From positions 278,895 through 342,894 of the forward strand of contig NW_008705585.1 in NCBI RefSeq assembly GCF_000186865.1: a stretch of 64,000 nucleotides of DNA, given 5' to 3'. Positions 1 to 64,000 of the stretch are shown here, one piece after another. This DNA is from Aureococcus anophagefferens (Eukaryota; Sar; Pelagophyceae; Pelagomonadales; Pelagomonadaceae). Positions within the stretch are counted from its first letter, which is position 1; each line of letters begins with the position of its first letter. The notes under the pieces were generated by a model. That model was not told the DNA's origin. It ran no database searches and worked only from the letters and a program-made list of their open reading frames with translations. Both the position numbers and the translations under genes were made by a program.

Positions 1-1
1 G

Positions 2-1181
2 CTCGCCGACGCTACCGAGGCCGCGGCGGCCGCGAAGCGCGAGCTCGCGGCCGCGACGACCAAGATCGAGTCGCTGGACGCGGCGCACGCGCGCGACGCC
101 GCGGCGGCGGCCCAGCGCTACCTGCGGTCCCTGCGCGCCGACGGCCTGCACCGCCGGTCCCTGACGGACGCGGCGGCGGCGGCGGAGAAGGTCAAGGCGC
201 GCGCGGACGCCGCCGACGCGTCGAACGTCGCTCTCAAAGACGAGCTCGTCCGCGCGGAGGCCAAGGTGCGCAAGGCCGCGGGCATGATGCGCCAGTACAA
301 GGCCCAGAACGCGGCGCTCCAGGTCAAGGTCGACGCCGTGCCCGCGGCGCCGCCGGCCGCGGCGGTCGCGGTCCCGGCCGCGCCCGCGGCGCCGGCCGCG
401 GCGCCCGCGCCCGCGGCGCCCGCGGCCGCGGCGCCCGCGCCCGCCCCCGCGCCCGCGCCGGCGCCGGTGAAGCGCGCGCGCGCGGCGACGGACGCCGCCG
501 CGGCGCCCGCCGCCGCCGAGGCCCCCGGCGCCGCCCGCGAAGAAGCCCAAGCAGCCGACGGCCGTCGCGAAGAAACGCGCCTTACCCGTCGCGGCCGCGC
601 CCGCGGCCGCCGCCGCGGCGCCGGCGCCCGCGACGGCGTCGGCGCGCAAGAAAGCGAAGCGCGCCGCGCCCGCGCCGGCCCCGGCCGCGCCCGCCGCCGA
701 GCCCGCGGACGCCGCCAAGCCCGCGGCCGCGGCCAAGCCCGCGGCCAAGCCCGCCGCGGCCGCCAAGCCCGCGGCCACCAAGGCGTCGCCCGCGGCCAAG
801 GCCGCGGCCAAGCCCGGCGCCGCCAAGGCGTCGCCCGCCGCCGCCAAGAAGCAAAAGGCCACGGAGGCCGCCGCGCTGCGCGCGAAGCTCCTCGCGTTGC
901 AAAAGTCGAACGCCGAAGCGAAGAAGACCATCGAGGAAAAGAAGGCGGAGCCCGCGGACGACGGCGCCGCGTCGCCGCCGCCGCCGGCGGTGCTGAGCCC
1001 CCTCGCGCCGACCTTCGTGCCCGTGCTCAGCCCCGTCTTCCCGCCCGCGGCGCCGCCGGCCGAGGACGCGCGGCCCAAGGCCGTCAGCGACGTCGACCGG
1101 CGCAAGGCGCGCGCGGCGCGCTTCGCCGGCGGCGCCGCGCCGGCGCCCGCGCCCCCGGACGACGACGACGAGGACCTCTAG
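2..1181 (+). CDS. 3' part of a coiled-coil, Ala/Pro/Lys-rich protein (partial, one frameshift)
   Basis: The gene enters from the left edge. From base 2 the frame reads a charged, alanine-rich helix (LADATEAAAAAKREL and so on, about 110 residues) that looks like a coiled coil. An Ala/Pro stretch and then an Ala/Lys/Pro-rich tail resembling histone H1-type basic repeats follow. The tail and the stop at 1179-1181 (ending PDDDDEDL) lie in another frame; the two frames join if one C is removed from the C run at about 522-526, so a homopolymer error is likelier than a broken gene. Another helix (LRAKLLALQKSNAEAKKT) precedes the acidic end. No family was recognised. DNA-binding or scaffold roles would fit the composition, but this is inference. 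Confidence 0.6.
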
Positions 1182-1199
1182 GGAGAGGCGCACCGACGA

Positions 1200-2368
1200 C
1201 TAAGTTCCTACTTCGCGCGTCGTCGTCGTCGCCACGTCGCAGTCGAGCACGAGGGGCGGCGCCTCCCGCTCGGGCGCGAGGTCCGGGCACCGCGGCGCCA
1301 TCCACCACTTCTCCTTCGCGGCCGCGCCCCGGACGCCGAGCAGGTCCGCGCCGAGCTTGGCGTGGTGCGCCTTCGTGATGCCGTGGCCGTTGCGCTTGCC
1401 CTTGAGGCGGCTCGTGCGGCTGAGGTGGTTGAGGACCGCGTAGCGCGCGCCGTCGATGGCCGCGGGCGTCGGCTTCGAGAGCGTCTCCGGCGGTAGTGGA
1501 GCAAACATGCAGGCGCCGGACTCGATGATCTCCCGCAGCAGGGGCTGGTCGCGCACGGACGACCGCTTGATCCGCGCGCCCTCGCGGTTCGCCGCGGCCG
1601 CGCGCCGCAGCTCGTCGAGCACCCTGGCCGCCCAGGCCGCGAGGCAGGGCTCCGACTTGCCGCGCGCCACGGCGAAGATGCCGCCGTGGTAGGGCTCCGC
1701 CGCGAGGCGGCCCGGGTCGCGGACGTCGGCCGTGACCTGGGCAGCACAAGGGTGATTCAAGTTCGCTTCAACGTGAGTGTTCCGCGCGCGCGCGTTCCGG
1801 AAAAAGCATCCACGCTTCGAGACCGTTCCGAGAGATGATCGCTCGTCCAAAAATGAGCCGAAACGAGTGGAAAATGGCCGAGATATGAGCCTTTGAAGTT
1901 GGGAATTTCGCTCTCTTGTCCTGCCCCGGCCGTGACCTCGGCCTCCTCGTAGGCGAGCAGCGTCGCGGGCGACGCCGCCAGCGCCGCGACGGCCGTCGCC
2001 AGGAGCGGCGCCAGGGGCGCGCCGACGATGACGTCCGCGTCCATGTAGAGCACGACGCGCTCGGGCCCGGCCGCCGCGACGTCGAGCACGCGCATCTTGA
2101 GCTGCTTGTACAATATGGAGCCCGCGCGCGCGTCGCAGCGGTCCTCGAGGCGCACGGGCACGACGACGACGCCCCGCGGCGCGCAGCGCGGCTTGTCCGT
2201 GAACGCGTAGACCGTGCCGGCAAAGGCGCCGCGCTCACGGATGGAGCGCACGCACATGCCGAAGAGCGACTCCTCGGCGAGTTCGCCCATGGCGATGACG
2301 GCGATGGCCGCGTCGTCGCTGGCGCGCGCGATGCATGCGAGCGCGAGGAGCTTCAGCAGCGACGGCAT
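1200..2368 (-). CDS. Secreted/Golgi glycosyltransferase-like protein with an introner intron
   Basis: Two exons on the minus strand, 2368-1937 and 1736-1200, joined in phase 0 across a 200-nt intron (1737-1936) made by an introner. The spliced protein has about 322 residues. It begins with a signal peptide (MPSLLKLLALACIARAS), then an alpha/beta nucleotide-sugar fold with VVLYMDADVIVG, where DAD looks like the DxD metal/nucleotide-sugar motif of GT8/GT-A enzymes. Splicing restores LLAYEEAE-VTADVRDPG without adding or losing residues. A role in transferring a sugar in the secretory pathway is inferred from the signal peptide and DxD only; donor and acceptor are unknown. The start lies 113 bp from the divergent start of the next gene. 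Confidence 0.72.
1737..1928 (+). mobile_element. Introner element, family 1, copy 1 (192 bp)
   Basis: The ends are inverted (CTGGGCAGCACAAG on the left; the right end reads GGGCAGGACAAG on the other strand). A perfect 8-bp duplication GCCGTGAC flanks it at 1729-1736 and 1929-1936. In the minus-strand host gene the intron is the element plus one duplication copy (200 nt). The donor GT comes from the duplicated target and the acceptor CAG from the element end. It matches three other copies in the window almost base for base. Confidence 0.92.
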
Positions 2369-2481
2369 CGCCGCTGCAAGGGGTGTTTATGGAGCTAGAG
2401 CATCACAAAAAGGGCAGCACCATGGCCGAGGTTTTCAAAAGGAGCTTTGGTGAAGTTTTGGTGATCCTTGGGCTGCCGATC

Positions 2482-4226
2482 ATGATGGCCATGCGCTTGG
2501 TCTTGTCCCTCGTCGCCGTCGTCGGCGGCGCGGGGAGCCGGGGGTCGAGCGGCTGCGAGGCCTGCGTCGGCCTGAGCGCCCGCGGGTGCCTCGACGCCCT
2601 CGGGGCGTCCCTGGCGGCCCTCGGCGACGGCAGCCGCGTGATGGTGCTCGAGACGGTCCTCGCGGGCAGCGACCGCTGCGACGGCGCGGACCTCGCGACG
2701 TGCGCGGCCCGCTACGACGAGCTCGTGGCGTCGCTGGCCCGGCCGGCGCGCCTGCGGCGCCTGCGGGCGGCCTGCGGCGGCGGCCGCGCGGCCGCGGCCG
2801 CGGCCGGCGCGGCCGCGCCGGACGCGTTCGGCGCCGGCGGCGACGGCGCCGCGGCCGCCGGGCCGCCCTGGGGCGTCGCGAGCCTCGGCGGCTGGTCCCT
2901 CGGTTCCGCGGGGCGCGAGACGGCGACCTGCGCCGCCTGCGACGGCGCGGCGACGCGCGACGGCTGCGTGCGGGCCGCCTTGGCCGCGCATTTCGACGAC
3001 GCCGCGGGCCTCGCGGCCGTCGTCGACGCGCGCGTCCTGGGGCAGCCCGACGACTCCGACGACGACGCCGCGCGCGCGGCGCTCCTCGCGGCGCTCTGGG
3101 ACGGCGGCGTCGACGGCGCCGCGCGCTACGCCGCGGTCGTCTCGGCGTGCGCGGCCGTCGAAGCCCGCGGCCGCGACGCCTTCCTCGGCGACGGCCGGGG
3201 CGCCGCCTACGCCGAGGAGCGGCGCACGGGCTCCTGCGGCGCCTGCGGCGACGGCGACGACGCCGCGTGCGCCGCGCGGCTCCGGGAGGCGCTCCGCGCG
3301 GCGGACGACGACGACCGCCTCGCGGTCTACGAGGTCGCCTTCGCCGGCGGCGACGACTGGTGCGCCGGCGGCAACGACGCGGCGACCTGCGCCGACCGGC
3401 GTCCTTCGAGGCATGTGCGGGACCAGGAAATCGTCGCGGTCCGTAGGCGCCGACAGGCTCGAGGGCGTCCTCTTCGACGGCCTCGACGACGGCGCGCGCG
3501 CGGACGCGCTCGAGCGCGCGTGCGCGGCGGCGCGCCGCGCGTCGGGCGCGTCGTGGGCCGCGCCGCTCCTCGGGCGCAAGGCCGACGACGACGAGGTCAA
3601 CGACCTCACGACGACCACCACCACCACGGCGAAGACGAAGAAGCGGGGCTACGTCGACGGCTACGGCGCCGCGCGGACGGCGGGCGCGGCCGCCGTCGCC
3701 GCGGGCCACGCGTCGCGGAGCCGCGGCGGCTCCGTGAACCGCCGCTACAAGCGCAAGCGCACGTCGCTGACGTTCGCGAAGACCTGTGTGGAAATCAACC
3801 ACTGGTTTGGGGGGTCCTGACCAAACTTCAGAACTCTCTAGCTCGATCAAATCGAAGTCGATTTGGCTGACTTCTGGACGAATCGATTGCTCTCGTCGAG
3901 TTCTCGAAGCACGGCCGAAGGACTTGCGTCGAAACGGATGCATACGCGCACATTGAAGTCGGGTTGAAGATTTGATTTCCACGCAGGCGAAGACGGTGTT
4001 GCCCCTCGCGGGGCTCTTCGCGGCCTTTTACGTCGCGCGCGCGGCCGCGCGCCGGCTCCGGGGCCGGCGCCAGGGCTACGCGCGCGTGCCCAAGTCCGAC
4101 GACCTACCCGACGCCGGGGGCCAGGTCTGGGCCATCCCGACGTCGGGCCTCGTGCGCCGGCCGTCCGCGGAGCTCCTCCAGCAGACCGCCGACGCCATGC
4201 GCGACGAGGAGCGGTTCCAGATCTGA
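2482..4226 (+). CDS. Cys-repeat secreted/membrane protein, three exons
   Basis: The chosen start gives MMAMRLVLSLVAVVGGAGS, a clear signal peptide; an in-frame ATG at 2422 would add 20 residues. Exons are about 2482-3388, 3447-3775 and 3987-4226 (about 491 residues). The luminal part has three copies of a CxxC...C module (CEACVGLSARGCLDAL, CAACDGAATRDGCVRAAL, CGACGDGDDAACAARL). Exon 3 begins with a membrane segment (TVLPLAGLFAAFYVA) followed by a short basic tail, so the product looks like a type I membrane protein. Intron 2 is an introner with a GC donor. Intron 1 is 58 nt (GC donor) or 46 nt (GT donor); both keep the frame. No family was recognised; the Cys modules suggest disulfide-rich extracellular repeats. 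Confidence 0.62.
3389..3446 (+). other. Short intron flanked by an 8-bp direct repeat
   Basis: The coding frame changes here. The repeat GCGCCGAC occurs at 3389-3396 and again at 3447-3454, exactly after the acceptor GTAG. Removing 3389-3446 with a GC donor restores ATCADRLEG. A GT donor at 3401 also keeps frame but leaves four extra residues. The layout (duplicated 8-mer, GC donor from the duplication) copies the introner pattern with only a 50-bp insert. Confidence 0.5.
3784..3986 (+). mobile_element. Introner element, family 2, copy A (203 bp)
   Basis: The ends are inverted: CTGTGTGGAAATCAA on the left and TTGATTTCCACGCAG on the right. A perfect 8-bp duplication GCGAAGAC lies at 3776-3783 and 3987-3994. 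The host is on the plus strand. The intron 3776-3986 (211 nt) uses GC from the duplication as donor and the terminal CAG of the element as acceptor. The result is LTFAKTVLPLAG, with the membrane segment in frame. Its inner sequence matches copy B at 41915-42105. Confidence 0.88.
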
Positions 4227-4433
4227 GGCTCCGTAAGGTGGCGTATTGAAGGCGGGCCCGACTCGACGCAGGCGTGCGAGAGCTCGTGCGAGCGTCGCGA
4301 CGCCGCGCGCGCCGCGGCACCAATGAGATTTCTGCCGCGCGGGCAGAACGGTCAACGCGCCGTCGGCCGATCGGAGCACGGAGGTCAGTCTCTCGAACAA
4401 TATTCCTCCGGGCCTCAAGCGGGTCCACGCGCC

Positions 4434-5107
4434 ATGAGCTTTAAGTTCGACCACCCGCTGGTGCGTGCCACGCCTCTCGCGCGCGATTTCCGCGGGCCCC
4501 GGCGGGACCGGGCGGCGGGATCCGCGCGTTTTCGGAAGGCCCCGCGGCCGCTTGCGTCCGCGCCAGAAACCGGCGCGGGCGCGGCGCGGCCGCGGCGGCG
4601 CTCCGGCCGCCCCGGGCGCCGCGCGCCGCCCGCCGACGCCGCGCCGCGCCGCGCGGGACCGACGCCGCCTCCGCGCGCAGGACCGGCGCAAGAGCGAGGC
4701 CGAGCGGATCCGCGCAAAGTACCCGGACAGGATACCGGTCATCTGCGAGAAGGCGGACAGAAGCGACATCCCGGACATCGCCAAGAAGAAGCGCGCCCCG
4801 GCGCCGGGCGCCTCCCGGGAGCGCGCGCGCGCGGGCCGCGCTCGACGCGTTTTTCGAACGCCGCAGGTACCTCGTGCCCGCGGACCTGACCGTGGGCCAG
4901 TTCATCTACGTCATCCGCAAGCGCATCAAGCTCCCGCCGGAGCGCGCCATCTTCATCTTCGTCGACAACGTCATCCCGCCGACGGCCGCGCTCATGTCCA
5001 CGGTCTACGAGGTCCAGAAGGACGAGGACGGCTTCCTCTACATCACCTACTCGGGCGAGAACACGTTCGGCGACCTCCTCGAGGAGCTCCCCGAGGCCGA
5101 CCTGTAG
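4434..5107 (+). CDS. ATG8: ATG8 (autophagy ubiquitin-like protein), three exons
   Basis: Exons 4434-4460, 4681-4790 and 4867-5107 give 125 residues. The product matches ATG8/GABARAP along its length: MSFKFDHPL, then [36 protein letters not shown], and [20 protein letters not shown]. The conserved glycine of TYSGENTFG, which is joined to phosphatidylethanolamine on autophagosomes, is followed by eleven residues ([11 protein letters not shown]). ATG4 would have to remove these. Intron 1 (220 nt) is GT-AG. Intron 2 (76 nt) has no GT and must use a GC donor after AAGAA to recreate KKKYLVP. Family membership is nearly certain; the exon borders follow from homology and frame. Confidence 0.95.
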
Positions 5108-5440
5108 TCGCCCGCACGCGCGGCCGGCGCGCGCCCGCGCCCGCCGCGCCCCGGCGCCGCCCCTGTCCATACCGGCGCTCGCGCCGCGCCTCGAGCCAGC
5201 CCCCCTGTTAAACCGCTCGGATCTCCCTCGCCGGCTGCCGCCGCCACCCGCCTGCGAGTCCCGAAGCCCCCGGCGACGGCGCCGCGGGTTCCTCGGGAGC
5301 GCCTCGAGAGCGCCCGCGGCGAAGCGCGGGCGCGCCGAATTCGAACCGGAGCCGGGTGCCGCCGCCGCGACGACGACAAGACAACGATTACCCGGCGGCC
5401 TGAAGCCTGCGGGACTGGGTCGGGCGACGTCGCGCGGGGG
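5108..5440. other. Intergenic, tail-to-tail
   Basis: GC-rich DNA between the ATG8 stop and the stop of the minus-strand LOV gene. No coding frame with natural composition, RNA gene or repeat was seen. Confidence 0.5.
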
Positions 5441-5995
5441 CTACGCGCTCGAGCGCACCTGGCGCTGGAGCGACGCCGGGCTGCCCTCGGGGCTGCCGAG
5501 GTCGGAGACGCGGTAGCAGGGCACGGGCGACCGCGCGAGGGACCAGTCGAGCTCGCGGCTCGGCGTCCCGTGGATGCTCACGTAGAAGCGCGGCGCGCCC
5601 GCGGCGTCGACGAGGGGCCCCATGACGAACTTGTTGACGAACTTGGACCCGTCGCGGTGGTAGTTGACGATGGACGCGTAGCAGACGTGGCCCGCGTTGA
5701 TTGACGACGCCATCTCCGCGATGCTGCGGTAGTCCGTGTCCGGCCCTTGCAGGAAGCGGCAGTTTGGGCGGCCGAGGACGTGCTCCGGCCGGTAGCCGCA
5801 GACGTTGAGCCAGGCTTGGCTGCAGGCGACGATGCTCGCGTCGGCGTGCGTCGCGTCGCAGACGAGGTACTGCGCGTCGGGCGCCGCCGCGTCGAGGAAG
5901 TCGAGGAAGACGGCGTTGACGCCGGCGCTCAGCTCGACCTCGCGCTTCACCTCGTCGAGCGGCGCGCCGTGGTGGGTCCAGGCGCTCTGCGGCAT
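5441..5995 (-). CDS. Short LOV-domain (PAS) photoreceptor-like protein
   Basis: The protein has 184 residues from MPQSAWTHHG. It is essentially one LOV/PAS domain with short flanks. The flavin-binding helix reads GRPNCRFLQGPDTD, holding the NCRFLQ core and the cysteine that forms the blue-light adduct in LOV domains. Before it come AWLNVCGYRPEHVLG and after it VNYHRDGSKFVNKFVMGPL, the usual LOV strands. No bZIP region (as in aureochromes), kinase or other output domain is visible, so it resembles a stand-alone short LOV protein that would signal through partners. Light sensing is inferred from the motif. A three-copy 50-bp tandem repeat lies just upstream of the start. Confidence 0.85.
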   Translation of the reverse strand: MPQSAWTHHGAPLDEVKREVELSAGVNAVFLDFLDAAAPDAQYLVCDATHADASIVACSQAWLNVCGYRPEHVLGRPNCRFLQGPDTDYRSIAEMASSINAGHVCYASIVNYHRDGSKFVNKFVMGPLVDAAGAPRFYVSIHGTPSRELDWSLARSPVPCYRVSDLGSPEGSPASLQRQVRSSA

Positions 5996-6025
5996 CGTTT
6001 CGTTCTGGATTTTGTGGGTGTGTGA

Positions 6026-6155
6026 GCAATCGATTTGCAAGTGACGAGCCTCGCGTGCGGCTTTTGCGGGTGCGTGCAATCGATTTGCAAGTGACGAGCC
6101 TCGCGTGCGGCTTTTGCGGGCGCGTGCAATCGATTTGCAAGTGACGAGCCTTGCG
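6026..6155. repeat. 50-bp tandem repeat, about 2.6 copies, 5' of the LOV gene
   Basis: Units starting GCAATCGATTTGCAAGTGAC begin at 6026, 6076 and 6126 with almost no divergence. The array starts about 30 bp upstream of the LOV start codon, so it lies in the promoter or 5' UTR. Confidence 0.85.
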
Positions 6156-6415
6156 CGAGTTTTTGGCGGCGCGGCTGCGCGAAAAGTTGGTTTTTGTGGT
6201 GCGCGCGTGTCGCAGTGGTTGCTACGATGGCTTGAGCCCTCGCTGCGGGTGGTGTGGGCTGCGGACCTCGGTGCCGGCGGATAGGTCGGGCCAGCGGAGC
6301 GGGTTTTTGCGGGTGACTACGCACTTGTTGAACGGGCTGGAAGGCTCCGAACCGACTCAGCTCCGCCGGCTCGAGACAGGGCTCGAGATCGCTCGAGGAC
6401 TCGCTCGACTCCCAA

Positions 6416-7303
6416 TCACTTAGCTCGCCGCCCCTCGCGCTGGACGTTGCGGAGGAGGAAGGGGAGACACAGGTCCGGGTCGACGCGCGTCGCCGCGGCC
6501 TCGCCGGGGAAGCCGTCGGCCGCCGCCGCGGGCACGTCGAGGACCGCGAACGTCGACTTCGCGGACCCGCCGAGGGTCTCGTAGGACGCGTCGCTCGCCT
6601 TGCGGTCCAGGTCCGCGCTCAGCGCCTCGAAGGCGACGCGGCAGGCGTTGATGTCCGGGACGTCGTCGGAGACGCGGACGTCCGGGTGCGCGTCCTTGCA
6701 GCGTTTCCGGTACGCGGCCTTGAGCGCGACGGCGTCGTAGTCGCCGTCCAGCAGCAACGTTTTCGCGTGGCCGACATTATCCGCGCCGCGCTGCGCCGCG
6801 TCGCCCTGGACGACGTCGAGCACGCGCTTCTCCCAGTCGCCGAGCGGCTCGGTCGACACGTCGAAGTCGCCGAAGGTGAGTTTCGCGGCGCGGCCGCCGG
6901 CGACGTCGCGCGCGGCCTCGACGATCTCGCGCCGGTGCAGCGCGACGGCCCAGGGCACGACGACGTCCGCGGGCTGGTCGCTGACGACGCCGACGACGGC
7001 GACGGGCGCCCAGTCCGAGAACTGCGCCGCCTTTGGCGAACGCACGGCGACGACGAAATCGCGGAGGAAGAGGTCGTCGTCCGCGTCGTCGTCGCCGTCG
7101 TACTTCTTCTCCAGCTCGGCGTAGCGGTCCTCGGACGCCTCGAGCAGCTTCTCGCCCGATATGCGCTTGCCCTTGCGTTCCAGCTTCGGCGCGGCGCCGA
7201 ACCCGCCGCCCTTGGTCTGCTTGGCGGCCTTCTTTTTGGGGCTGTTTTTCACGGCAAAAGCGTTGGCGGTTGTTACGACGAGGGCGAAGCGCAGCAGCTG
7301 CAT
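6416..7303 (-). CDS. Plastid-targeted J-domain-like protein
   Basis: The start MQLLRFALVVTTANAFAVKN gives a signal peptide ending in an AFA-type motif, as in stramenopile plastid precursors; an upstream in-frame ATG at 7330 would spoil this. The product has 295 residues. A basic linker (SPKKKAAKQTKGGGFG) leads to a central region of unknown fold. In the C-terminal half, LKAAYRKRCKDAHPDV has the helix II plus HPD signature of DnaJ proteins, which stimulate Hsp70 ATPase. The J-like segment comes late in the protein rather than at the N-terminus. A co-chaperone role in the plastid is inferred. Confidence 0.7.
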   Translation of the reverse strand: MQLLRFALVVTTANAFAVKNSPKKKAAKQTKGGGFGAAPKLERKGKRISGEKLLEASEDRYAELEKKYDGDDDADDDLFLRDFVVAVRSPKAAQFSDWAPVAVVGVVSDQPADVVVPWAVALHRREIVEAARDVAGGRAAKLTFGDFDVSTEPLGDWEKRVLDVVQGDAAQRGADNVGHAKTLLLDGDYDAVALKAAYRKRCKDAHPDVRVSDDVPDINACRVAFEALSADLDRKASDASYETLGGSAKSTFAVLDVPAAAADGFPGEAAATRVDPDLCLPFLLRNVQREGRRAK

Positions 7304-7485
7304 GGCGCCGGCGCGTCGTCGGCTGCACACGAGCGTCGAGTGCGGGCGCCGGTGCGTCGTCGGCTACACACGAGCGTCGAGCGCGGCGCAATTCGTCGAT
7401 GAGGCGGGACGGCAAGTGCGTCGTTGGCTGCACACGGGCGTCGAGCGCGGCGCAATTCGTCGATGAGGCGGGACGGGACGCAAGT
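7304..7485. repeat. Tandem repeats 5' of the J-protein gene
   Basis: Repeated GTCG-rich units directly precede the J-protein start. A unit containing CACGAGCGTCGAG occurs near 7327 and 7370, and a longer unit with GCGCAATTCGTCGATGAGGC occurs near 7386 and 7450. This is a minisatellite in the promoter or 5' UTR. Confidence 0.7.
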
Positions 7486-7613
7486 GCGGCGTGGCAAACG
7501 TCAACGCTTGCGGCGAAAACGCCAACTTCAGCGAGCACCAACACCGCCGCCGCGCGCGTTCATTGGCGGACAGACGACGTCGTCTGTCGTGTATTGTCAT
7601 GCCCAGCGCGAGC

Positions 7614-8713
7614 ATGGCTGAGCTCTATGCATGGCTGCCATCCCTGTCGCAGATCAAGAGCGACCTCACCTTCGCGCGGCGCGGCGTCCAAGAGCGCCAG
7701 AGGTCTTGTGGCAACAGAAACAGCGCCGCCATGCGGCCGCGCCGTCGCCGGCGCGGCGCGGGCCGCTGTCGCCGCCCTCGCCGCCGCCGGCCCTCGAGAG
7801 GCCGCGCGCGCCATCGCTGCGACCGACTGCGAGAGCTCGCGGCGAGCGCGCACGACCCGCAACATCTTAGGTGCCGGCGGCGGACTTCGATTACGTCGGC
7901 GCGCTGCGGCCGTGGAAGGACATGACGCTCCACTACTACGACATGGACTGCATCGAGGTCTTCAACGGCTACACGTGGTCGCGGACGACGGCGCTGCACT
8001 GGGAGTACCCGCTCGCCGCGGTCGCGCTCTACGTCGCGCTGATCCCGGTCCTCAAGGCGTCGATCGCCGAGCCCGTCAAGATCCCGCGGTTCGCCCTCTG
8101 CTGGAACCTGGGGCTGAGCCTGTTTTCCCTCTGCGGCCTCGTCGCCTGCGCGCCGGTGCTCCTCAACGAGCTCCGGGCCAACGGCTTCTACTTCACGACG
8201 TGCGCGCCCGCGCCGTGGTACGGCGGCGGCTACCACGGCATGTTCGTGGCGCTCTTCATCTATTCCAAGTTCGTCGAGCTCGTGGACACGGCGATCATCC
8301 TGTTGGGGAAGCGGCAGGTCATCCTCCTGCACTGGTGGCACCACGTCACGGTGCTGCTCTACTGCTGGCACTCGTACGCGACGCAAATCGCCACGGGCCT
8401 CTGGTTCGCGACGATGAACTACTGCGTGCACAGCATCATGTACGCCTACTTCGCGTGCATGGGCGTGCCGAACCTGCGGCCGAAGGTGAAGAAGTTCGCG
8501 ATCTACATCACGCTCTTGCAGCTCGCGCAGATGGTCGTCGGCATCTTCGTCACGGTCCGCGCGGTGCTCTACCAGGCCGGCGGCCTCGACTGCCGCGTGA
8601 ACAAGACCAACTCCGTCCTCGGCCTCGCCATGTACTCGTCCTACTTCCTCCTCTTCGGCAAGCTCTTCTTCGAGAACTACGTCCTCAAGAGATCAAAGGC
8701 CAAGGCGGCCTAG
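7614..8713 (+). CDS. ELO-family fatty acid elongase (very-long-chain 3-ketoacyl-CoA synthase)
   Basis: Exon 2 (7871-8713) holds almost the whole enzyme: multiple hydrophobic segments, the KxxELxDT-like motif (KFVELVDTAIILL), and the histidine box HWWHH (HxxHH) typical of ELO proteins that condense malonyl-CoA with acyl-CoA in the ER. Exon 2 opens with GTG after an acceptor (CATCTTAG), so I add exon 1 (7614-7685, MAELYAWLPSLSQIKSDL), which joins in phase 0 across a 185-nt GT-AG intron. Total 304 residues, normal for the family. It ends in a basic KRSKAKAA, a possible ER-retrieval tail. The substrate (C18/C20 polyunsaturated or saturated) cannot be told. Exon 1 is less certain than exon 2. Confidence 0.88.
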
Positions 8714-8738
8714 GCTTGCGGGGGTTCGTCTAGTTAAG

Positions 8739-9536
8739 CTAGGTTTTGTTTACGAGGGCCTTCAAGAGGCCGCTGAGCGCGTCGACGTCGCCCTTGGACG
8801 CGCGCGAGCTCCGGAGCACGCGCCGCGCGGCCGCGACGCGCGGGTCCGCGGGCACGCGGCCCCGCGACGTCGCCCGGAAGCCGTCGTCGGCGCCGAGCGC
8901 GGCCGCGAGGCGCCCCACGAGCGCGTCGACGTGGCGGTCGTCCGCGGGCGGCTCCGCCGCCGGCTCGCCGCCGCCGGCCGCGGCGTACAAATTCGCCAGC
9001 GCGATGGACACGGCGTGCGACAGGTTCAGGCTGTCGTCCGACGCGATCTCCACGGAGCCGCCGCAGGCCGCGAGCTCCTCGGTGGTCAGGCCGTCGGCCT
9101 CGCGGCCGAAGACGAGCGCGACGCGGCGAGTTCCCGCCGCGAGGGCCGGCAGCGCGTCCGGAAGCGCCGCGTGGCGGCGCGACGCGCCCGAGCGCCGCGA
9201 GAAGGCGACGGACGTGTCGGCGTGTCGCAGCGCGTCGCCCAAGTCCGCGTGCTCCGTCGACCGCTCGTTCAACACGACGCGGCCCTGGGGCATCGCGTAG
9301 CGCCGCTCGTAGGTCGCCTCGGCGGCCCGGTCGTATTCCGGAGCGACGACGCGGAGGTGGCCCACGCCGAAGCACGCCGCCAGGCGGCAGACCTGGCCGA
9401 CGTTCGACGCGTACTGGGGGCCCACGAGCACGACGTCGACGTGGCCCAGGCGCAGCGCGTCCGCCGTCGCGGCGACGGCGACGAGCGCGGCGACGGCGCG
9501 CATCGCGGCGTTGGCGCGACTCGCGGCGGCGCGCAT
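8739..9536 (-). CDS. SpoU/TrmH-family RNA 2'-O-methyltransferase (TrmJ-like)
   Basis: The protein has 265 residues from MRAAASRANAAMRAVAAL; a second ATG at 9503 gives a shorter leader. Family motifs are visible in order: VLVGPQYASNVGQVCRLAACFG (motif 1, N and R), VALVFGREADGLTTEEL (motif 2) and IASDDSLNLSHAVSIALANLY (motif 3), the knotted SPOUT fold that methylates ribose in tRNA or rRNA. The N-terminal Ala-rich hydrophobic leader with ADALRLG suggests organelle import, possibly plastid. It is tail-to-tail with the elongase, stops 25 bp apart. The target nucleotide is unknown. Confidence 0.85.
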   Translation of the reverse strand: MRAAASRANAAMRAVAALVAVAATADALRLGHVDVVLVGPQYASNVGQVCRLAACFGVGHLRVVAPEYDRAAEATYERRYAMPQGRVVLNERSTEHADLGDALRHADTSVAFSRRSGASRRHAALPDALPALAAGTRRVALVFGREADGLTTEELAACGGSVEIASDDSLNLSHAVSIALANLYAAAGGGEPAAEPPADDRHVDALVGRLAAALGADDGFRATSRGRVPADPRVAAARRVLRSSRASKGDVDALSGLLKALVNKT

Positions 9537-9781
9537 CGCGGCGGTTAGCTTTTTTTGCGTCACGCCGTCGCGTCGGAGATGGTCGGCTGCTGCAGGACGT
9601 GCACTGCCTGCGTCTGGGCCCGGGTGCGGCAGCTGCCGCAGCTCAGACGCTCTCACACCCTCCACTTCAACACGACGGCTCCGTGGGGGCAACTTGCGCG
9701 AAATTCCAGAGGCGGGCCAGCGGACTCATCCCCCGGCGACGCGCACGCCAACAAGCCACACGCTTCACATTTTAACGCACG

Positions 9782-10288
9782 TCATCGGTCCGCGAGGGAC
9801 GCGTCCCGGCCGTGCTCGCCGAGCGCGCCCGCGCGCATGATCTCCGGCTGCGGCGCCGGCGGCAGGAACCCCACCATCGGCTTGTCCGGCGTCCACCTGC
9901 GCGCGGACGGGCGTCGGGGCGCGTTTTGGCAGGACGGACGCGGCGCGACGCGCTCGGGCGGCGCGCCCCCCGTGCCGCGGAGCCGGTGCGCGAAGCGCAG
10001 CACGTCGTCGGTGGACATGCCGTTGGCGAAGGGCGTGCGGCAGGAGTGGATCAGCTCCTGGGCCTCGTCGAGCATGTTGCCCATCTCGAGCTCGAGGTCC
10101 TGGAGCTTCTTGATCTTCTTGGGCATCGGCGGCCGCGGGCCGGGATCCATGCGAGCCTCGTCGATGTCGGCCATCGTCGCGCGCGCGTTCGTCGTCTGGC
10201 GGATGTTGTAGTCGGCCTGCGTCAGGAAGGCCGTGCGCAGCTCGCCGAGGGTGGGCTCGCGCAAGGGCGGCGCATTTTGCTCGGCCAT
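9782..10288 (-). CDS. MED4: Mediator complex subunit 4-like protein
   Basis: The protein has 168 residues from MAEQNAPPLREP. A helical N-terminal half (KKIKKLQDLELEMGNMLDEA) is followed by DDVLRFAHRLRGTGGAPPER and then by PQPEIMRAGALG near the C-terminus. The order helix, (A/F)AHR...APP, spacer, P...(E)IMRxGxL is the arrangement in MED4, a head/middle-module subunit of the Mediator coactivator that bridges activators and RNA polymerase II. The call rests on these short motifs, not on overall similarity, so other helical nuclear proteins remain possible. Its start is 124 bp from the divergent SQD1 start. Confidence 0.65.
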   Translation of the reverse strand: MAEQNAPPLREPTLGELRTAFLTQADYNIRQTTNARATMADIDEARMDPGPRPPMPKKIKKLQDLELEMGNMLDEAQELIHSCRTPFANGMSTDDVLRFAHRLRGTGGAPPERVAPRPSCQNAPRRPSARRWTPDKPMVGFLPPAPQPEIMRAGALGEHGRDASLADR

Positions 10289-10412
10289 GGCGTCGCGTTT
10301 TGAGCCAAAGCTGAACTTCACGGAGCCGCGCTCCCTGGGTGACGATCGCCTGAGACTCCGACTACAACCGGAGTCGGAGCTCGAGCGACTGCTTCTCCCC
10401 GCGCGCGTGACG

Positions 10413-11842
10413 ATGAAGGCCGTCCTCTTGGCACTCGCGCTGTCCACGGATGCGCTGATCGCGCCGCAGCGGTCCTTCGGCGGCGCCCGGCGGGCCGCGA
10501 AGAGCTCGGCGGTGACCATGTCGGCGTCGAAGAAAATTCTCGTCCTCGGCGGCGACGGCTTCTGCGGCTGGCCGACGGCGCTGCACCTCAGCGACAAGGG
10601 CCACGACGCGCGACGCCGGCGCCCAGAAAAACGCGCGAAAAAACGAGCCCCGCGCGCGCGCGCGCGCCGCCGCGGTGAAACCGAGCCGCGCAGGTGACGA
10701 TCGTCGACAACCTGAGCCGCCGCAACATCGACACGGAGCTCGGCTGCGACTCGCTGACGCCCATCACGCACCCCGAGGTGCGCCTCGAGGCCTGGAAGGA
10801 GCTCACGGGCAAGACCATCCATTTCGAGAATTTGGACGTCGCGACCGAGTACGACAAGCTCGAGCTGCTCATGAAGACGGTGCGGCCCGACTCCGTCGTC
10901 CACTTCGCGGAGCAGCGCGCGGCGCCCTACTCCCAGAAGGGCGCGAAGCAGAAGCGCTACACGGTCGACAACAACGTCTGCGGCACGCACAACCTCCTCG
11001 CGGCCGTCGTCGAGGCGGACTGCAACACGCACGTCGTGCACCTCGGCACGATGGGCGTCTACGGCTACGGCACGTCGGGCGGCGAGATCCCCGAGGGCTA
11101 CATCGACGTCATCCTCCCCGGCGGCCGCGAGTCCAAGATCCTCCACCCCGCGTACCCCGGCTCCGTCTACCACACGACCAAGTGCTTGGACGCGCTCCTC
11201 TTCCAGTTCTACAACAAGAACGACGGCGTCCGCGTCACGGACCTGCACCAGGGCATCGTCTGGGGCACGAACACGCCCCTGACGGGCATGGACGAGCGCC
11301 TCACGAACCGCTTCGACTACGACGGCGACTACGGCACGGTCCTGAACCGGTTCCTCATGCAGGCGGCGCTCGGCGTGCCGCTCACGGTCTACGGCACGGG
11401 CGGCCAGACGCGGGGCTTCATCCACGTCACGGACACGGCCAAGTGCATCGAGCTCGCCATCAACAACCCGCCCGCCGAGGGCGAGGGCGTCGAGATCTTC
11501 AACCAGGTCGCGGAGACGCGCCGCGTCCGCGACATCGCGGAGATGATTAGCTCGAACACGGGCGTGCCCGCGCGCTTCCTCGCGAACCCGCGCCAGGAGG
11601 CCGCGGAGAACGAGCTCGACGTGTCGAACCGCAAGTTCCGCGCGCTCGGCTTCGAGCCCACGCTCCTCAACGACAAGCTCTTCGAGGAGGTCCAGGACGT
11701 CACGAACAAGTACAAGGACCGCTGCATCCCGACGAAGATCCTCCCCGCGTCCTTCTGGAACAAGAAGCGCGCGCTCGCGGCCGAGGCTGACGGCGAGGCG
11801 CGGTCCGACATCAAGCTCCCGGAGGCCGTCGCGAGCCGCTAG
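10413..11842 (+). CDS. SQD1: UDP-sulfoquinovose synthase, plastid
   Basis: Exons 10413-10607 and 10694-11842 give 447 residues. The leader MKAVLLALALSTDALIAPQR looks like a plastid-directed signal. The enzyme has the SDR NAD-binding start ILVLGGDGFCGWPTALHL, the VDNLSRRNID segment, the active-site YHTTK (Y-x-x-x-K) and VYGTGGQTRGFIHVTDT, all characteristic of SQD1. This enzyme makes UDP-sulfoquinovose from UDP-glucose and sulfite for the thylakoid sulfolipid. The 86-nt intron has no GT at its start; a GC donor (after GGCCACGAC) restores KGHD-VTIVDN exactly. Identity is very secure. Confidence 0.96.
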
Positions 11843-11956
11843 GGGCCCCGTCGAAAACCCCCCCGCCGGCCGCCGCCGCCGGCTCCCGCCGTTCCCCCCG
11901 CGCGCCGCGCCCGACCTCCCGCCCCCTCTTCATACAGCACCATACAAAAACCGACC

Positions 11957-12775
11957 CTACTTCTTCGCGTACGCGTTCACAAGCAGGCGCCGCTGGAAGA
12001 TGACGATCGCGACGGCGACGGCGACGAGGCTCGTGAGGCCGTTGTAGGGCCGGAGCGTCAGGCGCCCGAAGCGCCGCAGGGGCTTCGTCGACAGCAGCGC
12101 GTTCTTGATGCGCTGGTAGCGGACGATGCCGTTGAACGCCGTCGCGACGACGAAGAGGCAGATCGTCAGCTCCGCGCCCTCGGTCAACACGCGCCAGAAC
12201 GCGCCGTCGTTCGACTCGAGCGACGACAGCGAGTAGGCCGTGCGCATGGACGCGAGGGTCGTGCGGATCCAGGCGAGGAGCGTGCGCTCGTTCGCGAGCT
12301 CCGTCGTGAGCCGCGAGAAGCGCTCGACGGCCGTGAGCTGCGCGGCGACGGAGTGGCGGTCCGCCTCCTCGTCGTCGTCCGACGGCGCGCGCGGCGACTC
12401 CCGCGGCGCGGGCGCCTCGGCGTCGTCGCCGAGGGCGAAGTACTCCGCCGTCGCGCGCTCGTCGCTCGCCTTGCGCGCCGCCGGGGGCGCCGCGTCGCCG
12501 TCGCCGCGCGCGTGGCGGCCGCCGCCCCGCGACGTCGTCCGCCGCGCGGGCGCGCCGTGCGCGTAGAGCGTCGCGCCGTCGGGCAGCGACGCGCTCAGGG
12601 GCGCGACGGGGCCGCGCCGGTCCCGCGCGAAGGTGCAGTAGAGCGACGCCGGGCACAGGCCGCCGCGGGCGGCGACGGCGCCCTGGAGCTCCGCGTGCGC
12701 GAGGCCGTCCCACGTGGCGACGTCGAAGGGCTCGCCCGTCTCGCAGACGATGACGTGCAGCGTGCGCGTGGCCAT
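11957..12775 (-). CDS. DUF202-domain membrane protein
   Basis: The protein has 272 residues from MATRTLHVIVCETG. The first 75 residues look like a compact ubiquitin-like or LysM-sized domain (LHVIVCETGEPFDVATWDGL, then LYAHG). A disordered acidic linker follows, and then LANERTLLAWIRTTLA, the hallmark of DUF202 (also at the C-terminus of vacuolar VTC polyphosphate-polymerase subunits). Three hydrophobic segments follow (LTICLFVVATAFNGIV, LTSLVAVAVAIVIF among them). No SPX or polyphosphate-polymerase domain is present, so this is not a full VTC4. Role unknown; a membrane location is clear. Confidence 0.8.
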   Translation of the reverse strand: MATRTLHVIVCETGEPFDVATWDGLAHAELQGAVAARGGLCPASLYCTFARDRRGPVAPLSASLPDGATLYAHGAPARRTTSRGGGRHARGDGDAAPPAARKASDERATAEYFALGDDAEAPAPRESPRAPSDDDEEADRHSVAAQLTAVERFSRLTTELANERTLLAWIRTTLASMRTAYSLSSLESNDGAFWRVLTEGAELTICLFVVATAFNGIVRYQRIKNALLSTKPLRRFGRLTLRPYNGLTSLVAVAVAIVIFQRRLLVNAYAKK

Positions 12776-13062
12776 GGGTGGCGGTCGTGGGGTCGGGTGC
12801 GTGTGTCGGGGCCGGCGAACGCGGCCAGGGGAGACGCTTTGCCACAAAGCCCAATCGGAGGCCGAGGAGCGCGTCATCTAGCTGCGTCAAGCTGTCGTCA
12901 AGTCGACTGCATCATCCTTGATCGAGATGGCGATGAAGGGCATCTCGAGGCCTTTGCAGCGCGTCGTCTGAGGCCGCAACGCAGCAAAAGGGTCTCGACG
13001 TTGCCGCAGAAAGTTAAGCAAAGCCGTCGCAGCGCGAGCAACGCGCCGCTCGCGCGGTGACC

Positions 13063-16000
13063 ATGGGCAAGAAGCAGCGCGAGCGCAAGGCCAAGGACAA
13101 GGCGCGCAACGCCGCCAAGCCGAGCGCGGCGCAGGACGAGACCTTCGTGCCCTTCGCCGAGTTCCTGTCGCCGGAGCTCGCCGCCGAGTGCGGCGAGGCC
13201 GCGCCGGCCGCGCCCGCCGCGCGCGCGGCGCCGGAGCCCAGGGCGAAGCTCAGCGGCACGCAGCGGAAGCGGCTCGCCAAGTACACGGAGAAGGCGCGGA
13301 AGCGCGCGCAGCGCGCCGAGCTCTACGCGACGCTCGGCGCCCACGCGGCGACGCCCGAGCAGCTCGGCGTCGTCCGCGCGACCGTCGCCGCGCGGTCGGG
13401 GAGCCAGCGCGCGACGGCGCGGCAGCGCGCGACGGCCGCGCTCCTCCGCGACCGCCACGGCCTCGCCCTCGACGCCGCGGAGCGCGACTCGCTCCACGCG
13501 CGCGGCGCGACCGTCGACGACGCCGACGCGCCGCCCGTCGCGCCGCCGCCCGAGGCCGCGGACGACGACGACGCCATGGACGACGACGCGAGCGACGGCG
13601 ACGACGCCATGGACGAAGGCGAGCACGCGAGCGACAGCGACGACGACAGCGACGACGACGAGGCGCCGCCGCTCGTCGCGGCGCCGCCGGCCATGGCGCC
13701 GCCGCCGGCCGCGGCGCCGCCGGCCGCCGCGCCGCCGGCCGCGGCGGCGACGCCGTCGTCGTTCGCGGCGCAGATGATGGCGCAGCTCGCGTCGCTCAAG
13801 ACGTCGGCGCTCGCGACGGCGCCGGCTACGGCCGCGCCGGCGCCCGAGGACGCCGCGCCGCTCGCGGGCAGGACCGGCTACGTCGCCGTGGACCTCGAGC
13901 TGCCCGCGGCGCTCCGGTCCGCCCCCTCCGCGCCGTCCGCGGCTCCCGCGCCCGCGCGGCCGCGGCCCGCCGTCGTCCGCCCGCCGGGCGTCGCCGAGGC
14001 GCGCCAGGCGCTGCCCTGCTGCGGCATGGAGCAGGAGCTCGTCGACGCGGTCTCGCGGAACGACGTCGTCGTCGTCTGCGGCGCCACGGGCTCCGGCAAG
14101 TCGACGCAGCTGCCCCAGTTCCTCTACGAGGCGGGCCTCACGGCCACGGGCCTGCGCATCGCCGTGACGCAGCCGCGGCGCGTCGCCGCGGTGACGACGT
14201 GCGAGCGCGTGGCCCACGAGCTCGGCGCACCGGACCCGAAAACCACGCCCGACGCGCTCGTGGGCTACCGCACGCGCTACGACGCCGGCGGCGTCGGCCC
14301 GTCGACGCGCTTGTTATTTGAGACGGACGGCGTGCTGCTCAACGAGTGCAAGCGCGACCTCTTGCTGCGCGACTACGCGGCGGTGATCCTGGACGAGGCG
14401 CACGAGCGGTCGCTGAACACGGACGTGCTGCTGGGCCTGCTGAGCCGCGCCGTGCCCCTGCGGCGCGCGCACTACGACGAGGCGACGGCCGCGGGCGACG
14501 CGGACGCCCTGCCGCCGCTGAAGCTCGTGGTCATGTCCGCGACGCTCCGCGTCGACGACTTTTTGGACAACGCGGCCCTCTGGGGCGCCGGCCCGCGGCC
14601 CGAGCTCGTCAGCGTCGAGGCGCGGCAGCACCCCGTGACGACGCACTTCGCCAAGGTCACGGAGCTCGACGACTACGCGGGCGCGGCCCTGGCCAAGACG
14701 CGCGCGATCCACGACAAGTTGCCCGACGGCGCGGTCCTCGTTTTTTTCACGGGCAAGCGGGAGATCGACGAGTTGTGGACGCCCTGCGGGGGCCGGGCCT
14801 CCACGTCGTGCCCCTCCACGCGCAGATGTCCCTCGCGGACCAGCGCGCGGCCTTCGCGGAGCCGCCGCCGGGTTGCCGAAAGGTCGTCGCGGCGACGAAC
14901 GTCGCGGAGACGTCGCTGACGATCCCCGGCGTGACCTACGTCGTCGACAGCGGCCGCGCGAAGCGCAAGGTCGTGCTCGACGCCGCGAGCGGCGCCGTCG
15001 CGTTCCGCGTGGGCTGGATCTCGCGCGCCGCGGCGGACCAGCGCGCGGGCCGCGCGGGCCGCGAGGGGCCGGGCCACTGCTACCGCCTCTACTCGTCGGC
15101 GCTCTTCGCCGAGACCTTCGACGCCTTCGAGGCGCCCGAGGTCGCGCGCCTGCCGCTCCTGGACGTCGTGCTGGCCGCGAAGGACCTGGGCGTCGCCGAC
15201 GTCGGCTCGTTCCCCTTCCCCTCGCGGCCGCCGCCGGCGGAGCTCGCGGCCGCGGGCCGCGCGCTGGAGCGCCTCGGCTGCGTGGGCGCGAACGGCGCCC
15301 TGTCGCCCCTGGGCGCGGCCGTCGCGAGGCTGCCCGTGGGCTGCCGCCACGCGTGCGCGCTCGCGCACGTCGCGCGGAATCTGACCGGCGGCGACGACGA
15401 GCGCCGGCGCACGGCGGCGCTCGCCGTCGCCCTCGTCGCCGCCGGCTCCGAGGCCTGCCCCTTCGGGGGCGCGTCCGACGCGCAGCGGCGCGCTCGCGGC
15501 GCTGAAAAAGGCCCTGCGGGACCGCGCGCGTCTTCGCCGGCGGCGACGGCGCGCCGCTGGCCGTCGCCCTCGACGACCTGCGGCCCGCGACGGCGGCGCA
15601 GGACGTCCTCCTGGCCAAGGCGCTCTGCGCCGGCAGCCTCGACCGCGTCGCGCGCCGCGCGGACCCGGCGGTCGTCGAGGCGCGCGCGCGCGCGGCCGCG
15701 GCCGCCGCGGGCGAGGTCTACGACCCGAAGTCGCTGAGCGCGCACGACCGCGACTGCGCCTACGAGCTGCTCTGCGAGGCGCCGGGCGACCGCGGGCCGC
15801 GCCTCGCCTACGTGTCCGCGCGGTCCGCGGCGCACGCGCGGTCGCGCCGCGACCTGCCGCCGTTCCTCGCGTACGGGGCCGCGGCGCTGCCGGAGCGCGG
15901 CGCCGCGAAGCTCGACGCGTGCACGGCCGTCGACGGCGCCTGGCTCGCCCAGCTCGCGGGGACCTTCGTCGCCTTCGGCCCGCCCCTCGAGCGGCCGCCG

Positions 16001-16411
16001 CCGCGGCTGCGGGCGGACGGCGACCGCGTCCGCGTCTTCCGCGAGCCGGCGCTCGCGGCCGCGCGGGGGCCGCCCTGGCTCCTGCCCGTCGTCGCCGCGC
16101 CCCTCGAGGGCTGCGGGCCCGACGCCGCGGGCGCCGTCGCCGCGCGCCTGCTCCTCGACGGCGCGCTCCTGCCGGGACTCGTCGACGGCGCGGCGCTTCT
16201 CGACGCGCCCGCGGCCGCGCTGCCCCTCGGCGACGCCCCCGCGGCGAAGCGCCCGCCGAGGGTCGCCGCGCTCGTCGCCGCGCTGCGGGGGGCGGCGACG
16301 CGCGCCGCCGTCGCGGCGGCGCTCGCGGCGCCCGCGGGGAGGGACGCGCTCCTCGGCGTCGTCCGCAAGTCGGGACGCGCGGCCCTCGAGGGCCGGCTCG
16401 CTAAGCTCTAG
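13063..16411 (+). CDS. DHX37: DEAH-box RNA helicase, DHX37/Dhr1-like (frameshifted in this assembly)
   Basis: The start MGKKQRERKAKDKA leads to a basic region and a long acidic/Pro linker. The DEAH core then has GATGSGKST (Walker A), TQPRRVAA, ILDEAHERS, VVMSAT, FFTGKREID, TNVAETSLTIPG and QRAGRAGREG, followed by winged-helix, ratchet and OB-type C-terminal regions. The basic N-terminus with LSGTQRKRLAKYTEKARKR suggests DHX37/Dhr1, which frees U3 snoRNA during 18S rRNA maturation. The frame is lost near 14775 (one G missing in GAGTTGTGG), near 15492 and near 15529 (both as if a GC pair were lost in a GC run). All pieces keep conserved coding, so sequence error is likelier than a pseudogene. 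Confidence 0.85.
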
Positions 16412-16485
16412 CCTAGGCCTCGGTCGCAAGTCGGGACGCGCGGCCCTCGAGGGCCGGCCCGCTAAGCTTTAGCCTAGGCCTCGGC
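16364..16485. repeat. 61-bp tandem duplication spanning two convergent stop codons
   Basis: Copies start at 16364 and 16425 (CGCAAGTCGGGACGCGCGGC in each). Each copy holds TAGCCTA: TAG stops the plus-strand helicase and CTA (TAG on minus) stops the gene coming from the right. The helicase uses copy 1 and the minus-strand gene uses copy 2. Confidence 0.9.
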
Positions 16486-17880
16486 CGCGACTGCCTTCTT
16501 CTGGGCGCGCGCGGCCTTCTTCAGCGCGCGCTTCTCCTTCTCCTCGCGGATGGCGCGCTTCCGCGCGCGCTTGGCCTCCTTGGCCGCGCGCTTGTCCACC
16601 GCGTCGTCCGCGGCGGGTTCGCCGCCGGCGGGCGCCGCCGCGGAGACGTCCGCGGCGGGTTCGCCGCCGTCGGGGGGCGCCGCTGCGGAGACGAGGCTCC
16701 GGAAGAGCGCGAGCGCCGCGTCGACGGGCGGCGGCGGCGGCGGCGGCAGCGGCGCCACGGCGACGTCGGCGACGCCGGGGATCTCCCGGAGCCGCGGCGC
16801 GAGCTCGTCGGCGAGCACGCCGGGCCCGAGGGCCGCGGCGGCGCCCGCGACGGCGGCGGTCGCGCCCGCGAGGAGCGCCGCGGGCGCCGGGACCTCGCCG
16901 GCGCCGTCGAGCGTCGCGTGCGTCGCCGCGCCCGCGGCCTCCGGGAGGTCGAGGCCGTGCGCGCGCGCGAGGAACGCGCGCTCGTCGGCGGCGCTCGCCG
17001 GGCGCCAGCGGTCGTAGCCCCGGCGCCGGTTCGCGGCCGCGAGCGGCGCCTCGGCGCGCGCGCCGGGCCCGGGGCCGAAGCCGAGCGCGCGCCGCGGCCG
17101 CGAGAGCTCGGGCCATTTGAAGACGACGCTGTCGGCGTAGAGCGCGTCGCCCGGCTCGAGGGCCGCGGCGCCGTCGCCGAGCCGGCGGAGCGCGGCCTGC
17201 GCGGGGCGCCGCCGTCGCGTCGCGCGCGCGGGGACGGCCGCGCGGGCGGTCGCGAGGCGCGCGCGGCCGGGCCGGAGCACGACGACGTCCGCCGTCGCGG
17301 CGACGCGGCACCGCCGGGGCTCGTCCGCGTCCCAGGCCGCGGCGTCGACGGAGACCGCGACGCACGGCACGAGCGGCAGGTCCGCGCCCCCGAGGAGCGA
17401 CGCCCGCGCCTCGCGCGCCGCGTCGCGGCGCGCGAGGAACTCCTCCGTCACGCCGAACGCGACGAGGTCGCGGCCCTCGAAGACGACGCGGCACGTCGCC
17501 GCCTGGCGCCGCAGCGCGCGCGCGACGCGCCCCGCGACGCGCGCGCGAAGCCCCGCGGCCGGCGCTTCCGGTTCCGCGTCGCCCGCGTCGCGCGCGTCGC
17601 GCGCGTCCGCGGCCCGCGCCGCGTCGACGCCGAGGGCCGACGCCGCGGCGACGACGTCCTCGAGCGCCTCGGTTTGGCGGGCCGCCGCCGCCCAGACCGT
17701 CAACCCGCGCGTCCCGTCGAGGTCCGCGAAGAAGGGTTTGTCTTTCCAGGCGTCGTCGAGGGCGTCCAGGACCATTTCAGCGGCGAGCGGGTGCGTCGAT
17801 TTCGCCGCGAATTCGACGGGCGTCGCGACGTAGCTCTCGTCGCCTCGCGGGAGCAGCAGGGAGAACGTGAACGACGTCAT
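16474..17880 (-). CDS. Unknown protein with basic, lysine-rich C-terminal helix
   Basis: A 468-residue open frame from MTSFTFSLLLPRGDES. The N-terminal region (FAAKSTHPLAAEMVLDALDD) has natural composition; the rest is Ala/Arg/Asp-rich with a polyproline stretch (PLPPPPPPPV). A near repeat GGEPAADVSAAAP/GGEPAADDA comes next, then about 45 residues of Lys/Arg/Ala/Glu helix (KRAAKEAKRARKRAIREE) as found in RNA-binding or nucleolar proteins. No domain was recognised. Gene status rests on the long frame, natural start and the clean convergent stop against the helicase gene. In this GC-rich DNA a long frame alone is weak evidence. Confidence 0.55.
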   Translation of the reverse strand: MTSFTFSLLLPRGDESYVATPVEFAAKSTHPLAAEMVLDALDDAWKDKPFFADLDGTRGLTVWAAAARQTEALEDVVAAASALGVDAARAADARDARDAGDAEPEAPAAGLRARVAGRVARALRRQAATCRVVFEGRDLVAFGVTEEFLARRDAAREARASLLGGADLPLVPCVAVSVDAAAWDADEPRRCRVAATADVVVLRPGRARLATARAAVPARATRRRRPAQAALRRLGDGAAALEPGDALYADSVVFKWPELSRPRRALGFGPGPGARAEAPLAAANRRRGYDRWRPASAADERAFLARAHGLDLPEAAGAATHATLDGAGEVPAPAALLAGATAAVAGAAAALGPGVLADELAPRLREIPGVADVAVAPLPPPPPPPVDAALALFRSLVSAAAPPDGGEPAADVSAAAPAGGEPAADDAVDKRAAKEAKRARKRAIREEKEKRALKKAARAQKKAVAAEA

Positions 17881-18275
17881 GGGCGGCGTCGTGAGCTTTT
17901 GTATCGAATTGCCACAGCGCCTCGGACTCGTCGGTGCTTATCCAGGGGGGTTCGTGGGGTACCTCGGCGAGCCGAGCCAGGTGGCGACCGCCTCGGACTC
18001 GATTGGCGACTCTCTCTCTAGCGCATTAGGCGACGCTCCCCGCCCACGCGCCGACTCTCTCTAGCGCATTAGGCGACGCACCCCGCCTACGCGCCTGCCT
18101 TGGGCGGACGCGGGCACTGGGGGGCCCACTAAAGCCGCAATGGGCCATTGGCAATGGCGACTCGGATCGCCTAGTAATTCTCAGTTTTGGAAACTGAGAG
18201 GAGGACGACGGCCTCACACCGCCCCGCCTCTCTAATACGCGAAAGCCTCTACCTTGGGAGCCTAGGTTAAGCTTA
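17881..18275. other. Intergenic with a short tandem duplication
   Basis: Separates the start of the unknown gene from the stop of the giant WD40 gene. It holds two copies of a unit of about 43 bp containing CTCTCTAGCGCATTAGGCGA (near 18007 and 18054) in a stretch less GC-rich than the genes. No gene was seen. Confidence 0.6.
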
Positions 18276-20707
18276 TCAGCCCCACACCTTGACCGTGTTG
18301 TCGAACGACCCGGAGACGACGCGCCGGCCGTCGGGGAAGACGGCGACGCCGTCGACCTAAAGCCAAGGGAGATCACACCCGAAAGAACAAGGACGCCGCA
18401 CCACACTGCATACGAAGTCCCGGACAGCGTCGCGACGCACTCGCCCGTGGCCGCGTCCCAGACCTTGACCTTCTTGTCGTCCGACCCGGAGACGACGCGC
18501 CGGCCGTCGGGGAAGACGGCGACGCTTGTGACCTAAAAAACCAGGAAGATCACACCCTAAAGAACCAGGACGCCGCACCAAACCGTTTTCTCATGTCCGC
18601 ACAGCGTCGCGACGCACTCGCCCGTGGCCGCGTCCCAGACCTTGACCGTGTTGTCGGACGACGCGGAGACGACGCGCCGGCCGTCGGGGAAGACGGCGAC
18701 GCTTGTGACCTAAAAAACCAGGAAGATCACACGCGAAAGAATAAGGACGCCGCGCCACACGGTATTCGAATGCCCGGCCAGCGTCGCGACACACTCGCCC
18801 GTGGCCGCGTCCCAGACCTTGACCGTCTCGTCGTCCGCCCCGGAGACGACGCGCCGCCCGTCGGGGAAGACGGCGACGCTCTTGACCTAAAAGCCAGGGA
18901 GATCACACACACAAGAAAAACAGAGAAGACGCCGCGCCACACGGTATTCGAATGCCCGGCCAGCGTCGCGACACACTCGCCCGTGGCCGCGTCCCACACC
19001 TTGACCGTTTCGTCGTACGACCCGGAGACGACGCGCCGGCCGTCGGGGAAGACGGCGACGCTCTTGACCTAAAAAAACAGGAAGATCACACGCGAAAGAA
19101 TAAGGACGCCGCGCCACACCGTCCCCGAATGCCCGGCCAGCGTCGCGACGCACTCGCCCGTGGCCACGTCCCACACCTTGACAGTCTCGTCCTTCGACCC
19201 GGAGACGACGCGCCGGCCGTCGGGGAAGACGGCGACGCTCTTGACCTAAAAGCCAGGAAGATCACACACACACAAGAGAAACAGCAGAGAAGACGCCGCG
19301 CCACACCTCCCCCGAATGCCCAGCCAGCGTCGCGACGCACTCGCCCGTGGCCGCGTCCCACACCTTGACCGTCTTGTCGCTCGACCCGGAGACGACGCGC
19401 CGGCCGTCGGGGAAGACGGCGACGCTGCTGACCTAAACGCCAGAGAGATCACAGAATCGCAGAAACAAGGACGCCGCGCCCCACGTTCTCCGAATGCCCG
19501 GCCAGCGTCGCGACGCACTTTTTCGTGGCCATGCCCCACACCTTGACCGCCTCGTCCTTCGACGCGGAGACGACGCGCCGGCCGTCGGGGAAAACGGCGA
19601 CGCTCCAGACCTAAAGACTGAAGTTCACACGCTAAAGAACGAGGACGCCGCGCCACACGCAATCCGATTGCCCCAGCGTCGCGACGCACTCGCCCGTGGC
19701 CGCGTCCCACACCTTCACCGTCCCGTCGTCCGACCCGGAGACGACGCGCCGGCCGTTGAAGAAGACGGCGACGCTGTTGACCTAAAAAAGCAGGGGAGAT
19801 CACACCCGAAAGAACGAGGACGCCGCGCCACACCCGCTCCGAATGCCCGGCCAGCGTCGCGACGCACTTGCCCGTGGCCGCGTCCCACACCTTGACCATC
19901 GCGTCGCCCGCCCCGGAGACGACGTGCCGGCCGTCGGGGAAGACGGCGACGCAGTGGACCTAAAGACGGAAGATCACACACACACAACACAAGAAAATCA
20001 GAGAAGACGCCGCGCCACACCGCCCCTAACCCAAATCTTCTGGGCGAATGCCCGGCGAGCGTCGCGACGCACTCGCCCGTGGCCGCGTCCCACACCTTGA
20101 CCGTGACGTCGTTCGACCCGGAGACGACGCGCCGGCCGTCGGGGAAGACGGCGACGCTTGTGACCTAAAAACCAGAGAGATCACACCCTAAAGAACCGGG
20201 ACGCCGCGCCACACCCGATTCGAATGCCCGGCCAGCGTCGCGACGCACTCGCCCGTGGCCGTGTCCCACACCTTGACCGTGTTGTCGTCCGCCCCGGAGA
20301 CGACGCGCCGGCCGTCGGGGAACACGGCGACGGCGAAGACCTGAAGACAAAAGATCACACACAGAGAAAACAGAGAAGACGCCGCGCCACACGTCATTCG
20401 AATGCCCGGCCAGCGTCGCGACGCACTCGCCCGTGGCCGCGTCCCAGACCTTGACCGTGTTGTCCTCCGACCCGGAGACGACGCGTCGGCCGTCGGGGAA
20501 GACGGCGACGCTCCAGACCTAAAAGACAAAAAATAACACACACACAAGAAAAACAGAGAAGACGCTGCGCCACACCCCCTTCGAATGCCCGGCCAGCGTC
20601 GCGACGCACTCGCCCGTGGCCGCGTCCCACACCTTCACCGTCCCGTCGTCCGAGTCCGACCCGGAGACGACGCGCCGGCCGTCGGGGAAGACGGCGACGC
20701 TCCAGGC
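18276..20707 (-). repeat. Tandem array of 14 exon-intron units, one WD40 repeat per exon
   Basis: Thirteen introns of 48-61 nt separate 14 WD40 exons; a further intron (20708-20763) joins the array to exon 1. Eleven exons are exactly 126 nt. The exceptions are 144 nt at 20021-20164, 132 nt at 20576-20707, 123 nt at 19659-19781, and the last (18276-18356), which ends after TVKVWG. Introns begin GTGTGG or close variants and end TTTAG or similar, all in phase 0 just after GHSxx. The near-identity of exons and introns alike shows repeated unit duplication or gene conversion. Confidence 0.93.
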
Positions 20708-23700
20708 CTAAGACGAAAGATCACACACGCAGAAAAACATAAAAAGAAGACGCCGCGTCACACCCCATACGCTTTCAGCCTCGCGAGCTCGGCCAACTTG
20801 GAGAGGTCCACGATCTTCAAAAACGGCATGAATCGCAGCTTCGCAGCGTCCACAGACACGCAGCTGCTTGTGTCCCAGATCGACTGCCTCACCTTTGGCA
20901 CCGCCGCCGCGGGGCTCTCCTGCTCGAACGTCTCCACGGCCACGACTTCCCCACCGCCGTCGCCGACCGCCAGTCGCTCCGCCACGCTCGAGTCCTCTTC
21001 ACGCTCCAAAATAAGGAGACGCGGAGGGATTTCACGCTCCAAAGCCGCGCCCGGCGCCGCGTCGGGCACCTCGCGAACGCCGTCGCCGCCCTTGTCCGCG
21101 TACGACGCCGGGCTCTCCTGCTCTATCGGCTCCACAGCCGCCACGTCCCCACTGTTCACAGCCGCAACTTCCCCACCGCCGTCCTCGACTGCCAGTCGCT
21201 CCGCCACGTTCGAGACCTCTTCTTGTTGCGTCGCCACCGCCTCAGCCGCCTCGTCGCGCGCCTCTCGAGCGCCGTTGCCGCCCTTGCCCTCGCAAAACGC
21301 GACGACGTCGTCCGCCGCCGTCTCCGAGCGGTCGAGTTTCGCGAGCTGCTCGTCGAAGCCCGTGTCCTCCTTGAGCTCCAGCCGCCCGAGGAACTCGAGC
21401 CAGCCGCCGGGCACGCGGTGGTTGACGACGGCGACGGCCAGCTGCGCGCGCGTCATCGCCCGGTACAGCCGCGACCGCGTCTCGAGGGCCGTCGCGTCGT
21501 CGACGGAGATGGCGTGGTCCAGCCCGGCGCAGATGACGACGAGCCGCTCGAGGCCGTCGATGTTGTCGACGGTGTCGACGACGAGCCACGCCGCCGACCC
21601 TTCGCGCCCGCCGCGGTCGCGCGGCAGCGTCGCGCTCGCCGTCGCCGCGTCGACGATCTCAAAGCTCCGCCCGAGCCGCTTGGCGAGCGCCACACAAAGC
21701 TCCTCGCAAAAGTCGGCGTCGGGGCAGACGACGGCGACGCGGTCGTCAAGGTCCATGCCGTGGAGCTGACGTCGGATGGACGCGATCGCCGCGTTTACCT
21801 CCTGCGCGTAGCGCTCGACGTCGTCGCCGTCGAAGAGCCGCGCCTCGAGCGGTGGGCCGTCGGACGCCGAGTGGCCCCGCGTCGCCGCCTTCTTCCCGGC
21901 CTCGAGCTGGAAGGCCGCGGCGCCCGCGACGATGCGTTTCGTCGAGCGGACCACCTCCTCGAGCGCGACCGTCGCGACCTCGGCAGATTCGGGCACGTCC
22001 GCGATCGACCGCACCAGTCCGGCCCCGTCCATGGTCGACGTCGCCTGGGACGCGTCGCCGAGGAAGAGAAAACGATCAGCGGCGACGCCGCGAATCGCCT
22101 CGCGCGCTTCCACGTCGCCGGCGAGGTGGTGCGCCTCGTCCACGACGGCGATGCCGTAGCGCTCCGTCTCCTCGACGCGGTCGCCGATGGCCAGGCGCTG
22201 CCGCCCGTCCGCCTCCTCGATGCGGATCTCGAGCGGACCGCGCTCAAAAGGGGCGACGAGCACGCGGACGCGGTCGGCGACGCGCCGCGCCGAAGTCCGG
22301 GACGCGACGACGAGCCACTTGACCACGAAGAGCGCCAGCGCGGTGTTCTTCGAGACAAAGAGCACCATCTGGTTCGCGTGGAGGACCTCGAGCGCGCGCT
22401 GGATCGCCACGAACGTCTTGCCGCCGCCCGCGGGCGCCAGGAGCAGCGCGTATTGCGCCACGCGCACGTCGCCGAGCTTCTCGCGCTGGTGCCGCGTGAG
22501 CTTCGTGAAGCGCATCATGCTGCTCGCGTAGCACTCGAGGAAGGCGCCGCGGTCGCAGCGGAGCGGCACGGCGTCCCCAGCGACGAGCGGTCGCTCCCAT
22601 AGCCCCTGCTTTGCGCCGCGGTAGAACTCTCGGCCGTCGACGAGGTCCTCCTTCTCGTAGCCGAGCCCCAGCAGCTCCTCGTCCGTCGCCGGCCGCGCAC
22701 TCGCCGGCACAGGGACCGTCGGCCGCCGGAACTGCGCTTGGTTTGCGTCGTGGTAGAACTCTCGGCCGTCGACGAGGTCCTCCTTCTCGTAGCCGAGCCC
22801 CAACAGCTCCTCGTCCGTCGCCGGCCGCCTGCTCGCTGGCACCGGGACTGTCGGCCGCTCGAACTGCGTCTGGTTTGCGTCGTGGTAGAACTCTCGGCCG
22901 TCGACGATGTCCTCCTTCTCGTAGCCGAGCCCCAACAGCTCCTCGTCCGTCGCCGGCCACCTGAATGCCGGTTCCGGGACTGTCGGTCGCTCGAACTGGG
23001 CCTCGTTCTCGTGGACGTAGAACTCGCGGCCGGAGGCTGTCTCGAGCTTCTCATAATCGAGTCCTGGCAGTTCCTCGTCCGTCGCCGGCCGCCGGCTCGC
23101 TGGCACAGGGACCGTCGGCCGCTCATTCCATCCAGCCCGATCGATGACGGAGAAGGGCCACCAGTAGGCGTACTCGTCGAAGTCGTTGGCGTCGAAGAGG
23201 AGGTAGGTCGAGTCCTCCGCGTCGTCCTTCTCGACGAGGAACGTTTTCCCCAGCGCGGCCTCCCAGTCGTCCGGCAGGCCCAGGGAGTCGTCGCGGGCCT
23301 CGAAGGCAGCCAGGACGCGCGCGCGGTCATCGCTCACGCGCACGCGCGTCCCGCGCGCAAGAGGGTGGAACGCGGCAGGGTGGAACGCGGCCAGGACGTA
23401 GAACTCGCGACCGGAGGTTGTCACGAGTTTCTCATATCCGAGTCCTGGCAGCTCCTCGTCCGTCGCCGGCCGCCGGCTCGCTGGCACAGGAACCGTCGGC
23501 CGCTCGAACTGGGCCTCGTCCAAGGGCTGGAGCTCGATGACGGAGAAGGGCCACCACTCGCCCATGTTGTCGGCATCCTCGTCGAAGTCCTCGGCGTCGA
23601 CGAGGAGGTAGGTCGAGTCCTCCGCGTCGTCCTTCTCGACGAGGAACGCTTTCCCCAGCGCGGCCTCCCAGTCGTCCGGCAGGCCCAGGGAGTCGTCGCG

Positions 23701-25020
23701 GGCCTCGAAGGCAGCCAGGACGCGCGCGCGGTCATCGCTCACGCGCACGCGCGTCCCGCGCGCACGAGGGTGGACTTCGGCCAGGACGTAGAACTCGCGG
23801 TCGGACGTTGTCACGAGCCTCTCGTACCCGAGTCCTGGCAGCTCCTCGTCCGTCGCCGGCCGCCGGCTCGCTAGCACAGGAACAATCGGCCGCTCGAACT
23901 GGGCCTCGTTCTCGTGGACGTAGAACTCGCGGCCGGATGTCGTCACGAGCTTCTCGAAGCCAAGCCCAGGCAACTCCTCATCCGTCGCAGCGCGTCGCCA
24001 GCGCGGCAACGCCCCGTTCAGCTTCTCCTCAAAACCACTCCCGAGAAGGATCTCGTCGCGCAGCGCGGCCATGGCCGCGACGTCGTCGATGCCGAGGCGC
24101 ACGCGCGCGCGGCCCCGCCAAAGGTAGACGTTGGCGACGCAGCATCCGGGCGGCAACGCCTTCGCCAGCGCCGCCTCCAAAATCGCGACGGAGCCGCAGG
24201 CGTCCATGACGCTCCCCCCGTCCGCGCGCGACAGCGTCAGCATCTGCTCGCTCTCGAGGTCCGGGCCGTCGAGGGCCCGCGCGAGCGCGTCGTCGTCGCC
24301 GCTCGCCGCGAGGACTCGATGGACTTCATACACCTGATGCGCGCCCGAGTCCTTGATCTCCTTGATGCTCTGGAACGTGAGCTGCAGCTCGCCGACGAAG
24401 CCGTCCACATCCACGTTGAGCTTGACGTCGCGGTAGCCCGACGTCCCGCCCCGCAGGTTGTCCTTGCACCGTAGAATTCTCAGCTCCTCGCCGCGCGCCG
24501 CGGCGCGTAGCTTCGAGATCGCCGCGTTGAAGTCGTTCGCCGTGCCGTAGACGCCGGTCGCTCGCTCGACGTCGACGACGCGCGCGACGTCGCCGTCGTA
24601 GTCCGCCTCGGCCTTCTCCTTGATGCGCAGCGTCCCCTTGCGCGGGCCTTGATAGTAGGCGCCGCCGGACTCCTTGACGGGCTGCTCGAGCGCCGCGTGC
24701 ATCGCCTCGGCGTGCTCGCTGGCCAGCGCGACGAGCGCCTCGACGGTCGCCCCCTCCGGGAGCGCGCACCGCGGCGGGTCCGCGGGAGAGAAGTCCGCCT
24801 GGAGCGCGGCGGTCGCCATGAGCAAATCATCCGCCGTACAGGTAGCCCACGCCGCATCGTAGTACGCTTTGACGTCCTGCTGCGCGTGGGAGATCACGTC
24901 CTTGAGTCCAGCTCGATCGCAATTCTTGACGTCGCGGCTGCCTCGTGGAGTCCGCGGCACGGCCCGCTCCACGTTGCTGCAGATGATCTGCACCTGGTCG
25001 ACGCTCGCGCTGGCGCCCAT
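18276..25020 (-). CDS. Giant RelA/SpoT-like, WW-like, SF1 helicase-like, 14xWD40 protein (15 exons)
   Basis: Exon 1 (25020-20764) codes 1419 residues; 14 small exons add about 579, total about 1998. Residues about 105-245 resemble a RelA/SpoT nucleotidyltransferase domain ([16 protein letters not shown], then ELQLTF). Residues 340-810 hold seven WW-like units ([14 protein letters not shown]...GREFYV...FERP), two of them interrupted by an SH3-like insert resembling a mind-bomb repeat ([15 protein letters not shown]...WWPFSVI). Residues about 830-1215 form an SF1-type helicase/ATPase: APAGGGKTF (Walker A), [41 protein letters not shown] Glu/Ala linker leads to WD40 units ([15 protein letters not shown]...TVKVWD), enough for two seven-bladed propellers. 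The combination suggests sensing plus nucleotide-driven switching, but function is unknown. It is divergent from METTL5, starts 168 bp apart. Confidence 0.85.
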
Positions 25021-25188
25021 GCTCGTTCCTGCGGGTTGGTCACAGCGGGCAGCGACGCGGTCCTGCTCCCATCATTCCAGAAGTCGCGGGCGCTGTAGAA
25101 ATGCGAATTGTTGAAGTGCAACATCTCAAGCTCTGCGGGCGACATGGTCCCGGCGCCGAGCTGATCGTCGTGCCAACGCCAACACACC

Positions 25189-25947
25189 ATGAAGGACTGG
25201 GAGCTCGAGGCGGCGCTGGCGGCGCTGGATCCCTTCGCGCCGGAGACGGCGAACTACGAGCTCGAGCAGTACAGCACGTCGGCGCACCTCGCGGCGCAGA
25301 TCGTGCTCTGCGCGGCGCGGAGCTTCGGCGACGTCGAGGGCCAGGTCGTGCTGGACCTGGGCTGCGGCACGGGCATCCTGAGCTGCGCCTGCGCCCTCGC
25401 GGGCGCGGCGCGCGTCGTCGGCGTCGACGTCGACGACACCGCGCTCGCGGCGGCCGCGGAGAACCTCGAGCGCTGCAGCTGCGAGGCCGACGTCGACCTC
25501 GTCCGCGGAGACGTGGACGCGGCGCCGCCCCTGCGCCTGGCCGCGGTCCCGGATATTTGTGTGATGAACCCGCCCTTCGGCACGCGGAACGTCGGCGTCG
25601 ACGCGCGCTTCGTCAGATTCGCGCTCGGCCGCGTGTCCTCCGCGGTCTACTCGCTCCACAAGAGCTCGACGCGGGCCTACTTCGTCGACCGCGCGCCCGA
25701 GTGGGGCGCGTCGGCGCAAATCGTCGCCGAGCTCAAGTTCGACCTGCCCAAGACCTACAAGTTCCACCGGGACGAGAGCCGCGACGTCCGCGTGGACCTC
25801 ATCCGCTTCGCCGTCGGCGGCGACGCGCTGCCGCCGCCGCCGCCGCCGCCGCCGCCGGGCCGGGGCAAGGGGGGCAAGGGCAAGGGGGGCGCGCGCGGCC
25901 GCGGCCGGGCGAAGGGCGACCAGCGGGGCCGCGGGCGGAGGCGATGA
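25189..25947 (+). CDS. METTL5: METTL5-like 18S rRNA adenine N6-methyltransferase
   Basis: Start MKDWELEAALAALDPF; 252 residues. After LEQYSTSAHLAAQIVL comes the SAM-binding motif VVLDLGCGTGILSCACAL, then VVGVDVDDTAL and the catalytic NPPF in VMNPPFGTRNVGVDARF. This set and order are specific to METTL5, which with TRMT112 makes one m6A in 18S rRNA. The core ends at VRVDLIRFAVGG. A poly-Pro run and a Gly/Arg/Lys-rich tail (GRGKGGKGKGGARGRGRAKG) follow; the animal enzyme lacks them and they may bind RNA. Single exon. Confidence 0.93.
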   Translation: MKDWELEAALAALDPFAPETANYELEQYSTSAHLAAQIVLCAARSFGDVEGQVVLDLGCGTGILSCACALAGAARVVGVDVDDTALAAAAENLERCSCEADVDLVRGDVDAAPPLRLAAVPDICVMNPPFGTRNVGVDARFVRFALGRVSSAVYSLHKSSTRAYFVDRAPEWGASAQIVAELKFDLPKTYKFHRDESRDVRVDLIRFAVGGDALPPPPPPPPPGRGKGGKGKGGARGRGRAKGDQRGRGRRR

Positions 25948-26106
25948 CGCCGCTAAGACGTCGCGGGAGGCGGCGTCCACTGGCAGGAACGACCCCTCGC
26001 GACGACCGCGGCAAATCGGAGCCCCTCGTTCTTATGCACAGGGTCTTGGTCCCTTTGGGGGCGTCCGTTCTTGGATCTTCTTGTTCTTCTTCTTGGGGGT
26101 CGGCGG

Positions 26107-29100
26107 CTAGAGCGCGGCCGCGGCCGCGGCGACGCGGGCCGCGGCGTCCTCGGCGAGGCCGTGGGGCGAGATGGACTCGTCGTCGTCCTCGCCGTCGTCG
26201 AGCGCGTCGAAGAGCGCGTTGAGCGCGGCCTCGAGCGCGGCCGCGGGCGCGTCCTTCGTCGCCTTGAGCACGGCGGGCCGGCACTTGCGGTCCAGGGCGG
26301 CCTCGAAGGCGGCGCAGGCGTCGGCCACGGCCTGCTCGTCGGCCGCGCGGTCCGGCGCGTTCTTGCGCGCGCGCGGCGGCGGCCGCGGCGCGGGCGCGGG
26401 CGCCGCGGTGGCCTTGGGCGGCGTCGCGTCGGAGCCGCGCTCCGAGCCCTCGGCGCGCTTCTTGTGGAAGGCGTCGCACTTGGCGACGAGGTCCCAGCCG
26501 ACCTTCTTCTGGAAGCGGTGGGCCATGGACCGCGCGAGGTCCTCCGCGTTCGCCGCCGCGTGCGCCAAATCGTCCGCGCGCGCGTGGCCCAGCGCCGCGG
26601 CGCGGAACGCGGCCGCGTTCTCGCGGACGACGCGCACGTCGCTGAGGAAGTGGCGCAGCGTCGGGTAGAGGCCGCCGTCGACCTTGGCGCGGACGACGGA
26701 CAGGTCCATGGGCGACTGGACGACCGCAAAGTACTCGGGCGACTCCTCGGGGTCGACGGGCCGCCAGAGCGCCTGGAGGCTCCGGTCCGCCTTGAGCTCG
26801 CGGAGCGCCGCGCGGAGGAAGACGCGCAGCTCGCGCAGGCAGTGCGCCTCCTTCTCGCCGGGCTCGCGCGGAGCCGCGGGGCTCGGCGCGGGCGACTCGT
26901 CGGCCTCCGACGGCGCCTTGTCCTCGTCGTCCTCCGCGGGCTCCTCCGCGGGCAGGCGCGCGGCCTCGAGGCCCGCGCGGAAGGCCGCGGCGACCTCGCC
27001 GAGGCCCAGGGCCCAGAAGGCCTCGCGCGCCTTCTTCGACGGCGCGGGCACGGCGACCTCGGCCGCGGCCGCGAGCGCGTCGGGCGCCGCGACGTCGTCG
27101 TCGTCGAGGGCCCCGCCGGCCGTCGTCGCGACGACGAGGAGCGCCTGGTCCTCGCGCGCCTCGAGGAGGAGGGCCCGGAGCGCGACTTTCGTCTGCGGAA
27201 GCGCGTGCGCCCACCACTCGTCGACGTCCGGGAGGAAGAGGACCTGGGCAGCACAAGAGTGATTCAACGTCGCTTCAACGTGGGTGTTCCGCGCGCGCGC
27301 GTTCCGGAAAACACATCCACGCTTCGAGACCGTTCCGAGAGATGATCGCTCGTCCAAAAATCAGCCGAAACGAGTGGAAAATGGCCGAGATCGGAGCCTT
27401 TGAAGTTGGGAATTTCGCTCTCTTGTGCTGCCCTGAAGAGCACCGCGCTACCCGCGCGGCCCGCGGCCGCGCGCGCGTCGCGGACGCGCGCCGCGAGCGC
27501 CGCGTCGGGCGCGAGGCCCGCCGCGCCGTCGCGGAGCAAGGCGCCCGCGCCGCCGTGCGCGATCGCCGCGCCGCCGCGCTCGAGCGCGTCGAGCACGGCC
27601 GCGGCGACGACGTCGCGGTCGCGCGGCGCCGCGGCGGAGAGCACGACGGCCCGGGGCCGCGCGAAGGCCGCGGCGCCGCGGCAGGGCGCGCGGTGCGCCG
27701 CGACGGCGTACCCAAAGGCCGTCGCGGGCGCGGCCNNNNNNNNNNNNNNNNNNNNNNNNNNNNNNNNNNNNNNNNNNNNNNNNNNNNNNNNNNNNNNNNN
27801 NNNNNNNNNNNNNNNNNNNNNNNNNNNNNNNNNNNNNNNNNNNNAGCGCCGCCTCGGCGCAGAGCGCCTTGAGGTCCGCGCCCGCGAAGCCGCCGCAGCG
27901 CTTCGCGAGCGCCTTCAGTAGGGGCGGCCGCGGCCGCGACGCGGGCGCCCAGGACGACGTGTGGAGCGCGAGGATGGCCTCGCGCTGGGCCGCGTCGGGC
28001 GCGACGAACTTGAGCTCGCGGTCGAAGCGGCCCGGCCGCCGGAGCGCGGGGTCGAGCGCGTCCGGCCGGTTCGTCGCGCCGATGACGACGACGTCGCCGC
28101 GGTCGCTCAAGCCGTCCATCAAAGCGAGGAGCGTCGCGACGACGGAGTGCTGGGCGAGCTCGCCGCCGCCGCCGCCGCGGCCGCTGCCCCGCGCGGGCGC
28201 GAGGCCGTCGAGCTCGTCGAAGAAGATGATCGACGGCGCCTTCGCGCGCGCCTCCTCGAAGAGCGTCGAGAGCGCGCGCTCGGCCTCGCCGACGTACTTG
28301 GAGAGGCAGTCGGCGCCGTTGCGGACGAAGAAGGAGACGCCGCCGGGGTGGGCCTTCTTCGCGGCCTTGTCGCCGGCCTTGCGCTGCGCGACGAGCTCCG
28401 CGGAGCACGCCTCCGCGAGCTGCCGCGCGAGGAGCGTCTTGCCCGTGCCCGGGGGCCCGTGGAAGAGGACGCCCCGCGGCGGCGCCACGCCGAGGGACGC
28501 GTAGAGGTTCGGGTGCTTGAGGGGCAGGAGCACCATCTCCTCGAGGGACTTGAGGTGGGCCTCGAGGCCCGCGACGCCCACAAAGGGCTTCGGCGCGGGC
28601 GGCGGGCCCCGGGGGCGCGCGTCGTCGTCGTCGTCGTCGTCGTCGCTGGAGCTGTCCTCGCCGACGGGCGCCGACGAGAAGAGGCGGTCCTTCTTCCGGT
28701 CCGACTTGGACCGCGGCTCCACGGAGCTGTCGGACGTCGAGAAGTAGGGGTTCGCGCGCCGCGGCGCGGACCGGCGGCGCCGGCCGCGGTCGCGGCGGTC
28801 GCGGCCGCCGCGCTCGGGCGAGTCCATGCCGTAGGTCGGCAGCTCCAGGTTCTCGCGGCGCCGGCCCCGCCGCTCCGCCTCCTCCTCGGAGTCGGCCTTG
28901 TAGCGGCCGCCGGACGTCGGGCTCTGGGGGCTCCGCGCGCGCTTGCGCTCGCGGGGGCGGCCCCCGAGGCCGTTGTTCGGCGTGTCGCCCGTGACGTTCA
29001 TGAGCGCCCGGGGCTTGGGCGCGCGCCGCGTCCGCCGCACGCCGTCGTCGTCGTCGTCGTCGTCCTCGCTCGACGACGACGCGCCCGCGAGCTTCCAGGG

Positions 29101-29437
29101 CGGGCTGTCGCCGGATTTTCGCGACGGCTTGAGCATGTCGAGGTCGCGCCGCCCGCGCTTCGGCGCCGGCTCGTCCTCGTCGACGGACCCGCGCCGCGGC
29201 CGCCGCGCCGCGAGCGGAGCCTCGGACTCCTCGGACGACGACTCGTCGGACGAGTCCTCCTCCTCCTCCTCCTCCTCGGCCTGCGAGCCCCGGCGCGGCC
29301 GCCGCAGGGCCACGGGCGGCTCGTCATCTTCCTCCTCGCTCGACGACTCGTCATCATCGTCGTCGTCGTCGTCGTCGTCCGCCTCCATGGCGGAGCCGCG
29401 GCGCGGCCGCCGCAGCGCCACGGGCGCCTCCTCCTCT

Positions 29438-29474
<37 letters not shown>

Positions 29475-29583
29475 AGTTGCCCGCGGAGCGCCGCGGCCGC
29501 GCGGCCGCGACGCTCTTGCGGCCGGTGCTCGACCGGCCGGCCGTGCTCGCGCTACCGCGCGAACCGCGGCGCGCGGGTGCCAT
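26107..29583 (-). CDS. ATAD2: ATAD2/Yta7-like AAA ATPase with bromodomain (interrupted by assembly gap)
   Basis: Start MAPARRGSRGSASTAG. A long acidic N-terminus carries four ALRRPRRGS-type motifs between Asp/Glu runs. The first AAA domain reads GVAGLEAHLKSLEEMVLLPL, FHGPPGTGKTLLARQLA, IIFFDELDGLAP and GATNRPDALDPALRRPGRFD. A gap of 109 N (27736-27844) removes the end of this domain. After it comes a degenerate second AAA-like part with VLFLPDVDEWWAHALPQTK, the WW seen in ATAD2. Then comes a bromodomain (YFAVVQSPMDLSVVRAKVDG). Exons are 29583-27444 and 27243-26107; the 200-nt intron is an introner. Such proteins bind acetylated histones and act in chromatin disassembly. Confidence 0.9.
27244..27435 (+). 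mobile_element. Introner element, family 1, copy 2 (192 bp)
   Basis: Same ends as copy 1 (CTGGGCAGCACAAG / CTTGTGCTGCCC). The flanking 8-mers AAGAGGAC (27236-27243) and AAGAGCAC (27436-27443) differ at one base. Host gene on minus; the donor GT is taken from the right-hand duplication copy and the acceptor CAG from the element. Splicing yields GRAGSA-VLFLPDVDEWW, exactly the conserved ATAD2 sequence. Confidence 0.92.
27736..27844. other. Assembly gap (109 N)
   Basis: A run of N inside the ATAD2-like gene. The frame on each side codes for ATAD2-like sequence, so the gap hides part of the first AAA lid region, and its true length is unknown. Confidence 0.99.
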
Positions 29584-29941
29584 CTTTTGTTTCGATTGCT
29601 TCAGGTGATTGCTTCAGGTGTGTTATAATTCTCACTTGCGTCGTTTCAACGTGTCGCGCGCGCGTGCAGGGGCCTCTTTTATCGGCGCCCACCTCCCAGA
29701 CAATTTGAAGCTCTCGGACAACGGCACCGAGCGCGGCGGCGGCGCGCCGCTCCCGTCGTAGTCGAGCGTGAGCCTGCAAGAGGCCTGCTTGGCCTGATTC
29801 GACCGTGCTCATGAGCCTAAACCCCCACTCTAGCCACGCATCATGCGCCATCGCCCGACAAACGAAACAAACCACAGCGATTATGTGCATTTGCTCGGCG
29901 CGCGTCCGCCGGGCGCGCGAGAGACGCGGCTCGCGGCGCTC
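29584..29941. other. Intergenic upstream of the ATAD2-like gene
   Basis: Includes a short direct repeat ATTGCTTCAGGTG (near 29597 and 29609) close to the start codon. No gene was seen. Confidence 0.5.
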
Positions 29942-30370
29942 TCAGAGCTCGTCGAGGGGCGGCTCGTCGTCCAGGGACATGGCCGACAGCACCGAAGCCG
30001 CGGACGTCGTCTTGGCCAGCACGGGGCGCGGAAGCTCGTGGTCGCAGGCGAAGCGGCCGTCGTCCGAACCGCGGCAGAGCGTCGACAGGTCGCCGAAGAA
30101 CGTTTCGTCGTTGCTCTCGCTGCGGAGCTCCGAGAAGGCGTAGCCCACGGGGAGCTGCTTCGTCTGGAAAATCGTGGCCTTGGGCAGCTCGGCGGCGGCC
30201 GGGCGGTCGATACCGTCCGACGACGTGAACGACGCGCGGTCGACGTCCATGCTGTCCTCGAAGCGCACGCGCTTGGGCGCCGTGAACGCGCCGAGGGGCT
30301 TGGGGAACGGCGGCGGCGCCGGCGTTTGCAGCGGCGCGAGGGCTGCGCGGCCCTGGGCGACGTCGACCAT
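29942..30370 (-). CDS. Small unknown protein with acidic C-terminus
   Basis: 142 residues from MVDVAQGRAALAPLQTPAPP. Features seen: a proline-rich start, KRVRFEDSMDVD in the middle, SELRSESNDETFFGDLSTLC, and an acidic end AMSLDDEPPLDEL. Composition is more natural than in antisense shadow frames (Phe, Lys, Thr, Ser present). No domain or membrane segment is seen. KRVRF resembles a cyclin-docking RxL-like or PP1-docking RVxF motif, which would suggest a regulatory, partly disordered protein; this is speculation. Confidence 0.5.
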   Translation of the reverse strand: MVDVAQGRAALAPLQTPAPPPFPKPLGAFTAPKRVRFEDSMDVDRASFTSSDGIDRPAAAELPKATIFQTKQLPVGYAFSELRSESNDETFFGDLSTLCRGSDDGRFACDHELPRPVLAKTTSAASVLSAMSLDDEPPLDEL

Positions 30371-31670
30371 GTTCGTGTTCGGGCGCTTCCTGCAATGCGG
30401 GCTTCTGCGCGTGCGACGCGCGCGTCGCTTCGGGCGGCTCTTGGCAGCAGCGATGGTGCAACGACAGCAGCGCTGGTGGCAGCGCGTGTCACGGTGGCAG
30501 CGCGAATTCGGGTGACACCCCAAGAGCTTGCTCTGCGAATTTTGCTCGAAATGACGAAGCGGGAAGTGCGAAGCGGCCTTCGATCCGCCCGCCGGGCTAA
30601 AAAATATCAAAAGCAACACCTCAGGAGCTGCATCGTTGCGATTATTGAAGCAATTACACGCGATGGACGCGCTCCGAGCGTGGCCGAGTCCGCAGTGGTG
30701 AAGGTGTCTCTCTGCAGTAGGTGATTGCATGGGACGGGTTCTTCGGGCCACTGAGGCGGATTCAGCACATTTCCTACTGCAGCGGCCGACGCCGTGAAGT
30801 CGGCGTTCCGGGCCTCCATGGGGACGACGAAACGGCCGAGATCGGCACCGCGGGGTGGCCCTCCACCGCTGGAGATGTACTCGATCCCACCGGACACATA
30901 CTGGGGACGGGGCTCGGGCGGTGGTGTCGGCCCAGACCGCGTTTCTGGACGTGGGGGCCGCTCGGGCTGCCGCGCCACGTTTCTATGCGCGAGTTGGCAG
31001 TCGATGTTTTCGACGTCGATGGCCGAGCGGATCAAATGGGACGCCCGCGGTACATAGACGAACGATTCCCGATGCTCCGTGCGCTCGAACACGGTCGAAA
31101 AGGGTGCGGGGGACGCCGAAAACCCTCTTCCGACCCCTTGGGACGCCCCGCGCGCGATGCGACGCAATCCTCGGGAGTGACATCCCGCGGGGAATGTGTC
31201 CGCGACAGGGTTCCGGTCCTCGCAGCCGCGGGGATCGTTGCGCAACTATGCGCCTGCGTCGAGCTACGGGCTGGAGAAGACGAGAACTTCGTCCATCGAC
31301 GCTGCAAAAGGGCTGCTCGCAGCCTGATTGTTTGAGTTGCTTTTTCGAGGAATCGGTCGAGTTGCTTTTTTTAGTTTTTAGCCCGGCGGGCCGCGGCGCG
31401 CGCTTCGAACTCCCCCGGCGCCGGCGCCGCTCGCACGATATGCGCGCTCGCGAACCTCGACGGCCCGAGTCGACCGTCGGATCCCCCCAAAAGCACCCGT
31501 CAACAGCAGGGCGTGGTCTAGGCCCGCGGGGTCGCCGGGGGCAGCTACGTGCCCGCGGCGGGCAGCGCGGCGCGGTCCGGGGGCGGCCGCGGCGCGGGCG
31601 GGGCGAAAAGGAGGGGGGAGGGGGGGAACCGCGGGGCTGCCGCGCCGCGGGCGCCCCCCCGCGCTACAGC
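30371..31670. other. Intergenic/uncertain, visibly lower GC
   Basis: About 1.3 kb. It contains a 212-residue minus-strand frame (31245-30607, starting MRNDPRGCEDRN) without recognisable domains. An inverted repeat CTGCAGTAGG / CCTACTGCAG at about 30714-30783 sits where that frame could be split by a GT-AG intron. I see no convincing gene; it may hold UTRs, a lineage-specific gene or an old insertion. Confidence 0.4.
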
Positions 31671-34502
31671 TCAGCCGAAGGTGCGCGAGAGGCGGAGGAG
31701 GTCCGCGAAGATGCCGGACGCCGCGAGCTCCGCGCCCGCGGCCGAGCCCTTCATGATGAGGGGCGCGGTCGCGTAGCGCGCGGTCGTGAAGGACACGAGG
31801 TTCTCGTTCTCCTTGAGGCGGAAGAGGGACTCCTTGGGCCCCGTGGGGAGGAGCTTGATGGCGCAGGTCTTGGCGACCGCGTCGACGATGAACGTGTAGC
31901 GGAGCACGTTGCCTTCCGCCTTGGCCGCCGCGAGCCGCTCGTCCATGGCCGCGTCGACGCCCATGGCCTTGAGGTCCGCGAAGACGGCCGCGGCCTTGCC
32001 CGCGGGGTCCGCGACGTAGGTCTTGTCGACCATCTCCGCGGGGATGATGGACTCGACGTCGACGTCCTCCACGTCGACGTCCAACCCGAGCTCGCGCGCG
32101 AGGATCACGACCTTGCGCGCCATGTCGACGCCGCTCAGGTCCTCGCGGACGTCGGGCTCCGTGAAGCCCGCGGCGTAGGCCTCGGCGAGCGACGCGGAGA
32201 AGGCCTTGTCCTCCTGGTGGTTCCGTAAGGTGTACGCCATCGTGCCGGAGAGGCACCCGCGGATCTCCGTGACCTTGTCGCCCGTGGCCAGCAGGTCCTG
32301 GAGCGTCGTGAGCACGGGCAGCGCCGCGCCCACGGACGACTCGTACTGCCAGGTCGCGCCCCGGTTGAGCTTCGCGGCCTTGAGGCACGCCGCGCGGCGG
32401 CCCGCGGGGCCGGAGGCGACGAGCTTCGACGGCGACACGACGGAGATGCCCGCCTCGATCCAGCCCTCGTAGCGCGCCGCGATGTCCTCGGACGCCGTCG
32501 CGTCGATGATGACGCGCTGCGGGTTCACGTCCGCCTCCACAAAGGCCGAGAAGGCGTCCAAATCCACGTCGTCGTCGCCGAGCATGGGCTCGACGCCGGC
32601 CCCGAGCTCGCCCAGCAGCCCCGCGGTCTGGTCCGCCGTCGCGAGCGTCATCTTCGCGCTGTTGGCCACGGCGATGACCTTGTACTCCGTCTTGAGCTCC
32701 GTCTCCAGCGTCTCCTGCTGGGCCTTGAGCTGCTTGAGGAGCTGCGCCCCTAAAGCGCCGGACGCGCCGAGCACCGCGACGGACGTCGCCTTCTCGCCGA
32801 GCGTGAACGCCGCGTGGGCGGCCCGGAGCGCGCGCGTCGCCGCGTCCTTGGGCACGGCGACGGCGATCTGGCGCTCCGACGACCCCTGGGCGATCATGGC
32901 GATGTTGACGCCCGCGCCGGCCAACGCCGACATGAACGTCGACGACGCGCCGGGCCGCTTCGCCATGCCCTCGCCGACGATGGCGACGATGGACATGTCC
33001 TCGAGGAGCGACACGGACCCCACGGTCGACCGCGCGAGCTCGAGCTCGAAGGCGCCCTCGACGGCGCGGATCGCGAGCTGGCCCTGGTTCGCGGGGACCG
33101 CGATCGTCACGGACGACTCGGAGCTCGCCTGCGTGATCATGAGCACGGACACCTTGGCGTTGGACATGGCCGCCAGGACCTTCTCGCCGACCTCCGAGGC
33201 GCCGCCGGCGAGGGACGCGCCCTCGAGCGTCAACAGCGACGCGTCGTCGATGGACGTGATGCCCTTGATGAGCGCCGCGTCCTCGTCGTCCTCGACCTTG
33301 CCCCAGGACGCCGCGAGCGTGTCGGAGCGGCCCTCGATGACCGTGCCCTCGAAGGACGGGTTGAAGATGTTGCGCACGTAGACGGGGATGTTGTCGTCGA
33401 TGCACGGGAGCATGGCCGACGGGTGGAGCACCTGGGCCCCGAAGTACGCGAGCTCCATGGCCTCGTCGTACTTGAGGCTCTCGATGGGGAAGGCCTCGGG
33501 CACGCGGCGCGGGTCCGCCGTGTAGACGCCGTTCGTGTTCTTCCACATGGTCACGCGCGACGCGCCGAGCAATTTGGCGAAGATCGTCGCCGAGTAGTCG
33601 CTTCCGGACCGCTTGAGCGTCGTCGGCACGCCGTCCTTGGACGTCGCCACGAAGCCCGTGCAGACGAGGATGGGGCTCTTCTCGTTGTAGTCGAGCTTCT
33701 CGAAGGGCTGGCCCCACTTGGTCCACCACGCGGCCATGCGCTTCGACGTCTCGCCCCAGAGCGGCACGACGCCCGTCGTCGACGTCGAGCCCTTCTCGCC
33801 GAGGCCCGCGGAGTCGGACTTGACCACCAAGATCTCGCGCGCGTCGACCCAGTCGCAGGGCACGCCCTGGGTCTGGAGGTAGGCGTGGAGCGTCTGCGCG
33901 GACCAGATCTCGCCGAAGCCCGTGACGACCTTCATGGTCACCGCCGGCACGGACTTGATGAGCGTCAGCGAGCGCACGAGGGAGATCACGTCGGCCGCGT
34001 CGTCGCGGATGCGCCGCTCGATGGGCGCGACGATCTCCGGCGGCGCGAGCTCGTTGAGCGTCCCGAGCTGGCGCTCGACGGCCGCGTCGAGGTCGACCTT
34101 GGCCTGGTCGATGTCGACCAAGGCGCTGTCGACGACCTTGACCAGCAAATCCGTCATGCCGCCCATGGCCGACACGATGGCCATGGTCGGCACGGCGCCG
34201 TCGGACTGCTTGCCCATGGCCTCCTGGATGAGCAGGTCGCCGACGGTCCGGTAGAGCCCCGCGTCCGCGAGCGACGCGCCGCCGAACTTGTGCACCTCCC
34301 ACTCCTTCGTCGCCGGCGCCGGCTTCACGGCCGCGGCCATGCCCGCGCGCGTGTCGATGCCCTCCACGGGGGCCACCGTGGCCGCGAGGGCCGCCGTCCG
34401 GTGGGTGGCCGCCGCCTTCGGGGCGACGGCGCGCGGCGCCGACGGCACGAAGGCGCTGGCGCCGAAGAGCAGCGCTGCGGCGACGAGCGCTTTCGACGGC
34501 AT
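31671..34502 (-). CDS. Bifunctional aspartokinase / homoserine dehydrogenase, plastid
   Basis: 943 residues, single exon. The leader MPSKALVAAALLFGASAFVP is a textbook stramenopile plastid signal with ASAFVP. The aspartokinase part starts EVHKFGGASLADAGLY and contains SALVDIDQAK, SGSDYSATIFAKLL and VYTADPRRVPEAF. Two ACT-type regulatory units follow (SVLMITQASSESSVTIAVP; MIAQGSSERQIAVAVP), the sites where threonine usually inhibits. Homoserine dehydrogenase begins VAVLGASGALGAQLLKQL and has IRGCLSGTMAYTL and EPDVREDLSGVDMARKVVIL. The enzyme phosphorylates aspartate and reduces aspartate semialdehyde for Thr, Met and Ile synthesis. Its length is slightly above the usual plastid form. Confidence 0.97.
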   Translation of the reverse strand: MPSKALVAAALLFGASAFVPSAPRAVAPKAAATHRTAALAATVAPVEGIDTRAGMAAAVKPAPATKEWEVHKFGGASLADAGLYRTVGDLLIQEAMGKQSDGAVPTMAIVSAMGGMTDLLVKVVDSALVDIDQAKVDLDAAVERQLGTLNELAPPEIVAPIERRIRDDAADVISLVRSLTLIKSVPAVTMKVVTGFGEIWSAQTLHAYLQTQGVPCDWVDAREILVVKSDSAGLGEKGSTSTTGVVPLWGETSKRMAAWWTKWGQPFEKLDYNEKSPILVCTGFVATSKDGVPTTLKRSGSDYSATIFAKLLGASRVTMWKNTNGVYTADPRRVPEAFPIESLKYDEAMELAYFGAQVLHPSAMLPCIDDNIPVYVRNIFNPSFEGTVIEGRSDTLAASWGKVEDDEDAALIKGITSIDDASLLTLEGASLAGGASEVGEKVLAAMSNAKVSVLMITQASSESSVTIAVPANQGQLAIRAVEGAFELELARSTVGSVSLLEDMSIVAIVGEGMAKRPGASSTFMSALAGAGVNIAMIAQGSSERQIAVAVPKDAATRALRAAHAAFTLGEKATSVAVLGASGALGAQLLKQLKAQQETLETELKTEYKVIAVANSAKMTLATADQTAGLLGELGAGVEPMLGDDDVDLDAFSAFVEADVNPQRVIIDATASEDIAARYEGWIEAGISVVSPSKLVASGPAGRRAACLKAAKLNRGATWQYESSVGAALPVLTTLQDLLATGDKVTEIRGCLSGTMAYTLRNHQEDKAFSASLAEAYAAGFTEPDVREDLSGVDMARKVVILARELGLDVDVEDVDVESIIPAEMVDKTYVADPAGKAAAVFADLKAMGVDAAMDERLAAAKAEGNVLRYTFIVDAVAKTCAIKLLPTGPKESLFRLKENENLVSFTTARYATAPLIMKGSAAGAELAASGIFADLLRLSRTFG

Positions 34503-34611
34503 GTTGCGACGCGCGATGTGTTCGCGCTCGTGAGCTCCGGCGCGTCGCGGTTCGAGCGCTTCGGCTGGTCGCGGTGTTAGATCGGCCTCGCACGCGGCGT
34601 CGAGGAGGCGC

Positions 34612-35010
34612 CGACGTAGAGTGAAAGTTAGATTAAGGTCGAGCTAAGCGGCGCAAAATTAAACCGACCATTCCGGCACCGGAAACGCGCGCCCCTCGCT
34701 GCCGGCGGACAGCTCGGGCGACGGAGACGACTGACAAAAATCGGCGGGTCCAAATCGGACATCGTTGGACCGCTGCGTCTATGCGCGCGCTCACGGCGCC
34801 GGAGCCATAGCTGTGAGATGGGTTAGATTAAGGTCCACGCGAAAACTCTTCGGATTTGAGCTTTTCTCAGGAAGTTGAGTCGAAAATTTTTTAAGAATTT
34901 CCGGACGTATGACGCGCGCGCGCGCGGCGGTAGAGGTGTCAGGAGGGGTGCGCCGGCGAAATCGCCCTAACCTTAATCTAACCCTAACCTTAATCTAACT
35001 TTTACGCTAG
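34612..35010. mobile_element. Possible short inverted-repeat element (MITE-like)
   Basis: The left end AAAGTTAGATTAAGGT (about 34624-34639) is the exact reverse complement of ACCTTAATCTAACTTT (34987-35002), with a further TTAGATTAAGGT inside near 34824. Between lie about 350 bp without coding potential. A 5-bp TAGAG occurs outside both ends, but not symmetrically. The inner right end also reads like degenerate CCCTAA repeats, so a telomere-like origin is the alternative. Confidence 0.4.
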
Positions 35011-35182
35011 AGCTAGTGGAGAGATCAACATGCAGGACCTCGGCCAAACATGAGGCCCTGGCCGGGGGTAACGCGGTTCCCCCGAGGTCTCCCTTTACCT
35101 CCTTTAGAAAAAGAACGGGGATACTCATTAACCGGGGGAGCGGGGTAGCGGACGATGCCTTGGGCGGCGTCTCGCGGCCCGC

Positions 35183-36559
35183 CTAGAGGCGCTTGAGGGA
35201 TTCGACGGGGTTCGAGAAGGGCTTGTCGGGCGTCGCGATCGCGCGGCCGCGGAGGAGCGAGCCGACGGTGCCGAAGAGGAGCTTGATGTCCTCGACGGGG
35301 TTGGGCGTCACGAGCCGCTTGTAGAGGTAGGACTGGAAGGTGACGTCCTGGACGTACTCGGACTGGCACATGTCGACGAAGGCCTCGCGGGCCGCGTTGT
35401 TCGTGTAGAAGACCTTCTGGAGGATGTCGAGGACCGTGTACGTCGGGCCGTAGAGGCCGTCGTAGGGCTTGATGTACTCCGCGGTGATGCCCTCCTCGGT
35501 GGGGAGCACCGTGCCGCCCTTCATGAGCTTGACGACGGCCTCCGCGGCCATGCGGCCGCTCTTGGCCGCGAAGTAGATGCCCTCGCCGGAGCACTTGGTC
35601 ACGTAGCCCGCGGCGTCCCCCACCAACATGGCGCGGTTCTTGACGCGGCGCGGGCGGTAGTGCTCGGGGATGGGGTGGGCCTCGACCTTGATGATCTTGC
35701 CGCCGGCGATCTTGTCGCCCGCGCGCTCGCGGATCGCGTCCTGGTACATCTTGATACCCGGCCGGTTGATGACCGTGCCCGTGCCGACGCCGACGTGGTC
35801 GTACTTGGGGAAGACCCACCCGTAAAAGTCGGGGGACACGTCGTCGCCGACGTACATCTCCGCGAGCTCGTCGTAGAAGGCCATCTTCTCGTCGTCGATC
35901 TTGATGCGCTCCTGGAAGGCGATGGCGAAGTTGTACTCGCCCGCGTCGATGGCCTTGGCGACGCGCGAATTGGCGCCGTCGGCGCCGATGATGACGTCGA
36001 CGTCGAGGGACTCCTCGGGGGCCTTGCGGCCGAGGTCGTTGCGGCTGTAGTGGATCGTGTAGCGGCCCTGGCTGTCCGAGTCCGCGGGCGTGTCGATCTT
36101 CGTCACGAGCGCGTTGATGGGGATGGCGCCGTACTCGACGGCGCGGTCGCGGAGGTAGCCGTCCATGACCTCGCGGCGGCACATGCCGATGTACTCGTCC
36201 TCCTTGAGCGTCTTGCCGATGTCGACCTCGCGGTTGCTCGGCGAGATCATCTTCATCTTCCGGACCTTGCGGTCGATGATGTCCGCGGGCAGGTCGAACT
36301 CGTCGACCATGCAGAGGGGGATGGCGCCGCCGCAGGGCTTGGCGTTGTCGAACTTGCGCTCGATGATGTAGGTCTCGATGTTGGGCTCCTGCGCGCAGAT
36401 CTCCGCGGCGCACGCGCCCGACGGGCCGCCGCCGACGACGGCGACGCGGTACTTCATCTCCATGGACGACGCCTGGGCGCGCACGGGGGCCGCGGGCAGG
36501 GCGCTCTTGTGGGCCACGAGGGCCGCGGCGGGGGACGCGAGGAGGGCGGCGAACTTCAT
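35183..36559 (-). CDS. CHLP: Geranylgeranyl diphosphate/chlorophyll reductase, plastid
   Basis: 458 residues from MKFAALLASPAAALVAHKSA, a plastid-type leader. The FAD-binding Rossmann start is YRVAVVGGGPSGACAAEI, then PCGGAIPLCMVDEFDLP (the conserved CGGAIP of plant CHLP), VIIGADGANSRVAKA, GWVFPKYDHVGVGTGT and MLVGDAAGYVTKCSGEGI. The enzyme reduces the geranylgeranyl side chain to phytyl for chlorophyll, tocopherol and phylloquinone. The family is very well conserved and the identity secure. Single exon. Confidence 0.97.
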   Translation of the reverse strand: MKFAALLASPAAALVAHKSALPAAPVRAQASSMEMKYRVAVVGGGPSGACAAEICAQEPNIETYIIERKFDNAKPCGGAIPLCMVDEFDLPADIIDRKVRKMKMISPSNREVDIGKTLKEDEYIGMCRREVMDGYLRDRAVEYGAIPINALVTKIDTPADSDSQGRYTIHYSRNDLGRKAPEESLDVDVIIGADGANSRVAKAIDAGEYNFAIAFQERIKIDDEKMAFYDELAEMYVGDDVSPDFYGWVFPKYDHVGVGTGTVINRPGIKMYQDAIRERAGDKIAGGKIIKVEAHPIPEHYRPRRVKNRAMLVGDAAGYVTKCSGEGIYFAAKSGRMAAEAVVKLMKGGTVLPTEEGITAEYIKPYDGLYGPTYTVLDILQKVFYTNNAAREAFVDMCQSEYVQDVTFQSYLYKRLVTPNPVEDIKLLFGTVGSLLRGRAIATPDKPFSNPVESLKRL

Positions 36560-36959
36560 TTTGCGGAGGCGGAAGAAAGTATCCTGCGGTCGGGGCGGCG
36601 GGTGAAAATTTGAGGGCTTGCGTGCGGGCGGGCGGCGGCGGCGGTCGCGGGGGGATGGGAGGCGGGGATGCGCGAGGGGCGGGAGCGTCGAGCGCTGCCG
36701 GGGGCGGTCGGCCGGGGGTGGTCGCCGGACCGGACCGGATCTTGGCGAGGCGCGCGCCGCGGCCGCCGATCGACGCCAATTTTTTTTTGGTGATCGACGG
36801 CGGGCTTGCACGACGAGGGCGCGGGTGTGTGTTGCATGGGAGGAGGTTGGGTTTATGGGTGTACGCACCGGCTACAGAAGGATTGAGGTGGTTCGAGTCG
36901 ATGGCGAGTCGCAAAATCGAGCTGCTTCAATCCGCAAGATCCCCTGCCAGCGGCGCGCA

Positions 36960-37002
36960 GCGAGCCAGTTGAGGCGGCAAATGCTGACCTCAACTGGCTC
37001 GC
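36960..37002. other. Perfect 15-bp inverted repeat with 13-base loop
   Basis: The arms GCGAGCCAGTTGAGG (36960-36974) and CCTCAACTGGCTCGC (36988-37002) pair perfectly. It lies 27 bp upstream of the kinase start codon used here, so it would fold in the 5' UTR of that mRNA. Confidence 0.8.
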
Positions 37003-37028
37003 CGCGCCTCGCCGGGCTGCCTCCGACG

Positions 37029-38141
37029 ATGAGCAGAGGCAGCTTTGCCATTGCCCGCCGCAGCACACCAAAAAGAGCAAAGCCGCAGCCCACCACCCCG
37101 GACGCAATAGAAGCCGACCTCAGGACCTGGCGCTGGTGCGACGACGCGCCGCCGCCGCGCGCCGACGTCGCGGCGCTCTGGGCCGCCGCCCAACAAGGCA
37201 CCCACGCGCGCCGCCGCGACTTTGTAATCGAGACCCGCATCGCCGACGGCGGCGCGGGGCGCATCTACCGCGGCACCTTCCGCGGCGTCCCGGCGGCGCT
37301 CAAGGAGGTGCGCCTCGAGGGCCTCTCCGTCGACGAACCGGCCGACGCGGCCGCGCCGGGCTTCTTCGCGGCGGTGCCGCCGGCGCGCGCGCTCGCCGAG
37401 GCGGCGCTCCTGCGGTCCCTGCGCTGCCCCGACGTCGTCGCGGCCGTCGGCTGCTTCTCTCACTGCGGCCGCCTCTTCACGGTCCTCGAGCTCGGGACGC
37501 GCGACTTGCTCGAAGTGAAGAAAGCGTGGGGACGACGGCGAGCCCCCGAAGCGACGCCCGGCTGCGTCGTCCCGGAGTCCGCCGGGCGAGCCCCCGAAGA
37601 CGGCGCGACCGTCGTCCCGGAGCCCGCCGCCTGCTTCTACGCCGCGCGCGTGCTCGAGGCGCTCGCGCACCTCCACGAGCGACGGATCGTCTACGGGGAC
37701 GTCAAGCCGGAGAACGTGCTGCTCCTCGGAACACATGGCCGGCCCGTGCTCTGCGACTTCGACCGCGCCCGCGACGAGCGCGAGCCGCGGCCGCGCCCGG
37801 GCGGCAGCCCGGAGTACGCGCCGCCGGAGCTCCTCGACGCGGGCGCTTCCGGGCCCGCGGGCGACGTGTACCAGCTCGGCGTGCTGCTCTACGAGCTCCT
37901 CGCGGGGGCGACGCCCTTCAAGGCGTCGTCCGTGGACCGCACGCTGGCCCTCGTCTCGCGCGGCGCGGTGCCCCCGCCGCCCGCGGCGTGCTCGCGCGAC
38001 GTCGCGGCGCTCCTCGCGCCGACGGCATCGGGCCTGCTCACGCCGTCCAAGCCCAAGCTCCGGCCCCGCGCCGCGGCGCTCCGCGACCGCCCCGTCTTCG
38101 CGGCGGCGCGCGACATGGACCCGCCGGAACTTCCCGACTAA
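37029..38141 (+). CDS. Protein kinase with altered HRD and DFG motifs
   Basis: 370 residues from MSRGSFAIARRSTPKRAK; an earlier in-frame ATG at 36981 lies in the hairpin loop. The kinase core has ETRIADGGAGRIYRGTF (glycine-loop region), AALKEVRLEG (VAIK-like lysine) and HERRIVYGDVKPENVLL (HRD replaced by YGD, catalytic Asp and Lys/Asn kept). It also has VLCDFDRARD (DFG as DFD) and GSPEYAPPELL (APE region), then YQLGVLLYELLAGATPF. The essential residues are present, so activity is plausible. About 45 Pro/Gly/Glu-rich residues with a duplicated GRAPEDGATV/RRAPEATPG segment are inserted before the catalytic loop. It resembles AGC-type kinases; substrate unknown. Confidence 0.82.
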   Translation: MSRGSFAIARRSTPKRAKPQPTTPDAIEADLRTWRWCDDAPPPRADVAALWAAAQQGTHARRRDFVIETRIADGGAGRIYRGTFRGVPAALKEVRLEGLSVDEPADAAAPGFFAAVPPARALAEAALLRSLRCPDVVAAVGCFSHCGRLFTVLELGTRDLLEVKKAWGRRRAPEATPGCVVPESAGRAPEDGATVVPEPAACFYAARVLEALAHLHERRIVYGDVKPENVLLLGTHGRPVLCDFDRARDEREPRPRPGGSPEYAPPELLDAGASGPAGDVYQLGVLLYELLAGATPFKASSVDRTLALVSRGAVPPPPAACSRDVAALLAPTASGLLTPSKPKLRPRAAALRDRPVFAAARDMDPPELPD

Positions 38142-38252
38142 GTGCAACCCACATCACCTTTGACGTCTCGTTGGAACGGGTCGACTCGTGACAGCTTCCC
38201 GACTAAGTGCAACATTAAGTACAACCACAGCACCTTTGATGTCTCGTTGAAC
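38131..38252. repeat. Diverged tandem duplication over the kinase stop codon
   Basis: CTTCCCGACTAAGTGCAAC occurs at 38130 and 38195, and CACCTTTGA(C/T)GTCTCGTTG follows each copy. The first copy contains the kinase stop TAA. The second has gained about 12 bp. Confidence 0.75.
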
Positions 38253-38325
38253 CTGACGGGCAGCGCCGTAGCTGGAACGCAGCCCCCGCGCTCGCACTGG
38301 AAGCGGCGCGCGCACGCGTGCAGTC

Positions 38326-39436
38326 ATGGGCGGCGGAGCGCAGAGCAAGCTCAAGAGCGTCAAGACGAAGGTCGACCGCACCTTCGCCACGCGCACCTAC
38401 GCCGACGGCGTGCTGAAGCTCGCGGAGCAGGCCCTCGAGCACCGGCCTCTGGGCATGGCGCCGCCCGAGTTCGCCGAGGACTTCGTCGCGCGCGTGCGGG
38501 CCGCGGGCGTCGCCGAGACCTGGCTGCGCGCGATCTTCGTCGGCGGCGCGGCCATCGAGAGCGCCGCGGAGATCGACGAGCTCGTCGGCATCCTCTACGA
38601 CACCTGGGCGAAACGCACGCCCGAGCTCTTCGCGCAGCTCTTCCTCTGGGACCTGCGCAACGTGCTCGCGACGTGCACCCTGCGGGACAACTACGATCCG
38701 GCGCTGACCCTCGACGGCGCGCGCGCGATCGTCGTCAAGGAGGCCGACGAAGCGTTCGAGGAGAAGCTCGCGGAGAGCGGCCGCGACGGCACGCTCGCCG
38801 CGGGCGTCGGCAAGACCGCCCTGTTCCTCGCGTTCAAGAAGGTCGACGTCGAGCTCAAGGACGCGGCGGAGACCATCGCCGCGGACTTCCGGAAGCTCTA
38901 CTCGGCGCTGAGCCCCACGATCAAGGCCAAGTGGGCGAAACTGCTCGACCCGTCGCAGAGCGGCCGGCTCGAGGCGTCGACGCTCGCGCAGACGCTGCTC
39001 TACGACGGCGCGCAGCGCTTCGCCGCGGACACGTCGGACCTCGGGTCCGTCGCGGAAATCGTCGGCGCGAAGCTCGCGCCGCTCCGCGCTCCGGGCGAAG
39101 ATGGCCGCGCTGCCCGAGGGGCTCCGCGACGCGGCCCTGGCCGCGTTGGCGACGGCCGAGGCGGGGCTCGGCCAGCTCGCCGCGGCGTCGGCGGCCGCGC
39201 GGTCCGCGCTGCTCAACGACTTCATCTTCCCCCTCGCGATGGCGTCCCCGCTGCTCCCGCCGCAGCCCCGGGTCCCGCCGCGGCCGCCCGCCCCCGACGA
39301 CCCGCGCGCGCAGTTCGCGGCCGTCCAGGCCGAGGTCAAGGCCCAGGCCCAGGCCGCGCGCGCGGAGCTCGAGCGGGCCCGCGCGCGCGTCGCCGAGCTC
39401 GAGGCGGAGGTCGCGCGGCTTAAGGAGGGCAAGTAA
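38326..39436 (+). CDS. Unknown helical protein with C-terminal coiled coil (one frameshift)
   Basis: Start MGGGAQSKLKSVKTKVDR; the MGGG start could be N-myristoylated. The first 250 residues are helical with natural composition (LFAQLFLWDLRNVLATCTLR, LSPTIKAKWAKLLDPSQSGR). Near 39090 the frame shifts: KLAPLRA should continue LRAKMAALPEGLRDAAL, as if a GC pair were lost in CGCGCTC. The tail is Pro-rich and then a coiled coil (AELERARARVAELEAEVARL), ending at 39436. One segment (LLDPSQSGRLEASTLAQTLL) looks faintly like an EF-hand loop (DPSQSGRLEASTL). No family was recognised. Confidence 0.6.
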
Positions 39437-39758
39437 AGAGCGCGAAGCGCAGGTTGGTACGAGGTGGGAGGGGGGATCTAAGGTACGTAAAATTTTAGTA
39501 AAGGCGGAATGCCCCCAAAAGCTATCATGGTCTATAATCAAATTGTAGTGGCTACACTAGCAAGCCAGCATCCAGCAACCTTTCTCAGCCTTCTGGCATG
39601 CATACTTGACTCCGACCCCCGGGTTGGAATCGCGACATACTTGCTGGCTGTTCTTTTTTGCCTCTTTATTGCGCCAAAGTTTGCGATTGAATATGCAACA
39701 TTAGATGCAACAACACTGCACCTTGCCACCTCACCGAGCATCGATGAGCTCAGCTATT
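39437..39758. other. AT-rich island upstream of the NTF2-like gene
   Basis: Base composition drops sharply here. A plus-strand frame from 39509 (MPPKAIMVYNQIVVATL, then a hydrophobic YLLAVLFCLFIAPKFAI) runs open through the island before meeting GC-rich DNA in a different frame from the following gene. It could be UTR/promoter, a small gene, or inserted DNA of organelle or foreign origin. Confidence 0.45.
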
Positions 39759-41000
39759 ATGCGCTACCTAACTCTCATCCCAGCGCTCGCCGCGGCGCTC
39801 GTCGCGCCGCCCACGCGACCCGCGCGCCACCGCACGATACAAAGCGCGACACTCCGCTTCGGCGAAGGCGCCGCCGCCGTGCGCGTGCGCGCCTATTTCG
39901 AGGCGTGGAACGCGCGCGACATGGACCTCGCCTGCGCCCAGTGGAGCGACGACTGCACCTACGAGGACACGCAGTACGCCGGCGCCTTCGAGGGCAAGGC
40001 GGCCCTCGAGGCGCACCTCTTCAAGGTCGCGGACAAGCTGCCGCGGTCCTTCGCGTTCGTCGTCGACGAGCTCTCGGACGGCGGCGACACCGTCGGCGTG
40101 CAGTGGCACGTGGAGAACGGCGGCGAGGCCCTGCCGTTCACGCGGGGCTGCAGCGTCTACAAGGCCGACGCGTCGGGGCTGCTCGTCTCCGGGTTCGACG
40201 TCCCGGAGCCCGCGCCGCTGAAGCCCGGCGGCGCGGGCTTGACGCTGCTGAGCGTCGCGTCGAAGCTCATCGCCGAGCCCGCGCGGGCCCTCCCGCTGGC
40301 CTGCTTCCTCCTCTATTGCCAGCAGCTCTTCCTCGCCGAGGGCCAGCTCCTGCCCGGGCCGTCGGCGCTCCAGCTCGACGGCGCGACGTGGAAGGAGGTC
40401 CTGGACCTGTCGCTCAACTTCTGGGAGATCGGGCCGGCGCTGTTCCCCGGCTTCCCCGTGGTCCACCCGGGCCTCGAAGGCATCTTCAACGTCGTCCTCG
40501 CCTGGTCCGCGCTCTTCGTCGGCTTCGCGGCGGACGGGCGGAAGCCCCGGGATCCCATCTTACCGACGGTCGCGGGCATGCAGTTCCTGACGAACGCCTT
40601 CTATCTGCCCTACCTGGCGACGCGGTCCCCGGACGACGGCGTCGTGACGGCGGACCAGCTCGGGCCCTTCGAGCGCGCCGCGGAGAGCAAGGCGGTGCCC
40701 GCGGTGCTCGCGGCCGTGGGCACGTGGTCCGTCGCGTGGGCGTGCTTCGCGCGGCCCGAGTTCGGCGACCTCGCGGCGCGGACCGACTCGCTCGCGGCGC
40801 TCCTCGGCGGCGACCGCCTCGGCAGCTCCTTCGTCGTCGACCTCGCGCTCTACGCGGTCTTCCAGTCGTGGCTCGTGCCCGACGACCTAAAGCGGCGCGG
40901 CGTCGAGGACGGCGTCGCCTACCGCGCGCTGAGCCTCGTGCCCTTCTACGGCCTCGCGGCCTACCTACTCGTGCGGCCCCCGCTCAACATCGAGGAGTGA
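39759..41000 (+). CDS. Plastid-type protein: NTF2/SnoaL-like domain plus membrane region
   Basis: 413 residues from MRYLTLIPALAAALVAPPTRP, a signal/transit-like leader. Residues about 35-150 fold like a SnoaL/NTF2 domain (VRAYFEAWNARDMDLACAQW, then YEDTQYAGAFEGKAAL, VGVQWHVENGGEALPFTRG), a cone-shaped fold used as enzyme or binding module. The rest is hydrophobic with four or more likely membrane segments (LPLACFLLYCQQLFLAEG, IFNVVLAWSALFVGFAAD, FVVDLALYAVFQSWLVP, AYRALSLVPFYGLAAYLLV). Similar two-part proteins occur in plastids of algae and plants; function unknown. It converges on the next gene, stops 17 bp apart, with a 12-bp repeat TCGAGGAGTGAT at the stop. Confidence 0.75.
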   Translation: MRYLTLIPALAAALVAPPTRPARHRTIQSATLRFGEGAAAVRVRAYFEAWNARDMDLACAQWSDDCTYEDTQYAGAFEGKAALEAHLFKVADKLPRSFAFVVDELSDGGDTVGVQWHVENGGEALPFTRGCSVYKADASGLLVSGFDVPEPAPLKPGGAGLTLLSVASKLIAEPARALPLACFLLYCQQLFLAEGQLLPGPSALQLDGATWKEVLDLSLNFWEIGPALFPGFPVVHPGLEGIFNVVLAWSALFVGFAADGRKPRDPILPTVAGMQFLTNAFYLPYLATRSPDDGVVTADQLGPFERAAESKAVPAVLAAVGTWSVAWACFARPEFGDLAARTDSLAALLGGDRLGSSFVVDLALYAVFQSWLVPDDLKRRGVEDGVAYRALSLVPFYGLAAYLLVRPPLNIEE

Positions 41001-41017
41001 TTCGAGGAGTGATAAAC

Positions 41018-43462
41018 CTACCGCGGCGCCGCATTGCCGTACCGGGGCTTGCGGAGGATGGAGACGACGCGGTAGACGAGGCGCCGGCGGTAGGGCGCCC
41101 TGCCGCGCGGCAGCGCCGCGACCCAGGGCCCGTCCAGACCCTCGGCGACCTGCCAGCCGTCGGCGTCGCAGCGGCCGTCGCCCCCGCCCCGCGCGCGCTG
41201 GAGCTCCGCGACGACGCGCTCGTCGTCGCCGACGGACTCGATGCCCGGGCTGAACGTCGCGTCGTCGGCCGCGGCGGCGTAGGCGTCGCCGTCGTCGGGC
41301 ACGCGCGCGTAGCCCAACAGCTGCCAGCCGCCCGCCGGGCTGCCCGACCCCTCGGGCGGCGGCGGCGGCGTCACGCAGGACGCGAGCGACGGCAGCGTCC
41401 CGTCGCCGCAGTTCTCCAGGTTCGGCGCGCCGCAGAAATAGTCCAGACCCGTGAGCGAGTTGCACGACGCCGCGTCCGCGGCGCCCCGGCTCCGCCGGCA
41501 GTGGTAGACGAAGAAGCGGTCCTTCTTCGCGACGCCGAGGGCCAGGGCGCGCCGCGCCCCCACGAACCGGAGCGTCACCAGCACCCGCGCGCCCACCCCC
41601 AAGTTGTCGTCGTCGACGAGTTTGAGCGCCGCGCCGAAGACGTCGTCGCCCTCGTCGTCGACGACGTCCAGCGGCAACATCGACGCGGCGACGACGTCGC
41701 AGTCGTCCGCGCCGGGCGCCGTGCGCCCGACGTCGTGGACCGAGACGACCAGCTTCGTCCGCGCGAGGTCCTCCGCTCTCACGTGGAAGACGCAGCGCGT
41801 CGCCCCTTCCGCCAGGCGCCACGTGTAGACCGGCGGCTCCGCCGCGTCGACGGCGTTGAGGGGCTGCGGCGTGACCAGCCGAGCGACGCCGTACGCGTCG
41901 TGCGGCGCGGTGGCCTGTGCCGAATGCAACCGCTGGTTTGGGACGTCCCGACCAAACTTCTCGAGCTCGGTCACATCGAAGTCGATTCGGCTGATATTTG
42001 GACGCATCGATGGCTCTCGTCGAGTTCTCGAAGCAAAGCCGAAAAGGTTGCGTCGAAACTGTCGCGTACGCTCACATTGAAGTCGAGTTGAAGATTTCCA
42101 CACGGGCGGTCGCGGGCAGCGCGCCGTCGACGCCGCGCACGTCGACGATGACGAGCTCCTTGGGCTCCTCGAACAGCAGCATCTTGTCGTCGGCCTGGGA
42201 CAGCTCCACGTCGCGGGGCTTGGGCGGGGGGAGGGTGGGTTTAGAGCGAGGATCGGCGAGTTCGTAGAGCCAGTCGGACCACGTCCTCAAGCTCTTCGAC
42301 GCGTCGACGACCGCGTCGGCGCCCGTCCCGGGCTTCCGCACGCCCGCGACCCACAGCGCCAGCTTCGCCTTCGTCGCGCCGTCGAGGTCGTCGTAGGCGC
42401 CGAAGGCCCGCTCCGCGAAGGCCCGCGTGCACGCGCAGCGCCGTTCGAGGTCGTCGTCGTCCAAGCCCGCGCCCAGATGCGCGGAGACGTGCGCCAGCGG
42501 CGCGAAGGTCTGCTCGTCGTCGTCGTCGAGGCGGGGCGTTTGCCGGCGCCGCGGCGACCCCGGGCGGCCGTCGTCGTCGTCGAGGACGAGCGCCGCCGGC
42601 GCGCGCGGCGCAGCGTTCGCGCCGGCCGCGTGGAGGGCCCGCGCTCGAGTCATGTGGAACGGGATGTCGAAGAGCTCGGCGTCGTGCGTGACGCAGGCGA
42701 TGCGCAACACCGTCGTCTCGCGTCCGTCGTCCAGACCGCCCGTGACGACGACGCAGGCCTCGCCGCGCGTCAGCGCCGCGGCGACGAGCTGCGCGTCGAC
42801 GACCTGGGCAGGAAAAGAGTGATTCAACGTCGCTTCAACGTGAGTGTTCCGCGCGCGCGCGTTCCGGAAAAAGCATTCATGCTTCGAGACCGTTCCGAGA
42901 GACGATCGCTCGTCCAAAACCAGCCGAAACGAGTGGAAACCGGCCGAGATAGGCGCCTTTGAAGTTGGGAATTTCGCTCTCTTTTCCTGCCCCGGTCGAC
43001 GACGGAGTCGGCCAGATCCCAGCGCCGCGAGCCGCCCCGGCCCTCGGCGTAGCCGTCGACGACCGTCGCCGCCTCGGCCCACTCCGCGAACTTGAGCGAG
43101 GCGCCGCAGGCCTCGAGGAAGACGTCGCAGGGGCGCGCGAGCGCGGCGCGCCCCCGCTCGCTGTCCTCGCGGCCGGCGACTCTCGCGACGAAGCGCTTCG
43201 CCGCCTCGGCGAGGTCCGCGCTGCCGCTCCAGGCGCCCAGGCCCGCGGCGAGCGTCGCCAGCGCCTCGCCGCTGCGCTGGAGCTTCACGCCGGCCCAGCG
43301 GCGCCCGGCGCCGGGCGCCGCGACGAGGCGGAAGCTCACGTCCTCGCAGCCGTCGTCGTCGACGGCCTCGCAGGCGAAGAGGCAGGGCAGGCTCTCGGAC
43401 CGCTTGTGCGGCCGGGCCGGCCCGCGCGGCGCGGCGCGGTCCACGGCCGACGCGTAGTCCAT
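41018..43462 (-). CDS. Unknown protein split by two introner introns, possible C2-like domain
   Basis: Exons 43462-43004, 42803-42114 and 41914-41018, all in phase 0, give 681 residues from MDYASAVDRAAPRGPARP. The middle has two acidic Asp runs (LVLDDDDGRPGSP, RLDDDDEQTF). After the second junction, VYTWRLAEGATRCVFHVR and LARTKLVVSVHDVG, then ASMLPLDVVDDEGDDVFGAA, resemble a beta-rich C2-like lipid- or calcium-binding fold. A Cys-containing segment (VYHCRRSRGAADAASCNSL...YFCGAPNLENCG) follows. Both introns vanish cleanly on removal of element plus one target copy (LADS-VVDAQL and GALP-ATAPHD). No enzyme motif is visible. Confidence 0.72.
41915..42105 (+). mobile_element. Introner element, family 2, copy B (191 bp)
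   Basis: It matches copy A at 3784-3986 through the interior (for example GACCAAACTTC, TCTCGTCGAGTTCTCGAAGC, CACATTGAAGTCG). The right end GATTTCCACACGG is conserved; the left end CTGTGCCGAATG has drifted. Flanking 8-mers GCGGTGGC (41907-41914) and GCGGTCGC (42106-42113) differ at one base. The host gene is on minus, so this copy lies in the opposite orientation to its gene compared with copy A. GC-AG intron of 199 nt. Confidence 0.87.
42804..42995 (+). mobile_element. Introner element, family 1, copy 3 (192 bp)
   Basis: The ends are CTGGGCAGGAAAAG and CTTTTCCTGCCC, a compensated change on both arms compared with the other copies. Target duplication TCGACGAC at 42796-42803 and 42996-43003, perfect. 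GT-AG intron of 200 nt in the minus-strand host. Confidence 0.92.
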
Positions 43463-43714
43463 GGTCGCAGGCAGCCCCTCGTCAATCCCTCGTCACCACG
43501 ACTGTCTGTGCAAAGGCGCGGCACCTTTGGTGGGTGAGTCATTGTCCATCACTTCGATTCTCTCGCTTGTGGACAAAACCTCCGATATCCGAGCGCTCGT
43601 CTCGTGCCGCGAACGGCTGTGCCTGTGGCGAATCGATTCTCTCCACCGCCAAAGGACTCGGAGCGGCGCGTCTCGAGCCGCGACCGCAAGCCGCTTCGCC
43701 CCCCCGAAGGTATC

Positions 43715-44146
43715 ATGGGTTGCGGTCGTTCGAAACCCGAGGACGACGAGCGACCGGCGAGAACCCCTCCGGGGGACCGCGAGCGCTTCGAGGAAGGATT
43801 GATGCAGATGGGCGGCGGGCGACCGGGACAGAGGCCCCACGGGGGTCCCCAGAAGTCGATGCTGTCGCGCCTGTCCATGCTGAGCACGATCAGCGAGGGC
43901 AAGGGCAGCCGCGGCGAAGTCGCGAGCGACACGCCGCGGGGCCGGGACCTCGGCGATCGAGCGGACACGTACGCGTCGCTCCGCTACTCCCTCCCGCCCG
44001 AGTCACGCACGGCGCCGACGACGTCACGCGCGCCGCCGCGGGACACGCCCCCCGAACGGCGCACCTGGTCCTCGCCTCGCGACGAGCCGCCCCCGAAACA
44101 GAGGCCCGAGATCAAGCGGGGCTGGTCCTCGTTCATCGGCCTCTGA
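43715..44146 (+). CDS. Small disordered protein with dual-acylation N-terminus
   Basis: 143 residues from MGCGRSKPEDDERPART. The MGC start with serine at position 6 is the classic signal for N-myristoylation at Gly2 and palmitoylation at Cys3, which would tether it to membranes. The rest is rich in Arg, Pro, Ser and Asp with several basic-x-x-Ser sites (KSMLSRLSMLSTISEGKG, PERRTWSSPRDEPP) and ends IKRGWSSFIGL. No folded domain is evident. An upstream in-frame ATG at 43604 would bury the acylation signal and is not favoured. Convergent with the rhomboid gene, stops 36 bp apart. Confidence 0.65.
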   Translation: MGCGRSKPEDDERPARTPPGDRERFEEGLMQMGGGRPGQRPHGGPQKSMLSRLSMLSTISEGKGSRGEVASDTPRGRDLGDRADTYASLRYSLPPESRTAPTTSRAPPRDTPPERRTWSSPRDEPPPKQRPEIKRGWSSFIGL

Positions 44147-44182
44147 GGCGCGTTTGTGTGACGAGCCTTAAACCAACCCCTC

Positions 44183-47100
44183 CTAGCGCCGCAGGTCGTC
44201 GTCGGGGATGAGGTGCTCGAGGCTCAGGGCCGTCGCGAGGGCGTCCTTGAGCGCGTCGCACGTCTGGAGGACGACGTCGAGCGCGAGGTCGTCGGACGCG
44301 ATCGTGATCGTGAGGTCCTCGTCGTCGTCGCAGTTGAAGTAGTCGTAGTCGCGCTCGTCGATGTCGGCGCAGTCCTGGAGCTGCCAGCAGCAGGACGCGC
44401 TCAAGTCCTCCTTGCCCCAGGAGCTCCGGCGCCAGGGCCGGCCGTTGTAGAGGTACTCCGGCGGGTACTTGGACTGCTGCCAGCCGAAGGCGAAGAGGAA
44501 GTAGGCCAGCAGCGCCAGCGCCGCCAGCGGCCGCACGCCGTAGGTGTGGAGCTTCATCTCCGCGACGGGGTCCAGCAGCGCCAGGCCCAGCAGGAACCCC
44601 GCCGCGCCGCCGCCCGCGTGCGCCGAGTACGACGTCGTGTCGTCCGCGTACAAAAACACGTAGATGAAGATGTCGAGGGCCGGCACGGCCGTGCACAGGA
44701 GCGCCCGCGTCGCCCGCCGCGCGTGGTCGTTCATCGCGCGGAAGTTCAACAGCACGTCCGCGAAGTGGAGCCCGATGAGCGTGTAGACGCCCCCCGACGC
44801 GCCCACGACCGCGCGGTGGATGTCCGTGAAGGCGCAGGTCAGCGCGCCCAACGCGACGCCGAACTGGTACACCAACAGAATCATGCGGTGGCCGTGGACC
44901 ATCTCCACGGACGCGCCGAAGACGCACTGCATGATGCAGTTGCACGCCAGATGGTAGTAGCCCTGGTGCACGATCTGGTACGTGAAGAGGCGCCAGTACT
45001 GGAAGCGCGCGTCGAAGCACTCCGGGAAGGGCCCCGTGAGCCGGAACCAGAGCGTCGACGGCCCCACCGTCGGGCCCGACGGCCCGACCTCGCGCACGCT
45101 CCCGTAGCGCTGGTCTGCGAACTGCACGAAGAACAGGATCTGCGCCAGCGTGATCAAAGCGAGCATCCACGGGAGATACAACTTCTGGTTCTCGTAGGTC
45201 AGCACCATGCAGTCGCGGGGCACGCCGACGAAGCGCGTGCCCTTGGGCAGGCCCCGCCTCTTCGCGCCGCGCGGCGCGTCGCAGTCGTAGGGCCCGTCCT
45301 TGTACTTGAGCACGTACCAGTGCTTGCCCTCGGCGCGGCCCGCGCGCATGCGCCGCACGACGACGCAGCGGCAGTAGGTGCCCTCGCTGAAGGCCGTCTC
45401 GGCGACGTCGACGTCGCCGACGGGCGTCTTCACGGCGTACGTGTCCTCCGCGTAGTAGACCTCGACGACGACGCCCTTGCGCAGGTTCTGCCACCAGCGC
45501 CGCTGGGGCGCGTCGCCGTCCATGAGGAAGAAGGGCGCGCTGCGGCCCACGGCGCTCAGGGCCGCCGCGGCGCCCGACGCGGACTCGCGCGCGGGGAGCG
45601 ACGACCGGCCCTCGTCGACGGACAGCGACACCGCGGACCGCTGGCGCGCGCCGCCCGTGCGGTCCACGGGCGGGCTCGTGAGGGCGATGCGCCGCGCGAG
45701 CTCGACGCCGTCGGCGAGCATGTAGGCGACGGCCGCGGACCCCGTCGAGAAGTCGCACGTCACGGACCGGTCGTCGTCCGCGTGGCCAAAGGTCACGGTG
45801 AACGACGCGGCGAGCGTGGCGTCGTCGACGCCGTAGCGCGAGTTGAAGGGCATCTCCACGGACGCCAACGCGTCGAAGAGGACGACGATGGGCTTGGACC
45901 GGAGCGGCTCGACGGCGAAGCCCTCGAAGTCGCCGAACTCGCGGAGCAGCACGGGCCGGCGCCGGCACGCGCCGTCGCCCACGGTCTGGTGCCACTCGGC
46001 GCCGACGCCCGCGCGCAGCAGGCGCCGGAGCTGGGCCAGGCGGCGCTTCTCGGACGCGCTGAGGCCGCTCCAGGACGCGCGGTCCTGGTCGAAGCGGCCG
46101 CTCGACACGCGGCGGCTGCCCGTGGACACGCGCTTCGGCGGTTTTTGCGCGGCCGCGGGCAGGCCGTCGTCGACGGCGATGGGCGGGGCGACGGGCGGCG
46201 CGCCGCGGGACCGCGGCGGCGGCGCGGGCACCGCGGGCGCGAACGACGGCGGCGCGACGCCCAGAAGCGCCGCGGGCACGACGCGGTCGTTCGCGAACGT
46301 CGCCGACACGAAGGCCCGGCCGACCTTCAAAGCGCTCCGCACGGCGCCGTCGGCGACGTCGGCGAAGTCCAAGATGCCCAGTCCGATCACGGAGTTGCCG
46401 TTCAGCGCGACGACGACGTCTCCGAGACGCACCGCGGCCGCCTTCGCCAGCCCCCCCTCGTCCAGCGTCGTCACGCGCAGGAACCCGCCGTCGGCGGCGA
46501 CGGACACGCCCCAGGCCTCCGTCGCCGAGTCCGGCAGGTCGCGGCTCAGGAACGACGACCGCCGCAGCGCGGAGAACGACGACCGGCGGCGGCCCGGGTG
46601 GTCGTCCCAGTCGTCGTCGTCCTCGATCTCCGCGGCCGGGAGCTTGACGGTGTAGAGCGCGTCGCCCGCGGACCCGCGGCAGAAGGCCGCCTTGGACGCC
46701 TGAGAACCGGCGAGCGCGGCGTCGAGCGCGCCCCAGACGTCGCGCGCGTCCGCGCGCGGGAGCGCGAGCGCGCCGTCGAGGCCGAGGAACGAGTCGCCGG
46801 CCTCGCAGCCCGGCAGCCCCTCGGCGCTGCGCACGGCGAGCACGGACCGCCGCCGCTCGCGGCTCAGCGCGCCGCGGACGACGACCTGCCCGCCGCGGAA
46901 TGCGACGCACGCGTCCTTGCCGTCCTTGCCCTGCAACCGCCCGCCGGCGACGTCCAGCTCGTAGAACGCGGGCGCCTCGTAGTCGACGCCCGCGACGGAG
47001 GCGACCCGCGACCGCTGGGGGGCCCGTCTCGTGAACGTGAGCCGCAGGGGCCGCGGGCCGTCCGCGAGGCGGAAGAAGAGCGCCTGGAACGCCTCCTCGG

Positions 47101-47440
47101 AGTCGATGACGACGGCCTCGCCGTCGAGCGCGAGGAGCGCGTCGCCGGCGCGGAGCTGCGCGCGGTGGTCCGGCGCCTCGGCGAGCACGGCCTTGCCGCG
47201 GGAGTGGTCGAAGCGCAGGTCGAGGCCGAGCTTGCGCTTCCGGAAGACGACGTCGACCTTCGCGTCGTCGCCGTCGACCGTCGCGCCGCGCGCGCGCGCG
47301 ACGGACCGGCCCCAGGCCGCGGGCGGCGGCGGCGGCGGCGGCGCGGACCAGGCCGGGTTCGTCGGCGGCGACCGCGCGCCGTCCTCGGACTTGCGCTCCT
47401 CCCGCATCTCGAGGTAGGAGCCGCGCTGGGGTTGCGGCAT
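44183..47440 (-). CDS. Large rhomboid intramembrane protease with PDZ-like domains
   Basis: 1085 residues from MPQPQRGSYLEMREER. PDZ-like units lie at residues about 60-135 (RKLGLDLRF, LRAGDALLALDGEAV) and about 310-380 (AWGVSVAADGGFLRV, VRLGDVVVALNGNSV), with a possible degenerate one between. A Ser/Arg linker and a region of unknown fold follow. The membrane part carries the rhomboid signature: FQYWRLFTYQIVHQGYYHLACN, VVGASGGVYTLIG (catalytic Ser in GASG, residue about 880) and YSAHAGGGAAGFLLGL (catalytic His, about 935). Both catalytic residues are present, so it should cut transmembrane substrates. The PDZ part likely selects partners. The C-terminal tail is acidic (DYDYFNCDDDEDL). Single exon. 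Confidence 0.9.
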   Translation of the reverse strand: MPQPQRGSYLEMREERKSEDGARSPPTNPAWSAPPPPPPPAAWGRSVARARGATVDGDDAKVDVVFRKRKLGLDLRFDHSRGKAVLAEAPDHRAQLRAGDALLALDGEAVVIDSEEAFQALFFRLADGPRPLRLTFTRRAPQRSRVASVAGVDYEAPAFYELDVAGGRLQGKDGKDACVAFRGGQVVVRGALSRERRRSVLAVRSAEGLPGCEAGDSFLGLDGALALPRADARDVWGALDAALAGSQASKAAFCRGSAGDALYTVKLPAAEIEDDDDWDDHPGRRRSSFSALRRSSFLSRDLPDSATEAWGVSVAADGGFLRVTTLDEGGLAKAAAVRLGDVVVALNGNSVIGLGILDFADVADGAVRSALKVGRAFVSATFANDRVVPAALLGVAPPSFAPAVPAPPPRSRGAPPVAPPIAVDDGLPAAAQKPPKRVSTGSRRVSSGRFDQDRASWSGLSASEKRRLAQLRRLLRAGVGAEWHQTVGDGACRRRPVLLREFGDFEGFAVEPLRSKPIVVLFDALASVEMPFNSRYGVDDATLAASFTVTFGHADDDRSVTCDFSTGSAAVAYMLADGVELARRIALTSPPVDRTGGARQRSAVSLSVDEGRSSLPARESASGAAAALSAVGRSAPFFLMDGDAPQRRWWQNLRKGVVVEVYYAEDTYAVKTPVGDVDVAETAFSEGTYCRCVVVRRMRAGRAEGKHWYVLKYKDGPYDCDAPRGAKRRGLPKGTRFVGVPRDCMVLTYENQKLYLPWMLALITLAQILFFVQFADQRYGSVREVGPSGPTVGPSTLWFRLTGPFPECFDARFQYWRLFTYQIVHQGYYHLACNCIMQCVFGASVEMVHGHRMILLVYQFGVALGALTCAFTDIHRAVVGASGGVYTLIGLHFADVLLNFRAMNDHARRATRALLCTAVPALDIFIYVFLYADDTTSYSAHAGGGAAGFLLGLALLDPVAEMKLHTYGVRPLAALALLAYFLFAFGWQQSKYPPEYLYNGRPWRRSSWGKEDLSASCCWQLQDCADIDERDYDYFNCDDDEDLTITIASDDLALDVVLQTCDALKDALATALSLEHLIPDDDLRR

Positions 47441-47582
47441 GGTGCGCGACTTTTCACGACTTTGTCGCGTGTAGTGGGCGGGTTTTATGCAGCAGAGAGG
47501 CGCGCGGACACCGCAAATAATAGTCGACGGGAAAGCTCGCGGCATGGAGTGCAACATGCATCGAGCCTTTCGTATTGAAGTT

Positions 47583-48554
47583 TTACTCGCCGCCGTGCTT
47601 CGACTCGGGGGCGCCGGCGCCGTCTTCCCGGTGGCCCTTGACGCCGCCCCACTCGGGGACGCCCTGGCCCCGGCGCTTCCGCTCGGCCTCCTCCGATGCC
47701 TTGCGGGCCTCGCCCTCGCGCTGCGCGCTCGCCTCGACGTAGGTGTCGAACCACTGGGACGTGACGTCGAGGCAGCTCTTGTCGTACTTCTCCGCGAGGT
47801 CGCCGACGAGGTGCATGGCCAGCTCCCTGTTCTGCGCGCAGCCGACGCCCTCGTTGTACATCTTCGCGAGGTTGCGCCGCGCGGCCGGGTCGCCCGACTT
47901 GGCCGCGTTCTTCGTGTAGGCGAACGCCAGCCGCTCGTTCTTCGGCACGCCGCGGCCCTCGAGGTAGACGAAGGCGAGCATGCGCATGGATGGCACGACG
48001 CCCGCCCGCGCCGCCTCGGTCCAGAGCGCGACGGCCCCGGGCACGTCGCGCGCGCACGCCGTCCCTTCGAAGCGGTAGACCGCGAGGCTGTGCTTCGCGC
48101 GCGCGTCGCCGCTCGCCGCCGCCGCGCCGTAGAGCTCGAGCGCCCGGGCGTCGCTCCGCGTCACGCCCTCGCCCTCGTAGTAGAGCTGCGCGAGGCTGCA
48201 CTGCGCGCGCTGGCTGCCGCGCGCGGCGGCCGCGGCCCAGACCTTCGCGGCGGCCGCGGCGTCCTTGGCCTGGCCGCGGCGGCCGACGTAGTGGTCGTAG
48301 CCGAGCTCGAAGAGGCTCGAGGCCGTCTGCTCCGCGTCCGGCTTCTCCTCGCGGCGCGGCTTCGACGGCGGCGCGTCGTCGTCGGACGCGTCGAGGCCGT
48401 CCCACTTGCTATAGTCGTTGTCGTAGCGGCGCAGGTGCGGCACGAGCGCCTTCATGCGCCCGTCCTCCGTGAAGGACCCGCCGGGCTTGCCCGGCGGCGG
48501 CGCATCGGGGATCTTGACGCTGGGCTGGAAGCCGGCCATCGTGATGGGCTGCAA
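47583..48554 (-). CDS. Sel1-repeat protein
   Basis: 323 residues from MQPITMAGFQPSVKIP; a second ATG at 48539 gives MAGFQPS. Residues about 75-260 are Sel1-like helical repeats: ARGSQRAQCSLAQLYYEGEG, ASGDARAKHSLAVYRFEG, VPSMRMLAFVYLEGRGVPKN and DPAARRNLAKMYNEGVGCAQ, the usual A/L-G-x-Y...G-V pattern. Such solenoids are protein-interaction scaffolds, for example in ER-associated degradation or signalling. A charged C-terminal tail (RKASEEAERKRRGQGVPEWG) follows. No signal peptide or membrane segment is seen, so a soluble adaptor is inferred. Confidence 0.85.
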   Translation of the reverse strand: MQPITMAGFQPSVKIPDAPPPGKPGGSFTEDGRMKALVPHLRRYDNDYSKWDGLDASDDDAPPSKPRREEKPDAEQTASSLFELGYDHYVGRRGQAKDAAAAAKVWAAAAARGSQRAQCSLAQLYYEGEGVTRSDARALELYGAAAASGDARAKHSLAVYRFEGTACARDVPGAVALWTEAARAGVVPSMRMLAFVYLEGRGVPKNERLAFAYTKNAAKSGDPAARRNLAKMYNEGVGCAQNRELAMHLVGDLAEKYDKSCLDVTSQWFDTYVEASAQREGEARKASEEAERKRRGQGVPEWGGVKGHREDGAGAPESKHGGE

Positions 48555-48714
48555 GGTTGGGGCAGCTTTGGGTTTGGTGAAGGCATTGTGTGGAATTATC
48601 GCAATGCTCGAAGACCTTTTGAGACAAAGATTCGCATGATGACAGCTTAATTAAGATCCGCCTGTGTGTGTGTGTCGTCGATACTGTTGTGTGTCGGGTG
48701 TGTGTGTCGACAAG

Positions 48715-49704
48715 ATGGTGTTGAACCTGATCACGCGAGATTTGAGCAAACCGAAGGCGCGGCGCGTCGCTCCCAGTCTCTTAAAGCCGTCGCTGCCGGA
48801 GGAGAAGGTGGACGGCGATGAGCGCATCGCGCGGCAGGCGTCGCCGATATCGATCACGGAGGACGACTTCACCATCGGCGACCTCGTGGGCGAGTCGATG
48901 GCCGAGGGCTTGCGCGCGGTGACGCCGTCGCCCGAGATCCTCCGCGAATCGACGGCCCCGGGGCTCGCCGCCGCGGGGTCGCCGCCGTCGCCCGAGATCC
49001 TCCGCGACTACTTCTCGCGCCTCGGCGCGGCGCCCGAGCCTCCCGCGACGGCGACGCCGTCGCCCCCCGTCGGCCTCGCGGCCGGACCCGACGCCGAGTG
49101 GCTCCTCAACGCCACGGCCCTCCGCGACAAGGGCACGCTCCGCGACGAGGTCGCGGCGAACGTGGCGAGGAGGAACTCGTGCCCCGACCTCGTCGAGCGC
49201 GCGACGGGCCGGTCCGACCGCCGGAGCCCGGACATGAGCCTCGTCGCGGGCGTGTCGGACCGCTTCGGCTTCCGGAGCGTCGCCGACATGAAGCTCGTCG
49301 CGCTCGTCCGCTCGGAGTCGAACTCGAGCCTCGCCGACATGGCGTCCAAGTCGCCGGACCTCTCGCCGCGGCGCGCGCTCCTCCGCGCGGCGTCGTCGCC
49401 GAGCTTCTCCCGGTCCGCGCGGAGCTACGAGGCCGTCGATGACCCGGACGCGGCGAGCGACGACGGCGACCGGTTTCTGAAGGAAATGACATCCATGCCA
49501 CTCGCCAAGGTCGTGCAGGTCGTGCTGCTGTCGCGCGTCGGCCGGCTCCGCGCGATCGTCGGCGGCCTCCGCGCGCTCGTCGCGGGCGACGGCGCGTTGG
49601 ACGCGCTGCTGTCGGCCTCGCTGCTCCTCGCGGCCCGCGACCTCGCGCTCATCAACGTCGTCGTCTGCCTCACGATCCTCCACCTCAAGCTCCGGCGCCC
49701 CTGA
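48715..49704 (+). CDS. Unknown Ser-rich protein with C-terminal hydrophobic segments
   Basis: 329 residues from MVLNLITRDLSKPKARR; the TG-rich DNA just before it has an earlier in-frame ATG at 48664 that is unlikely to be used. The N-terminal 230 residues are disordered with a repeated TPSPEILRE/PPSPEILRDYF motif and several basic-x-x-Ser sites. The last 80 residues include LAKVVQVVLLSRVGRLRAIV and SASLLLAARDLALINVVVCLTIL, probable membrane or amphipathic helices, ending in LKLRRP. No family was recognised; a tail-anchored or membrane-associated regulatory protein is possible. Confidence 0.6.
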   Translation: MVLNLITRDLSKPKARRVAPSLLKPSLPEEKVDGDERIARQASPISITEDDFTIGDLVGESMAEGLRAVTPSPEILRESTAPGLAAAGSPPSPEILRDYFSRLGAAPEPPATATPSPPVGLAAGPDAEWLLNATALRDKGTLRDEVAANVARRNSCPDLVERATGRSDRRSPDMSLVAGVSDRFGFRSVADMKLVALVRSESNSSLADMASKSPDLSPRRALLRAASSPSFSRSARSYEAVDDPDAASDDGDRFLKEMTSMPLAKVVQVVLLSRVGRLRAIVGGLRALVAGDGALDALLSASLLLAARDLALINVVVCLTILHLKLRRP

Positions 49705-49889
49705 TCGACCTCAAGCCAGAGGAGCCAGGATACCCTCTGATCTGCAAGCGCCCCCGATCGACCTCGCGCGCCGCGCCGCGAGCTTTCGCAGAAAGTTTTT
49801 CGCGCCGCGGCGCCCGTTCTCGACTGATACCCGCGAATCACACCCGCAGCCGACCCCGCAGCGGCGACGCCCCGTGCTTAATCGAACCC

Positions 49890-50558
49890 TTAGGACAGCC
49901 CCGCCTCGATGAAGTCCTCGACGTCGTCCGCGTCGTCGAAGCGCACGGCGAGCGCGTGGTGGACGAGCTCCCGGTCGCGGTAGACGAGGAGCGCGGGCAG
50001 CTCGGCCTCGTTGATCTCCATGCCAAAGGCCTCGTGGGCGAGGCACGTCGCCTCGGCGTCGAGGCGCAGCAGCACGGGCGCCGCCGCGCCCACGAAGCGG
50101 CAGTCCGACGGGTGCGCCGCCTGCCGCGCGGCGAGGAGCCCCAAAGCGCGGTCGACCTTCGCGCACGCGGGCACGGCCGACGAGGACACGTGGATGACGA
50201 CGGGCGTCGCCGCGTCGGCGCGGCGGATGGCGTCGAGCATCTTCGCCGGGTCGACGACGGTCGTCACGAGCGGCGCGGCGCCCTTGAGTTCCGCGAGGCG
50301 CCGCGCGCGCAGCGCCTCGACCTCGGCCTCGCGCGTCGCGCGGTAGGCCTCGCCGCCGGCCATGGTCGCGCGCACGAGGTCGTGCGTCTCCTGGGAGACG
50401 TGCGCCGGCTTGTCGACCTGCGGCATGGACGGCCGGTGCTGGCTCGCGACGGCCAGCGGGTCGTCGAGGAACTCGTCGTCGCTGTCGGCGCCGCCGTCCT
50501 GCATGGGCCGGTCGTCGCAGCGCTCGAAGTCCGTGTTCCTGTTGGCCATGGAGGCCAT
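49890..50558 (-). CDS. Phosducin-like (thioredoxin-fold) protein
   Basis: 222 residues from MASMANRNTDFERCDD. The acidic N-terminus is followed by a charged helix (YRATREAEVEALRARRLAEL). A thioredoxin-like fold comes next: PVVIHVSSSAVPACAKVDRA in place of a CxxC site, then LLRLDAEATCLAHEAFGMEI, ELPALLVYRDRELVHHALAV and an acidic end DDVEDFIEAGLS. The missing redox cysteine pair and the layout (helix, Trx fold, short acidic tail) fit phosducin-like proteins, which assist the CCT chaperonin in folding tubulin, actin or G-beta. Which subfamily is unclear. Confidence 0.72.
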   Translation of the reverse strand: MASMANRNTDFERCDDRPMQDGGADSDDEFLDDPLAVASQHRPSMPQVDKPAHVSQETHDLVRATMAGGEAYRATREAEVEALRARRLAELKGAAPLVTTVVDPAKMLDAIRRADAATPVVIHVSSSAVPACAKVDRALGLLAARQAAHPSDCRFVGAAAPVLLRLDAEATCLAHEAFGMEINEAELPALLVYRDRELVHHALAVRFDDADDVEDFIEAGLS

Positions 50559-50675
50559 CTCTTTGCAGCTCGGCGGGGTCGGCGGCGTCGACGGCGGCAG
50601 CGGCGGCGGCGATGGCGGCGAAGGTGCAGTTTGGGTGCACCTCGTCTGCACGATGGCTGCCTTCTCCAGGCATCC

Positions 50676-52151
50676 ATGACACTCCGCATCATACTCGTCG
50701 TCGCGGCGCTGGCCCGGGCCGTCGACCCCTGGACCGTGCTGCGCGGCTTTCCGCCGCTGCGCCACGTCGAGGACGAGAAGCCGTGGCTGCCCAAGGTGAC
50801 GCTGCGCGGGCTGCGGGCAGCCTTCTCCGGCGGCGACGCGAGGCTGCAGGCGTTCATGCGCCAGCTGGAAGCCGGCGCGCCGGTCACGGTCGTCGCCGTC
50901 GGCGGATCGGTGACGGCCGGGGTCATGTGCACGGAGGGCGAGCGCGCTTTGCAGGCGTGCTGCTGGTCGCGGCGCGTCTTCGACTGGATCTCCGAAGCCG
51001 CGAACGGCACGGCGACCTACCGCAACGTCGCGCGCGCGGGCACGACGTCGACGGGGTTCCTGCCCGCGGCGGCGCACGTCGTGCGCCAGGCGCTCGCGGA
51101 CGCGGCGTCGACGGAAGGCGAGCGCGTGCTCCTCTTCGTCGACTTCAGCGTCAACGACTCCTTCGAGTACGGCAAGTACCACGAGGACCACCACGGCTAC
51201 GCGCGGCTCAAGGGCACGGGCCTCGTCGCGGAGCGGCTCGTCCAGGAGATCCTCGCCGCCGCGCCGCGCGTCGCCGTCGTGCCGCTCGTCATGCCCTGCC
51301 CCGCGTGCGAAACGACGGCGTCGACGTACGGCAAGGTCTATGCCCATTATGCGTTACCGGCCGTCGATCTGACGCGCGTGCCCGGCAACTGGTGGCCGGC
51401 CTGCAAGCAGCACCGCTGCCGCATGACCGCCGAATCGGCGCACCCGACGCGGGCGTCGGCGTGACGATGTTCGAGAGATTTCGGCTGGGAAACCATCATG
51501 CTTGGTAGGTGGGAGTTCCACCAGCTCTTCGCCGAGGTCGTCGTCTGGGCGCTCGCGACGGCCGCGCGCGAGGCCGCGCCGCGCCGCGCCGCGGCGCCGG
51601 GACCGTACCACAAGCCCGCGGACCTCGCCAAGTTCGCGACGTGCGGCAACGGGACCTACCACTCGGCCTTCGGCGCCTACCGCGGCCCCTGCGACCGCGC
51701 GCCGGGCGTCGCGGCCGCGGCGGGCTGCGTCGTCGCGGAGGACCGGCCGGGCAAGCCGGCCTACGTGCTGCGCGGCGCGGGCGCGCACGTCGCGTTCGCG
51801 CTGGACTTCCTCGCGGAGTCGCCGGCGCTGAGCGTGTCCTACGTGCGGTCCTACGAGAACGTCGGAACAGCGACGCTGTCGCTCAACGGCGCCCACTACG
51901 ACCTCGAGGGCCTGCGGACGGACTCGCGGACGACGCAGACGCACTCCGAATTCTTCAACGTCGCGCTGCCCAAGTCGCTGGACCAGACGACGTCGACGTC
52001 CGTCGCCGAGGCGAAGAGGATGGGGCGGCCCCTCGGCGACGCGGGCGCCAAGGGCTTCGGCGTGCGCGCCGGGACGCGGCATCTGCCGCTGACGATCCGC
52101 CTCGCGGCCGGCGCGCCGAAGTTTGGGCTCGTCTCCGTCGCCGCGTGCTAG
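50676..52151 (+). CDS. Secreted SGNH/GDSL-type hydrolase-like protein, two exons
   Basis: Exons 50676-51454 and 51509-52151 give 473 residues. A signal peptide (MTLRIILVVAALARA) is followed by VTVVAVGGSVTAGVMCTEGE (block I, Ser in GGSVTAG) and VLLFVDFSVNDSFEYGKYH (Asn-Asp block). After the junction HPTRA-WEFHQLFAEVVVW carries the C-terminal His region. Together these match SGNH-fold esterases/acetyltransferases of the CAS1/Cap64-like kind. A beta-rich C-terminal part with LSVSYVRSYENVGTATLSLN and cysteines follows. Acting on cell-surface or polysaccharide esters is inference. The 54-nt intron belongs to a family also present in the RNase H2A gene. The stop sits in a tandem duplication shared with the next gene. 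Confidence 0.75.
51455..51508 (+). repeat. Family 3 short intron, copy 1 (54 nt)
   Basis: GT-AG intron in the SGNH gene. It shares GACGAT(G)TTCGAGAGATTT, a GGGAAA a few bases later and the end TCATGCTTGGTAG with the RNase H2A intron at 58465-58552. The hosts are unrelated and on opposite strands, and the intron sense follows the gene in both. Confidence 0.8.
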
Positions 52152-52227
52152 GTTAGAGTTCGCCGCGGTCGCCGGGCCTCGTCTCCGTCGCCGCGTGCTA
52201 GGTTAGAGTTCGCTGCGGTCGTCGGGC
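52128..52227. repeat. 50-bp tandem duplication spanning two convergent stop codons
   Basis: CTCGTCTCCGTCGCCGCGTG recurs 50 bp apart. Each copy holds TAGGTTA: TAG ends the plus-strand SGNH gene (in copy 1) and TTA (TAA on minus) ends the oxygenase gene (in copy 2). Confidence 0.9.
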
Positions 52228-53126
52228 CTCCGGGGCTCGGGCCGGTGCTCCGTGGCGTTCGCGGCCTGGTGGGCCCAGAACTCGACGGCGAGGACCTCCC
52301 GCTTGCCGCGCGTGACCATGCCGATGCCGTGGGGCACGTCCGAGCGGATCAGCACGCCCCCAAAGTGGGCGAGGTCGACCTCGTAGGCGTCGTGGCCGTG
52401 GCGCGCGACGAAGTGGCCGCCGTCGAAGTCGCTCCCCGGGTCGCTGAGCATGAGCACGAGCGTGTAGGTCGAGTGCGCGTCGCGGTGGAAGTCGAGGCGC
52501 CCCGCGCGGCGGTAGGTGACCTTCTCGACGACGCGCAGCTCCAAGTCCCGCGGGTCCGCCGCGAAGGCCGGCCCCGCGCCCGCCGCCGCCGCCGCGGCGA
52601 CGGCGTAGACGCGGTCCGCGAGCTCTGGGGCAGCGCGTTGGAAGTACCAGTTCAGGTTCGCGCAGAGGTTCGCGCCGCTCTGGTCGTGGAAGGGCCGCTC
52701 CTCGGGCTTGCGGTCCGGCCCGTGGCGCTCGACGCAGGCCGCGAGCGCGCCCAGGTTCGCGACGTCCGCGTCGCCGAGCGCGCCGTAGACCGCGACGGCG
52801 TCGTCCGTGACGACTTCCCGGTGCGCGGGGCCGCGCGACACGCGCGACGCGTAGGGCGCGTAGCACGTGAGCACCTTCGCCAGCGCCGCCTCCATGCAGT
52901 CGTCCGTCGCGCAGGGCCGCTGCTTGCGCCTCGTGTGCTCCTCGCCGTGGCGGTAGTGGCGCCGATGCTCGGAGTCGTGGGCGTGCGTGCCCGCGCTCGA
53001 CGCCGCGCCGCCCTGCGCCTCGCGCGCCGCCTTGCTGTGCGCCCGGGCCCGCGCCATGGCCGCCGCGGCGTCGTCGCGGTCCATCGCCGACGCGCGCAAT
53101 GATAACACTGCGACGAGCCATCGCAT
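52203..53126 (-). CDS. 2-oxoglutarate/Fe(II) dioxygenase-like (prolyl 4-hydroxylase type), secretory
   Basis: 307 residues from MRWLVAVLSLRASAMDRD, a short signal peptide. A His/Arg-rich region follows. The jelly-roll core has GRLDFHRDAHSTYTLVLML (HxD metal pair), a DFDGGHFVARHG strand (the FxGG of prolyl hydroxylases), and RSDVPHGIGMVTRGKREVLA (distal His and the Arg/Lys that binds 2-oxoglutarate). All expected ligands are present, so an active hydroxylase of secretory-pathway proteins is likely; the substrate is unknown. Two Cys-containing segments (RPCATDDCMEAAL, LTCYAPYA) may form disulfides. Head-to-head with the EF-hand/ankyrin gene, starts 167 bp apart. Confidence 0.82.
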   Translation of the reverse strand: MRWLVAVLSLRASAMDRDDAAAAMARARAHSKAAREAQGGAASSAGTHAHDSEHRRHYRHGEEHTRRKQRPCATDDCMEAALAKVLTCYAPYASRVSRGPAHREVVTDDAVAVYGALGDADVANLGALAACVERHGPDRKPEERPFHDQSGANLCANLNWYFQRAAPELADRVYAVAAAAAAGAGPAFAADPRDLELRVVEKVTYRRAGRLDFHRDAHSTYTLVLMLSDPGSDFDGGHFVARHGHDAYEVDLAHFGGVLIRSDVPHGIGMVTRGKREVLAVEFWAHQAANATEHRPEPRRPDDRSEL

Positions 53127-53293
53127 CGCGTTCGAAAGGGCAAACTTTGAGAGCGCGCTAACGTTAACCCGTGCATCATCACCCAGGTGGAATCCTTGAT
53201 CTCTCAGCGCTGCGCTATAGCTCGCGCGATTCGCGCCGGGCAGCCGCGCACCGCCCCTCCTGGTGTGCGCCGCGTCGTCGGAGCAGTGGCGCC

Positions 53294-55407
53294 ATGCCCG
53301 GCCTCAGCCTGCTGCTCGAGCAGCGCGCGGCGCGCATCAAGCGCCTCGAGTCCCAGCCCAAGCCCATCCCGCTCAAGGAGCACCGCGACTACGGCAAGTA
53401 CTTCACGTGGCTCAAGGAGGGCAAGTTCAGCAAGGGCGAGATCTCGACGCAGCTGCTCCACGCGGGCCTCGACGCCAAGGTCCTGGAGCAGGACCCGGAG
53501 AAGCCGTTGGGCTGGAAGGCGGGCGACGAGGTGTCCAAACGGCCGAAGTCCGCGCCCGCGCCCGTGACGTCGCGGAGCAAGCCGGGCCTCCAGGCCGTCT
53601 TCTCCATGTTCGACCAGGGCTCCGGGTCCATGGACACGCGGCGCCTCGGCGCCTGCCTCCACAAGCTCGGCATCAAGTACGACCGGACGCTCCTCGACGA
53701 GGCGACGGCCGCGTTCGACGCGGACAAGTCCGGGAAGATCGAGTTCGACGAGTTCGTCGAGATGTTCGCGACGCTGCGGGCGAGCGACGAGCTGCGTTTA
53801 GGCGAGATCGGCGCCAAGGTGCTGCCCCTCGACGACAGCGAGGCGTCCGACGCGAAGGCCGCGTTCGACAAGATCGACGCCGACGGCTCGGGCGCCATCC
53901 AGGGCAGGACAAGGGTGATTCAACATAGCTTCAACGTGAGTGTTCCGCGCGCGCGCGTTCTGGAAAAAGCATCCACGCTTCGAGACCGTTCCGAGAGATG
54001 ATCGCTCGTCCAAAAGTCAGCCGAAACGAGTGGAAAACGGCCGAGAGATGAGCCTTTGAAGTTGGGAATTTCGCACTCTTGTCCTGCCCAGGCGCCATCG
54101 ACGAGGGGGAGGTCGAGGCGCTCTTCAAGGACGTCGGCCTGTCCGCCACGAAGAAGGAGATCGCGTCGCTGATCCAGTTCCTGGACACGGACAAGTCGGG
54201 CGAGATCGAGTTCAACGAGTTCACGCGGCTCATGGAGATGGCCAAGGGCCGCCAGACCGAGGCCGGCGCGCCGCTGAACGCGGTGGCCGCGCTGGCGGAT
54301 TTGTTCGAGGAGCGGCGCAAGGCCGACAAGGTCAAGCAGGTCGCCATCTCCGCGGCGCTGGCGGCGCTGCACCGCGGCGCGACGACGATCAAGGACATCG
54401 CGATGCTCGCGGAGTCGACGGTCCGCGTGTTGGTCGGCCAGCAGACGTCGGACGCGGTGACAAGGATCTTGAAGGAGGCGGGCGAGGGCGCCCTCGAGGC
54501 CGCGCTCGCCCTCGCGCGCACGGAGTTGATGTTGGCCTGCGAGACGGGCGACCTCGACGTGGTGAAGAAGGCGCTCGCGAAGGGCGCGCCGCCGGACACG
54601 AGGCAGCGCGACTGCGACGGCACGTTCGCGGCCCCGGAGCCGACGAGTTTGATGGCGTCGCCGCGCGACCCGTCCCTGGACGAGGAGCCCAAGCACGGCG
54701 CGGGCCGGACCGTGCTCCTCGTGGCGCTGGAGAACGGCCACGCGAAGATCGCCTACGAGCTCATCGCGGCGGGCGCGACGCACGACCTCGCGGACGACAC
54801 GGACGGCCTCACGCCGCTCATGATGGCGCCCAAGGCGCTGAGCGTGGTCAAGCACGCGAAGCTCGTGGACTGCCTCTTCGGCTGCGGCCCCGCGGCGAAG
54901 CCGGACATGAAAAAGGCGGACGTCGCCGCGACGCTCGAGGCGACGGGCTGGACCGCGGCGTCGTACGCGGCCGCGTTCGGCCGCGACGCGTACCTGCGGC
55001 GGCTGGTCAAGGAGGGCTGCCCGCCGAACGCGAGCCGGCCGGGCACGGCGAGCCCCCTCATCCTCGCGGCGAAGAACGACCACCTCCGCTGCGTCGAGTT
55101 CCTCTGCAACGACCCGGACCTCATGGGCGTGACGCAGCTCGACGCCAAGGACGAGCAGGCGAAGACGGCCGTGGCCTGGGCCCAGGCGGGGGACCACAAG
55201 CCCGTCATCGAGGTCATCAACAAGGCGCGCGCGCGCGCGGCGAACCCGGAGGCCTTCCAGAAGGACAACCGGCGCAAGTCGTCCGTCGGCCGCGGCGACC
55301 TCGCCAACTCCGCGTCGGCGGGCGCGCTCGGCGCCAAGAGCAAGAGCGGCCGGCGCCGCTCCTTCTCGGGCTCGTTCGGCGACAAGCCCGAGAAGAAGGC
55401 CGCCTAG
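53294..55407 (+). CDS. EF-hand and ankyrin-repeat protein with an introner inside an EF-hand
   Basis: Exons 53294-53891 and 54092-55407 give 637 residues from MPGLSLLLEQRAARIKRL. EF-hand-like units: FSMFDQGSGSMDTRRLG (degenerate), FDADKSGKIEFDEFVEMF, FDKIDADGSGAIDEGEVEAL and LDTDKSGEIEFNEFTRLM; three have full calcium loops. Ankyrin-like repeats follow (LMLACETGDLDVVKKALAKG, VLLVALENGHAKIAYELIAA, SPLILAAKNDHLRCVEFLCN). The tail is basic and Ser-rich (KSKSGRRRSFSGSFGDKPEK). The introner splits the third calcium loop between G and AID and needs a GC donor; splicing restores a perfect loop. A calcium-responsive adaptor is inferred; no catalytic domain is visible. Confidence 0.9.
53900..54091 (+). 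mobile_element. Introner element, family 1, copy 4 (192 bp), opposite to its gene's sense compared with the others
   Basis: Same length and interior as copies 1-3. Perfect duplication GCGCCATC at 53892-53899 and 54092-54099. All four copies lie in the same direction on the plus strand. Copies 1-3 are in minus-strand genes and this one is in a plus-strand gene, so the element works as an intron in both directions. Here the donor is GC and the acceptor is the right-end CAG. Confidence 0.92.
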
Positions 55408-55500
55408 GCGCCTCCTTCCCTCCCCAAAAACGTAAAGAGCCCTGTCCTTGCACCGGTACTTGGCTTCAAGTGAAGCCCAATTGCAATTGTGGGCGCGACG

Positions 55501-56727
55501 ATGGTGGCGCGATGGATGCTCGTCGCGCTGTCGTGCGCCGCGCCGGCGGCGTCCGACGACTTCCGGTCGGCGCCGCTGCCCGTGGCCTTCGACGAGCGCC
55601 TCGACGTGCTGCTCGAGGAGCGCGGCGTCTACGGCGAGGTGCACCGCATCGAGACCGAGGCGGCCTACGTCTACGAGAAGCTCGGCGCGCGCTACGGCAA
55701 GCGGCTCCAGCTGCCGCGGTCGCCCGAGGCGCTCGTCAACGCCTGGCCCGCGCTCTTCGGCGAGCCCTTCGAGGAGCGCCGCGAGCACGCGGCCGTCGTC
55801 GTCGTGCTCCACTGCTTCTCCGACGCGCGGCGCGCGGCGGCGCTGCAACGCTGGCGGCACGCGCACTTGAAGCGGACGCGCCACCTCTTCGCATCGGACC
55901 GCCTCGACGTCGGCGCCGGCTTCCTGGGCTTCCCCGACGACGACGGCAAGCAGGGCGTCGACTTCACGACGACGGGCGGCAAGTACCTCGGCGCGCACCG
56001 GCCGCTGCTGGCGCTCATGTTCGCCAACGACACCTGGGGCGGCGCCTTCGACTGGCTCGCCCACGGCGACGACGACACGCGCTTCGAGTTGTCGCGGCTG
56101 GGCGCCTACCTCGGCGCGCGCGACGCGGCGCTGCCCCTCTTCGTCGGCATGCCGGGCCACCGCCACTACCCGTGCAAGCCCGCCGCGGGCCCGCTGCGCG
56201 CCGCGGACCCCTTCGCCTGCTGCGTCGACGATTCCCAGCCCTGCCGCGTCGACGTGCCGCCGAGCAAGCCCTACTTCTCCTTCGAGCTGAACCGGTCCGA
56301 CACGCGGACGATCGGGCCGGGCGTCGGCGGCGGGCCCGGCGACGGCACGGTCGTCGTGACGCCCTGCCGGCGCCGCGGCAAGCGCAAGCCCTGCTGCCCC
56401 GTGCGCCAGCGCCACGACGACAGCCCCTTCCCCTACCGCTACCACCCGACGCGGGGGCGCGTGCACTACCACAACCTCGCGAGCTGGGCCTACGGCGGCA
56501 TCGGCTACTACGTGTCCCGGGGCCTGCTCGCCGAGATCACGCGCCACGAGTGGCAGGCCTGCGCCGACAAGCTCGTCTGCGGCAACGCGGACCAGCGCGT
56601 CTCCACGTGCCTCTTCAACCACGGCTTCCAGCTCTCCCGCGTCGCGGAGCCGCGCGCCTTCGCGATCCACGGCGCGCCCGTGCTCGACGCGCCGCCGGGC
56701 GCCGTGCTCTTCCGGGGGGCGGGGTAA
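55501..56727 (+). CDS. Fringe/GT31-like glycosyltransferase, secretory
   Basis: 408 residues from MVARWMLVALSCAAPAAS, a signal peptide or anchor. The catalytic part reads HAAVVVVLHCFSDARRAAAL, then WGGAFDWLAHGDDDTRFELS, where DDDT is the metal-binding acidic triad found in Fringe, C1GalT and related GT31 enzymes. SWAYGGIGYYVSRGLLAEIT then corresponds to the conserved GGAGxxxS segment. Several cysteines (FACCVDDSQPCRV, KPCCPVRQ) suggest disulfides. It should extend glycans in the Golgi; donor and acceptor are unknown. Single exon; the GTG-initiated extension upstream is not credible in a nuclear gene. Confidence 0.82.
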   Translation: MVARWMLVALSCAAPAASDDFRSAPLPVAFDERLDVLLEERGVYGEVHRIETEAAYVYEKLGARYGKRLQLPRSPEALVNAWPALFGEPFEERREHAAVVVVLHCFSDARRAAALQRWRHAHLKRTRHLFASDRLDVGAGFLGFPDDDGKQGVDFTTTGGKYLGAHRPLLALMFANDTWGGAFDWLAHGDDDTRFELSRLGAYLGARDAALPLFVGMPGHRHYPCKPAAGPLRAADPFACCVDDSQPCRVDVPPSKPYFSFELNRSDTRTIGPGVGGGPGDGTVVVTPCRRRGKRKPCCPVRQRHDDSPFPYRYHPTRGRVHYHNLASWAYGGIGYYVSRGLLAEITRHEWQACADKLVCGNADQRVSTCLFNHGFQLSRVAEPRAFAIHGAPVLDAPPGAVLFRGAG

Positions 56728-56818
56728 ACAGGAAGGATGGTATTCGGCTTCCGGGCCGTTGTTGAAGAGCCCTTGATGCCAATTTGCACTTGCCAGACAG
56801 AGCATGTGCGCAACGCAA

Positions 56819-56848
56819 ATGCGCAAAGCGCTCGTCCTCGCAGCATGA
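56819..56848 (+). promoter_or_regulatory. Upstream ORF made by a 35-bp-period duplication, overlapping the SET gene start
   Basis: CGCAAAGCGCTCGTCCTCGC occurs at 56822 and again at 56857, where it encodes part of the SET protein's leader. The first copy, with its own ATG at 56819, encodes MRKALVLAA and stops at TGA (56846-56848). This overlaps the main ATG (56845) as ATGA. Confidence 0.75.
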
Positions 56849-57918
56849 CATTGTGTCGCAAAGCGCTCGTCCTCGCAGCCGCGCTCGGCGCCGACGCCTT
56901 CACGCCCGGCTCGCGCGAGCACGCGCTGGCGCGCTGGGTCGAGTCCGAGGGCGGCTTCGTCGGCGACGTCGCATCGGAGACGCGCGACGGCGTCCGTGGC
57001 CTCTACGCCACGAAAGACGTGCCAAAGGGCGCGCTGCTGCTCCGCGTCCCGGAGGCGTGCTGCATCGCCGCCGACGAGGACCCGCAGTGGGGCCTCTCGC
57101 TGCGCGAGCTCGCGACGGCGCGCCTCGTCGGGTCGCTGAGCCGCGGCGAGCGGACGGCGTACACGGACGCGCTGCCCGCCGACGAGCCGCTGCTCTGCGA
57201 CTGGACCGACGCCGAGCTGTTGGAGCTCCAGTCGTTGAGGCTCGCCGAGGTCGCGCGGGGGATGACCCCGTTCCTCGACGAGAGCGTCGCGCGCGTGCTT
57301 CCCTACGTGCAAGGCACCGAGGCCGACGTGCGGAGGGCCGAGCGCTCCGTGCGGTCGAGGGCGCTCGTCTTCGACAGCGGCTTCAACTACCAGCCGTCGA
57401 TGGCGTTGGTGCCGCTGATCGACCTCGCGAACCATAAAACGCCGACCGCGGACGACGTCGAGCCCGTGGGCATCGACGCCGCGGCGAAGGCGATCGCCCT
57501 GGTCGCGCCCCGGGACCTCAATTCGGGCGACGAGGTGACGATCTGCTACCGCTACGAGGGCAACGAGAAGCTGCTCTTGGACTACGGCTTCGCGGAGCTG
57601 CTCCGCCCGGGCCAGACGTGTTACGAGGCGCTCCACCTCGGCGACGGCGTCGTCTGCGATTCGCCGCACGCGGACGCGCGCGCGCTCGACTCGCTCGGCG
57701 CCGCGCGGTTCCGCGACCTGCTGCGGACGTCGCTGGCTCGCGCGCCGACGACGCTCGAGGAGGACCGCGCGCGGCTCGCGGAGCGTCCGCCCCCGAGATA
57801 CCGCCACGCGCTCGTCTACCGCGCCGGCCAGAAGGCGCTCCTCGCCGCCGCGGTCGCCGCCCTCGAGGACCCCGACCCCGCGGCCGCGCTCGCGGCGATC
57901 CGCTTGGTACCATCTTAG
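56845..57918 (+). CDS. SET-domain protein methyltransferase (Rubisco LSMT/SETD-like), probably plastid
   Basis: 357 residues from MTLCRKALVLAAALGADAFTPG; the leader plus DAFTP resembles a stramenopile plastid signal (ASAFAP type). The SET fold shows GVRGLYATKDVPKGALLLRV at the start, LVPLIDLANHKTPTADDVEP (the NHx motif of the SAM/Lys site), LNSGDEVTICYRYEGNEKLLLDYGF (GDEV...YGF), then a Rubisco-LSMT-type substrate-binding helical part. Such enzymes trimethylate lysines, for example on Rubisco or aldolase. The target is unknown. Its stop overlaps that of RNase H2A (TTAG). Confidence 0.85.
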   Translation: MTLCRKALVLAAALGADAFTPGSREHALARWVESEGGFVGDVASETRDGVRGLYATKDVPKGALLLRVPEACCIAADEDPQWGLSLRELATARLVGSLSRGERTAYTDALPADEPLLCDWTDAELLELQSLRLAEVARGMTPFLDESVARVLPYVQGTEADVRRAERSVRSRALVFDSGFNYQPSMALVPLIDLANHKTPTADDVEPVGIDAAAKAIALVAPRDLNSGDEVTICYRYEGNEKLLLDYGFAELLRPGQTCYEALHLGDGVVCDSPHADARALDSLGAARFRDLLRTSLARAPTTLEEDRARLAERPPPRYRHALVYRAGQKALLAAAVAALEDPDPAAALAAIRLVPS

Positions 57919-59031
57919 CAGACTTCCGCGAGCTCCGTGAGGGACTCGAGGGAACGGTAGAAGTGCGCGCGCTTGCGCTTCTTCTTCGCCGGGCCCGTTT
58001 GCTTCTTCTTGGACACGGTCGCCCAGTCCGTGATCTTCATGGAGTTGGCCGCGGCGTCGTCCTCGTCCTTGGCGTCGAAGTCGACCTTGACGACGGCGCC
58101 GAACTGGGCCTTGAGGTCGTCGGGCTGGGTGTCCGTGTCGCGGAGCCGCGCCTTCGCGGGCGCCCAGGAGAAGCGGCAGAAGTTCGGGTAGCCGAAGACG
58201 CCGTGGACGTTGCGCGCGAGCCAGGCGACGCAGGCCGGGTCCGACGGGTAGCCCGACCCGAAGTCCAGGTCGTCGACGCCGGGCTCGTCGTACGTCCACC
58301 GCGCGATGGACAGGTCGCGGCAGACCTTGGCGCAGATGGACGCGGCGCCCGTGCACTTGTAGAGCGCGTCGGCCTTCTTGGCGACGGTGAACTTGATCTT
58401 GCCGTCGAACGCGCGCGTCAGCCGCTCCGAGTAGCTGTCGGGGTTGCCCACGGTGTCGACGAACCTACCAAGCATGACGGTAACGATGTCTCATTGTTTT
58501 CCCGCCCCAAATCTCTCGAAAATCGTCGCGGCCGCGGGACGCCGCGACGGACGCCTCGACGACGTCCGCGCCGCGGTCGAGGACGCGCTGGATGAGGCGG
58601 CACGTCGCGTCGAAGGAGATGGCGTTGAGCGACGTCGGCTTGACCTGGAGCATCTCCGCGGAGATGCGCGCCGCGGACACGACCTCGACGGCCCAACCCA
58701 TCCGCTCGTCCGCGGCGATGCGGTCGAAGAGCTTGGAGCGCTTCTCGTCCGTGAGCTGCTTCGAGTCGTCGATCTCCTTCTGCGACGCCTCGATGGCGTC
58801 GTCGTCGGCGATGGACCAGTAGCACGTGCCGAAGGTCATGGCGCCGAGCACGGGGCCGCGGCCCGCCTCGTCGATGCCGAGCTTGACGGCCTCGCCGCGC
58901 CGCACCGACGGCGGCGTGGTGCGGGACTCGAGGAGGCCGTCGATGGGGACCTGCACCGTGGAGGTCGTGACCGGTGTAATGGTCTCAGCGTCCATGGCCG
59001 GCGCAGCGCCGTCGGTGCTCGTCTCCACCAA
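57915..59031 (-). CDS. RNASEH2A: Ribonuclease H2 subunit A, two exons
   Basis: Exons 59031-58553 and 58464-57915 give 342 residues. After an N-terminal extension, VKLGIDEAGRGPVLGAMTFG carries the DEAGRGP active-site motif and IDDSKQLTDEKRSKLFD the DSKxL motif. Splicing restores GADVVEA-FVDTVGNPDSYSERL, matching eukaryotic RNase H2A. The second exon adds VAKKADALYKCTGAASICAK and DLDFGSGYPSDPACVAWL with the remaining acidic residues, then a Lys-rich tail. The enzyme removes ribonucleotides from DNA and RNA from hybrids. The 88-nt intron is a family 3 intron. Confidence 0.95.
58465..58552 (-). repeat. Family 3 short intron, copy 2 (88 nt)
   Basis: On the minus strand it contains CGACGATTTTCGAGAGATTT, GGGAAAAC and TCATGCTTGGTAG, the same blocks in the same order as the intron at 51455-51508. 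An extra 5' part and about 15 extra bases in the middle explain the length difference. Confidence 0.8.
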
Positions 59032-59119
59032 CTTTGAATCGAGTTGTCAACGATGTTGAACTACTAGTTGACGAGGAGCAGCCCGCCATCGAGAGGCTTG
59101 GGGCTGTGGCCGCGCCGAG

Positions 59120-59597
59120 ATGCGCCGCCTGCGGTCGGCGCTCCTGCCGTGCTGTAGCCTCTGCGGCACGAGTACCAGCCGCGACGACGACGCCGTCGCA
59201 GCCGCCGCCGAGCCGGCGCGCGCGACGCACGAGATGGTCGACCTGCGGCGCGACCGGCCGCACACCTGGCGGCCGGGCCCGCCCACGACGGTCCCGCAAA
59301 ATCCGGTGCGCGCCTTCGAGTTCGGCCGCGCGAGCGAGTCGCGAGGCGACGAGATACGGAACGCCATCGACAAACTGATGGACGAGTGACGGCGCGGCGT
59401 CGAGCGAATTCCGCGCCGCGAAGAACTCCGACCCCGGTAGGTACGGCGCGATCCGCCGCGACGTGACGCGGCGCGGCGCGCCGTCCGTGAGCCTGAGCAT
59501 GGTCTACGCCGACGGCGGCTTCGCGCCCAACGACCGGCAGCGGGAGCTGCTGAACTTCCGGCCGGACCCCGGGGAGCCGCGGACCGCGCCGCTCTAA
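59120..59597 (+). CDS. Small unknown protein, two exons
   Basis: Exons 59120-59385 and 59441-59597, with a 55-nt GT-AG intron, give 140 residues from MRRLRSALLPCCSLCGTSTS. The CCxxC near the N-terminus could be palmitoylated or bind metal. The middle reads EMVDLRRDRPHTWRPGPPTT and VRAFEFGRASESRGDEIRNA; the junction gives DKLMDE-YGAIRRDVTRRG, and the end is FAPNDRQRELLNFRPDPGEP. No family was recognised. Both exons have natural composition and join in frame. The TAA stop directly abuts the stop of the next gene (TAACTA). The start is 88 bp from the divergent RNase H2A start. Confidence 0.65.
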
Positions 59598-60794
59598 CTA
59601 GGACGCGGGCGCGACGTCGACGCGGATGAGGGGCTCGAGGCCGAAGCCGTCGCGCCACGGCAGCGGCGGGTCGTCCTCGCCGAAGGACGCCGTCGTCGGG
59701 AGCGTGTCGGGCGCGGGCGCGTCGTCGTCGTCGAGGGGCTCCACGGCCGCCATGGCCCGCAGCAAACCGACGCAGAACCCGGCGGACAGGGCGCCGTAGG
59801 CGTCGCGGTCGAGGTGGGGCGCCGGCGGCAGGTCCAGGATGAAGTCCACGAGCGACTGGAACTGGAGGATGTCGAGCGTGTCCTCGTCGGAGAACCGGTC
59901 GACGTCGCCGCGCAGGTCCGCGGACTTGAGGTGCACGGCGGGGATGGACTTGAGCGCGGCGACGACCGTGTCGACGTCGAGCTCGCCCCTGTCGTTCACG
60001 TCGTAGCGGAAGAAGGCCTCCTTGGCCGGCGTCTTCGTGTACGGCAAGGGCGCGTCGAAGCCCGCGGCGACGGCCTTGAGCGCCTGCGACGCCACGCCGC
60101 CGACGTGGTCGCAGCGCACGGCCTCCTGCCAGCTGAGGAGGACGACGCCCGACGTGCCGACGCCCGCCGCGGACTCCAAGTACGCGAGCATCGCGCTTCC
60201 GCAGGCGTCGAACGCCTCCTCGAGGTAGTGGCGGTAGCGGTCGTCCGGCGCCACGAGCCGCCGCAGGGCCACAACCGTCGACTCGTCGTCGAGCCAGTGC
60301 TGCCAGGCGCTGTGGAGCGCGCGCAGCGACAGGCCGCCCGCGCCCGCGGAGAGCACCGCGCGCTCGTCGCCGCGGCCGTGGTGCACCAGGCGCCGGCTCG
60401 ACGACGACCCGCGCGGGCTCCGCTTCGTCTTCGACCGGAGCCGCGCCGCGAACTCCTTCGCCGCCGCCTCGTCCAAATTCCCCACGTGGCGCGCGTGGAG
60501 CTCGCACGCGACGGAGCCTCCCAGAACGACGTGGATCTCCGTCCAGCCGTTGAGCGTGACCTTCTTGTTGCAGGGCACGCGGCAGGACGCGGCGACGCCC
60601 CGCGAGACCTGCGGGTGGCAGTGCAGGTCGCTGCCGGGGACCTCGGCGTCGCTCCGCACGAGGAGCACGTCGCCGGCGCGCAGGGACTTCGACTCGACCA
60701 GCTTCTCGAGGGACACCTTGGGGAGCTTCTTGAGGGCGGCGTCGCGCGTGAGCTCCTTGTGCGTGTCGAAGATCTTGTGGTAGAGCCAGGCCAT
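59598..60794 (-). CDS. Unknown protein with an EF-hand-like segment
   Basis: 398 residues from MAWLYHKIFDTHKELTRD; an ATG at 60857 would add 21. The sequence has mixed composition and helical stretches (LHSAWQHWLDDESTVVALRR, YRHYLEEAFDACGSAMLAYL). One segment, FFRYDVNDRGELDVDTVVAAL, looks like an EF-hand loop (DVNDRGELDVDT). LNGWTEIHVVLGGSVACELH earlier may be part of a beta fold. No catalytic motif was recognised. A divergent partner, the secreted glycosyltransferase-like gene, starts 121 bp away. Confidence 0.6.
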   Translation of the reverse strand: MAWLYHKIFDTHKELTRDAALKKLPKVSLEKLVESKSLRAGDVLLVRSDAEVPGSDLHCHPQVSRGVAASCRVPCNKKVTLNGWTEIHVVLGGSVACELHARHVGNLDEAAAKEFAARLRSKTKRSPRGSSSSRRLVHHGRGDERAVLSAGAGGLSLRALHSAWQHWLDDESTVVALRRLVAPDDRYRHYLEEAFDACGSAMLAYLESAAGVGTSGVVLLSWQEAVRCDHVGGVASQALKAVAAGFDAPLPYTKTPAKEAFFRYDVNDRGELDVDTVVAALKSIPAVHLKSADLRGDVDRFSDEDTLDILQFQSLVDFILDLPPAPHLDRDAYGALSAGFCVGLLRAMAAVEPLDDDDAPAPDTLPTTASFGEDDPPLPWRDGFGLEPLIRVDVAPAS

Positions 60795-60915
60795 GTCCGA
60801 GGGGCTGCTACTCGGGCGTTTTACGATGTGCCATAAGCCTTTTCCCAGCGCGTTCAAGTTGAGGGGGTAAACATCGTAATTTACGTGTTGAGAGCTCTCG
60901 ATGATGCGATAAAAA

Positions 60916-62163
60916 ATGGTACGACTGCTGCTGCTCGCGGCGTGCTGCTCCGCGGCGACGGACGTGGAGCGCTGGGAGGACCGCTGGTCGAGCGGCGCCT
61001 GGGACGACGGCTGGCGCGCGCAGGTCGGCCCCGTGGACGTGACCTGCGAGTTCCGCTACCGCCTGGGCATCCGCGACGGCAAAGTCGGCGGGACGCGGCC
61101 GGCGCTCGCCGTGGCCTACGGCCGGCCGGCGCCCTACGGGCCGTCGCGGCAGCGCATCGTCTTCGAGCCCGACGCCGCGGCCGCGGACGACTTTGCATCG
61201 ACGCCGCGGCTCTGCGAATACAGGAGCTCAAAGACTATCAACGGCTCCGCGCCCGCGGACCTCATGGTCGCGAGCTCCGTGGGCTACCTCTTCCGCCTCT
61301 GGCCCTACTTTGTGAACCACGTGTGCTACGGCGAGGCGGCGGGGCACCGCGTCTTCGTGTGGATCGGCGAGCTGCCCGAGGGCCTCGCGACGACGGTGAA
61401 CGGCGGCTGCCGGGGCAGCCGCCAGGGGCAACTGCTCTTAGCCGAGGGCATGCTCCCGGACCAGCGAAGGCTCAAGTCCGCCTACTACGGCCGCGGCGAC
61501 GGCTACGAGGCGCTGAACAGCAACCACTACAACAAGATCCCCGCGTCCGCCGCCGTGCTGGACCGGCCGGGCGTCGACGGCCTCTTCTACGCGGACCTCG
61601 ACTCCTACTTCGACGTCGCCGCGCTGCAGGAGCCGCGCCTCGCCGACGCGATCCACGGCGCGGGAACCCTCGACCTGAGCTTTTTTAGCAACGCGGGGTC
61701 GGCCGCGCCGTTCTGGAACGTCAAGGGCTGCGCGTTCTACGCGCGCCGGTCGCCCCTCGCGAGCGCCGTCCTCGACGGCTGGATCGAGGAGCGCTGCGGC
61801 TTCAAGGACCAGTACCCGCTCTGGCACACGCTCCTCACCGCGGCGGCGGACGCGGGCTGCCTGAGCTACGACGGCGAGATCTACGGCATGCTCTCGCACG
61901 ACGCCATGAAGCGCGGCGCCGAGCTCCACCCGCACCTGGCGCTCTCCGCGGCGCAGCTCCGAGTCGCCTGCGCGTCCTTCCGCTTCGCGCCGACGCGCTT
62001 CGAGTGGCCCGCGCACCGCTCCGTCCCGGGCGACGCGCTCGCGCGCTTCCCCTACGAGGGCGGCGAATTCAACGTGTCCAACCTCCTCGAGGGCACGCCC
62101 GACGCGGGCAGGCTCCTCGCCTTCCTCGGCCTCGGGGACCTGGACCCGGACACCTTCCTGTAA
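60916..62163 (+). CDS. Secreted glycosyltransferase-like protein
   Basis: 415 residues from MVRLLLLAACCSAATDVERW, a signal peptide. YLFRLWPYFVNHVCYGEAAG and RVFVWIGELPEGLATTVNG lead to GVDGLFYADLDSYFDVAALQ, where DLD is a plausible DxD. NVKGCAFYARRSPLASAVLD, ERCGFKDQYPLWHTLL and CLSYDGEIYGMLSHDA follow, a layout like GT34/GT77-type galactosyl or arabinosyl transferases that read a donor sugar in the Golgi. Four or more cysteines are conserved-looking. Family assignment is tentative; the secretory location is clear. Single exon. Confidence 0.65.
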   Translation: MVRLLLLAACCSAATDVERWEDRWSSGAWDDGWRAQVGPVDVTCEFRYRLGIRDGKVGGTRPALAVAYGRPAPYGPSRQRIVFEPDAAAADDFASTPRLCEYRSSKTINGSAPADLMVASSVGYLFRLWPYFVNHVCYGEAAGHRVFVWIGELPEGLATTVNGGCRGSRQGQLLLAEGMLPDQRRLKSAYYGRGDGYEALNSNHYNKIPASAAVLDRPGVDGLFYADLDSYFDVAALQEPRLADAIHGAGTLDLSFFSNAGSAAPFWNVKGCAFYARRSPLASAVLDGWIEERCGFKDQYPLWHTLLTAAADAGCLSYDGEIYGMLSHDAMKRGAELHPHLALSAAQLRVACASFRFAPTRFEWPAHRSVPGDALARFPYEGGEFNVSNLLEGTPDAGRLLAFLGLGDLDPDTFL

Positions 62164-62466
62164 GATCTGGAGGCGTGAGGCGTGTGTGTCGAGGCGAGGG
62201 CGAGCCGCGATTGCTCGCCAAATTATTAGTGGCTAGCGTGGATTACGAGAGCGTGCGCCGCGCATTGCGCGCGCTCATTGCAATACTGCTCAGAGCTTCA
62301 CAGCAACATGCTCTGGAATGCATGATCAACGTGGGCTAAATGTCACGCGCGCGGGCGCTCGTGCTTTGTCGCTGCTCTAGATCTGGAGAGTGCGGTGCAA
62401 AGGCTCCATGGGCGCGAAAGAAGCTTGGCCTCCCAGTCTATGATCTTCTTAATATTGCACTCAGAT
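62164..62466. other. Intergenic, lower GC
   Basis: Lies between the glycosyltransferase-like stop and the DUF285 gene stop. No coding frame, repeat or RNA gene was recognised. Confidence 0.5.
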
Positions 62467-63264
62467 TTATTTCCAGGCGCAAGGGCCTCCTGCGTTGTAA
62501 ATGAACTTGGCCCAGTCCGGGCACGACTGAAGACCTGAGTCAACGAACGCGTCCCCCATATCAGACACCTGCGACGCGTCCCAGGCGTCGATGTCCTGGC
62601 TGAAGGCGGAGGCGTTTTTGAACATACTGTTCATGTTGCCATTCTTCGACACGTCCCAGTCGCCGATGTCCTGATTGAAAGCAACGGCGTTAATAAACAT
62701 CCAGCGCATGTCCGCCGCCTTTGCCACATCCCAGGCGCCAACGGGCTGATTGAAAGCGACGGCAGTGTTCAACATATCTTGTGTATAAAACACCTTCGAC
62801 ACGTCCCAGTCGCCGATGGGTTGGTTGAAGGCGGCGGCGGGTCCAAACGTCCCGTATGTTCTCGTCACCTTCGACGTGTCCCAGTCGCTGATGTCCGCGT
62901 TGAAGGCGGAGGCGCCTCGGAACAGGGAGTCGATGTCGGTCACCTTCGACACATCCCAACCTTTGATGTTCGCGTTGAAGGCGGACTTCAACGCGTTGTT
63001 GAAGAACGTCGCGGACATACGCGTCACCGACGACACGTCCCAGTCGCCGATGGGTCTGTTGAGCGTCGACGCCGTCGCACGTGGCGTTGGCGGGGCACTC
63101 GAGGCAGACGTTGTTCTCGACGTACTTGTCGACGGCGCACTCCGTCGCGTTGGCGCCGTCGCACGTGAAGCCGGTCGGGCACTCGAGGCACTCGTTGTCG
63201 TCGACGTACTTGTCGACGGCGCAGGCTGTCGCGTTGGCGCCGTCGCACGTGAAGCAGGGAGCAC
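62467..63264 (-). pseudogene. DUF285 (BspA-like) repeat protein, 5' truncated with a frame break
   Basis: The C-terminal 200 residues are DUF285 repeats of about 30-35 residues (FNQPIGDWDVSKV, FNQDIGDWDVSK, FNADISDWDTSKV), found in large surface-protein families of algae and bacteria. The end is PDWAKFIYNAGGPCAWK. Upstream on the same strand a different frame encodes two Cys-rich units (CFTCDGANATACAVDKYVDD and a near copy), the usual N-terminal partner. The frames meet at about 63055 without an evident intron. The gene then stops at about 63262, where CGGTTACGG-type repeat DNA begins. No start codon or signal peptide is visible. I read it as a truncated gene or a repeat-collapsed assembly of a longer one. 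Confidence 0.7.
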
Positions 63265-63267
63265 TTC

Positions 63268-63440
63268 GGTTAGGGTTAGTAACCGAAAACCGTAAAAAAC
63301 CGGCTTCGGTACGGTTACGGTCAGCCCCCCCGTCGACGCGGTGACGGTTCCGGTACGGTTACGGTTTTTACACGGTTATTGGGGCTCTAGGACGGTTCCG
63401 GTTACGGTGAGATCCGGGGCCGTCCGGTTACGGTGCCGGT
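63268..63440. repeat. Degenerate CGGTTACGGT minisatellite with TTAGGG junction
   Basis: Repeats of GGTTACGGT/GGTTCCGGT-type units with spacers fill about 170 bp. The left border reads CGGTTAGGGTTAG, two telomere-like TTAGGG units. Confidence 0.75.
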
Positions 63441-63679
63441 GACGACGCCCGTCCGAAAACCAGAGAAGAGTTGCCGTCCGTCGGCCACGGGGCCGCGAGG
63501 ACGGCGTCGACGCTGCGTCCCCGTACGCTCTCGAAGCCTGTAGTGCGCACATTTATTACAAAAAAGTGCAATCATCATTTATATCTTCCGTAAAAACAGC
63601 TAACGAAAAACGCTGCCCGAAGGCGGCTCGCGCCAAGGCCGGAGAACAAAAGACGATTTCTACGTTTGAAATTCAAATC

Positions 63680-64000
63680 ATGGTGAACACGCTCAAGGGC
63701 TTCCGCAAGTGGCGGTCGCTCAAGGGCAGCGACATGGCGGCGCTCATCGGCAAGCGCTCCTCCGTCATGGGCAAGTTCTGGGACGGCTGCTCCAAGGACG
63801 ACGAGGACAAGCTCTACCCGTGCGTGATCAAGGAGTACGACGACCGGAAGAAGATCGCGCGCATCGCGGCGCTGCAGCAGATGGTGCGCGTCGAGATGAT
63901 CGACGACGCGGCGGTCTACAACGAGGAGGAGGGCCTCTGGATCGCGCTCACGATGATGTCCGAGTACCACGCCGCGCACCTCGCGGCCAACCCGCCGGCT
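63680..64000 (+). CDS. 5' part of an unknown gene (partial)
   Basis: Starts MVNTLKGFRKWRSLKGSD after an AT-richer leader and runs off the right edge with 107 residues visible. It reads DMAALIGKRSSVMGKFWDGC, YPCVIKEYDDRKKIARIAAL and EEGLWIALTMMSEYHAAHLA. Composition is natural, with Lys, Met, Trp, Tyr and Ile used freely, unlike shadow frames here. No domain was recognised from this fragment. The minus-strand frame across the same bases is its antisense shadow. Confidence 0.65.
   Translation, partial: MVNTLKGFRKWRSLKGSDMAALIGKRSSVMGKFWDGCSKDDEDKLYPCVIKEYDDRKKIARIAALQQMVRVEMIDDAAVYNEEEGLWIALTMMSEYHAAHLAANPPA

Follow-up and report, generated by a model that had tools for sequence, protein, structure and literature searches.

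Introner-type elements and the introns they are predicted to form in a 64-kb window of the Aureococcus anophagefferens genome

Introduction

The 64,000-nucleotide stretch of Aureococcus anophagefferens DNA analysed here (the window) contains four closely similar elements of 192 bp that interrupt coding frames, which raises the question of what these elements are and how their host genes remain readable. Huff, Zilberman and Roy reportedly described in 2016 introners of A. anophagefferens that generate introns of ~200 nt and bear 8-bp target site duplications (TSDs) and terminal inverted repeats (TIRs); the element is said to carry one splice site and to recruit the other from the target duplication. 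By this description, the window elements share both species and design with those introners. Intron gain by introners in A. anophagefferens is already known (PMC9481584, PMC7789003), and ~210 bp is given as their characteristic length in PMC9481584. We have analysed the window elements and their relatives across the genome, with respect to their structure, their behaviour as predicted introns and their mobility.

Results

Two families of elements in the window

The four elements (family 1, copies 1 to 4; Table 1) were found with the coordinates and the length of 192 bp that a previous sequence-only reading had given, each producing a predicted intron of 200 nt. The inverted ends and interior that this reading had described as common to the copies were borne out by the TIRs and by pairwise identities of 173–181 of 192–193 aligned columns (pairs with copy 3 including two gap columns). 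A 28-base core, searched with up to three mismatches, occurred at only four places in the window, those of copies 1–4, and at none in 100 shuffles. All four predicted introns were terminated by CTGCCCAG; the element body was the same throughout, but the end that supplied this sequence in copy 4 was opposite to the one used in copies 1–3. An 8-bp duplication had been assigned to every copy; it was exact in copies 1, 3 and 4, but matched at only seven of eight positions in copy 2. The count of four elements held for family 1 and was incomplete for the window, where two copies of a related second family were also present; the sequence-only reading was silent on this family, on GC donors and on the existence of two splice polarities.

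Table 1. Family-1 and family-2 elements of the window, with their predicted introns and target site duplications
Element	Position	Strand	Length (bp)	Predicted intron	Splice sites	Phase	TSD	Remark
Family 1, copy 1	1737-1928	-	192	1737-1936	GT-AG	0	GCCGTGAC at 1729-1736 and 1929-1936	exact, 8 bp
Family 1, copy 2	27244-27435	-	192	27244-27443	GT-AG	0	AAGAGGAC (27236-27243) / AAGAGCAC (27436-27443)	7/8 match; phase by frame ruler
Family 1, copy 3	42804-42995	-	192	42804-43003	GT-AG	0	TCGACGAC at 42796-42803 and 42996-43003	exact, 8 bp
Family 1, copy 4	53900-54091	+	192	53892-54091	GC-AG	1	GCGCCATC at 53892-53899 and 54092-54099	exact, 8 bp; minority splice polarity
Family 2	3784-3986	uncertain	203				GCGAAGAC at 3776-3783 and 3987-3994	+ strand ends CTGTGTGGAAATC and GATTTCCACGCAG
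Family 2	41915-42105	-	191	41915-42113	GC-AG	0	GCGACCGC (42106-42113) / GCCACCGC (41907-41914)	7/8 match

The second family was recognized because the family-1 profile also matched weaker elements with a common interior and different ends. Most of these had CTGTGTGGAAATC-type TIRs, were 202–203 bp long and were flanked by 8-bp duplications, and a 30-base family-2 core with up to three mismatches was found at 775 + 751 = 1,526 places genome-wide (control, 0). Several family-2 elements carried AG at both ends, and the predicted family-2 acceptors of the window read CACAG or CGCAG. At 3784-3986 either strand had a GY...AG pair, GC-AG on the + strand and GT-AG on the - strand; phase 0 on the + strand was open for 378 and 79 codons, and the frame ruler (see below) favoured different strands on the two flanks.

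Two other repeats were observed in the window. The first, at 18281-20763 on the - strand, was a tandem array with units of ~177 bp (13.4 copies by TRF) and 13 acceptor-like sites; by eye it resembled WD40-like exons of constant length, each followed by an intron of ~50 nt and varying length that ended in TTTAG before GTC. The second, at 62566-62982, consisted of five copies with a 75-bp period.

Copy number and structure of family 1 across the genome

A 33-base family-1 core, with up to three mismatches, was located at 957 + 926 = 1,883 places in the 49.05-Mb genome, and the reversed-pattern control gave 0 + 0; a lack of further copies, which the sequence-only reading had named as a refutation, was thus not what the genome showed. 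Two overlapping samples were examined. In the first, 76 of 80 copies found could be bounded, and in the second, built from exact-core places plus the window, 104 of 109, the remaining four and five copies being dropped for unclear ends. Both samples are biased towards well-conserved copies, since they were drawn from exact-core places on C1–C3 and from the best matches to copy 1. Comparison of the 76 bounded copies of the first sample established that near-identical predicted introns are present at many unrelated sites.

The TSD was of 8 bp, perfect in 97 of the 104 bounded copies of the second sample and with one mismatch in the other 7. The element length was 192 bp in 83 of these 104 copies and 176–198 bp in the others. 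The inverted ends extended over ~14 bp, with arms of the form GGGCAG..CTGCCC in which positions 9 and 11 co-varied: the two arms were of identical type in 36 of 76 copies, whereas 2,000 shuffles gave 15.6 such copies on average and never more than 27. An AG was present at exactly one element end in 76/76 copies of the first sample, and divergence of the interior from the consensus was low (median 2.5% in one polarity class and 3.75% in the other). Two relatives of family 1 that were shorter, very rich in GC and weak in profile score were also noticed (L050:1106-1259, 179 bp; L026:2525-2639, 169 bp), which are possibly older copies drifting toward host composition.

Family-1 elements behave as predicted introns

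Reading frames on both sides of each element were compared by a frame ruler, that is, the GC content at codon positions in 240-base flanks, the best frame being compared across the element. After excision of the element plus 8 bp, 71 of 76 copies gave the same frame on both flanks, in each case on the strand that the AG end had predicted. In the second, overlapping sample, from which the one copy with no AG end was left out, 96 of 103 copies had agreeing frames when read in the sense direction. Removal of the 200 nt rejoins the reading frame with nothing gained or lost. These results, together with the interruption of coding frames by copies 1–4, upheld the earlier claim that removal of the element plus one target copy restores the frame. 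They also bear on the possibility that the elements are ordinary gene-disrupting miniature transposons (MITEs) that are retained in the message, in which case the apparent introns would only reflect the open frames of GC-rich sequence. Unrelated frames do often stay open for 100 or more codons in this GC-rich genome, but shifting the excision by -2, -1, +1 or +2 bases reduced frame agreement to 2, 1, 2 and 1 of 76 copies, respectively, and the target began with GY in 75 of 76 copies though GC and GT together make up only ~20% of the flank dinucleotides. We consider this explanation extremely improbable.

Among the spliced host peptides of copies 1, 2, 3 and 4 and of the family-2 copy at 41915-42105, only that of copy 4 gave a Pfam match. 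Copy 4 splits an EF-hand within its calcium-binding loop, and EF-hand Pfam models spanned the spliced junction. Relatives of this host protein amounted to 21 matches, three of which (P0019, P0020, P0026) bear the name Ca2-binding protein with Aureococcus anophagefferens as species, in agreement with a host that is this pelagophyte or one very close to it. Eight were aligned, and six of these (P0016, P0017, P0018, P0019, P0021 and P0022) were uninterrupted across the junction; P0023 also had no insert there, but was too diverged at this point to be compared. P0016–P0019 were 99–100% identical to the spliced product in the aligned columns, and the spliced loop, DADGSGAIDE, was likewise found in P0016–P0019 and P0021, P0022 being more distant. 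P0017 bears an MMETSP transcript name, which points to an RNA-derived product that crosses the copy-4 junction exactly; however, its strain may be without copy 4, so this transcript is no proof that copy 4 is spliced. The NCBI model P0020 contained a 16-residue insert at the copy-4 site, 15 residues of which were identical to the translated target copy plus the copy-4 element. This insert would be explained if the gene finder accepted only GT donors and chose a GT inside the element, the true donor being GC, and errors of this kind may be frequent in the gene models of A. anophagefferens. As a separate observation, P0016–P0018 (one of them transcript-named) lacked 36 residues present in the window frame and in the NCBI model P0019, a gap consistent with an additional in-frame intron in the copy-4 host gene, as judged from the alignment.

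Three further candidate signals were considered and discarded. Folding of whole-intron RNAs gave mixed z scores (+0.77, -2.40, -3.32), so a hairpin was rejected as a general splicing signal; nor would a hairpin be decisive, since transposition favours symmetric ends too. A branch point at -17 was suggested by an A in 21/24 acceptors of one polarity class (P, see below) and 58/79 of the other (M), yet the same base occurred in 24/24 donor-side ends of class P. A longer TSD, or a proto-splice target with AG preceding GY, was discarded because AG was not enriched at exon positions -2/-1.

The predicted 5' splice site is taken from the target

The 5' splice site of the predicted introns came from the target, the TSD beginning with GY in 75 of 76 copies, and the 3' AG from the element. 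In the splice direction, the target started with GC in 39 copies, GT in 36 and GA in 1 (first sample, 76 copies), and with GC in 61, GT in 41 and GA in 1 of 103 copies of the second sample; GC donors were thus present in over half of the sampled family-1 predicted introns. In the flanking exons GC accounted for 15.7% of dinucleotides and GT for 4.4%, GC being ~3.6 times as common, and by arithmetic from these counts the acceptance of GT per opportunity was ~2.4 to 3.3 times that of GC. Intron phase was linked to the donor (n = 71), with 23 GT donors in phase 0, 21 GC donors in phase 1 and no GT donor in phase 1, a link that fits donors drawn from existing codons. The accessible text of PMC3033335 gives 39.6% of GC-AG introns in this alga and terms this an enigma; introner donors drawn from GC-rich coding targets offer a cause for this high share.

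Sampled family-1 copies are concentrated in coding sequence

By the frame ruler, both flanks were coding at 700 of 1,465 window positions (overlapping, taken every 40 bases) and at 61 of 76 insertion sites, and after correction for ruler sensitivity about 60% of the window would be coding. The coding share of the sampled family-1 copies was ~93% by frame agreement (71/76; 96/103). Under random insertion the expected share is, by arithmetic, ~13%, given that about one in ten coding insertions has the right direction and a GY, and that non-coding insertions are tolerated. The difference between ~93% and ~13% means that either targeting of coding sequence or selective retention in it is needed. 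The near absence of family 1 from non-coding DNA in the samples counts against random insertion followed by selection for splicing, and is puzzling in that an element presumably harmless between genes is confined almost wholly to coding sequence. In a wider, partly overlapping set that included diverged and second-family copies, frames agreed in 28 of 34 cases and disagreed in 6, three matches at locus edges falling outside the frame test.

Mode of spread

The near-exclusive location in coding sequence, in the splice direction, is also what would be predicted if introns were copied via RNA, a spliced intron being reverse-spliced into other transcripts and then reverse-transcribed into the genome. 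Such a route has been proposed for fungal introners, according to the accessible part of PMC9860276. Against it stand the clean 8-bp duplications (97/104 perfect) and the co-variation of the inverted arms (36/76), both marks of DNA transposition, and we regard RNA copying as highly improbable here. The elements are instead almost certainly introners, that is, short non-autonomous, MITE-like DNA transposons with TIRs that turn into introns upon insertion. The same identification had been made in the sequence-only reading, and it gained support from the dispersed near-identical elements, their TIRs and 8-bp TSDs, and the origin of the 5' splice site in the TSD and of the 3' splice site in the element.

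With respect to the source of the transposase, the donor-side end CAGGG presumably fits the hAT end consensus, and the 8-bp TSD is as in hAT-type MITEs. Unlike these, the acceptor-side end was CTGGG, and the hAT dimerisation domain was not found, the control genomes being silent too. Models for hAT dimerisation, KDZ, MULE and IS1595 (PF05699, PF18758, PF10551, PF12762) gave no matches in the alga's own genome; the first two were silent in the controls, so that for them the lack of matches is no argument that such a transposase is absent, and the others matched prokaryotic controls only. Viruses were considered as carriers: an exact 18-base core had no matches in IMG/VR, from which records near the window's genome may be omitted, and Aureococcus is not named in the available portion of a mirusvirus paper checked for introners (PMC12768974).

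Presence and absence of insertions among relatives

The spliced protein at copy 1 (322 aa) had four relatives, P0001–P0004, of 97–98% identity and uninterrupted, lying on contigs of less than 1.9 kb that could be transcripts. At copy 3, P0015 (97% identical to the window protein over 57% of the query; four contigs, the longest of 10.1 kb) was continuous at the insertion site and then read into the family-2 element (41915-42105) of the same gene. At copy 4, P0021 (99% identical over 67% of the query; one contig of 10.2 kb) was continuous at the insertion site and read into a family-1 element elsewhere, which matched the translated consensus at 54 of 56 residues and lay where the window frame was unbroken. 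Since they run into elements, and given the size of their contigs, P0015 and P0021 look genomic and not like mature mRNA. The insertions accordingly look polymorphic from these comparisons, relatives of 97–99% identity being without copies 3 and 4. Recent spread had previously been proposed from equal element lengths; the spread itself is supported by presence and absence in near-identical proteins, but the lengths are not strict.

The gene at 41907-43003 hosts both copy 3 and the family-2 copy at 41915-42105, and P0015 has the family-2 copy and not the family-1 copy, which suggests the relative age of the two insertions in this gene.

Two splice polarities of one element body

When the copies were oriented by the core, the AG end lay on the left (class M) in 63 and on the right (class P, to which copy 4 belongs) in 13 of the 76 copies of the first sample, never at both ends or at neither. 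In the second sample it lay on the left in 79 and on the right in 24 of 104 copies, at both ends in 0 and at neither in 1, this last copy counting against the introner identification. Class M ends were CT on the left with YG on the right (79 copies), and class P ends mostly CR on the left with AG on the right (24 copies). Differences of over 35 percentage points between the bodies of the two classes were confined to positions 2, 9, 62, 176 and 191 of 192. These results indicated that the same element body became an intron in both directions, once or repeatedly.

The two polarities could correspond to two old family-1 subfamilies, each surviving in its splicing orientation, with no repeated switching. 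A single clade was not rejected (AU p 0.207), and an A at position 176 was present in 10/13 P against 5/63 M copies (21/24 against 10/79 in the second sample). On the other hand, the best interior tree required 10 polarity changes (7–10 in bootstraps, 2 forced by well-supported branches), although its resolution was poor, and 11 of 13 P copies were as close or closer to an M copy than to any other P copy, M copies being five times commoner. On balance we lean slightly towards the two subfamilies. Repeated switching was not accepted as proven on this tree. More tentatively, and in our judgement rather unlikely, polarity might be switchable: it would depend chiefly on the second base from either end, and the inverted ends would repeatedly have undergone exchange or inversion with each other. 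On this reading, the near absence of non-coding copies would also mean that coding sequence is targeted by insertion itself and not just favoured by selection for splicing.

Discussion

The results fit a model in which an element body of 192 bp (family 1) or ~203 bp (family 2), bearing ~14-bp inverted ends and lying between 8-bp target duplications, would have been inserted by a transposase acting in trans that cuts the target with an 8-bp stagger. In the direction of the gene, the upstream family-1 target copy, starting with GT or GC, would serve as 5' splice site, and the element end CTGCCCAG as 3' splice site. Insertions in which the target G(T/C) is well placed and well oriented would be spliced out and persist, other genic insertions being presumably purged. 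In the pre-mRNA, base pairing between the inverted ends may hold donor and acceptor close to each other.

The elements resemble the families of Gozashti et al. (2022), which have TSDs and TIRs, with the 3' splice site in the element and the 5' splice site derived from the TSD (PMC9860276). They differ from the Aureococcus sp. example in Fig. 2F of that paper, a family described there as having both splice sites within the element and as lengthening the transcript by 12 bp. The introners of Micromonas pusilla are alike by description, being short intron-generating elements of a GC-rich picoalga, with TSD and TIR in some families as far as the accessible text goes (PMC9860276); their host is a green alga, unlike the pelagophyte studied here. 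Gene enrichment of introners is given for 161 of 175 genomes in that paper (PMC9860276).

Few mechanisms of rapid intron gain have genome-scale support; introners are among them, and the genome of this brown-tide alga catches intron gain while some copies still look polymorphic.
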